33,049 nt of DNA, from positions 1-33,049 of IMG/VR virus record IMGVR_UViG_3300034375_002991; one strand, written 5' to 3'. The stretch comes from a virus. The position numbers were made by a program, and so were the translations under genes. Shown here piece after piece: positions 1 to 33,049 of the stretch. Under the pieces are notes generated by a model that was given only the letters and a program-made list of their open reading frames with translations, was not told the DNA's origin and ran no database searches. How positions within the stretch are numbered: position 1 is the stretch's first letter; every line of letters starts with the position of its first letter.

Positions 1-1
1 C

Positions 2-88
2 TCTAAGCAGTCGGTGGTCATGACCAACAAGAAGTTCACCGACTGGGCGATGGCAAACAACTACATGTTCGCTGCGGATAAGAAGTGA
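2..88 (+). CDS. 3' end of a truncated gene
   Basis: An open frame enters from the left edge and ends at TGA 86-88, leaving the last 28 residues, which finish with FAADKK. No domain can be named from so short a tail. The VWA-type peptidase-like protein encoded from 344 belongs to a family that in bacteria is usually paired with an upstream MoxR-type AAA+ ATPase, so this could be the end of such an ATPase. That rests on gene order only. The next ORF starts 9 bases after the stop. Confidence 0.55.
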   Translation, partial: SKQSVVMTNKKFTDWAMANNYMFAADKK

Positions 89-97
89 GGGAGTACG

Positions 98-256
98 ATG
101 GCAAACCCGTTCACTGATGAGATCAAGCAACAGCTTCTTGGTGAGTTTAAGAAGTTAGTGGATGAAGCCGTTGCTAAGGATGGCGTCGATGGGCTGTACC
201 CATACGCACGATGGATAGCCAGTCAGAAACGGAAGAACGCAAGAAAGAAAAATTAG
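98..256 (+). CDS. Small hypothetical protein, 52 aa
   Basis: ATG at 98 follows a GAGGGA Shine-Dalgarno sequence at a good distance and the frame closes at TAG 254-256. The 52-residue product begins MANPFTDEIKQQLLGEF and ends in a lysine- and arginine-rich tail (QKRKNARKKN). The first half looks amphipathic and helical. I do not recognise a family. It lies in the same tight plus-strand series as the truncated gene before it, and its stop codon falls inside the first stem-loop of the leader at 253-325. Coding support is the ribosome site, clean open frame and spacing. Confidence 0.6.
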   Translation: MANPFTDEIKQQLLGEFKKLVDEAVAKDGVDGLYPYARWIASQKRKNARKKN

Positions 257-277
257 GGTTAGCCCGGTTAGCCCTAA
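253..277 (+). repeat. Tandem 9-mer within a TTAGGG/CCCTAA inverted repeat
   Basis: GGTTAGCCC occurs twice in direct succession (257-265 and 266-274), and the block is framed by TTAGGG (253-258) and CCCTAA (272-277), which can pair. The stop codon of the 52-residue ORF is inside it. It is the first of three stem-forming elements in this leader. No U-tract follows, so it is not a standard terminator. Confidence 0.6.
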
Positions 278-280
278 AAA

Positions 281-297
281 GTTAGTGCGGCACTAAC
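281..297. repeat. Dispersed palindrome, copy 1
   Basis: GTTAGTGCGGCACTAAC is a perfect 8+1+8 palindrome followed by AAC. It lies 25 bases after the stop of the 52-residue ORF and 46 bases before the VWA-protein start. Five related copies occur at 2344, 3355, 5482, 8878 and 14014. A symmetric site of this size suits a dimeric DNA-binding protein, but the binder is unknown. Confidence 0.85.
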
Positions 298-300
298 AAC

Positions 301-325
301 GGGGTGCAGGTAGCCCCTGCACCCC
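301..325 (+). promoter_or_regulatory. Strong leader stem-loop upstream of the VWA gene
   Basis: GGGGTGCAGG (301-310) pairs perfectly with CCTGCACCCC (316-325) around a five-base loop TAGCC. The sequence after it is ACAACAACGGAG, with no U-run, so it is not a normal intrinsic terminator. It ends 18 bases before ATG 344, just upstream of the ribosome site. It may be a transcript-processing site, a 5' stabiliser or a translational control element. Confidence 0.55.
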
Positions 326-343
326 ACAACAACGGAGAATAAT

Positions 344-1537
344 ATGTTAGCAATAGGTCAAGAACTCAGTGTCGAGCAGCGGCTCAGTAAGGCCGTGGTC
401 GATATCATGGGCAACCCCAAGTACGTTGCCCTCGCGGGTGTCCTGATGATCGGGGACCGCACAGTGCGCGACGACGTACCGACCGCCGGTACGAATGGTC
501 GTGATGAGATGTACGGCAGGGAATTTGTGGATGGGTTGACTGACCCCGAACTAAGGTTCCTCGTACTGCACGAGTGCTACCACAAACTGTACCGACATCT
601 CACCACGTGGCGGCACTTATATGAGCAAGATGCTCAACTTGCAAACATGGCCTGTGATTATGTCATCAACTGTAAGATCGCAGACGACAACACCGATGGC
701 TTCGCGGTCATGCCCAACGGTGGCCTACTCGACCCCAAGTATCGTGGGTGGGACAGCGCCGCTGTGTACGCCGATCTGCAAAGTCAAGCCGAAAGTGGTG
801 GTGGGGGACTTTCCGCCGGTCAAGCAGCACAGGGTTTCGATGACCACGATTGGGACGGCGCACAGGAACTCACCGCCGACGAGCAACGCGAACTCGCCCG
901 GGATATTGACGAGGCTATACGTCAGGGTGCGTTGATCGCTGGCAAGATGGGGTCCGGTGGCGACCGCGACCTTGAGGAGTTGCTCAAGCCACAAGTTGAC
1001 TGGCGCGAGGTTCTGCGCGAGTTCATCACATCCACTTGCACGGGCAGCGACTACTCGACGTGGCGACGCCCCAACCGCCGGTACATAGCAACGGGTCACT
1101 ACTTACCGTCCGGCATCACCGAGCAGGTTGGCGAGTTGGTCATTGCCATCGACACGTCTGGGTCTATCGGTTCCGCCGAACTCACGCGGTTCTTGTCCGA
1201 GGTCAAGGGTATCTGCGACACGGTACATCCCGAACGTATCCGGTTGTTGTACTGGGACACCGAGGTGTGTGCTGACGAGACATACGACACGCACGAACTC
1301 GACAAGCTAACGTCCAGCACAAAACCCGCTGGCGGTGGCGGTACGAGTGTCGATTGTGTTCCCGAATACATCACCAAGCACAACATCAACGCGCAAGCCG
1401 CTATCGTCCTCACGGACGGGTATCTTTACGGTGGCTGGGGTACATGGTCGATACCGTTGCTGTGGTGCATAATTGACAACGATAACGCCAAGCCCGACTG
1501 CGGCAAGGCCGTCCACGTCAAAGCGAGGGAACTGTGA
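344..1537 (+). CDS. Metallopeptidase-like protein with VWA domain (DUF2201/COG3864 type)
   Basis: This 397-residue protein has the two-part layout of the DUF2201/COG3864 family of predicted metal-dependent peptidases. The N-terminal part carries LHECYH, with the HExxH-like HECYH at residues 76-80, matching the zinc-peptidase motif of the family. A charged linker with a glycine run (about 150-215) follows. The C-terminal part is a VWA-like domain with the metal-coordinating DTSGS at 270-274, a GGGGTS segment near 330-335 and LTDGY near 356-360. In bacteria such proteins work with MoxR AAA+ ATPases in metal insertion or complex remodelling; its role in a phage is unknown. ATG 344 follows a CGGAG site. 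Its stop overlaps the next start (TGATG). Peptidase activity is inferred from the motif only. Confidence 0.85.
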   Translation: MLAIGQELSVEQRLSKAVVDIMGNPKYVALAGVLMIGDRTVRDDVPTAGTNGRDEMYGREFVDGLTDPELRFLVLHECYHKLYRHLTTWRHLYEQDAQLANMACDYVINCKIADDNTDGFAVMPNGGLLDPKYRGWDSAAVYADLQSQAESGGGGLSAGQAAQGFDDHDWDGAQELTADEQRELARDIDEAIRQGALIAGKMGSGGDRDLEELLKPQVDWREVLREFITSTCTGSDYSTWRRPNRRYIATGHYLPSGITEQVGELVIAIDTSGSIGSAELTRFLSEVKGICDTVHPERIRLLYWDTEVCADETYDTHELDKLTSSTKPAGGGGTSVDCVPEYITKHNINAQAAIVLTDGYLYGGWGTWSIPLLWCIIDNDNAKPDCGKAVHVKAREL

Positions 1538-1752
1538 TGACTAAGGGAACTATAATGACTTTTGAAGAATCACTTGCAGTGCTGGAGCAATGGCTGTTCT
1601 TCATTCTTGAGTTAGTGGAAGAAGAACCAGACTTGTTCAATGAACAGGATATCGACGTCCTAGAAAAAACATTTAATTCCGTACATTCAACCCAACACCA
1701 TAACTTCGGGTACAGGGGTGCGGATATAGTTGAGGACATCAAACATGATTGA
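1537..1752 (+). CDS. Small acidic hypothetical protein, 71 aa
   Basis: The start is taken as ATG 1537, which shares one base with the stop of the VWA gene (TGATG) and follows GAGGG at six bases. GTG 1534 and ATG 1555 (behind AAGGGA) are also possible. The product is acidic and helical, with a hydrophobic stretch LEQWLFFILELVEEE, then a polar tail with HSTQHHN. No family is recognised. Its position between the peptidase-like protein and the cell-wall hydrolase, with overlaps on both sides, shows translational coupling. The hydrophobic stretch is too short and too broken by acidic residues to call a membrane segment or holin with confidence. Confidence 0.65.
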   Translation: MTKGTIMTFEESLAVLEQWLFFILELVEEEPDLFNEQDIDVLEKTFNSVHSTQHHNFGYRGADIVEDIKHD

Positions 1753-2167
1753 AGGTTTAGCTTGTCTGGCTCTCGCCGTGTATTTCGAGGCACGGGGGGA
1801 GCCGGTGGCGGGACAACTCGCGGTGGCACAGGTTGTTATCAACCGAGCTAGATCCACCAAGTTCCCCGACACACCGTGTGAAGTTGTCAAGCAAGGTCCA
1901 ACCTATAAAGGGTCTGGGCATCCGGTAAAGCATAAGTGTCAGTTCAGTTTCTGGTGCGACGGCAAGCCGGAGATCATCCACGACCACCAAGCATGGCAGA
2001 CCGCCGAGGAGGTAGCGAAAGCCGCCATGCAGACATCGCTCGACATCACCGAGGGTTCCACGTTCTACCACGCAACGACAGTGGACCCGAAGTGGCGATA
2101 CACTAAGACTTTCACCGTCCGGTTAGGACAACACATCTTTTACAAGGAGAATAGAGATGGAGAGTAA
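1745..2167 (+). CDS. Cell wall hydrolase, SleB type (Hydrolase_2), likely endolysin
   Basis: The 140-residue protein matches the SleB/CwlJ cell-wall hydrolase family (Hydrolase_2, PF07486). It opens with ALAVYFEARGEPVAGQLAVA, the family signature containing the conserved glutamate in EARGE, followed by QVVINRA, the QFSFWCDG motif and a C-terminal block with FYHATTVDPKW. SleB is a lytic transglycosylase acting on peptidoglycan. Here it most likely serves as the phage endolysin or a virion-associated wall hydrolase. There is no clear signal peptide, although the first 15 residues are hydrophobic. ATG 1745 was preferred over TTG 1730 because TTGAGGA lies correctly upstream. It overlaps the previous gene by 8 bases and the next by 11. 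No obvious holin is adjacent. Confidence 0.9.
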   Translation: MIEGLACLALAVYFEARGEPVAGQLAVAQVVINRARSTKFPDTPCEVVKQGPTYKGSGHPVKHKCQFSFWCDGKPEIIHDHQAWQTAEEVAKAAMQTSLDITEGSTFYHATTVDPKWRYTKTFTVRLGQHIFYKENRDGE

Positions 2168-2348
2168 AGAGATAACCGTTGCCAAGGCACAGGAGATCAC
2201 GAAGGACTGGTCCGAGGCTTGCCGTTGGGTGGAACACGCGATCAATCGTGAAGCTGAACGACTTATGCAGGAGGGTGAGTACAAACCCGACGCGTTCCTA
2301 AAGGCCGAAACCCTACGCGCAGCGTGGAAACGTGTGCAGCACGGTTAG
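2157..2348 (+). CDS. Small hypothetical protein, 63 aa
   Basis: ATG 2157 lies inside the end of the hydrolase gene behind an AAGGAGA site. The 63-residue product begins MESKEITVAKAQEITKDWSE, is strongly charged and predicted helical, and has no cysteines or membrane segment. I do not recognise a family. Its TAG stop (2346-2348) is formed by bases of palindrome copy 2 (GTTAG), so the end of the coding sequence and the repeat are fused. Confidence 0.7.
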   Translation: MESKEITVAKAQEITKDWSEACRWVEHAINREAERLMQEGEYKPDAFLKAETLRAAWKRVQHG

Positions 2349-2360
2349 TGCCGCACTAAC
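2344..2360. repeat. Dispersed palindrome, copy 2, overlapping a stop codon
   Basis: GTTAGTGCCGCACTAAC is a perfect 8+1+8 palindrome followed by AAAAC. Its TAG is the stop codon of the upstream 63-residue gene. Only 18 bases separate it from ATG 2379, and the ribosome site AAGGAGAAC lies directly after it. It differs from copy 1 only at the central base. Confidence 0.85.
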
Positions 2361-2378
2361 AAAACAAGGAGAACTAAG

Positions 2379-3359
2379 ATGAATTATTATTACTACTTTG
2401 GGATAAACAGCTTTGCTGACGCAGAGGCTAGGTACAACTCAGTCAAACCCATCCGTGGGTCAGATGACATACGCCCGATTGGAGACAGGCGACGTAAGTG
2501 GGAGCGCATACACAAATTCTCGCGTAATTGCTACGGCCTGTTCGACGGCGGGGTAGGCGACCCAAAGACCGAAGGGTGGAATCATCGTGGTTTGGGTGTA
2601 ACCGACGCCGAGGCCAAAAGCATGGCCCCCGTGCTGTGGTGGCGTGACAAATACGGTTCCGATCATGTCCGTTTCCGAAACGAGACAGGTAGTGGCGCAC
2701 ACACCAGCAGGTATAAGTTCCTCCACAGGGCCATGCCTGCTGGGCTGTCCTTCCTCGTAGACAACGGTAAACAGTTCATAGTGTACGGCGGGGAGAAGTA
2801 TTTTCTCGCGAAAGGCACTCGTGTCCCCTACGATTGGCTGGACGCTAACGCTAATCTTTGGCTTCGACGTTGTGGTTCACCGACTACCATTGACGACGGT
2901 GTGGCAATCGCCTTCGTACGATTTGCTGAATACACGCGTGGTTGGAAGTTCGACGGTGGCGGCAAGGATATACCGCAGCCACCCCGCACGTTGGTCGATA
3001 CTAAGACCAAGGCAAAGCATAAAGAAGATATCCAGCAGTTCTGGGATTGGCTCTGTGTGACGGCCCCAATGCTCCCCGTTAATGACTGGGCGTACCTACG
3101 GGACAAAGCGGCAGAGTTGCGTGGATACACACAGAGCGTTGTGGGTGTGGACAATCTTGAAATGGGGAGGGTTACTTTGCCAGAGGTTGCTTTACAAATC
3201 ATAATGGATTATAATAGTCCTTTAAGAGTTAACATGGCTGTGGAGTTCCTTAAACGTTCTGACATGACAAGTGTACAGACAGAAGCAGACGCAAAGAAAG
3301 TCCGCAGTCAGTACAACCGCTGGATCAACAAGACCCTCGGCTTCAACAAAACTTGTTAG
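2379..3359 (+). CDS. Hypothetical protein, 326 aa
   Basis: ATG 2379 follows AAGGAGAAC. The soluble 326-residue protein opens with an unusual tyrosine run (MNYYYYFGIN). It has a basic stretch IGDRRRKWERIHKF near residue 35, several tryptophans and a lysine-rich C-terminus. Segments such as FLVDNGKQFIVYGGEKYFL suggest a beta-rich core. I cannot place it in a family. It and the next gene have the same upstream arrangement (palindrome, then AAGGAGAAC, then ATG), which suggests shared control. Its own TAG stop is formed by palindrome copy 3. Confidence 0.8.
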   Translation: MNYYYYFGINSFADAEARYNSVKPIRGSDDIRPIGDRRRKWERIHKFSRNCYGLFDGGVGDPKTEGWNHRGLGVTDAEAKSMAPVLWWRDKYGSDHVRFRNETGSGAHTSRYKFLHRAMPAGLSFLVDNGKQFIVYGGEKYFLAKGTRVPYDWLDANANLWLRRCGSPTTIDDGVAIAFVRFAEYTRGWKFDGGGKDIPQPPRTLVDTKTKAKHKEDIQQFWDWLCVTAPMLPVNDWAYLRDKAAELRGYTQSVVGVDNLEMGRVTLPEVALQIIMDYNSPLRVNMAVEFLKRSDMTSVQTEADAKKVRSQYNRWINKTLGFNKTC

Positions 3360-3371
3360 TGCGACACTAAC
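3355..3371. repeat. Dispersed palindrome, copy 3, overlapping a stop codon
   Basis: GTTAGTGCGACACTAAC has 7+3+7 symmetry and is followed by AAACC. TAG 3357-3359 is the stop of the 326-residue gene. Twenty-two bases separate it from ATG 3394, with AAAGGAGAAC between. The arrangement repeats that of copy 2. Confidence 0.85.
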
Positions 3372-3393
3372 AAACCAACAAAGGAGAACTACA

Positions 3394-4236
3394 ATGGCTT
3401 ACAAATATATAGAAACCTCGGAACTAAAGGATGTTGAGGAGGGGACTTCCCTTGACCCCTTTGCTAAGTGCGCGTTGGAGTTCGCACTCGCAGCGACTCG
3501 TTCGCTTCGATGCAAGGTCGGTGTACCACGCAACCACACGCCCGGTCGGCATTATTACCTGTACGATGATGACTGTCCCGTAGCCTATGCTCGGGTTGGT
3601 CATGCCGCCACGCAGGGCACCAACTCTGACAACTTCTATTACGTCCACTCACCCGCCGTGAACAACGAGCGTTACGCTGATTATAACGACAATCGGCACA
3701 TGACCATGACCAAGAGTTTCGACAAGGCTCTACAGAATGTACGGCGGTACGTGCGTCGGCCCAACCTGCTGGCGCTTGCCAATCACTACTGGGGTTCTGT
3801 TGCTATGAAGAACTTCAGTAGCGAGACTAGCGAGGAGAGACAGGGGGTCGCTTCAAAGGCACGTGCCATATCGACTGAAGACGCGACGTTGCTTGAACTG
3901 GAGCACCTCTACCGTTCGGGCTACGAGTTTACGGTCGCTACCCTCGCTGAACGTGTACGTGAATGGATAGCAGTAAAGGACGAGGCTGCGATCTCATCTA
4001 GGGATCGCACTATGGATGTGGTGTTTGTGCACTTCAAACCAGACGGATCGCACCAAGCCTGTAGATTCCGAAAGGATATATGGCACACCATTGAGGCCGA
4101 AGACGCGACGGTGCTGGAAGACCTACCAGAACCCGTGACTCAGCGAGTGGCAGCTTTAACCATCTGTGAGGACAAGTCTCATGTTGATCTTGTCGGAACA
4201 CGAATTGCTAACAATTGTTTCTTCGTTTATGCGTAA
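3394..4236 (+). CDS. Hypothetical protein, 280 aa
   Basis: The frame is open further upstream, but ATG 3394 is chosen because AAAGGAGAAC lies just before it, as in the preceding gene. The 280-residue protein begins MAYKYIETSELKDVEEG. It has a histidine- and tyrosine-rich middle (RHYYLYDDDCPVAYARVGH), a basic segment near NVRRYVRRPNLLALANHYWG and a C-terminal part with VVFVHFKPDG. No family is recognised, and there is no signal peptide or membrane segment. It lies in the unknown-function cluster between the lysis-type gene and the tRNA. Confidence 0.8.
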   Translation: MAYKYIETSELKDVEEGTSLDPFAKCALEFALAATRSLRCKVGVPRNHTPGRHYYLYDDDCPVAYARVGHAATQGTNSDNFYYVHSPAVNNERYADYNDNRHMTMTKSFDKALQNVRRYVRRPNLLALANHYWGSVAMKNFSSETSEERQGVASKARAISTEDATLLELEHLYRSGYEFTVATLAERVREWIAVKDEAAISSRDRTMDVVFVHFKPDGSHQACRFRKDIWHTIEAEDATVLEDLPEPVTQRVAALTICEDKSHVDLVGTRIANNCFFVYA

Positions 4237-4483
4237 GAGACGGCCCGATACTGTTTATCGTGTTGTTCTAAATGATGAAACTAAACTTGTTCACGTTATA
4301 AGTTTTGGTATGGAGAAGGTTGAAGTTTCATCAGAACAGGTGTATAATAGTGTCAACGACCTACCGAAATGGATGCAAGAGGGGGTCGCGCTTCTGATGA
4401 TGACGAGCGCGAAACCCCCCACCGACGAGGTAGATGGTGTCGGAAGGAGAATAGACGAAACAACTTATTGGCTATACGGCTAA
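4181..4483 (+). CDS. Small hypothetical protein, 100 aa
   Basis: Start ATG 4181 follows GAGGACA at about eight bases and overlaps the end of the previous gene by 56 bases. An alternative is ATG 4229 (MRKRRPDTVYRVV), with an 8-base overlap but no ribosome site. The product contains YRVVLNDETKLVHVISFG, which reads as paired beta strands, then a helical segment and a polar tail ending WLYG. No family is recognised. A UUCG-capped hairpin follows its stop. Confidence 0.65.
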   Translation: MLILSEHELLTIVSSFMRKRRPDTVYRVVLNDETKLVHVISFGMEKVEVSSEQVYNSVNDLPKWMQEGVALLMMTSAKPPTDEVDGVGRRIDETTYWLYG

Positions 4484-4485
4484 CA

Positions 4486-4507
4486 GGCTGGGGCTTCGGC
4501 CTCGGCC
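4486..4507 (+). promoter_or_regulatory. UUCG-capped stem-loop between genes
   Basis: GGCTGGGGC (4486-4494) pairs with GCCTCGGCC (4499-4507), allowing two G-U pairs, around a TTCG tetraloop. That makes a nine-pair stem of high stability. The following bases are ACAACTTCGGGAG, not a U-run. It starts three bases after the stop of the 100-residue gene and ends 16 before ATG 4524. It may be a weak terminator, a 3'-end protector or a processing site. Confidence 0.55.
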
Positions 4508-4523
4508 ACAACTTCGGGAGAAT

Positions 4524-5048
4524 ATGGTGAACATCTTTTATCTTGACAGGGAACCCCTGTCTGCCGCCAGAGCGCACTGCGACAAGCACTGCGTTAAGAT
4601 GATACTGGAGACGGCACAACTTCTCAGCACAGCGCATCGTGAGTTAGACGGCGACGAGTACGCTGACGCACATGGTCTGTATAAGGCCACACACAAGAAC
4701 CACCCGAGTGCCGTTTGGGTACGCGAGAGCGCCGCGAACTATCGTTGGGCGCACCAACTGCTTGTCGAACTGTGCGGTCAGTACGGATACCGCTACGGCA
4801 AGACCCACAAAACCGAGCAGCTCGTCGAGTCGCTTTCCTACCCGCCCTCTAACATCCCAACAGATACCGCGTTCACCGAGCCGCCGCAGTGTATGCCGGA
4901 CGAGTACAAGCGTAGTGATGCAGTGGATGCCTACCGTGCCTACTATCACGGCGATAAGGCTGGCTTTGCGGAGTGGCGGCACAGCAACCCACCAGTGTGG
5001 TGGGTGAGGGAGGACCGAAGCCAACCCCGCCGCGTCCGTGGTGTTTAG
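4524..5048 (+). CDS. Phage protein of unknown function with HCDKH motif, 174 aa
   Basis: ATG 4524 follows CGGGAGAAT. The 174-residue protein starts MVNIFYLDREPLSAARAHCD and continues KHCVKMILETAQLLSTAHREL. I recall this opening from many aquatic phage proteins annotated only as hypothetical. Visible conserved-looking elements are HCDKHCVK (about residues 18-25), KNHPSAVWVRESAANYRW in the middle and YGYRYGKTH (about 92-100). Clustered histidines, cysteines and acidic residues could bind a metal or form an enzyme centre, but no reaction can be assigned. The C-terminus ends in a proline- and arginine-rich tail. Confidence 0.8.
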   Translation: MVNIFYLDREPLSAARAHCDKHCVKMILETAQLLSTAHRELDGDEYADAHGLYKATHKNHPSAVWVRESAANYRWAHQLLVELCGQYGYRYGKTHKTEQLVESLSYPPSNIPTDTAFTEPPQCMPDEYKRSDAVDAYRAYYHGDKAGFAEWRHSNPPVWWVREDRSQPRRVRGV

Positions 5049-5062
5049 CTAAGAGAACCAAC

Positions 5063-5386
5063 ATGACACAAGGCAAAAAATCCACCATCACCGGAAAAGC
5101 GAACCGTTACATCGTGGGAAAAGCGAACCGCTACATCGTGTTCCGCTTTCTCAAGAAGTACATGAAGCAGCACCTAGAATGCCCGACGCCCATGCAGGTT
5201 GCCGAGGAGACAGGGCTGCACCGCGCAACGGTCACATACCACATGCAGGGCCTCCGCGGTGCTGCGGGCCTTCCCGTCCCGATCCCGAGCCACTGGTCCA
5301 ACGCCGCCCGCAAGCGGTGGGAAGACGGGGCGCACGACGACAAGTACGAACCGAAGGACTTGGTGTCTCTCATCGGAGATTCCTGA
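5063..5386 (+). CDS. Winged-helix/HTH-like DNA-binding protein, 107 aa
   Basis: ATG 5063 is preceded by AAGAGAA; the frame is open further upstream but lacks a better site. The 107-residue protein has a helix-turn-helix pattern in PTPMQVAEETGLHRATVTYH (about residues 43-62), typical of a winged helix in which the TVTYH segment would be the recognition helix. The N-terminal part contains a perfect tandem octapeptide (GKANRYIV twice) from a 24-bp duplication at 5093-5140. It is probably a small transcription regulator. It stands at the head of the regulatory patch that also holds the tRNA and the XRE gene. Confidence 0.7.
   Translation: MTQGKKSTITGKANRYIVGKANRYIVFRFLKKYMKQHLECPTPMQVAEETGLHRATVTYHMQGLRGAAGLPVPIPSHWSNAARKRWEDGAHDDKYEPKDLVSLIGDS
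5093..5140 (+). repeat. 24-bp tandem duplication inside the HTH gene
   Basis: GGAAAAGCGAACCGTTACAT plus CGTG (5093-5116) is repeated at 5117-5140 with one T-to-C change. The change is synonymous, so both copies read GKANRYIV. Near identity suggests a recent slippage event. Confidence 0.9.
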
Positions 5387-5457
5387 TGCCGAAGAATAGA
5401 GACCTAATCCAACGGCTCTACATCTATGGGCATGGCGGAGTTCGAGTGCGCCCATGA
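5386..5457 (+). CDS. Possible very small protein, 23 aa
   Basis: ATG 5386 shares a base with the preceding stop (TGATG) and has GGAG eight bases upstream. It encodes MPKNRDLIQRLYIYGHGGVR plus VRP and stops at TGA 5455-5457. The coupling and ribosome site match other genes here, but the length is too short to support coding by itself. It precedes palindrome copy 4 by 24 bases. Confidence 0.4.
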   Translation: MPKNRDLIQRLYIYGHGGVRVRP

Positions 5458-5481
5458 GATGTTTACCGAAGCCGATGTCGT

Positions 5482-5498
5482 GTTAGTGCGACACTAAC
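5482..5498. repeat. Dispersed palindrome, copy 4, next to tRNA-Leu
   Basis: GTTAGTGCGACACTAAC, identical to copy 3, ends three bases before the 5' end of the tRNA at 5502 and is followed by AAAG. This is the copy nearest to the XRE-type gene, whose start is about 120 bases downstream. Confidence 0.85.
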
Positions 5499-5501
5499 AA
5501 A

Positions 5502-5586
5502 GCGGGTGTGGTGAAATTGGTAAACACAAGAGACTTAAAATCTCTCGGCTTCGGCTTTGCCGGTTCAAGTCCGGCCACCCGCACCA
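5502..5586 (+). tRNA. tRNA-Leu, anticodon TAA
   Basis: The sequence folds as a class II tRNA. The acceptor stem is GCGGGTG (5502-5508) with CACCCGC (5576-5582), then discriminator A and an encoded CCA (5584-5586). The anticodon stem is AGAGA/TCTCT around the seven-base loop CTTAAAA, giving anticodon TAA, which reads TTA leucine codons. A long variable arm with a GGC-TTCG-GCT mini-hairpin marks leucine, and the T arm is GCCGG-TTCAAGT-CCGGC. Encoded CCA indicates a gene acquired from or adapted to a bacterium that encodes it. It may supplement decoding of a codon rare in the host. It could also mark a former attachment site, but no integrase is visible. Confidence 0.96.
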
Positions 5587-5618
5587 AACATGAAACCAGT
5601 TACTACGGAGAAGCGGCG

Positions 5619-5867
5619 TTGAGTTTAACAAAACTAATAAGGGATATGCGACGGGAGAAGAAACTCTCGCAGGAGGATTTAGCCGACGTGGCCGGGGTGC
5701 ACAGAAACACAATAGGCCGGATGGAAACCGGCGAGGATGTAATGCTGAGTGTGTTTGAGCGTGTAGCTGATGCACTTGGCTACGAAGTTGAACTCTTACC
5801 AACGGAGATTACCAGTGAGCAAAACGAGGTTGCACACGACAAAAAAGCAGTTCGAGGACGCACATGA
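5619..5867 (+). CDS. XRE/Cro-family HTH transcription regulator, 82 aa
   Basis: The protein is a compact Cro/C1-type helix-turn-helix (HTH_3-like): IRDMRREKKLSQEDLADVAG, then VHRNTIGRMETGEDVMLSVF and ERVADALGYEVELLP. The pattern LSQEDLADVAGVHRNTIGRME holds the two HTH helices. The frame is open back through the tRNA, but that part is only the translation of the tRNA. The best start is TTG 5619 with ACGGAG eight bases upstream; ATG 5646 would remove part of the first helix. It is the strongest candidate in the window for a dimeric repressor that could read a symmetric operator, and palindrome copy 4 lies just upstream. That link is inference. Confidence 0.85.
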   Translation: MSLTKLIRDMRREKKLSQEDLADVAGVHRNTIGRMETGEDVMLSVFERVADALGYEVELLPTEITSEQNEVAHDKKAVRGRT

Positions 5868-6012
5868 TATAGCCGACACAGGCCGTGCGCGTAACGTCGA
5901 AATACCCCGAAAGATGTTATACGCGCTACTGATGGATCATTCTGAGATGATTGGGAAGCTGGGCCACGACGTGCTTATCGTGCCGGGAGAGAACGATGAC
6001 GCCCGAAGCTAA
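5815..6012 (+). CDS. Small hypothetical protein, 65 aa
   Basis: GTG 5815 follows ACGGAG at about nine bases and overlaps the end of the XRE gene by 53 bases in another frame. The 65-residue product contains KKQFEDAHDIADTGRARNVE, then IPRKMLYALLMDHSEMIGKL and ends PGENDDARS. It is predicted helical and soluble, and no family is recognised. Its close overlap with both neighbours supports it as part of the operon. ATG codons inside the frame (5914, 5932) would leave a much shorter protein. Confidence 0.6.
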   Translation: MSKTRLHTTKKQFEDAHDIADTGRARNVEIPRKMLYALLMDHSEMIGKLGHDVLIVPGENDDARS

Positions 6013-6289
6013 AGTCAAAAAGGTGGTAACAAATCAACTCAAGGATATCGGGGCTTACTACTTCTACCCCGCTACAGGCGGTTACGGACGCAGTGGTGTG
6101 CCAGATATAGTAGGCTGCTACCTCGGACAGTTTTTCGGTATTGAGTGCAAGGCTGGTAAGAACAAACCGACAGCTTTGCAGGAGAAGAACCTAGAAGACA
6201 TACGCAAGGCCGGAGGCATCGCTATGGTGGTGAACGAGGAGAACATGCACGATGTACGAGAGCAACTCATTGGGTTCACAGAACTATAA
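5996..6289 (+). CDS. VRR-NUC type nuclease (PD-(D/E)XK fold)
   Basis: This 97-residue protein has the compact VRR-NUC layout (PF08774): an N-terminal helix with conserved glutamate (MTPEAKVKKVV), YYFYPATGGYGRSGVPDIVG with Asp37 in the GxPD motif, then FFGIECKAGKNKPTALQE with Glu50 and Lys52 as the ExK pair and Gln62. These are the metal-binding and catalytic residues of the family. Stand-alone phage VRR-NUC proteins act as structure-specific endonucleases or Holliday-junction resolvases, so it probably resolves replication or recombination intermediates before packaging. ATG 5996 follows GAGAG and overlaps the previous gene by 17 bases. The length is normal for phage members. Confidence 0.88.
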   Translation: MTPEAKVKKVVTNQLKDIGAYYFYPATGGYGRSGVPDIVGCYLGQFFGIECKAGKNKPTALQEKNLEDIRKAGGIAMVVNEENMHDVREQLIGFTEL

Positions 6290-6305
6290 ACAAAGGAGAG
6301 TCACT

Positions 6306-6686
6306 ATGAAGTTTTTTGATTGGTTGTTTGGGAAAGATTTAGAAGAGCAGTTGGACAGCACACCGCCGCAAGCAGAGAGGCAGTGGCGCAAGCCACGCGG
6401 GGCGGTGAAGGTGTGGCGCTATTGCCGCGCTAGTAAGGTTCACGGTAGGGAAATCTACTGCCCTCAGTGCAGTGCGCCTAGCACAGTGTATCACTTCGCT
6501 TGGTCCGTGCTTAAGTGTACGAACTGCGAGAACAGCAGTGAGCGGCGGCAGTGGTACACGGTGCGTACCGACAAAGAACTCAAGCGACAGATTGCCCAAG
6601 CTGAAGCCAAAGCAGGGGGCAAGAAATGGAAGGAACTCAAGCGGCAGATTACTCAAGCTGAAGCCAAAGCAGGGGGCAAGAAATGA
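6306..6686 (+). CDS. Zinc-ribbon protein with duplicated basic tail, 126 aa
   Basis: ATG 6306 follows AAAGGAGAG. The 126-residue protein starts MKFFDWLFGKDLEEQL, carries a four-cysteine zinc ribbon (CPQC, then CTNC about 22 residues later) and ends in two copies of a 19-residue charged unit, ELKRQIAQAEAKAGGKKWK, produced by a 57-bp tandem duplication (6576-6686). The ribbon suggests nucleic-acid or protein binding, while the tail should form a short helical arm. The family is unknown. The end overlaps the next gene by ATGA. Confidence 0.75.
   Translation: MKFFDWLFGKDLEEQLDSTPPQAERQWRKPRGAVKVWRYCRASKVHGREIYCPQCSAPSTVYHFAWSVLKCTNCENSSERRQWYTVRTDKELKRQIAQAEAKAGGKKWKELKRQITQAEAKAGGKK
6576..6686 (+). 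repeat. 57-bp tandem duplication at a gene end
   Basis: A 57-bp unit begins with GAACTCAAGC at 6576 and again at 6633; the second copy is cut by the stop codon (TGA where the first copy has TGG). The copies differ at only a few positions. The duplication duplicated the C-terminal tail of the zinc-ribbon protein, so its pre-duplication form probably ended after one unit. Confidence 0.9.
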
Positions 6687-7009
6687 GCGAACAACTAGAA
6701 TTACCGTTCGACCCGCCGCTAGACCGCGCCATGAAACGTGCAGAGATACTACGCACGGCGGAGGAATACATAACCAAGGATCGAGCGGCCACGCATGGCA
6801 ATATGGAGGATAACTTCTCTACGATTGCCGTGTATTGGTCAGAGCATCTGGGGATCAAGGTAACCGCTATCGACGTAGCGGCCATGATGGCGTTGCTAAA
6901 GGTTGCACGGCTCAAAAGTAGCGAGGGCAATGAGGACAACTGGGTGGATGCCTGTGGGTACCTAGCTTGTGGTGGTGAACTAGCTTGCGAGGGGAGTAAC
7001 AAGTTGTGA
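6683..7009 (+). CDS. DUF6378 domain protein, 108 aa
   Basis: ATG 6683 overlaps the preceding stop (ATGA). The 108-residue protein matches my recollection of the phage DUF6378 family: KRAEILRTAEEYITKDRAAT, HGNMEDNFSTIAVYWSEHLG, then DVAAMMALLKVARL and DNWVDACGYLACG. The helical fold with acidic residues in ED and DACGY positions recalls MazG-like nucleotide pyrophosphohydrolases, so a role in nucleotide metabolism is possible but not shown. The N-terminal ELPFDPP segment is a short proline-containing lead. The next gene starts with overlapping GTG 7006. Confidence 0.75.
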   Translation: MSEQLELPFDPPLDRAMKRAEILRTAEEYITKDRAATHGNMEDNFSTIAVYWSEHLGIKVTAIDVAAMMALLKVARLKSSEGNEDNWVDACGYLACGGELACEGSNKL

Positions 7010-7563
7010 CTAGACCCAAGAATATATCCGACGAGGAGTGGCGAGAGCGGGAGAAAAAATACTACGAAAACAGAACCGAGGAACAGAAGGAACGTAAAAA
7101 CGCTACAACGCGGGAATGGAGGGCAAAATGGAGGGCAAACCTGTCCGAAGAACAGAAGGAGCGTAGACGAGAACAAGATAGAAGGCGACGGGCAAACCTG
7201 TCCGAGGAACAAAGAGAGGCGTTGAGGGTACGTGTACGAAAAGAAAATAAGAAATACTACGAAAACAGAACCGAAGAACAGAAGGAGCGTAGACGAGAAC
7301 AAGCTAGAAGGCGACGGGCGAATCTGACCGAAGAACAGAAGGAACGTAGACGCGAAACGGCACGTGCAGCGCGCAGGGCCGACCCAGACAAATACCAGCC
7401 GCGCCTAAGATTTAAAAGGGCAAGGGATAACCTGTATGACTCCTATGTGAGAGGGCTTTTGAAACGTTATGAATGGGGTGTCGAGCCACCACAAGAACTA
7501 ATCGAATTAAAAAGAGTGCAACTCAAGATAAGAAGATATCTTAACCAAGGAGAACAGAAATGA
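7006..7563 (+). CDS. Highly charged internal-repeat protein, 185 aa
   Basis: GTG 7006 overlaps the DUF6378 stop (GTGA) behind GAGGGGAG. The first 125 residues are built of repeated modules such as KKYYENRTEEQKERR, REQARRRRANLTEEQKERR and RRANLSEEQREAL. The mixture of Glu, Lys and Arg suggests a long single charged helix or coiled coil. The C-terminal 55 residues (LRFKRARDNLYDSYVRGLLK onward) are not repetitive and may be the folded part. Near-identical DNA of about 50 bases recurs 126 bp apart (from 7147 and 7273), and another block 195 bp apart (7057 and 7252). It is arginine-rich and so may bind nucleic acid. The family is unknown. Confidence 0.75.
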   Translation: MTRPKNISDEEWREREKKYYENRTEEQKERKNATTREWRAKWRANLSEEQKERRREQDRRRRANLSEEQREALRVRVRKENKKYYENRTEEQKERRREQARRRRANLTEEQKERRRETARAARRADPDKYQPRLRFKRARDNLYDSYVRGLLKRYEWGVEPPQELIELKRVQLKIRRYLNQGEQK

Positions 7564-7748
7564 AGACCATAACAGACCTACGTGACGAACTATGCAACGC
7601 CTTTGAGGATTTGAAAGCGGGAAAAATAACCCCCAAGGTAGCCTCAGAGATGAATAACTCTGCGGGTAAAATCATACACACACTGAAGGTGCAGTTGGAC
7701 TATCACGCAATGACCAAAACTACACCAAAAATCCCGTTCCTTAAATAG
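7560..7748 (+). CDS. Small phage protein, 62 aa
   Basis: ATG 7560 overlaps the preceding stop and follows AAGGAGAAC. The 62-residue product contains MKTITDLRDELCNAFEDLKA and GKITPKVASEMNNSAGKIIH followed by a helical tail. I recall similar short proteins, with the pattern DLR..L...F.DLK.G.I.P..A.E..N.AGKII, in many phages, where they are annotated as hypothetical. It ends 16 bases before the DNA polymerase start, so it probably belongs to the replication transcript. Confidence 0.75.
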   Translation: MKTITDLRDELCNAFEDLKAGKITPKVASEMNNSAGKIIHTLKVQLDYHAMTKTTPKIPFLK

Positions 7749-7764
7749 TACCGGAGAGTAGGTA

Positions 7765-9591
7765 ATGGACCTCATAACAATCGACTACGAAACTTACTAC
7801 GACAAAGAGTTCTCGTTGTCGAAGATGACAACAGAGGAATACATACGCGACCCACGGTTCCAAGTAATTGGGGTAGGCGTGAAGGTGAACAACAAAGAAA
7901 CGGAGTGGGCTAGTGGAACGCACGAAGAAATCAAAAGTTATTTACAAACATTCGATTGGCATGAGGCTATGCTTCTTGCTCATAACACTATGTTTGATGG
8001 TGCCATTTCTAGCTGGTGTTTTGATATTCGTCCTCGGGCTTATACCGATACTCTGTGCATGTCCCGTGCTGTTAATGGGGTGGAAGATAGTGGAAGCCTC
8101 AAGGCGCTGGCTGTTAAGTACAACGTGGGTGTTAAGGGAACGGAAGTCGTCAACGCCCTCGGAAAGCGCAGAGAAGATTTTACGCAGGATGAACTAGACC
8201 GCTACGGCGACTACTGCATTAACGATGTGAACCTGACCTACGAGTTATTCAAACGTATGGGGTCTGGTTTCCCCCGCAAGGAACTCAAGCTGATAGACCT
8301 GACACTGCGTATGTTCGTAGAGCCGACGCTGGACTTGGACCTTGGGCTACTCGAAGAACATTTGAGGAATACTAGAGACTCAAAGGATGACTTGTTAAGG
8401 GACGCGGGTATCGAACGCGAAGAACTTATGAGCAATCCTAAGTTCGCAGAGGTATTGCGGTCGTTCGGCGTCGAGCCGCCGATGAAGGTAAGCCCGACCA
8501 CAGGTAAGGAAACCTACGCGTTCGCCAAATCGGACGAAGCGTTCAAGGCGTTGGCTGAGCGTGAGGACAGCCGTGTACAGGCTGCGGTGGCGGCGCGGCT
8601 TGGCGTTAAAAGCACTCTGGAGGAGACACGCACACAGAGGTTTATAGATATAGCCAAGCGTGGGTTGCTGCCGGTTCCAGTTAGGTACTACGCCGCGCAC
8701 ACTGGGCGTTGGGGCGGTGACGACAAGATCAACCTGCAAAACCTCCCGTCACGCGGACCAAACGGCAAAGCCCTCAAGCGCAGTATCATCGCTCCCGAAG
8801 GGTACTCAATCATCGAAGCGGATTCCGCGCAGATCGAAGCACGGGTGCTGGCGTGGCTAGCAGAGCAGGACGATCTTGTTAGTGCGTTCACTAACAACGA
8901 AGACGTTTATGTGAAGATGGCGTCCCGCATCTATGGCGTTGATGAGGCTGACGTAGACAAAGACCAACGGTTCGTCGGTAAGACTACGATCCTTGGGGCT
9001 GGCTACGGTATGGGGGCGGTGCGTTTCAAAGAGCAGCTAAAGACGTTCGGTTTTGATATGGAACTGGACGAAGCCCGACGGGTCATTAACATCTACCGAG
9101 ACGCTAACTGGAAGATAAACCAACTGTGGCGTGACGCGCAGAACACGATAGCGTCGTTGTACAGCGGCGGCAGTACGTCGTTTGGTGTGGGTGGTCTTAT
9201 CGAAGCAGTCCCCGATGAGTCAGCACTTCGCTTACCTTCTGGTTTGTTGTTACGGTACGGCGATCTACAGGCCCACCAGACCGACATGGGTTTTGAGTAC
9301 GACTACAAAACCCGCCGTGGCCGGACCCGGATATACGGTGGCAAGGTTATTGAGAACGTATGCCAAGCACTCGCACGGTGCATTATCGGTGAGCAGATGC
9401 TAGAGGTAGCCAAGAGATACAAGGTCGTTCTGACTGTGCATGACTCTATCGTTTGTTGCGTCCCTGATGCCGAAGCCGAAGCGGCCAAGGCGTATGTCGA
9501 GGAATGTATGCGTGAAGTTCCCGATTGGGCCCACGGTTTGCCCGTCGATTGTGAAGCTGGAGTTGGTAAATCCTATGGAGACTGCGAATGA
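7765..9591 (+). CDS. DNA polymerase I, family A, T7-like with 3'-5' exonuclease
   Basis: The 608-residue protein replicates the phage genome. The N-terminal DEDD exonuclease has Asp7 and Glu9 (IDYETYY), AHNTMFD near 72-78 and YCIND at 150-154. The polymerase part shows GRWGGDDKINLQNLPSRG, motif A DSAQIEARVLAWLAEQ (Asp353), motif B FVGKTTILGAGYGMG (around Lys406) and motif C LTVHDSIV (Asp560). No 5'-3' exonuclease domain is present, and the length is near that of other short T7-like enzymes. ATG 7765 follows CGGAGAG. The stop overlaps the next start (ATGA). An imperfect copy of the dispersed palindrome lies in the codons just after motif A. Confidence 0.97.
   Translation: MDLITIDYETYYDKEFSLSKMTTEEYIRDPRFQVIGVGVKVNNKETEWASGTHEEIKSYLQTFDWHEAMLLAHNTMFDGAISSWCFDIRPRAYTDTLCMSRAVNGVEDSGSLKALAVKYNVGVKGTEVVNALGKRREDFTQDELDRYGDYCINDVNLTYELFKRMGSGFPRKELKLIDLTLRMFVEPTLDLDLGLLEEHLRNTRDSKDDLLRDAGIEREELMSNPKFAEVLRSFGVEPPMKVSPTTGKETYAFAKSDEAFKALAEREDSRVQAAVAARLGVKSTLEETRTQRFIDIAKRGLLPVPVRYYAAHTGRWGGDDKINLQNLPSRGPNGKALKRSIIAPEGYSIIEADSAQIEARVLAWLAEQDDLVSAFTNNEDVYVKMASRIYGVDEADVDKDQRFVGKTTILGAGYGMGAVRFKEQLKTFGFDMELDEARRVINIYRDANWKINQLWRDAQNTIASLYSGGSTSFGVGGLIEAVPDESALRLPSGLLLRYGDLQAHQTDMGFEYDYKTRRGRTRIYGGKVIENVCQALARCIIGEQMLEVAKRYKVVLTVHDSIVCCVPDAEAEAAKAYVEECMREVPDWAHGLPVDCEAGVGKSYGDCE
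8878..8895. repeat. Dispersed palindrome, copy 5, inside DNA polymerase
   Basis: GTTAGTGCGTTCACTAAC keeps both seven-base arms (GTTAGTG and CACTAAC) with a four-base centre instead of three, and is followed by AAC. It encodes the VSAFTN part of LVSAFTNNEDVY, a segment that homologous polymerases also have, so it was not added as an insertion. Confidence 0.7.
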
Positions 9592-9923
9592 CGAACGAGC
9601 GTGATAACAACACACACGATACGATAGACAACATGTGGGCTAGAGGTATGCCTGTTTGGACAGGGGGTAGAGCCATTGATGAAGTGAGTACGCGGGGTGA
9701 ATTCATAGACTGCACCAATATAGAATGTGATGGGCTTATCAAATTTGATACCGTGCGGATGGAGCCGGGGATGGCGCTAGATCAGAGCGGTGTGTTCATC
9801 GACGCACGTTGTTCTAAATGTAGTTTCGCTGGGCAGTTGGGGATACTGAACCAACAAGTCAGAGACGATGAATTTTTGGGGCGTTTGGTGTGGGTTTATA
9901 AGGTGGAGACTGCGAATGACTGA
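9588..9923 (+). CDS. Hypothetical protein, 111 aa
   Basis: ATG 9588 overlaps the polymerase stop. The 111-residue protein carries cysteines in IDCTNIECDGLIKFD and ARCSKCSFAGQLG, a possible four-cysteine metal site, though spaced unlike a standard ribbon. The N-terminal 15 residues are polar (NERDNNTHDT), so ATG 9633 could be the real start. No family is recognised. It lies between polymerase and the PD-(D/E)XK exonuclease and is translationally coupled on both sides, so it probably belongs to the replication operon. Confidence 0.65.
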   Translation: MTNERDNNTHDTIDNMWARGMPVWTGGRAIDEVSTRGEFIDCTNIECDGLIKFDTVRMEPGMALDQSGVFIDARCSKCSFAGQLGILNQQVRDDEFLGRLVWVYKVETAND

Positions 9924-10053
9924 TGCTATGGCGCTGAAACTGTATTATAAAAGTCGTATGAGTACGTTTGAGGTAGCCAAGGTACTTAACTGCACGGAGG
10001 CAGAAGTCTGGAACGCGCTTGCTCGCAACGACAAAGAGAACCCCCGTAAATGA
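9916..10053 (+). CDS. Very small HTH-like protein, 45 aa
   Basis: ATG 9916 overlaps the previous stop by 8 bases, and the frame ends in TGA overlapping ATG 10050 of the nuclease. The product is MTDAMALKLYYKSRMSTFEV followed by AKVLNCTEAEVWNALARN and a basic tail. The pattern MSTFEVAKVLNCTEAEVWNAL has the spacing of a helix-turn-helix (sigma-4- or Trp-repressor-like). It is probably a small DNA-binding protein. Small size leaves the function open. Confidence 0.6.
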   Translation: MTDAMALKLYYKSRMSTFEVAKVLNCTEAEVWNALARNDKENPRK

Positions 10054-10721
10054 CATATAGTGTATCGCCTTGGTCCTTCAGTAAGATCAAAGCCTTTGAG
10101 CAGTGCCCTAAGCAATTCTACCATATGAAGATTGCCAAAGACTACACCGAGAAAGAGACCGAGGCGATGCTGTATGGAACTTTGTTCCACGAAGCCGCCG
10201 AGAATTTTGTCAAGGACGACACCCCTATACCCGAGAAGTTTAAGTACGCCGAAGCTGCGCTAACCAGCCTGAAGAACAAGCCCGGTAAGAAGCTGTGTGA
10301 GTACAAGTTAGGACTCACCGAAGACTTAGAACCCTGCGGCTTCTTCGATGAAAACGTATGGTTTCGTGGTATTGCGGACCTAATCATACTGGACGGTGAC
10401 ACCGCTTGGGTGGTAGATTACAAAACTGGCAAGTCAGCCAAGTACGCTGATAAAGGGCAGCTTGAGTTGATGGCGTTAGCTACGTTCAAGCACTTCCCCG
10501 AGATTAAAAAGGTCAAGGCAGGTCTGCTGTTCGTTATCGCAAAGGCTCTTGTCAGAGACAGTTACGAAGATACCGTGGCTCCTATCCTATGGAAGAAGTG
10601 GTTGTCCGACTACGCTAGGATGGAGAAGGCTTTGGAGACGAACACTTGGAACCCAAGGCCGAGCGGACTGTGCCGCGCACACTGTGCAGTTATTGATTGC
10701 CCTCACAACGGGAGGAACTGA
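10050..10721 (+). CDS. PD-(D/E)XK exonuclease, Cas4/RecB-like, with cysteine cluster
   Basis: The 223-residue protein has the motifs of PDDEXK_1/RecB-like nucleases: SFSKIKAFEQCPKQFYH, LFHEAAENF with His47-Glu48, GIADLIILDG with Asp110, VVDYKTGKSA with Asp123 and Lys125, and GQLELMAL with Gln137. Cys19 with Cys208, Cys212 and Cys217 (CRAHCAVIDC) matches the one-plus-three arrangement that holds a 4Fe-4S cluster in Cas4 and AddB-type nucleases. It is likely the phage 5'-3' exonuclease for recombination or host DNA degradation. No cas genes or repeats are nearby, so it is not part of a CRISPR system. It overlaps the small gene before it and the basic protein after it. Confidence 0.9.
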   Translation: MTYSVSPWSFSKIKAFEQCPKQFYHMKIAKDYTEKETEAMLYGTLFHEAAENFVKDDTPIPEKFKYAEAALTSLKNKPGKKLCEYKLGLTEDLEPCGFFDENVWFRGIADLIILDGDTAWVVDYKTGKSAKYADKGQLELMALATFKHFPEIKKVKAGLLFVIAKALVRDSYEDTVAPILWKKWLSDYARMEKALETNTWNPRPSGLCRAHCAVIDCPHNGRN

Positions 10722-11008
10722 TGCCCTACACCAAGAAACCGCGCCCCTACAAAAAAGAGTATCAGCAGCAGAAAGCCCGCGGTGAGCATGGCGACCGCAT
10801 GGAGCGGCAGCGGGCGCGCCGTGAGATGGATAAGACAGGTAAAGATGCCAACAAGAACGGCAAAGCCGATAAGCGCGAGGGTAAGGACGTCGCGCACAAG
10901 AAGCCCCTATCACGCGGCGGCGCTAACAAGGACGGAGTAACCGTCCAGAGCCGCAAACGAAACCGCGCTGCGGGTGGCGCACTGAGTAAGGGCAAGCGAA
11001 AGAAATAA
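10721..11008 (+). CDS. Very basic HNH-like protein, 95 aa
   Basis: ATG 10721 overlaps the nuclease stop (TGATG). The 95-residue protein is mostly Lys and Arg. The segment DVAHKKPLSRGGANKDGVTV, then QSRKRNR, resembles the second half of an HNH endonuclease motif (H59, the GG at 66-67, N69 and N81), but the first cysteine or histidine pairs usual in HNH proteins are missing. It may be a reduced nuclease or simply a nucleic-acid-binding protein. It lies between an exonuclease and an SNF2 helicase, which fits DNA processing. Confidence 0.7.
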   Translation: MPYTKKPRPYKKEYQQQKARGEHGDRMERQRARREMDKTGKDANKNGKADKREGKDVAHKKPLSRGGANKDGVTVQSRKRNRAAGGALSKGKRKK

Positions 11009-11028
11009 CACACCAAAGGAGAACTTAA

Positions 11029-12564
11029 GTGCGGGTTATCAACGATAAAGCAATACTTCTAAACCTGCGAAACCCCGGAAAAGTAACCAACACAATCGCT
11101 AAGAGTAAGATCATTAGCGAGAACAAGGTGCTGGTGAACTGGGGTGTAGAAGAAGCGATCACGCTCAAGAGCATCAATGTAGATATACCGTCGCCTATTG
11201 TCGGTCGGTACGGGTGGCCGGGGAAGTACGCCCCTTTCGAGCACCAAAAGTCTACGGCTGCGTTCCTGACAAAACACCGTAAAGCGTTCTGCTTTAACGA
11301 GCAGGGTACAGGTAAGACCGCTAGCGCTATCTGGGCATCTGACTTCCTGCTTGAGCAGGGGGCGGTTAACCGAGTCCTCATCATATGCCCGTTGTCGATC
11401 ATGGATTCGGCTTGGCGAGCGGACCTGTTTACATTTGCTATGCACAGAAGTGTTGATGTGGCCTACGGTTCCCCCGACAAACGCCGCAAGATCTTAGCCA
11501 ACGGTGCTGACTACGTTGTAATAAATTATGACGGTGTGGAGATTGTAGCCGACGACATTGCGGCAGGGGGTTTTGACCTCATTATTGTAGACGAAGCTAC
11601 GCACTACAAGAACGCGCAGACAAAACGCTGGAAAGTCCTAAACAAGTTGGTTGGCGAGAATACTTGGCTATGGATGATGACGGGTACTCCCGCCGCACAA
11701 AGCCCTCTTGATGCGTATGGTCTAGCTAAACTCGTCAATCCCCGTGGGGTGCCACGTTACTTCGGATCGTTCCGCGACCAAGTGATGTACAAGATTACCC
11801 GCTTCAAGTGGGGTGTGAAGGACAGCGCCACAGAAACCGTGTTCAACGCGCTACGGCCAGCCATTCGGTTTACGAAGGAGGAGTGCCTAGACCTACCGGA
11901 CATGGTGTACACCAAACGTAGGGTCGAACTGACTCCACAGCAGCGTAAGTACTACAAACAACTCAAGGATCAGATGGTCATGCAAGCGGCTGGCGAGGAA
12001 GTTACCGCCGTTAATGCAGCCGTCAACATGAACAAGTTGCTACAGATATCGGCTGGTGCGGTTTACACCGATCACGGAGACGCTTTGGAGTTCGATATCA
12101 AGAACCGGTACAAGGTTCTCATGGAGGCCATACAGGAGGCCAGCGGCAAGGTTCTGGTGTTTGTCCCCTTCCGCCATGCCATAGGTATATTGTCGGAGAA
12201 GTTGGCGTCAGACGGCGTTACCAACGAGGTAATCCAAGGCGATGTGCCAGCCACTAAGCGTACTGACATCTTCAAACGCTTCCAAGAACAGGATGACCCA
12301 AAGGTTCTGGTTATCCAACCTGCTGCCGCATCGCACGGTGTTACGTTAACAGCCGCCGATACAGTGGTCTGGTGGGCACCTACCAGTTCGTTGGAGACCT
12401 ACTCCCAAGCCAACGCCCGAGTCCACCGTTCGGGCCAGAAGAACAAATGTACCGTGGTGCAGCTTCATGGCTCGCCCGTAGAGCAACACGTTTATAGGTT
12501 GTTGGACGACAGAATTGATGTTCATTCAAAAATCATAGATTTATATAACGAATTGCTTGACTAA
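11029..12564 (+). CDS. SNF2-family (SF2) DNA helicase/translocase
   Basis: The 511-residue protein is an ATP-driven SF2 translocase. The N-terminal RecA-like lobe has the Q-like APFEHQKSTAAFL, Walker A QGTGKT (Lys96), DEAT (188-191) as the DExx box and MMTGTPAAQSP as motif III. The second lobe contains VLVFVPFRHAIGILSEKL, VIQPAAASHGVTLTAADTVV and motif VI ARVHRSGQKNK with the arginine finger at Arg467. The HRxGQ motif is typical of SNF2 proteins. In phages such helicases are linked to replication fork or recombination handling, replacing UvsW-like functions. GTG 11029 follows AAAGGAGAAC. The N-terminal 70 residues lack a recognised domain. Confidence 0.93.
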   Translation: MRVINDKAILLNLRNPGKVTNTIAKSKIISENKVLVNWGVEEAITLKSINVDIPSPIVGRYGWPGKYAPFEHQKSTAAFLTKHRKAFCFNEQGTGKTASAIWASDFLLEQGAVNRVLIICPLSIMDSAWRADLFTFAMHRSVDVAYGSPDKRRKILANGADYVVINYDGVEIVADDIAAGGFDLIIVDEATHYKNAQTKRWKVLNKLVGENTWLWMMTGTPAAQSPLDAYGLAKLVNPRGVPRYFGSFRDQVMYKITRFKWGVKDSATETVFNALRPAIRFTKEECLDLPDMVYTKRRVELTPQQRKYYKQLKDQMVMQAAGEEVTAVNAAVNMNKLLQISAGAVYTDHGDALEFDIKNRYKVLMEAIQEASGKVLVFVPFRHAIGILSEKLASDGVTNEVIQGDVPATKRTDIFKRFQEQDDPKVLVIQPAAASHGVTLTAADTVVWWAPTSSLETYSQANARVHRSGQKNKCTVVQLHGSPVEQHVYRLLDDRIDVHSKIIDLYNELLD

Positions 12565-12617
12565 GCCTCCATACTCCACTATATTCCACAACCTACAACA
12601 AAAAGGAGAACCTTTAA

Positions 12618-13013
12618 GTGGAAGATAAAGACCGTTTGGGTAAGCTAACGAAGGCTTATATAAACATCCGCGCTCGACGCACGGAAATTGCCTCTGAGTT
12701 TAAGAAAGAAGATGATCGGCTAAAGGAGCAGCAGGACAAGATCAAAGCTACCCTCCTAAAGTTCTGCAAGGAAAATGACATCGACAGCGTTAGGACTGAG
12801 GCTGGTGTGTTCTACCGAAGCCAGAAGCGCCGTTACTGGACTAGCGATTGGGAGTCGATGCACAAGTTTATCCTTGAATACGAAGCGCCTGAGTTCCTTG
12901 AGAAGCGTCTCAACCAGACCGCTGTTAGGGAGTTCTTAGAGGAGAACCCGGACATCCTGCCTCCGGGTCTCAATGTGCAATCCGAATACACAATCTCAAT
13001 CAGGAGAAAGTAA
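12618..13013 (+). CDS. Phage protein of unknown function, 131 aa
   Basis: GTG 12618 follows AAAAGGAGAACC. The protein opens with a charged coiled-coil-like helix (MEDKDRLGKLTKAYINIRAR through KEQQDKIKATLLKF), then a compact part with DSVRTEAGVFYRSQKRRYWT and WESMHKFILEYEAPEFLEKR. The final portion reads LPPGLNVQSEYTISIRRK. I recall similar sequences in phage replication clusters without an assigned function. The helical N-terminus recalls Gam-type DNA-end binders only in general shape. The stop overlaps the next ATG. Confidence 0.8.
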   Translation: MEDKDRLGKLTKAYINIRARRTEIASEFKKEDDRLKEQQDKIKATLLKFCKENDIDSVRTEAGVFYRSQKRRYWTSDWESMHKFILEYEAPEFLEKRLNQTAVREFLEENPDILPPGLNVQSEYTISIRRK

Positions 13014-13273
13014 TGAGTACTGAATACGTCCCTATTGATGACGTTGCAAAGTGTTTGCACGTCTCGCCAGCCACCGTCCGTGGCTGGGTGCGGAAGGGGG
13101 AAATTCCGCCAAACACCTATATCAAGGTGGGGACTACCTACCGCTTCAACGTAGATGCAGTAGTTGAGGCTCTGCGTGGGCCGGAAGAAACTGAGGGGGA
13201 AGTTCCCTACGTGGAAGCCGACAACGTAGGGAATGACGTTACGACCGATAACAACTTAGACGAAGACATCTAG
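13013..13273 (+). CDS. Excisionase/MerR-like HTH protein, 86 aa
   Basis: ATG 13013 overlaps the previous stop. The N-terminal half is a helix-turn-helix of the HTH_17/excisionase type: YVPIDDVAKCLHVSPATVRG, then WVRKGEIPPNTYIKVGTTYR and FNVDAVVEALRG, with the wing between the two parts. The remaining 30 residues are strongly acidic. It may be a transcription or replication-initiation accessory factor; no integrase is nearby, so an excisionase role is unlikely. It is cotranscribed with the ssDNA-binding candidate 12 bases downstream. Confidence 0.82.
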   Translation: MSTEYVPIDDVAKCLHVSPATVRGWVRKGEIPPNTYIKVGTTYRFNVDAVVEALRGPEETEGEVPYVEADNVGNDVTTDNNLDEDI

Positions 13274-13284
13274 GAGAACACAAT

Positions 13285-14196
13285 ATGTCTGAACTATCTA
13301 TCTTTGAAGGCAACTCCCTCGTCTCTAGTGACCTGTTCAAATCATTGCAGAGTGCTGGAAGCAACCTACTCGGGGGTTCCGGTGGAGGTATACGCCGTAT
13401 CAGTATTCGGGGTAAGCGTTTCCGTGAGGTTGTTGGTAGCGAGGAAATGCGTGTTAGCAAGTCTGACAGCATGAACATCGTTATCATCAACGCGGCCCCG
13501 CTTTCCCGTACCTATTACGAGGGTGTTTACGGTGCTGACAAACCGTCTGCTCCGCACTGCTGGTCGTCGGATACCAATGTGCCGTCCCCCGATGTACCAG
13601 AAGATCAGCGTATGGCCTCCCGCTGCATGGACTGCCCGATGAATGTTAAGGGTTCTGGGCAAGGCGAGAGCCGTGCTTGTCGTTTCCAGCAGCGTCTCGC
13701 TGTGGCACTGGAAGGTAATCTAGATAAAGTCTACCAGTTGCAGCTTCCGGCAACCAGCGTGTTCGGTGACGGTAAGGACGGTAAGATGCCGATGCAAGCC
13801 TACGCACGGTTCCTCAACGCCCACAACACGCCGCCCATCGCAGTTGTCACCGAGATGTATTTTGACGACGACAGCGACGGCCCCAAGTTGTTTTTCAAGC
13901 CTGTACGTCCGCTGGACGAAAGTGAGTTGAAGCGGGCTGCGGCGCTTCTTGAACATTCCGATACGGAACGGGCTATCACCTTCACGGTGGCGAAGCCCAA
14001 GAAAGACGCCGATGTTAGTGCGGCACTAACAAAGCCGGAGCCTAAGAAGGCCAAGAAAGCCAAGGTTGAAGTGGATGAGGACGAGGAAGATCCGGCAGAG
14101 CCGGAAGAACCTAAGAAGGTTGCCAAGAAGTCGGATGCCACTTCGGGCGATACAGACCCTGAGTTGGATGCTATAGTGGACGCTTGGGACGACTAA
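13285..14196 (+). CDS. Putative phage ssDNA-binding protein with zinc site and acidic tail
   Basis: The 303-residue protein starts at ATG 13285 behind TAGGAGAAC. A beta-rich core (ISIRGKRFREVVG, MNIVIINAAPLSRTYYEGVY) is followed by four cysteines, PHCWS (Cys92), CMDC (114-117) and ACRF (Cys132), a likely zinc site. A second core block covers QAYARFLNAHNTPPIAVVTE to LFFKPVRPLDESEL. The last 70 residues are low in complexity, first Lys-rich and then strongly acidic, ending DAIVDAWDD. Acidic tails of this kind on a replication-operon protein are typical of phage SSBs such as T7 gp2.5 and T4 gp32. The role is inferred from architecture and position between helicase and primase. Palindrome copy 6 lies in the linker codons. 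Confidence 0.65.
   Translation: MSELSIFEGNSLVSSDLFKSLQSAGSNLLGGSGGGIRRISIRGKRFREVVGSEEMRVSKSDSMNIVIINAAPLSRTYYEGVYGADKPSAPHCWSSDTNVPSPDVPEDQRMASRCMDCPMNVKGSGQGESRACRFQQRLAVALEGNLDKVYQLQLPATSVFGDGKDGKMPMQAYARFLNAHNTPPIAVVTEMYFDDDSDGPKLFFKPVRPLDESELKRAAALLEHSDTERAITFTVAKPKKDADVSAALTKPEPKKAKKAKVEVDEDEEDPAEPEEPKKVAKKSDATSGDTDPELDAIVDAWDD
14014..14030. repeat. Dispersed palindrome, copy 6, inside the ssDNA-binding candidate
   Basis: GTTAGTGCGGCACTAAC is identical to copy 1 and followed by AAAG. It lies in frame and encodes VSAALT between the folded part of the protein and its Lys-rich tail, a place where extra residues would be tolerated. Confidence 0.85.
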
Positions 14197-14213
14197 TCTA
14201 AAGCTATAGCACC

Positions 14214-14247
14214 GCCGCGACCGTTTTGCTGGGGAGGCGGTCGCGGC
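14214..14247 (+). promoter_or_regulatory. Strong GC stem-loop before the primase gene
   Basis: GCCGCGACCG (14214-14223) pairs perfectly with CGGTCGCGGC (14238-14247) around a 14-base loop TTTTGCTGGGGAGG. It lies between the ssDNA-binding candidate and the primase and is followed by ACCTTCTCGGGAG, not by a U-run. It may attenuate transcription, mark a processing site, or expose or mask the GGGGAGG in its loop. Confidence 0.55.
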
Positions 14248-14266
14248 ACCTTCTCGGGAGATTGTA

Positions 14267-17089
14267 ATGGAACCAAGAGTGTTCTTGGAGAAGGCGCTAT
14301 CGGAGAACGGCTACTACTGTGTATTCGCTGCAAAAAGCGCAGAAAACAGGCGGACACAGAAGTTCTACACCTCGGTAAGCGCCGTCATAGACGCGGCACA
14401 AGAGTTAGACGCGCAAGGGTTCGATGCTTATTTCGCACTCGCTACCTTTGAAGAAGACGGCTCGCGCAAAGTATCCAACGTAAAACAACTTAAGTCGTTC
14501 TTTCTTGATCTGGACTGTGGGCCAAGCAAGGACTACCCAAGCCAGAGTGAGGCGCTTGACGCGCTGCGAATGTTCTGCACGGCTACCAACCTGCCGAAGC
14601 CGTTCATGCTGAACTCTGGTCGTGGAGTACATGCTTATTGGTTCCTTGACGAGCCGATAAGTTACGACGACTGGTTGCCTGTCGCTGAAAAGCTCAAGGC
14701 TTTATGTGTTACGCATAACTTATTAGCAGACCCCGCCGTAACGTCTGACGCCGCTCGCGTACTTCGTATTCCCGGCACCCATAACCACAAGGACAGCCCA
14801 CCATCACTGGTGCGGCAGTTTGGTATGAGTGTGCCGGAGCCGGTTAGCCTTGAGGTGTTCTCCAATACCCTTGGCATGGACATGATGCCGCCACCTAGAA
14901 AGTATATCCCCGCCGGGGCGAACGCGGTTATGGATATGCTTATGGGTAACAAGACGAGCGTGTTCCTAGACATCTTAAATAAAACACGCCGTGGCGCAGG
15001 ATGCGCCCAGCTTGCTGCGATCATGAAGAAACAGGCAGAGGTGCCTGAGCCGCTGTGGAGAGCGGGGCTGTCTATCGCCAAGTTCTGTGAGGATGGCGAC
15101 AAGGCGGCGCACCTCATGTCGAAGAACCACCCGCAATACACCCCAATCGAGACCGTGAAGAAGATGGACTTGATTAAGGGGCCGTATCGTTGTGCCACCT
15201 TTGACGAATACGCGCCGGATATATGCACTGGATGTCCACACTGGGGTAAAATTAAATCACCGATTTCGTTGGGGCAGAAGGTACTTGAGGCTACGGAAGA
15301 AGTTGTCGTAGAGGCTCCTTCGGCCACCCTCCCAAACGCCCCCCTAAAATCTTACACTATACCAACGTATCCGACTCCGTACTTCCGTGGCGCTAATGGC
15401 GGTGTGTACTCACGCAAGACCCTGCCGGACGGCACAGTGGACGAAGTACCTGTCTACCATAACGACCTATATGTAGTACGCCGTATCAGCGATCCCGAAG
15501 TTGGTGAGTCGATACTTATGCGGCTGCACTTACCGAAAGACGGTGTGCGTGAGTTTACAATCCCGCTCACTTCGGTAACGTCAAGGGACGAGTTCCGTAA
15601 GCAGATGTCTATGCAGGGTGTCGCTGTACCGCGAGTGGAGGAGTTAATGAAATATACGTTGGACTGGGTAAACGAGTTGCAGTCAAAAGATGAAGCAGAC
15701 GAAGCGCATAAACAGTTTGGATGGGTAGGTAGTGGTTTTGACTCGTTTGTACTAGGTAATCAACACATCTTTGAGAACGACATAGACTTTAATCCGCCTT
15801 CTTCCCAGACGTTATCACTGTTCCCTATTTTTGAACCCAAGGGGACTATGGAACAGTGGCGCAAGAATATGGACTTCTACAATAAGGACGGGTTTGAACT
15901 ACACCAATACGTAGTCGGTACCGCATTTGGGTCCATCCTTATGCAAGATTCACCCTTCCACTGCGCGACACTCCACCTACACAGTAAAGAGTCCGGTATC
16001 GGCAAGACTACGGCTATGATTGTGGGGTCATCATTGTGGGGGAACCCTGACGAACTGGTGATGGACCAGAACACCACACTTAACTTCAGGATGCACAGGG
16101 GCGAGATATACCATAACCTACCGTTCTACATTGACGAGATAACGGAGATGAAGCCCTACGAAGTTAGTCAGCTAGCCTACTCAATGAGCAGCGGCAAACA
16201 GAAAGGTCGTCTGGCTGGTAGTGCAAACGCAGAACGATACAGGGGTGATCCGTGGAAGTTTCTTGCCGTCACAACCGGTAATGTAAGCGTAATTGAGAGA
16301 GTATCTGCGTACAAAGCGATGCCGGAAGCGGAGTCGCAGAGGATAATGGAAGTAAAGGTAGACAAACTATTCCACAAGTCCTCGGATACGATGACGCAAG
16401 AGGCGTTTCTGGATTCCGTCTGTAATAACTACGGCCATGCTGGCCCCATATTTGTGCAGCACGTAATCCAAAACAAGGACAGCATCCGAAGCCTTACCGA
16501 CAGCATAAAAGAGAAAGTCATCTCGGCGGCGGGGCTAACCAGTAAGAACCGGTTTTGGACCGCCCATGTATCCTACACTCTAGCTGGACTTATTCTGGCT
16601 AAAAGGCTTGGCTTTCATGACTACGATATACAGAAGGTATTTAAGTTCGCCATATGGATGCTGAAGCTAAACCAAAACGCCGTGTCTGATATGTCGTTGA
16701 GCGCACAAGACATACTTAACGACTACATCAACGAGCATTGGAATAACGTGCTGTGGATCAAGAGTACGGATGATCTACGTAAGGGGCAGGGCGGTCCGCT
16801 CGACTCCCTGATTGTGCCGGAAGCGTCGCCACGGGGGAAGCTGGTGGCGCGGTACGAAACCGATATCAAGAGAGCGTACCTATTACCCAAACCACTTCGG
16901 GACTGGTGTGTAGATCAGCAGATCAACTATGGCTCGTTACTGCAAGACCTTACCGAGCAGATGAACGCCAAGAAGATCAAGATACGGTTGAGCAAGGGTA
17001 CGCATATGCAGCTACCACCGGCTCAAGTTCTGGCAGTTGATTGCGCTTTGGATGTACCAGAAGATGTCCAGAGTTCGGAGGAAGCATGA
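14267..17089 (+). CDS. Primase-helicase: AEP-type primase fused to DUF927 helicase
   Basis: The 940-residue protein combines two replication activities. The N-terminal third resembles archaeo-eukaryotic-type primases: FFLDLDCG with Asp81 and Asp83 as the metal pair, SGRGVHAYWFL at 117-127 and DAARVLRIPGTHNHKD at 161-176. Cysteines 309, 320 and 323 (CATFDEYAPDICTGCPH) look like a small zinc site. The C-terminal half matches DUF927-type helicases, with Walker A ESGIGKTTA (Lys580), Walker B FYIDEITEM (Asp623-Glu624) and the sensor-like LAVTTGN. It would unwind the fork and lay primers for the family A polymerase. ATG 14267 follows CGGGAG. The end overlaps the next small frame. The order of domains and presence of both active sites suggest a complete enzyme. 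Confidence 0.88.
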   Translation: MEPRVFLEKALSENGYYCVFAAKSAENRRTQKFYTSVSAVIDAAQELDAQGFDAYFALATFEEDGSRKVSNVKQLKSFFLDLDCGPSKDYPSQSEALDALRMFCTATNLPKPFMLNSGRGVHAYWFLDEPISYDDWLPVAEKLKALCVTHNLLADPAVTSDAARVLRIPGTHNHKDSPPSLVRQFGMSVPEPVSLEVFSNTLGMDMMPPPRKYIPAGANAVMDMLMGNKTSVFLDILNKTRRGAGCAQLAAIMKKQAEVPEPLWRAGLSIAKFCEDGDKAAHLMSKNHPQYTPIETVKKMDLIKGPYRCATFDEYAPDICTGCPHWGKIKSPISLGQKVLEATEEVVVEAPSATLPNAPLKSYTIPTYPTPYFRGANGGVYSRKTLPDGTVDEVPVYHNDLYVVRRISDPEVGESILMRLHLPKDGVREFTIPLTSVTSRDEFRKQMSMQGVAVPRVEELMKYTLDWVNELQSKDEADEAHKQFGWVGSGFDSFVLGNQHIFENDIDFNPPSSQTLSLFPIFEPKGTMEQWRKNMDFYNKDGFELHQYVVGTAFGSILMQDSPFHCATLHLHSKESGIGKTTAMIVGSSLWGNPDELVMDQNTTLNFRMHRGEIYHNLPFYIDEITEMKPYEVSQLAYSMSSGKQKGRLAGSANAERYRGDPWKFLAVTTGNVSVIERVSAYKAMPEAESQRIMEVKVDKLFHKSSDTMTQEAFLDSVCNNYGHAGPIFVQHVIQNKDSIRSLTDSIKEKVISAAGLTSKNRFWTAHVSYTLAGLILAKRLGFHDYDIQKVFKFAIWMLKLNQNAVSDMSLSAQDILNDYINEHWNNVLWIKSTDDLRKGQGGPLDSLIVPEASPRGKLVARYETDIKRAYLLPKPLRDWCVDQQINYGSLLQDLTEQMNAKKIKIRLSKGTHMQLPPAQVLAVDCALDVPEDVQSSEEA

Positions 17090-17288
17090 CCTAGATCCTG
17101 ATGGGGTCAGGATAATTGTAAACTGGGACAGGTTCCTACCGAATACGTCTGTGTTCGTCCCGTGCATAAACACAGACAACGCAAAACAGCAATTAAAGCA
17201 CGTATGTGACGATCTTGGCTACGAAACGACTATAAAAATAGTTGTTGACAACGGTAAATTAGGTGTTCGCGTATGGAGAATAGCGTGA
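17064..17288 (+). CDS. Small hypothetical protein, 74 aa, start uncertain
   Basis: The frame is open from 17037 within the end of the primase gene and closes at TGA 17286-17288. The convincing part is GVRIIVNWDRFLPNTSVFVP followed by CINTDNAKQQLKHVCDDLGY and a basic beta-strand end (LGVRVWRIA), a small alpha/beta domain of unknown family. ATG 17064 is the nearest in-frame start but lacks a good ribosome site. A strong CGGAGGA lies before ATG 17086, which is in another frame and stops after two codons (ATG ACC TAG). One extra base near 17090 would join that start to this frame. It is the last gene of the plus-strand arm. Confidence 0.6.
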   Translation: MSRVRRKHDLDPDGVRIIVNWDRFLPNTSVFVPCINTDNAKQQLKHVCDDLGYETTIKIVVDNGKLGVRVWRIA

Positions 17289-17299
17289 TAGTATTCTGT

Positions 17300-17322
17300 T
17301 GACAGCCCCTCCCGACTGTCAG
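17300..17322 (+). other. Small inverted repeat in the convergent gap
   Basis: TGACAG and CTGTCA face each other across ten bases (CCCCTCCCGA) just after the last plus-strand stop. It could form a six-pair hairpin ahead of the main terminator. The TTGACA overlapping it resembles a -35 element, but no suitable -10 or gene follows. Confidence 0.35.
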
Positions 17323-17338
17323 TTCTCCTTTGTTGACT

Positions 17339-17366
17339 TCCCCCTGCTTCGGCAGGGGGATTTTTA
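17339..17366 (+). terminator. Intrinsic terminator of the plus-strand arm
   Basis: TCCCCCTGC (17339-17347) pairs with GCAGGGGGA (17352-17360) around a TTCG tetraloop, followed by TTTTTATT. This is a textbook rho-independent terminator read on the plus strand, 50 bases after the last plus-strand stop. In the minus direction no U-run follows the stem. The minus-strand gene from the right arm ends with TAA at 17366-17364, inside the U-tract. Confidence 0.92.
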
Positions 17367-20300
17367 TTGGCCCCACTCGTTACGGTGCTGGACCAACAAG
17401 GAGCGTAAGTTGGGAGAAATCGTTATGCCGTTGTACATTTCAACAGATGTGCGCCGATGTCGGTCCATAGACTTCTTGAGAGTGTCTGGAGTTATGACAA
17501 CTTTACTTCCGGCGTAACGCCTATTGAACTTCATAATCTCTCTCATCGCATCTTGGTAGCCTTCGTAATCACCCATGCGGTAGGCTATGTATGCCTTACG
17601 TAATGTTTTCGTGCGGCGTTCGCTTATGTTGCGGTCCATACGCTTCGTGACAGCGTTGCGCTCTTGTTCAAATGTGTAGTTGGACGGGGCGAACCCAAAC
17701 ACCTGACCAACCAACTCGCCGGTAGTGATGTCGTCGTAAATAGGATCATTGCGGCGGGTGAAGGCACCGCCGTCTCTAGCGTAGCGGCCAAACGTAGCCT
17801 TGTAGGCGTTAGCTACGGCAGGGGGCAGGAGGTTTTCAATACCACGCTCAACGAACCCTTCCTGCAAGTCGGTAACACCACGAACCAACCGCTTACCGGT
17901 GCTGAGAGCCGGACCACCGAGGTAGAAGCCAATGAACTCTTCCGGGGAGGGCTTAGCGTTATACCTGTTGTCTTGGATCAAGAGGTTGTTGAGGCGCACA
18001 CGAGATGCAACGTCAATACCGAGCAGTTCGTTTATCGGCCCCTTGTACCAACCCTCACCAATATACTTACGTACAATGGTGTCCGCGTCATCTTCCTCGT
18101 CATCTAGGAACATGTTAGCGACCATAGTGAAGATGCCGTATATCGGCACACCATGAATACCGGCGAAGAACAACGCCGACCCATGCACCCCGATAAGTTC
18201 CCGCATGGCTTGCTTACGCATGGCGGGATCAACAGAAGAGTCCAGCATACGGGACGCGCTCTTAAGCATCGTGTAGTACATGTTCATGCCGTAACTCTTG
18301 TACATAAGAGCGACACGGCCAATACCCTGCTGGGCTATGCGGGGCGCTGTCTCAAGCGCAAGGCCACCGTTCAACTGTTCGGTTTGGTACAGGGCTTCGT
18401 CGGCGGCTAGCTGCTCTTTCTGCGCCGAGTCCATAGAACTTGGGTCAACGTACTTACCCTGCGTCTCTGCGAAGTAACGCTCACCGGAGTCCAGACGATC
18501 CAGAATAAGATCAAAGTTAGAGAACATGATCGTCTGACGGTTGAACCGTTCCACTGCGTTGAAAGCGAACGCCGATACGCCGGAGATGGAATCCAGAACT
18601 CTACTGGTTGTACCGCCTTGTGCCTGACGGCCTCCTTCCTCCAGACCCAACTGATCCATAAGGTAAGAGCGTCCAAGATACCCACGCTCCGAAGCCGTCT
18701 TGACCATCGGGGCCATACGACGAAGCTGCGCTATGGTATTCGCATCAAGGTTTAGACCGGACTTGACGGTGTAGTTTCCATCGGCGTCCACATCATAATA
18801 ACTGTCTATCTGGTCAGTGCTTCCAGCCCGCAGCTTGCCGTTCCGCATGGTAGGTAGTGCCGGGGTTATAACAAGTTTGGAGAACTTGGATGCCCGTGCA
18901 ATCGCCGCACCACTGGCCTTTGCGCCGTACTTCGCAGTCATGTAGGGGAACGCAAACAACGGAACCTGAGACATATTGACCATAGCCGAGGATGCGTTGA
19001 ACCCAATGGTGTAGATAAATGCACCTTGGTTAGCCGTCTTATAAAACCGCTCTGCACCCTTGTTCTTGGCCCCGCTTCTCGCGAACTCTGAACGGGCGAG
19101 GAGTTCAGCCCTAACATCGTTGAAGCTGCCCATTAGGGCATCTTTTGTTTTGCCAACCAGTGATTCCGAGGCAGACAACTTCGGCTCTTGCAGTTCGGCT
19201 ATCTCACCGTCCATATCGCGTAAGCGAGCACCGTACTCCAAACGTACTGCCTGACGGCCAATATCATACGCCTTCGTTCTCAGACCGATCAGGGAGTCCT
19301 GTATATACCCCGGCGTGCCTTTACGTCGTTGCAGTGACTTAGCAAAAGAAGTTTCTGGTAGAGCCTCTACAAACAGACGCATGATTTGCTCTTGAACGTC
19401 CACCGGCACGTTGTTGGCCGTCATAACTTTTAGTGTGTCACCAACAAAGGAGGTGGGCGGCGCGTTGCGGAAGTCTTTAACCGCCATCTCCCCATCCACC
19501 GATTCTACCGACCCAGCAGCAACATCGGGATCTGCCTTTACTTCTGCCATCACCCGGTCACGCTCACGCTTGGTGTCAAACATACGAACTACGTATGCTT
19601 CCCGTGGCGACTTCGGGTTCTTCATAGAATAGCTTAGCTTGTAGCGACCCTGACGGATGAGCGGGAAGTAGACTTCTAACCGCCCGGACTCAAACAGCTT
19701 AGCGTAAACTTCATTTTTGAGGCGGGTGGCCGCAGCAGGATCGTTCGCCATAAGTGCGTCGATCTCACCGTAGATAACTTTACGTAGCTTCTCGTACTGA
19801 TCTGCGTAGACTTTACGCATACCGTTGAATACGCGGACCCCACCGGCCTTTTGCACAACGGCCCAGTCGGCGCGTTGCTCGTCCCAAATAGCTGCTAGAT
19901 CGTTGCCACTATCGTCAGTCTTGCCTTCATACGCACTACGGGGTTTCGTCGGGTCTACCTGATAGATAGTGGCACCGTATTCACCGCTGTATATAACCCG
20001 GTCCAGCGCAGCCTTGGCTTCCGCGTGCTTATCCGCCCACGGGACAAAGGTATTGGAGATAAAGTCTGCTACACGCTTATCTGAATCTTGAATAGCACCG
20101 CGCTGCCGCTCGATTAAGTCATGCAACCTGACGCCAATATCTCCGAGACCAGCCCGCATAGCAACGTCACCGAGAGCCTTGGTGCCCATTGATCCGAGCA
20201 GGAACCTCTTCGCTACATCAGCAACACCGCTCTGTAGGAACTCAACAGCTCTGTCCGCGAACCGTTCTCTCTGCTGCTTGGTTATGGGGCTAGAGAAGTT

Positions 20301-23300
20301 CTTCTGTACGTTGCCCACCTTCTGCATCGTAGCCTTGACCCCACTGTAAGTGGAGTTCATCAGAAGTTCCCCTGCGTTTCTATAATCGGGGGCGGCGGAC
20401 AGGATGGAGTCAATCAGAGTATCAGCAGCGTTGAGCGCGGAACCAACCGGCTTGACCTGCATACCCAGCAGCTTTCTTACAAAGTTACCAACGGTGTTCA
20501 TGAACCGTTGCAGGGCGGAGATATTGCTACCATCCGGGTTAAGACCGGCAAGAGTGCGCTGGAACTCAGGGTTAGAGAACGCTTCGGACACAAACTCGTC
20601 TAGGGATGTAGCACCGTAGTAGGTACCCAGCGAATCCTTAACATCCTCGAACAGCTTGGTAAGCTGCTTTGTGACGGGGCTGTTCTTGTTGGCGAGCGTT
20701 GCCGAAACCGCTGCGTGGGTGGCTTCGTGCAGCAGGGTGTGAGGGTTGATGCCATTCGTAGCGTCGAGCTTGATGATGTTGGTCTTGGGGTCAAACAGGC
20801 CAGCCGCAGGAGTGCCATCGGCACCCTTTAATTTATTTACAACCTCTACCTTAGTGTTACCCACGACCTGCGCCATTTTGCGAGCGATCTGCGCTACTCG
20901 CTTATCCTGAGATGTCATGGCGAGCACGTTAAGGGCACCGCTAAGGTCACCGTCTCGAACAGCGCTACTCACGGCAGGGTGTACAGGTAAACCTAATCCA
21001 GCAACGGCATCTGTTACCAAAAGCAGTTTATTTAGGTCTCGTAATTTTTTGGCGTCTTTCCGGTTCTGTTCGCGAGTAGCTTCGGCTTCTTCTCGCTCTA
21101 TTTGTGCCTGTGCCCGCTGATTAAGTTCGCTCTTCGCTGCGTTTTCGGCATTTATCTTGTCTATAAGGTCCAGCGTGCTTTCTTCGCTTGCTTTTATCAC
21201 CTGCGCTTCTTCTTTGGTGATCCAAGCATTTATTTCTGGAGATAGGTTATCTTCCGCCCACCTTAAGGCACGTTCGGCAGATGCCTTGCCGGTGCCTCGG
21301 TACATAGCACTCAACTTCTCCGACAGACCCTTCTGCCTCCCCGTAAATTGGGGAGTTTCGTTAACAACGTCATATATTGCCGAGTACAGACCTTGTATCG
21401 GGTTGCCCAGCTTCATGTAAGTTAGAAACGATTGGCCGTTGAGGTCACGAGTAGTTGTACCTTCAGCTTTTAACTCGCTGATAATGGCTTTATCTTTAGC
21501 AGTAAATGGATCTCTCTGGTCAGCTATCTCTTCTACGTTGTACCGCCCTGTACGCAGCCGCTGCTTATTAACTTCTAGCATAACGCCGCCCGGAGTCCGC
21601 TTCTCCAGATCAGCTATCTCTGCTTCGGTACGCTTCGGACCTGTGAACGCCTGCTTCGGCGCTTCCTTCTTCTCGGTAACTGGTTTCTTTGCGGCAGCAG
21701 TGCGCCTCGGCGTCGGCGTCGGCGCAGCTTTTGGTTTTGGTGCGGCCTCGGGTTCGGGTTCGGGTTCGGGGATTGGCGTTAATGGAGTTCGCTTTCCTCC
21801 CTCTCCTGTAAGAGTTGCCACAACATTGTTTGTAGCAGTGACCAATCGTCCGGCGTCAGCTTCTGTAGTGGTGGGGGCAGCGTCACCAGCGGCACCTCTT
21901 CGTCCTCGTACAGTAGGCGGAACGCGTATTCTACGTCTTGCTGCGTCAGCGTCACTAAGGGAGATGTCGTCCCCGAAAAGAGATAGTTGTTCACCAGTAG
22001 CCTCCGTCTCCGGCACTGCCGCAGCTTCGGTCGCAACGTCGCGAGGTTCGGCAGCAGTGCGCCTCGGTCCACCTCGGCGGGGCGGGAACAGGTCCATCTG
22101 CTCCTCTGGCGTATTCCTAACCAGCCGGTCAATGTTGAAACGAGCAGCCTGACTCGCACGAGGATTTTTGGCGAAGTCAATTAACTGCTGCCTTATTTCA
22201 GGGTCATTAAAGTCCTTACCAGTAATACGTTTACGGATAGGGGCGTTCTTGGGAATCTGCAGGCGGTCAAGTTCTGCTTCACCAAGAATACGCGGCTCTG
22301 GAGCGGGCTCTGCCGGAACCGCCGGGGCAGTACCACGCCGCCCCATGCCGGGGAAAGAAGGCTGTTCAGGTGCGCGAGGAGTAGTGCGCCGCTCGGGAAT
22401 ACGGGCCTCCATCTCCTCAAGCTGCGTAGCTTCGGGTGGCCCAGTAACTACTTCGGGTACTGCTTCCTCTACAGCCGGAGCGGGTCGGCCTGCCGCAAAC
22501 GCATCGGTAGCCCGTGTAATAGTACGTAGCTCGGCGGCAGTGGGCGCAGTGTTGGCAACACCCGCATCAGACAGAGCCGCAGAGAAACGACGTGCGGTGT
22601 TTGCACGGCTAGCCGTAGATAGATCAGACAACACCGAATCGAGAACCTCACCACGACGCTGTTCGGTGGCGGCTTGGCGGGCAGTATCTTGCTGCCCCGC
22701 AATCGTTTCTAGCTCAGATTCGGTACGAAGTTCGCGTGCGGCGGTTTCTTGGGCGCGAGTAGCGGCGGCTTCCTCGTCCGCCATACGCTGAAGTTCGATA
22801 GCATCTTCAAGCTCGTACTGACGCGGGTCCGATACTTGCCCATATCGCGCTTCTTCGGCTATATTGGGTGCAAGCTCTAAATCTGCCTCGGCTGCTACTT
22901 CTTCAGGCGCACCCCTTTCGCCCATCCTACGTAGCGCAGCGGTCTCCTCCCGAACAACTCGCGCAGTTTCAGCCTCTATAGGAAACAGATCGGGCTGTTC
23001 AAAGGCCTCTACATCACCTCTAGCGGCGGCGGCTAATCCTGCACGGTCTCTTTCTGCGGCTAGGTCTACCGGCGGCGTAGGTTGCTGCGGACTAGGTGCC
23101 TCTTCAGTACCGGGGGCAGACGGCCCGCGCTGGCGGCGACCAACCACAAGGTCGATCAAGCCTTGAGTAACAAGGCCCACGCTGCCGCCGATAAGACCTT
23201 CTTCTAGTGTGCCGCCGAAAGTAGCTGCGTCAGGATTATACCCTTGCTCGATGAGGTTTTGCGCTACGTTCTGTGCGGCTTCCTGTGCACCCTCGATACC

Positions 23301-24011
23301 ACCGGATATAAGCGCCCGCTCTACACGATCTCTAGCCCCCTCTATGACCTGCGGGCCGAGTTTGTTAAGCATATCCCCAACAACAGGGATATCACCAATA
23401 TCAAAACCAAGCGCCTTAGCAAACCTACCTATAGGCAATATGTCGAAGGAACCGGGGATTATACCAAGACGGGCGGCGCGGTTACGTTCTTCTAAAGTAG
23501 CACCGGCTTCACGAGCACGTTCACTAGCTTCACCAACACCTGCCCCTATACTAACACCTGCGATAGCAGGAAGGGCGGCTGCACCAAGAGGAGCTAGAGC
23601 AAGAATCCCGGCAACTGAACCGAGACCCTTACCGAACTTAGCTGTAGCTTCTTCCGGGTTGGCTAGGCGCGGCCTTACAAAGTCTGCGACACTCTTAATA
23701 ACGTCGCGGGCAGATGCTTCGCTCTCTTCGCCAAGTGGAGTAATTGCACCCAGCGCCGTGCTTTCGACAAGATCTACAAGACCAGCCCCGGTACCACGAA
23801 AGATGTTACCCAGAGCCGTGGTTTCTTCTGGCTCTTGATACCTAGGAGCATCAAGGAGCGCTTCGCGCTCCTTAGCTAGAGCCTCATCCTCTTCTTTGTA
23901 AACCTGTTCTTGTACGGCGGCAAAAAGCGCCCTCTCCGATGTACCTTCTGGTGCTCGGACGGTGTATATTTTACCGTTTGCAGCCTTAATATCGTACAGC
24001 CTGTTAGCCAT
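17364..24011 (-). CDS. Giant polyvalent/internal virion protein with metallopeptidase motif, 2215 aa
   Basis: This is the last gene of the minus-strand arm. The N-terminal 300 residues hold alanine- and glycine-rich hydrophobic stretches (LAPLGAAALPAIAGVSIGAG), possibly membrane-interacting. A long disordered part follows, rich in Glu, Ala, Arg and Pro with EPEPEPE near residue 750. LLHEATHAAV (His1095, Glu1096, His1099) followed by DEFVSEAFSN (Glu1143) fits a gluzincin-type zinc peptidase, as in the polyvalent proteins described in phages and mobile elements. The last 450 residues (FNAVERFNRQTI onward, then DDITTGELVGQVFGFAPSNY) resemble the LPD38 end domain. By size and place it is probably carried in the virion and ejected with DNA. 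The ATG at 24011 has AGGA upstream. Peptidase activity is inferred. Confidence 0.85.
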   Translation of the reverse strand: MANRLYDIKAANGKIYTVRAPEGTSERALFAAVQEQVYKEEDEALAKEREALLDAPRYQEPEETTALGNIFRGTGAGLVDLVESTALGAITPLGEESEASARDVIKSVADFVRPRLANPEEATAKFGKGLGSVAGILALAPLGAAALPAIAGVSIGAGVGEASERAREAGATLEERNRAARLGIIPGSFDILPIGRFAKALGFDIGDIPVVGDMLNKLGPQVIEGARDRVERALISGGIEGAQEAAQNVAQNLIEQGYNPDAATFGGTLEEGLIGGSVGLVTQGLIDLVVGRRQRGPSAPGTEEAPSPQQPTPPVDLAAERDRAGLAAAARGDVEAFEQPDLFPIEAETARVVREETAALRRMGERGAPEEVAAEADLELAPNIAEEARYGQVSDPRQYELEDAIELQRMADEEAAATRAQETAARELRTESELETIAGQQDTARQAATEQRRGEVLDSVLSDLSTASRANTARRFSAALSDAGVANTAPTAAELRTITRATDAFAAGRPAPAVEEAVPEVVTGPPEATQLEEMEARIPERRTTPRAPEQPSFPGMGRRGTAPAVPAEPAPEPRILGEAELDRLQIPKNAPIRKRITGKDFNDPEIRQQLIDFAKNPRASQAARFNIDRLVRNTPEEQMDLFPPRRGGPRRTAAEPRDVATEAAAVPETEATGEQLSLFGDDISLSDADAARRRIRVPPTVRGRRGAAGDAAPTTTEADAGRLVTATNNVVATLTGEGGKRTPLTPIPEPEPEPEAAPKPKAAPTPTPRRTAAAKKPVTEKKEAPKQAFTGPKRTEAEIADLEKRTPGGVMLEVNKQRLRTGRYNVEEIADQRDPFTAKDKAIISELKAEGTTTRDLNGQSFLTYMKLGNPIQGLYSAIYDVVNETPQFTGRQKGLSEKLSAMYRGTGKASAERALRWAEDNLSPEINAWITKEEAQVIKASEESTLDLIDKINAENAAKSELNQRAQAQIEREEAEATREQNRKDAKKLRDLNKLLLVTDAVAGLGLPVHPAVSSAVRDGDLSGALNVLAMTSQDKRVAQIARKMAQVVGNTKVEVVNKLKGADGTPAAGLFDPKTNIIKLDATNGINPHTLLHEATHAAVSATLANKNSPVTKQLTKLFEDVKDSLGTYYGATSLDEFVSEAFSNPEFQRTLAGLNPDGSNISALQRFMNTVGNFVRKLLGMQVKPVGSALNAADTLIDSILSAAPDYRNAGELLMNSTYSGVKATMQKVGNVQKNFSSPITKQQRERFADRAVEFLQSGVADVAKRFLLGSMGTKALGDVAMRAGLGDIGVRLHDLIERQRGAIQDSDKRVADFISNTFVPWADKHAEAKAALDRVIYSGEYGATIYQVDPTKPRSAYEGKTDDSGNDLAAIWDEQRADWAVVQKAGGVRVFNGMRKVYADQYEKLRKVIYGEIDALMANDPAAATRLKNEVYAKLFESGRLEVYFPLIRQGRYKLSYSMKNPKSPREAYVVRMFDTKRERDRVMAEVKADPDVAAGSVESVDGEMAVKDFRNAPPTSFVGDTLKVMTANNVPVDVQEQIMRLFVEALPETSFAKSLQRRKGTPGYIQDSLIGLRTKAYDIGRQAVRLEYGARLRDMDGEIAELQEPKLSASESLVGKTKDALMGSFNDVRAELLARSEFARSGAKNKGAERFYKTANQGAFIYTIGFNASSAMVNMSQVPLFAFPYMTAKYGAKASGAAIARASKFSKLVITPALPTMRNGKLRAGSTDQIDSYYDVDADGNYTVKSGLNLDANTIAQLRRMAPMVKTASERGYLGRSYLMDQLGLEEGGRQAQGGTTSRVLDSISGVSAFAFNAVERFNRQTIMFSNFDLILDRLDSGERYFAETQGKYVDPSSMDSAQKEQLAADEALYQTEQLNGGLALETAPRIAQQGIGRVALMYKSYGMNMYYTMLKSASRMLDSSVDPAMRKQAMRELIGVHGSALFFAGIHGVPIYGIFTMVANMFLDDEEDDADTIVRKYIGEGWYKGPINELLGIDVASRVRLNNLLIQDNRYNAKPSPEEFIGFYLGGPALSTGKRLVRGVTDLQEGFVERGIENLLPPAVANAYKATFGRYARDGGAFTRRNDPIYDDITTGELVGQVFGFAPSNYTFEQERNAVTKRMDRNISERRTKTLRKAYIAYRMGDYEGYQDAMREIMKFNRRYAGSKVVITPDTLKKSMDRHRRTSVEMYNGITISPNLRSLLVQHRNEWGQ

Positions 24012-24021
24012 CTAGGTATTC

Positions 24022-25863
24022 CTACTTAGAATCAGGCCGTGAACCTACAACCTCCATATCTGGAGCGCCCCCTGTAACAGACCGCCTAAGATCGCTTCGA
24101 AGCCTTTGAAGGTCTTTCACAGCTTGTTCTTTAGCCTTATTCCAATTTGCAGTAACGCGTTTTTCCTCGGCTGCAAGTGCGTCATCTTTTAAGCCCTTGA
24201 CCAAGGTAAGCCCTTCTATCTCTTTGGCTAAGCCCTCATCGTATTTCTGAGATAGTTTTGCTATGCCCTCCTCAACACTTGCAAGTAGATTTAGCCTACG
24301 ACCCATATCAAGAGATTGGAAGTTCATACGAGAGATTGCATTGGCTTCGCTCTTTAACGCAGCCTCAACATTGGCGATATCGGCTTTTGTTTTGTTGCTA
24401 GCTTCAATACCCAATACATCGAATAGACTGTTTATACGTGTCTGCATACCTTGAGAGGCGGATCTCTTAGCCGACTCAGACATTTGTTCAGTTATACCCC
24501 CAGCCGTAACCTGCGCTTTACCGGCTTCAATATCGGCTTCCTCGCGCTGTTTGGCCATTCTGTACAGTGTGTCTAAATCCGCAACCTCCTGCGCCATACG
24601 CCGCTCTTCACCTGCTATCGCCTTCTGACCTAGACGCCCAAACGCCGAAGAGCCGCTTACATAATCAGCAAGGGGGCCGCGTGCTTTCCGTGCTGCAGCC
24701 TGCCGTTTCATCATGGCATCCCTATCGGCTATGTATTTATCATACATAGCGGCACGTTCATTGCGACGGAGCAATGCACCTACACCAGCCTCACGAGCAG
24801 CACGCTCAGCCGCTGTATCACGCTGTAATTGTTTACGCTGATATTGTCCGAGGTCAGTCTGTTCCTGCAATAATTTTTTCCCGAGTTCCGAATCTAAAAT
24901 TCCGCGAGCCTGCACGTTCGGAATAGCGGGAGCTTGAGGGACGGGGGCTGGAGCCGGAGCTGGAGCCTGAGCTTGAGCCTGAGCTTGAGCCTGAGCCTGA
25001 GCTTGAGCCTGAGCTTGAGCCTGAGCTTGAGCCGGAGAGACAGGGGCAGCGGGCGACAACTGGGACATAGCGATTTGGGGTGGCGCGTTCCTGCTTAGGG
25101 CATCCATTGCTGGAGTAAACCCACGCTCTTCAAATCCAAACCGTTCTGTAGGGTCCATTAAACCAGTGGCCCGTCCAACAGCCCCAACAACATCAGCGCC
25201 TACCTTAAAAGGTACATTCGCGGCGTCATATAAAAAGGCGAACGGCTGCGCCATTGACAACCCTACCCTTTGGATACCACGCTTCTCGTTAATAGCTTCT
25301 TTGATTCTAGCTTTTTCTTCTGGTGACGCCGCCGCAAATCGTTCCGGTGTAACGCCTACTTCAGCCAATATTTCGGTAGCTTCGCGCTTGCGACGATCTT
25401 CTTCGCTCTCACCCTTTACCGAATCACCTTCGGCAAAAGTCACCACGCCGCCTTGGGCCATGCGGGCCATATTGGGGGCAGGCTGCGAGGCAATACCCGC
25501 CATCTGCGGGTTCATAGGCATACGTGTAGCGGGACGCTGACCAGAGGCTACACGCTGTAAGTTCTGCTGCTGCGCGGCCTGACGCTGCGCCATAATACCA
25601 CCCACCTGACGACCAAGATCGTCCTTAGTCATGCCAAGAACTTCAGCTTCGCGCTGCTGTTTAATGGTCTGTGGGTTCTGCTGCATGGACATCTCAATGT
25701 CCCGCTTCTTCTCCTGCATCTCTTTGTTGATGCGCTGGAGAGCGAGAAGGTCCAACAGGTCTTGGTTCATCTGATAACGCTGCTTCAATGCACCGGGGTT
25801 GCTCCGGTACGCATCTACTTTGCGCTGAACTTCGTCGTCTATGCTGCCTGCGTATGCTGCCAT
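24022..25863 (-). CDS. Virion-associated low-complexity protein with QA repeat, 613 aa
   Basis: The 613-residue protein starts at ATG 25863 behind AGGA. The N-terminal 130 residues are Gln- and Met-rich helices (KQRYQMNQDLLDLLALQRIN). Then comes MAQGGVVTFAEGDS, a Gly-Gly motif of the type common in aquatic phage structural proteins. Residues near 277-312 form a long Gln-Ala dipeptide run passing into Ala-Pro repeats. The C-terminal half is charged and helical (ERAAREAGVGALLRRNERAA and later coiled-coil-like segments). It is probably an internal or ejected virion protein acting with the 2215-residue neighbour downstream. No enzyme motif is seen. Confidence 0.8.
   Translation of the reverse strand: MAAYAGSIDDEVQRKVDAYRSNPGALKQRYQMNQDLLDLLALQRINKEMQEKKRDIEMSMQQNPQTIKQQREAEVLGMTKDDLGRQVGGIMAQRQAAQQQNLQRVASGQRPATRMPMNPQMAGIASQPAPNMARMAQGGVVTFAEGDSVKGESEEDRRKREATEILAEVGVTPERFAAASPEEKARIKEAINEKRGIQRVGLSMAQPFAFLYDAANVPFKVGADVVGAVGRATGLMDPTERFGFEERGFTPAMDALSRNAPPQIAMSQLSPAAPVSPAQAQAQAQAQAQAQAQAQAQAQAPAPAPAPVPQAPAIPNVQARGILDSELGKKLLQEQTDLGQYQRKQLQRDTAAERAAREAGVGALLRRNERAAMYDKYIADRDAMMKRQAAARKARGPLADYVSGSSAFGRLGQKAIAGEERRMAQEVADLDTLYRMAKQREEADIEAGKAQVTAGGITEQMSESAKRSASQGMQTRINSLFDVLGIEASNKTKADIANVEAALKSEANAISRMNFQSLDMGRRLNLLASVEEGIAKLSQKYDEGLAKEIEGLTLVKGLKDDALAAEEKRVTANWNKAKEQAVKDLQRLRSDLRRSVTGGAPDMEVVGSRPDSK
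24949..25034 (-). repeat. Hexanucleotide repeat encoding (Gln-Ala)n
   Basis: On the plus strand, GAGCCT and GAGCTT hexamers alternate for about 80 bases, flanked by GAGCCGGAGCTG variants. On the coding strand they read CAG GCT and CAA GCT, giving Gln-Ala dipeptides, then Ala-Pro. Mixed hexamers imply repeated slippage in multiples of six bases, which keeps the frame and should make the tract length-variable between strains. Confidence 0.92.
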
Positions 25864-25874
25864 AGTCCTACCCT

Positions 25875-26840
25875 CTAATCGAACAAGCCGCCGATGAAGT
25901 CGCCAACATCGCCAAGAATACTGCTAATACCAGAACCAACAGCACTACCAACAGCACTACCAGCACCACCAAACAGCCTATCGTACAGACTCTGCACTCC
26001 GTAGCTTCCACCTACTATCTGCTCTAGCTGGCTCGGCTCGGCGTAGGTATAGTCTTGCGACTTCAACGGCAGATTCTGGAGCAACGACGCAAGGTAAGTA
26101 TTCTGCTTGTACGGGAACGCCAACTCCTGCTCAAACTGCTTAATATCGGCGGCGATACCTTCACCCTCGATAGCCCGTTGCGCCGCGCCAAGATCAGCCT
26201 GCCTCTGCAGGGCTTGCATACCATATAGGTTAGCGAGTTCCTGTGCGGACTGTTGGCGTGCTTGTTCGGCGTTGAACTGCGCCGCTGCCGCATTATACGC
26301 ATCCGCGTATCCTTTACCTGTAACCTGCGCCGCCTTGTCGAGATACGCACGGTCAAGTTCAGACTCCATAACGGCCTGACGACCGCCGCCATAAGCACCC
26401 GCACGGGACAAACGCCCTGCCTGCTCAATACGCGCAAGATCAGTCTGACGACGAAGTTCATCCAACTGGGGCTGAAGAGCCTGCTGGACATACGGGTTCA
26501 TATAGCTCTGGGCTACACCCTCATCAGTAATAGACTGTGGCGTAAACGCGCCCATCTGTTCGGTCGGAACAGCCAGCCCTGCAAGACCCTGAAACGCCTG
26601 CTGCTGTAGTTGGGACGGACCCGCTGTAAGCTGCCCTGTATATGCTTCGTAAGGCTGGCTTGCGAGCGCCATACCACGACCGAGCATCTCCATGACATAG
26701 GGGCCAGCCCAGTTAGACAGCGAGGACTCAATGCCCGTCTGCGTACCAACAAGATTAAACCCCTGCTGGGCTACGGTGGGGTTAGTTGCTGGAGTAGATA
26801 CCCCAGTCGATTGGGCGGTTCCTGTAGTTCCGTTTGCCAT
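25875..26840 (-). CDS. Conserved-type phage structural protein, 321 aa
   Basis: ATG 26840 follows TAGGAGC. The 321-residue protein contains segments I recall from many marine phage virion modules: AGPYVMEMLGRGMALASQPY, EAYTGQLTAGPSQLQQQAF, YMNPYVQQALQPQLDELRRQ and GRLSRAGAYGGGRQAVMESE. A long Ala/Gln-rich helix follows (YNAAAAQFNAEQARQQSAQE), and the end is glycine- and serine-rich with GSAVGSAVGSGISSILG, possibly able to associate with membrane. The family is usually annotated as hypothetical or as a tail/internal virion protein. It lies in the middle of the ejection-protein block. Confidence 0.82.
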   Translation of the reverse strand: MANGTTGTAQSTGVSTPATNPTVAQQGFNLVGTQTGIESSLSNWAGPYVMEMLGRGMALASQPYEAYTGQLTAGPSQLQQQAFQGLAGLAVPTEQMGAFTPQSITDEGVAQSYMNPYVQQALQPQLDELRRQTDLARIEQAGRLSRAGAYGGGRQAVMESELDRAYLDKAAQVTGKGYADAYNAAAAQFNAEQARQQSAQELANLYGMQALQRQADLGAAQRAIEGEGIAADIKQFEQELAFPYKQNTYLASLLQNLPLKSQDYTYAEPSQLEQIVGGSYGVQSLYDRLFGGAGSAVGSAVGSGISSILGDVGDFIGGLFD

Positions 26841-26849
26841 AGCTAGCTC

Positions 26850-27557
26850 CTACGCAGGTAACATTTTACGTGCGTTAATCTTTTTGCCCTGCTTCTTGTT
26901 GCCAGTGCGGGCCTTACGAACACGGTCCATCATGGCAAACAGCACTTTTGCGCCCGCTTCAGAGTTACCGTTACCGAGGTGGGACACAACGTCCGCAGGG
27001 ACGACAAACTCACCATCACTCAGACGCGCTTCCTGCTGACCATCAATGCGGGCAGGGACTTTATCAGCCATTCCATCACTGTCCCCACCAAGATATCGGC
27101 CACGCGCCATAGTGGCAATGCCTCCGGCGGCGAGAGCGGGAATAGGACGCGTCTGACGGTTTGGGTTAGCCATATTAGCCGCCGCAAGAGCAGCGGGGTC
27201 TAGGGCCGGTGGCGTCCCCTGTCCTTGGGGAACATACTGCACGTCAGTAAAGTAGCGCTGCCCAGAACTACCGGGGCGTCTAGTGGGGTCATTAGTACCC
27301 GGAACACGTTGGCGTAGCACATTATACTCAGGGATATTGGCTTGGTATCCAGCATATGCCCGCTGAGTTTCTGTTAAACCGGGAAAAAGCTGACTGATAC
27401 CGTAGTTAAGAGCCATAGGCCCGAGAGTCTCTAGTAGCTTACCCGAATCTGTGCCAAAAGCGCCCAGCACATCGTCGATCCAAGAGCCGCCGGAAGAGGT
27501 AGCGGCGTAGCCGCTATCCTGCGAATCATAATCTTCGGGATAGAGTTCGTCAGCCAC
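26850..27557 (-). CDS. Phage virion protein with SDGEFVV domain, 235 aa
   Basis: GTG 27557 is preferred over TTG 27569 because TTGGAGG lies five bases upstream; it overlaps the end of the 1601-residue gene by 8 bases. The N-terminal part is acidic, and the middle contains proline and tyrosine stretches (DVQYVPQGQGTPP). The C-terminal part has LAAGGIATMARG, GGDSDGMADKVPARIDGQQE and ARLSDGEFVVPADVVSHLGN, a compact domain I recall from many aquatic phage structural proteins, ending in a basic tail. The function is unknown; adhesion or assembly is possible. The Gly-Gly motif is shared with the neighbouring 613- and 1601-residue proteins. Confidence 0.82.
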   Translation of the reverse strand: MADELYPEDYDSQDSGYAATSSGGSWIDDVLGAFGTDSGKLLETLGPMALNYGISQLFPGLTETQRAYAGYQANIPEYNVLRQRVPGTNDPTRRPGSSGQRYFTDVQYVPQGQGTPPALDPAALAAANMANPNRQTRPIPALAAGGIATMARGRYLGGDSDGMADKVPARIDGQQEARLSDGEFVVPADVVSHLGNGNSEAGAKVLFAMMDRVRKARTGNKKQGKKINARKMLPA

Positions 27558-30500
27558 GCTTGCCTCCAAGAATACTCATAATTTCATCTGTTTTGTCTTC
27601 AACAAGACCACCCTCTGCTGCCGCTAGACCCAAACCAAAGAAGTCTTCAGCATTAAACACCCCAGATTGCTGCGGGGTAGCAAATATATCCTCCGAAGTA
27701 ATCGGATCATAAAAGTATAGCGGGCCTTGTTCAACGTCTAACGTCTTAATAGCACCTCTACCGCCCGGCTCTAACATAGAAGCAAACTGTTGTACGTTCT
27801 GCATCTGCTGCTGGCGTTGTAGTTGTGCGTTCATATTGGCTATCTGGCCCGCTATACCCGTAGTAGCAAACTGCGTAGCAGGGTTGATTTGCGTAGCTTG
27901 ACCAATCTGCTGCCCAGTCTGCTGAGACTGCTGTAGGTTTTGTAGCACGATTTGGTCGTTAATATCTATTACATTATCACCTGTTACATCGTATTGCAGT
28001 TGTTGTGCAGTAAACGGCGCGGGTTCAGACATAACCTCACGCTGTGCAATCAGATCAGTTACAAAATCAATGTCAGCGTCAGTTACCTGCTGCGCGGGCT
28101 TACCAATCAGCGATGTAACACTATCTCTAAAAGCAGCTTGCTCCGCCGCCTGCTGTTCTTGGCGGGAGACTAACGCAGCTTGCTCCGCCGCCTGCTGTTC
28201 TTGGAGGGAGACTAACGCAGCTTGCTCCGCCGCCTGCTGTTCTTGGAGGGAGACTAACGCATTATAAAACGCAGCTTGCTCCGCCGCCTGCTGTTCTTGG
28301 CGGGAGGCTAACGCATTATAAGTTGCTACAGGGAGCCGCTCTTGTGCTCTACCCGCCAGTTCGGACTCAGCATATTGGCCGACCAGACTCTGTACATCAG
28401 GGGGTAACGCATCGAGAAACCCAAGTTCTTCAAAGGCTTGCTGAGCTTCTTCCCACGTTACCGCACGGGGGTCATACAGAGTAGCTAATTCGGTTCCAAG
28501 CGCCTTGGTTAGAACTCCGCTCTCAGCCAGCGACAATGCAGCAAGGTAGTCTGCCTCTTCAGGAGTATATCCTTCCTGCTCAAAGATCTGTGTAGCGTAG
28601 CCACGGTTAACCGTATCAATGACCCGGCCACTAACGGCTGTATCGGGCGTTTCCCCAACAAAACCGCCAAGGTCTTCTTCTGTAAGGGTATACGGAGTCT
28701 GGTCTTCGATAGCCTGATAGGCTTCCTGTGCCTCACCATAGGTAGTGTAGGCATCGTCATTAGCAGCGTCGAGGATATCGGTAGCAGTTTGATAGCTCCA
28801 TGCGCCGTCTTCATCTTCAGAGAAATCAAGGACTTGGCCCTGATCGTCAAAGAAGGAACCCCAACCAAGCGTATCCTTAATAGTCTGCTGCGCCTGTGCA
28901 CGAACGTCCGGGCCAGCATCAGGCGCGTTAGCGTTAGCTACTGCCTCATTGATATCGGGGTTAAACAGAATAACAGCGTTCGCTGCGGGGTTAGAGCTGG
29001 GTTGGGGTTTATTAGCTGCGTACTCTGCCTGCTGAGTCCAGAACTCTTCAGGTATAACGTTGTTGTATGTGTATGTACCGTCCCTAACGGCGCTTAAAGT
29101 CACATCCCCAAGTGTAATAGCGCCTGCGGTACCCGTGCCTGCTAAAGCCCCAAGGAGGGACGCTGCAGCAATATCACCACGCCAGTCCTCGTATACTCCG
29201 CCACGCTGCGTTACAGTCGGATCAATTTGCTCGTGGAAAGCAATCTTCAACGCCGCTGTCGCGCCCTCCTCTATACCTTCAGAAACCCCCTCCGCTCCTA
29301 TACGCGTGGCCGTTTCCAGAATACCTTTAGAAACCCCCTCCGCTCCTTTACGCGTGGCCTTTTCCAGAATACCTTCAGATAGCACAACCAGTGCTTTCGT
29401 ATTAGCACCACTAGCTATGTTTGAGGCAAGTAGGTCTGTAGGCGAGAATATGCGACCAGCAATACCTTCTATCAATGCAGCAGTAAGGCCGGTAGTAACC
29501 GCCGCTTCTTGTGCTTTTTGGTCTGCTAGAACAGGGTCTACACCAAGCTGTATCATCTTGTCGTACAGCTCTTCGTAGGTTTCTCCGGCAGCGCTACCCG
29601 CAGTTTCAAGAACTTGGAGGCCAGCAGCGGTGCCCCATGCACTTGCTCTACCCCACTTTCTAGCCGCTTGGGCACTTAGTTGAGCAGCTTTAGCACCGCC
29701 TTTAACTACAAGACCAACACCACCACCAGCAACCGCAGTTAATGCTTCTGGAAGAATTTCAGTACCAATGAGATTACCGAGGACTGCCCAAGGTGCTTCA
29801 GCTATACCTCCAATTACTGCGTTAGCGGTACCAACTATTCCTGTCGCGTTTTTGACGTCTGTTTTAAAAGTCTTCCACTGTTCTTGGCTTAAATCTGATT
29901 CAGTAATATCACTAAGTGACGACATAGTAATTGCTAACTTAGCGAGGTTAGAACTACTTAGATCTACAGGATTATTTCTACTATTTAGGAATATCTCAAG
30001 AAAATCATTTACACTTTTAAGAGCTTCACCCCCACCACGTAGACCCCAAGCAGCAAGATCTTTTACCTTCCGTGCGCGCTCTTCATAATCTGTGCTAAGC
30101 CCATCTACATCTATATCACCGGTCTCTTTAGCTAGCTGCTCTCGCTCGTTAACAAACTCAGCTACGTTTTTAGACAGATTAATAAGCTGCCGGGTACCCC
30201 AGTCGAGCTTGTTGTACTCTTCCTGATTTATATTCAGGTTACCCGCAGCATCAATGGCCACAACCGGAGCAACTTTAGCTACTTCAGCAAGGGTAGGCGG
30301 AGGTGGGGGTAGGTTTCTTATAGCCGTAGTGCTGTCAGTAAACAGAACGGTACCGTCCGGCTGAATATCGCCAGATATATAGCCCTCAATGGGCTGCTTG
30401 GTTACTGGGTCAATATATACCGCTTTACCGGACGAAGCGTCGTATATCGGCTGCACAGTACGATTTAGCCGTGCATCAAATACCGGCGCACCTAGATTTG

Positions 30501-32355
30501 GGGTTTTGGTGAAGGTTATACCTACTTCTTCACCAACTCGGTTGAATATGGCTAATGCCTCGCCGGAGGCAATATCAGCATCGGTTACACTCTCATCGCG
30601 GGCTATAGAGACGTTGCCGGTAGGCGTTCTGGCTTCAACACCATCCAGATATTGTTGGGCAAGTAACAATACGCCGTCGCTATTGGCCGCAGCAATATCC
30701 CCACCCACAGATGCTTTTACGCTATTAACAAGATCATCAATGTCCTCGATACTGTTAAGTTTAGTATCGACATTCGCTAGTATAACGTCGCCTAGCTTGG
30801 CCCGAATAGTTTCATCTATCTTAGTATCGCGAGCCTCTTGACTAATATCGTTCTGACGACCGGTGGCAAGCCAATGCTGGTACGGATCTACATCTTCGGG
30901 AAGATTATATAGCTCGCGGTATTCTTCGGCTTGGAAATTAGGTATAGTTAATTCACCGTTCTCATCAGCGGAGTAGCCCGTTAGGGCTTCGACCATATAC
31001 TTAGTAGCAACCTCATTTACAGGCTGCATCAGCTCGTCGATGTACTGTTCAGAGCGAATAAGGTCGTCAGTGGCGGTTTTATACTCAGCCGCAGCGGTGG
31101 TGTATTTGGCATCAACAATTTCGTAGCTATCTACAGCGTCATCCAACCGAGCCTTGATAGCGTCGATCTCTGCTAGCCGTGCGTTAGAAGTGGCTTTATT
31201 GGTAATGCTTACGTTAATATCGGCGTTATATTTGTCGATTGCGGCGGTGTATTCGTCGTAGATTTCTTGGACAACGCCGCGGGCTATATCTACTTCTGCC
31301 GCTGCTTGGTTAGCTACTGTGTATTTCTCGTCTACAGCGGCTTGAGCACCGCTGATTTCGTCAATGAGGCGGTCTAAGCCACCCTCTGTTGCGTCATCAA
31401 TAGCTTTTCTTAGCCCCAATATAGCTTGGTTATTGAAGCTGGCTTGAAACGCCTGATACGGATCTGCGCCCGCATACCCAGCTTTAATAGTATCGCTCAC
31501 TACATTAGTAAGCATAGCGCTGCGGAGTCTGGCTTCGTTAGTGTCAGCCGTAAATAACTCGCTATCTGCGATTGCTTCTTTAATAATACCAGTCGTAACG
31601 GCGGCGCTCATAATAGACCCAGCTACAAGGTCTTCATTTATTTCGCCTGTAGTGACGAGTGACGAGATAGCCGCACTAGCGCCGCCCGTTACCATGTCTT
31701 GAACTACTTCGGGTAGTTCTTGGAAGCCCTCTACAAGATCCGATAATTCATTGAATATACTATCTTTTGTAGATAGGAAGGTGTCGTCAAATCCCTCGAA
31801 ATCTATATCTGTGCTAAGTTCATCTACATCTAGAGAGTTACTAAACTCACTTTTTACATAGTCACCTAATTCACTTAACCCGGCACTGGCTGCACCGCTA
31901 AGAGCGCCGTTAAGAAGAGCGGCCCCAATATCCCCACCAGTCAAAGCCGCGCTAACACCCGCCCGAGTAGCACTTGATGCAGCTCTACCAGCAATCTTAC
32001 CGGCTGTTTCACCCGCTGCTTCACCTACATAACCGCCAACAGCTTCACCTGCGATATCGCCAAAATAACCGCCAGCATAAGACGCAGTAGCAGCCAGCAG
32101 CATGTCGCCTATATCACCACCATTTCTAGCGGTGTTGGCAGCCTGCGCGGCAGCTATGATCCACGGATTACCAGTTAGCCCGGCACCGATTGAGATAATT
32201 GCGCCGAGCGGGTCTTCAGCTATACCCTCAATAACGCCGCCAACGACATCAATAACCGGCGATAGGATGTCGTCAACGACAAATTCGGCTACGTCGGATA
32301 TGGCATCACCAACCCAACTTACGACACTACCAACTGCGTCTGCTACGAAACCCAT
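27550..32355 (-). CDS. Very large repeat-rich virion protein, 1601 aa
   Basis: The N-terminal 170 residues are glycine-, alanine- and valine-rich (VIEGIAEDPLGAIISIGAGL, then GEAVGGYVGEAAGETAGKIA), a pattern suited to membrane insertion. Residues about 330-450 form a coiled-coil-like stretch. A 16-residue repeat (KGILETATRIGAEGVS) is tandem near 993-1025, and a Gln/Ala repeat (VSLQEQQAAEQAA) occurs four times near 1348-1408. DVTGDNVIDINDQI (near 1450) matches a dockerin/EF-hand-like calcium loop. The end has AAEGGLVEDKTDEIMSILGG. It has the size and composition of an ejected inner-virion protein, possibly one that builds a channel through the cell envelope, but no family could be assigned. ATG 32355 follows an AGAGAG site. 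Confidence 0.82.
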   Translation of the reverse strand: MGFVADAVGSVVSWVGDAISDVAEFVVDDILSPVIDVVGGVIEGIAEDPLGAIISIGAGLTGNPWIIAAAQAANTARNGGDIGDMLLAATASYAGGYFGDIAGEAVGGYVGEAAGETAGKIAGRAASSATRAGVSAALTGGDIGAALLNGALSGAASAGLSELGDYVKSEFSNSLDVDELSTDIDFEGFDDTFLSTKDSIFNELSDLVEGFQELPEVVQDMVTGGASAAISSLVTTGEINEDLVAGSIMSAAVTTGIIKEAIADSELFTADTNEARLRSAMLTNVVSDTIKAGYAGADPYQAFQASFNNQAILGLRKAIDDATEGGLDRLIDEISGAQAAVDEKYTVANQAAAEVDIARGVVQEIYDEYTAAIDKYNADINVSITNKATSNARLAEIDAIKARLDDAVDSYEIVDAKYTTAAAEYKTATDDLIRSEQYIDELMQPVNEVATKYMVEALTGYSADENGELTIPNFQAEEYRELYNLPEDVDPYQHWLATGRQNDISQEARDTKIDETIRAKLGDVILANVDTKLNSIEDIDDLVNSVKASVGGDIAAANSDGVLLLAQQYLDGVEARTPTGNVSIARDESVTDADIASGEALAIFNRVGEEVGITFTKTPNLGAPVFDARLNRTVQPIYDASSGKAVYIDPVTKQPIEGYISGDIQPDGTVLFTDSTTAIRNLPPPPPTLAEVAKVAPVVAIDAAGNLNINQEEYNKLDWGTRQLINLSKNVAEFVNEREQLAKETGDIDVDGLSTDYEERARKVKDLAAWGLRGGGEALKSVNDFLEIFLNSRNNPVDLSSSNLAKLAITMSSLSDITESDLSQEQWKTFKTDVKNATGIVGTANAVIGGIAEAPWAVLGNLIGTEILPEALTAVAGGGVGLVVKGGAKAAQLSAQAARKWGRASAWGTAAGLQVLETAGSAAGETYEELYDKMIQLGVDPVLADQKAQEAAVTTGLTAALIEGIAGRIFSPTDLLASNIASGANTKALVVLSEGILEKATRKGAEGVSKGILETATRIGAEGVSEGIEEGATAALKIAFHEQIDPTVTQRGGVYEDWRGDIAAASLLGALAGTGTAGAITLGDVTLSAVRDGTYTYNNVIPEEFWTQQAEYAANKPQPSSNPAANAVILFNPDINEAVANANAPDAGPDVRAQAQQTIKDTLGWGSFFDDQGQVLDFSEDEDGAWSYQTATDILDAANDDAYTTYGEAQEAYQAIEDQTPYTLTEEDLGGFVGETPDTAVSGRVIDTVNRGYATQIFEQEGYTPEEADYLAALSLAESGVLTKALGTELATLYDPRAVTWEEAQQAFEELGFLDALPPDVQSLVGQYAESELAGRAQERLPVATYNALASRQEQQAAEQAAFYNALVSLQEQQAAEQAALVSLQEQQAAEQAALVSRQEQQAAEQAAFRDSVTSLIGKPAQQVTDADIDFVTDLIAQREVMSEPAPFTAQQLQYDVTGDNVIDINDQIVLQNLQQSQQTGQQIGQATQINPATQFATTGIAGQIANMNAQLQRQQQMQNVQQFASMLEPGGRGAIKTLDVEQGPLYFYDPITSEDIFATPQQSGVFNAEDFFGLGLAAAEGGLVEDKTDEIMSILGGKRG
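28133..28312 (-). repeat. Four copies of a 42-bp repeat with 12-bp spacer
   Basis: GCAGCTTGCTCCGCCGCCTG plus 22 more bases recurs at 28133, 28175, 28217 and 28271. The first three are in direct tandem. GCATTATAAAAC (28259-28270) separates the third and fourth, and GCATTATAAG follows the fourth, so the ancestral unit was probably 54 bp and lost 12 bp in some copies. All lengths are multiples of three. The protein unit is VSLQEQQAAEQAA, with or without YNAL. Confidence 0.93.
29275..29379 (-). repeat. 48-bp tandem repeat, two copies plus start of a third
   Basis: ACCTTCAGAAACCCCCTCCG plus 28 more bases (29275-29322) is repeated at 29323-29370 with four changes, and ACCTTCAGA begins a third copy at 29371. 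It encodes the 16-residue unit containing ILETATRIGAEGVS in the 1601-residue protein. Confidence 0.92.
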
Positions 32356-32838
32356 CTACATACTCTCTAAAATAGGTTGTTTACCTATTTTTATGTAAAC
32401 AATGTAACCATTGTCGGCTCTTTTACCTATACCGATCTGGGTATCAGAGCCTTTTGTGAGGCGTTGGAACACCCGAAACCCGTTAAGGAAACCCTCACCG
32501 TTAAACCAAGTCGTGTAATGAGTTATACCACGTTTCTGAAGATACCTAATATACTGGAGCGAATTGTTAACGAAGTTACGCCCCGTATCCACGTTAAACG
32601 CACGGCCAACCATCTTGTTTCGGTTCTGCCCTTTCCCCCTATGACCCAAGAACACGGTATTGCCATACTGCCGAATATCAGCGCTCGGCATTTTCAGTTC
32701 TTGGGCGATAGTAGCAAGGGCTACATCCGGGGCGTAAACATCCCCTATGGAAGCAGCGGCACCATTATTCGAGTTAGCCGCCAGAACCAGAATCTCTGGC
32801 CCCTCTAGCTTCTTCTCATTGCTATCTACTATGTCCAT
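32356..32838 (-). CDS. Hypothetical protein, 160 aa
   Basis: ATG 32838 begins a 160-residue protein whose TAG stop directly touches the start of the 1601-residue gene. It reads MDIVDSNEKKLEGPEILVLA, then ASIGDVYAPDVALATIAQEL, GNTVFLGHRGKGQNRNKMVG, FVNNSLQYIRYLQKRGITHY and YIVYIKIGKQPILESM. The alternation of strands and helices suggests a small alpha/beta fold; RNKMVGRAFNVDTGRNFVNN is the most conserved-looking section. No catalytic motif can be named. Its place at the head of the ejection-protein block suggests an assembly or virion role. Ribosome site is weak (GAAG). Confidence 0.75.
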   Translation of the reverse strand: MDIVDSNEKKLEGPEILVLAANSNNGAAASIGDVYAPDVALATIAQELKMPSADIRQYGNTVFLGHRGKGQNRNKMVGRAFNVDTGRNFVNNSLQYIRYLQKRGITHYTTWFNGEGFLNGFRVFQRLTKGSDTQIGIGKRADNGYIVYIKIGKQPILESM

Positions 32839-32840
32839 AG

Positions 32841-33049
32841 CTACTTCAAAGCCTCAAATAACGCCGCCGAGTACACATTACCCATACCCGCTGCCAAGCT
32901 AAGAACAACGCCGTCTGGTGCCGGGCAACCCATAGACAAAAATACCGAGTCACGCTCAGTTCTATTAGGGATACTAGGGATTAGCCCTTTGGCAATGTCG
33001 TCAAACAACATAGTTGTTTCCAAAAGACCGCTGGCACCCATCGTATGTC
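32841..33049 (-). CDS. Truncated hypothetical gene at the right edge
   Basis: A minus-strand frame ends at TAG (32843-32841), two bases before the next ATG, and is open to the edge of the window. ATG 33041 could be a start (MGASGLLETTMLFDDIAKGL), but no stop lies between it and the edge, so the gene may begin outside. Visible residues include SVFLSMGCPAPDGVVLSLAA and end in ALFEALK. The family is not recognised. It is the first gene visible of the minus-strand transcript. Confidence 0.6.
   Translation of the reverse strand, partial: HTMGASGLLETTMLFDDIAKGLIPSIPNRTERDSVFLSMGCPAPDGVVLSLAAGMGNVYSAALFEALK

Follow-up and report, generated by a model that had tools for sequence, protein, structure and literature searches.

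A conserved zincin-like metallopeptidase domain in the largest predicted ejection protein of a short-tailed phage

Introduction

Zincins are common among the peptidases that act as toxins and effectors. In phages, polyvalent proteins contain zincin metallopeptidases (MPTases) more often than any other domain, and MPTases also occur in the virion RNA polymerase (vRNAP) of N4 (Iyer et al., 2017, PMC5512222). The N4 vRNAP is packaged unprocessed (PMC5512222), its C-terminal region is required for encapsidation (PMC8472413), and the role of its C-terminal domain (CTD) was stated as unknown in a 2025 structure preprint (PMC12633501). The 33,049-base linear virus record analyzed here (the window) encodes a protein of 2215 residues in which an HExxH motif, HEATH, occurs only once. 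This raises the question of whether the protein carries a working metallopeptidase and, if so, where and on what it would act.

Results

Gene and neighborhood

The protein is encoded by a single open frame on the minus strand (Table 1), which begins 10 bases past the end of the 613-aa gene. A sequence-only reading of the window had given no strand; the frame of 2215 residues, HEATH at 1095-1099 and EFVSEAF at 1139-1145 were all found as it described them (the motifs by position). That reading also placed the gene in an ejection block, which the relatives support. In those on longer contigs, the upstream genes of the same direction include one for a structural protein of the virion (phrog_3287, E 4e-66 and 2e-66) as well as tail fiber genes, followed in order by products of 158 residues, a large protein, and products of 244, 276 and 592 residues and the giant; the same series is present in the window. 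As expected of gp16/TEP-type proteins, the block ends with the giant, its largest gene, which faces the replication operon. Similarly, N4 gp50 closes its virion block facing genes on the opposite strand, and the giant of RHph_TM29 is the last large gene of its block, with only small genes preceding the opposite strand. The upstream virion and tail fiber genes, the common series, and the placement in N4 and RHph_TM29 therefore indicate a virion/ejection block, and we infer that the 2215-aa protein sits in the virion.

The second large protein of the block (1601 aa) had no match in named phages. At residues 278-300, the 613-aa protein (24022-25863, minus strand) consists of nothing but (Ala-Gln) repeats, 23 residues in all. 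A frame cut by the end of the window (32841-33041, minus strand) encodes the C-terminal end of a beta-ketoacyl synthase-like protein whose gene stands in the virion block of these phages (also L068:10848-11966; L069:10260-11372). It is 67% identical to a relative of 372 aa that has PF02801/PF00109; an acyltransferase is found near the place of this gene in LASTA, Skulduggery, JC1, and RHph_TM29. Elsewhere, the window has a tRNA-Leu (TAA) among the early genes (5502-5586, plus strand) and a cell wall hydrolase (PF07486; 1730-2167, plus strand) that is probably the endolysin.

Table 1. Features of the 2215-aa gene and its block in the window. Mean identities are against 13 full-length relatives.
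Feature	Position	Strand	Basis or remark
Whole gene, 2215 aa	17364..24011	-	Last and largest in virion/ejection block; convergent with replication operon
Residues 1-60, short N-terminal segment	23832..24011	-	Low identity, 22%
Residues 61-330, Gly/Ala-rich, hydrophobic at 126-162 and 272-290; candidate membrane-active segment	23022..23831	-	Hydropathy; 37% mean identity
Residues 331-990, hypervariable low-complexity linker	21042..23021	-	24% mean identity, composition
Residues 991-1235, zincin-like metallopeptidase domain, core 1061-1185	20307..21041	-	Profile A3, AF2 model, VIA alignment to N4 vRNAP C1
HEATH, residues 1095-1099: two His ligands (predicted), catalytic Glu1096	20715..20729	-	Motif, conservation
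Glu1139, most likely third zinc ligand (predicted)	20595..20597	-	Acidic in 18/18 across groups
Glu1143, ligand proposed by the sequence-only reading	20583..20585	-	Kept in family; replaced in N4, phiKMV-like, PhiM1, P184
Residues 1236-1445, LPD39-like segment	19677..20306	-	A4 profile; LPD39 in relative L052
Residues 1446-2202, PLxRFG (tail-700) domain	17406..19676	-	NF032893, 285 bits, curated cut-off 100
613-aa block partner, same operon upstream	24022..25863	-	Gene of about 592 aa at same place in G002
321-aa block protein	25875..26840	-	Weak PHROG 'DNA ejection protein' match, E 0.003; 59% identical syntenic relative
239-aa block protein	26850..27569	-	48% identical syntenic relative; matches RHph_TM29 EVB31_085 at 5.8e-5
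1601-aa block protein, hydrophobic segments; probable second large virion protein	27550..32355	-	
9-bp hairpin then T-run between convergent operons, terminator-like	17339..17360	.	

Domain organization

The C-terminal half ends in a domain that scores above the curated cut-off of NCBIfam NF032893 (tail-700/PLxRFG; E 1.1e-84). By the A4 profile, the preceding segment aligns with the Pfam LPD39 regions of the Skulduggery and Atu_ph08 proteins, and in the relative L052 a Pfam LPD39 domain follows shortly after the zincin (E 6e-20). An LPD38-like C-terminal part had been proposed; no Pfam LPD38 match was obtained at E<=1, and LPD39-like and PLxRFG parts occupy this region. The N-terminal part had been read as disordered, which fits residues about 331-990 (hypervariable); the Gly/Ala-rich hydrophobic stretches are more than simple disorder. 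The N-terminal 330 residues have no match in named phages. No RNA polymerase family match was found anywhere in the full protein, and the T7-like RNA polymerase domain that precedes the zincin in N4-type vRNAPs is absent. The term "polyvalent", which calls for at least two unrelated effector domains in a single chain, is weakly earned: one catalytic domain was recognized, no second was found, and the N-terminal 990 residues have no domain assignment.

Zincin motif and conservation

The HExxH pattern appears in 0.35% of same-composition shuffles of the protein. Relatives were gathered from IMG/VR using the whole protein and the zincin alone as queries, and loss of HExxH, named beforehand as grounds for rejecting a peptidase, was looked for among them: H1095, E1096, and H1099 are unchanged in 38 of 38 distinct relatives. 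Of 37 sequences, 36 have E1143 and 34 have E1139, with Asp at 1139 in the other three. Judged from these alignments, conservation is stronger proof that the HEATH motif is real than its rarity in shuffles. Mean identity to the 13 full-length relatives is 67% in the zincin core, 48% in PLxRFG, and 42% in the LPD39-like segment, with the N-terminal hydrophobic part and the linker below these (Table 1). The zincin core is the best-conserved part of a large and otherwise fast-changing protein, which fits the expectation for a working enzyme.

Pfam names no family for the domain. Single family members gave weak Pfam matches to SprT-like, DUF6782, and Tox-MPTase4, which are fold-level hints only. 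Neither genome contigs, scanned with the zincin alignment, nor plasmids yielded a relative. Three relatives (L039, L049, L050) have two HExxH motifs per protein, possibly tandem peptidase domains.

Predicted fold and third zinc ligand

An AlphaFold2 (AF2) model built from an alignment of 32 zincins (mean pLDDT 81.5) places a helix, three strands, the HExxH helix, and a later helix bearing E1139 and E1143 in that order (H53-65, E70-74, E87-90, E95-99, H106-122, H128-144, H153-162). This agrees with the description of polyvalent-protein MPTases by Iyer et al. (2017): a three-stranded sheet with a helix before it and two after, HExxH on the first of the two C-terminal helices, and a Glu on the second (position 1139, where one of 18 representatives has Asp).

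Foldseek alone returned no significant PDB match for either the zincin or the C-terminal model. When its candidates were re-aligned with VIA, the top rank went to residues 2134-2366 of the N4 vRNAP (9pnr; Z 7.8, rmsd 4.1, 161 residues), at a score below the Z of 8 under which a match can reflect a common arrangement. The matched N4 stretch falls exactly on the C1 domain (2124-2375), in which its authors noted an HExxH motif (PMC12633501). SPRTN (5.8) and other zincins followed, and the fold neighbors include effector peptidases. Among the 24 predicted viral proteins in BFVD that the zincin model matched at E<=0.001 are crAss-like proteins, a phi14:2 structural protein, a phiKMV-like internal core protein, and 'internal protein D' from a Bordetella phage; matches to two virion RNA polymerases were weaker (E 0.0017 and 0.048). 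The proposal of a gluzincin-type zincin domain is supported by HExxH conservation, the AF2 fold, and the N4 C1 match.

Its choice of Glu1143 as the third ligand fared less well. Eighteen representatives covering every group were aligned; none lacks either His or the Glu of HExxH, and position 1139 is acidic throughout (17 Glu, 1 Asp). Position 1143 is Glu in 13 of the 18; it is Tyr in L052, Trp in P184, N4, and SPCB_043, and Gln in PhiM1. Because 1139 is acidic across all groups and 1143 is replaced in several, the alignment makes E1139 the more likely third zinc ligand.

Kinship with ejection proteins of other phages

Searched against PDB, the zincin profile finds a 1337-aa internal virion protein (9sfn_G, E 3e-8) and PhiM1 gp48 (8vb2_A, E 1e-4). 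It also finds SPCB_043 (phiKMV-like), the core protein of Maculvirus FE11, the vRNAP of Klebsiella P184, crAss-like cr53_1 gp56, and RHph_TM29 EVB31_083, and in each of these five the one HExxH is that of the zincin. T7 gp16 and SP6 gp37 did not match the profile. By hhalign, kinship of the zincin is clear for SPCB_043 (P 97%, E 7e-11), and for N4 it is mainly structural because the profile comparison gives only P 58% over 51 columns.

RHph_TM29 EVB31_083 (2328 aa, unannotated) has the same architecture: behind its zincin (A3 E 7.7e-15), the C-terminal module of the window protein runs on until the chain ends. The phage has a similar DNA polymerase, and identity in the common parts is about 26-33%. 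N4 gp50 has HELVH and a Glu at the 1139 position in C1 and a large helical domain after the zincin, and its gene is the last of the ejection operon; in contrast to the window protein, an RNA polymerase lies ahead of its zincin, and its C2 domain may be unrelated to PLxRFG. SPCB_043/9sfn_G and PhiM1 gp48/8vb2_A also carry the profile zincin with Glu at 1139 and are encoded by a gp16-like last large ejection gene, but they are shorter (1263-1337 aa) and lack PLxRFG.

In PhiM1 gp48 (L058:2198-5989), unlike the window protein, the zincin domain is inserted in a hub and has been named endolysin-like. Residues 268-528 of the PhiM1 tetrameric ejection protein (TEP) were termed endolysin/exotransglycosidase-like (PMC11440229); the profile zincin, at 379-511 with HEAAH at 385, overlaps them. 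On the strength of this profile match, the label deserves re-examination. A model of residues 1030-2215 of the window protein was middling (pLDDT 68.7), and its best PDB match was the TEP in the PhiM1 pre-infection ejectosome (8vb2_A; Z 7.4, 334 residues, rmsd 20.8), which gives only hints that parts of the two may correspond. This VIA match spans both sides of the PhiM1 zincin, residues 356-907 of one chain. A match of CapRel to model residues 425-479 covered 50 residues and was judged too small.

A metallopeptidase slot in PLxRFG giants

Skulduggery, LASTA, and Pavtok are isolates whose giants end in PLxRFG, and the only HExxH in each lies 1084-1194 residues from the C-terminal end; in the window protein the distance is 1121 residues. 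The chance of the three placements is about 1e-4, a figure computed after the data were seen. The same slot holds HExxxH in douglas 12A4 and a JAMM-like motif in Atu_ph08. The latter, HNHPSNTHLSVAD (L061:12384-13361), is unsupported by Pfam and counts here as no more than a motif. Membership of the Skulduggery zincin in the clade of the window protein was rejected (hhalign P 1%), and the LASTA and Pavtok zincins were missed by the A3 profile. The HExxH placements in giants outside the zincin clade suggest that some metallopeptidase is wanted beside LPD39-PLxRFG, whatever family supplies it.

These PLxRFG/DarB-like giants resemble the window protein in their C-terminus, gene order, and position of the metallopeptidase motif, and Pfam finds LPD39 in Skulduggery and Atu_ph08. 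They differ in length (3,000-5,000 aa), in the helicase and methylase of Skulduggery and Atu_ph08, and in having a slot zincin outside the clade or, in Atu_ph08, a JAMM-like motif. The DarB-like giant of JC1 (HEAFH motif) was detected in virions by 51 unique peptides (PMC9144972), but its C-terminus does not match that of the window protein.

Discussion

Our best explanation, which we consider probable, is that a short-tailed phage carries an active zincin in its largest and last-ejected ejection (internal virion) protein, and that this zincin cuts a conserved substrate after ejection. By position, and partly by domains, the counterparts of the 2215-aa protein would be phiKMV gp37, the PhiM1 tetrameric ejection protein, and the N4 virion RNA polymerase. 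Residues 991-1235 would form the peptidase, with H1095, H1099, and most likely E1139 binding zinc and E1096 serving as the base. The protein would be packaged intact and exit the capsid with the DNA or just before it. Its Gly/Ala-rich hydrophobic N-terminal segments and PLxRFG module would hold it in the envelope, and the zincin would cleave its substrate after ejection. A component of the ejectosome, either the protein itself or a partner, is our tentative choice of substrate; it is ranked above a host envelope or cytoplasmic protein, which we think slightly less probable, because conservation above that of the rest of the protein would be surprising in a domain facing changing host defence.

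The zincin may instead be a processing protease that cuts its own chain or neighboring virion proteins, at assembly or after ejection, splitting the N-terminal part from the LPD39-PLxRFG part; we regard this as plausible though short of probable, and its after-ejection form overlaps the best explanation. The domain sits right at the junction of the variable N-terminal part with the C-terminal module, unrelated HExxH motifs in Skulduggery, LASTA, and Pavtok lie at the same distance from the C-terminal end, and Iyer et al. (2017) proposed self-processing for polyvalent proteins, citing P1 DdrB (PMC5512222). However, N4 vRNAP is unprocessed when packaged (PMC5512222), and recombinant gp50 showed no degradation (PMC12633501). 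The PhiM1 match also covers both sides of the zincin, which counts against cutting if that chain is continuous, and no conserved cut site was noticed in the hypervariable linker. A host protein, whether of defence or of the envelope, cleaved by an injected effector at entry is a possibility we rate a little lower. Zincins are frequent among toxin and effector peptidases and the fold neighbors include SPRTN and effector peptidases, but the zincin is the most conserved part, unlike the expectation for a defence-facing effector, and is common to phages with very different N-terminal parts. This option was listed by Iyer et al. (2017; PMC5512222).

Two further readings appear improbable. A cell-wall enzyme that opens peptidoglycan is suggested by database names of relatives ('endolysin domain', 'exotransglycosylase') and by the naming of PhiM1 TEP 268-528 (PMC11440229), but no lysozyme, SLT, or amidase Pfam match was found in the zincin proteins. 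This role is unlikely because the predicted fold is that of a zincin and two related PLxRFG giants have separate N-terminal wall enzymes (SLT in one, Hydrolase_2 and M15 in the other) besides the metallopeptidase slot. A non-catalytic relic retained for structure is equally hard to credit: metal binding and activity in the family are predictions from sequence, which leaves room for it, but the catalytic residues are all kept in all distinct sequences and conservation peaks at the active site.

Zincins in polyvalent proteins are already described (Iyer et al., 2017), and the window protein is another such member: it shares with that family an HExxH zincin in a large phage protein with LPD domains, and it differs in having no further recognized catalytic domain. 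The main text of that study has no mention of phiKMV, gp16, or ejection (PMC5512222). A search of the openly available literature found no paper that ties a zincin to the ejection proteins of phiKMV or PhiM1 and no statement of the E1139 assignment.

Short-tailed phages that are otherwise unrelated (the lineage of the window, phiKMV-like, PhiM1-like, Maculvirus, N4-like, and crAss-like) could share one zincin family as a catalytic component of their ejection machines, in some of them mistaken for an endolysin, and this zincin could perform a proteolytic step of genome delivery that is missing from current models of podovirus infection; we hold this whole reading to be nearly as probable as not. 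One conserved zincin joins the N4 vRNAP CTD, with no stated role, and the PhiM1 region that carries a cell-wall label. The vague idea of peptidases in injected phage proteins can thereby be tested by changing a single residue in cultivable phages with solved structures. If the zincin is active, proteolysis would be an overlooked step in phage DNA delivery.
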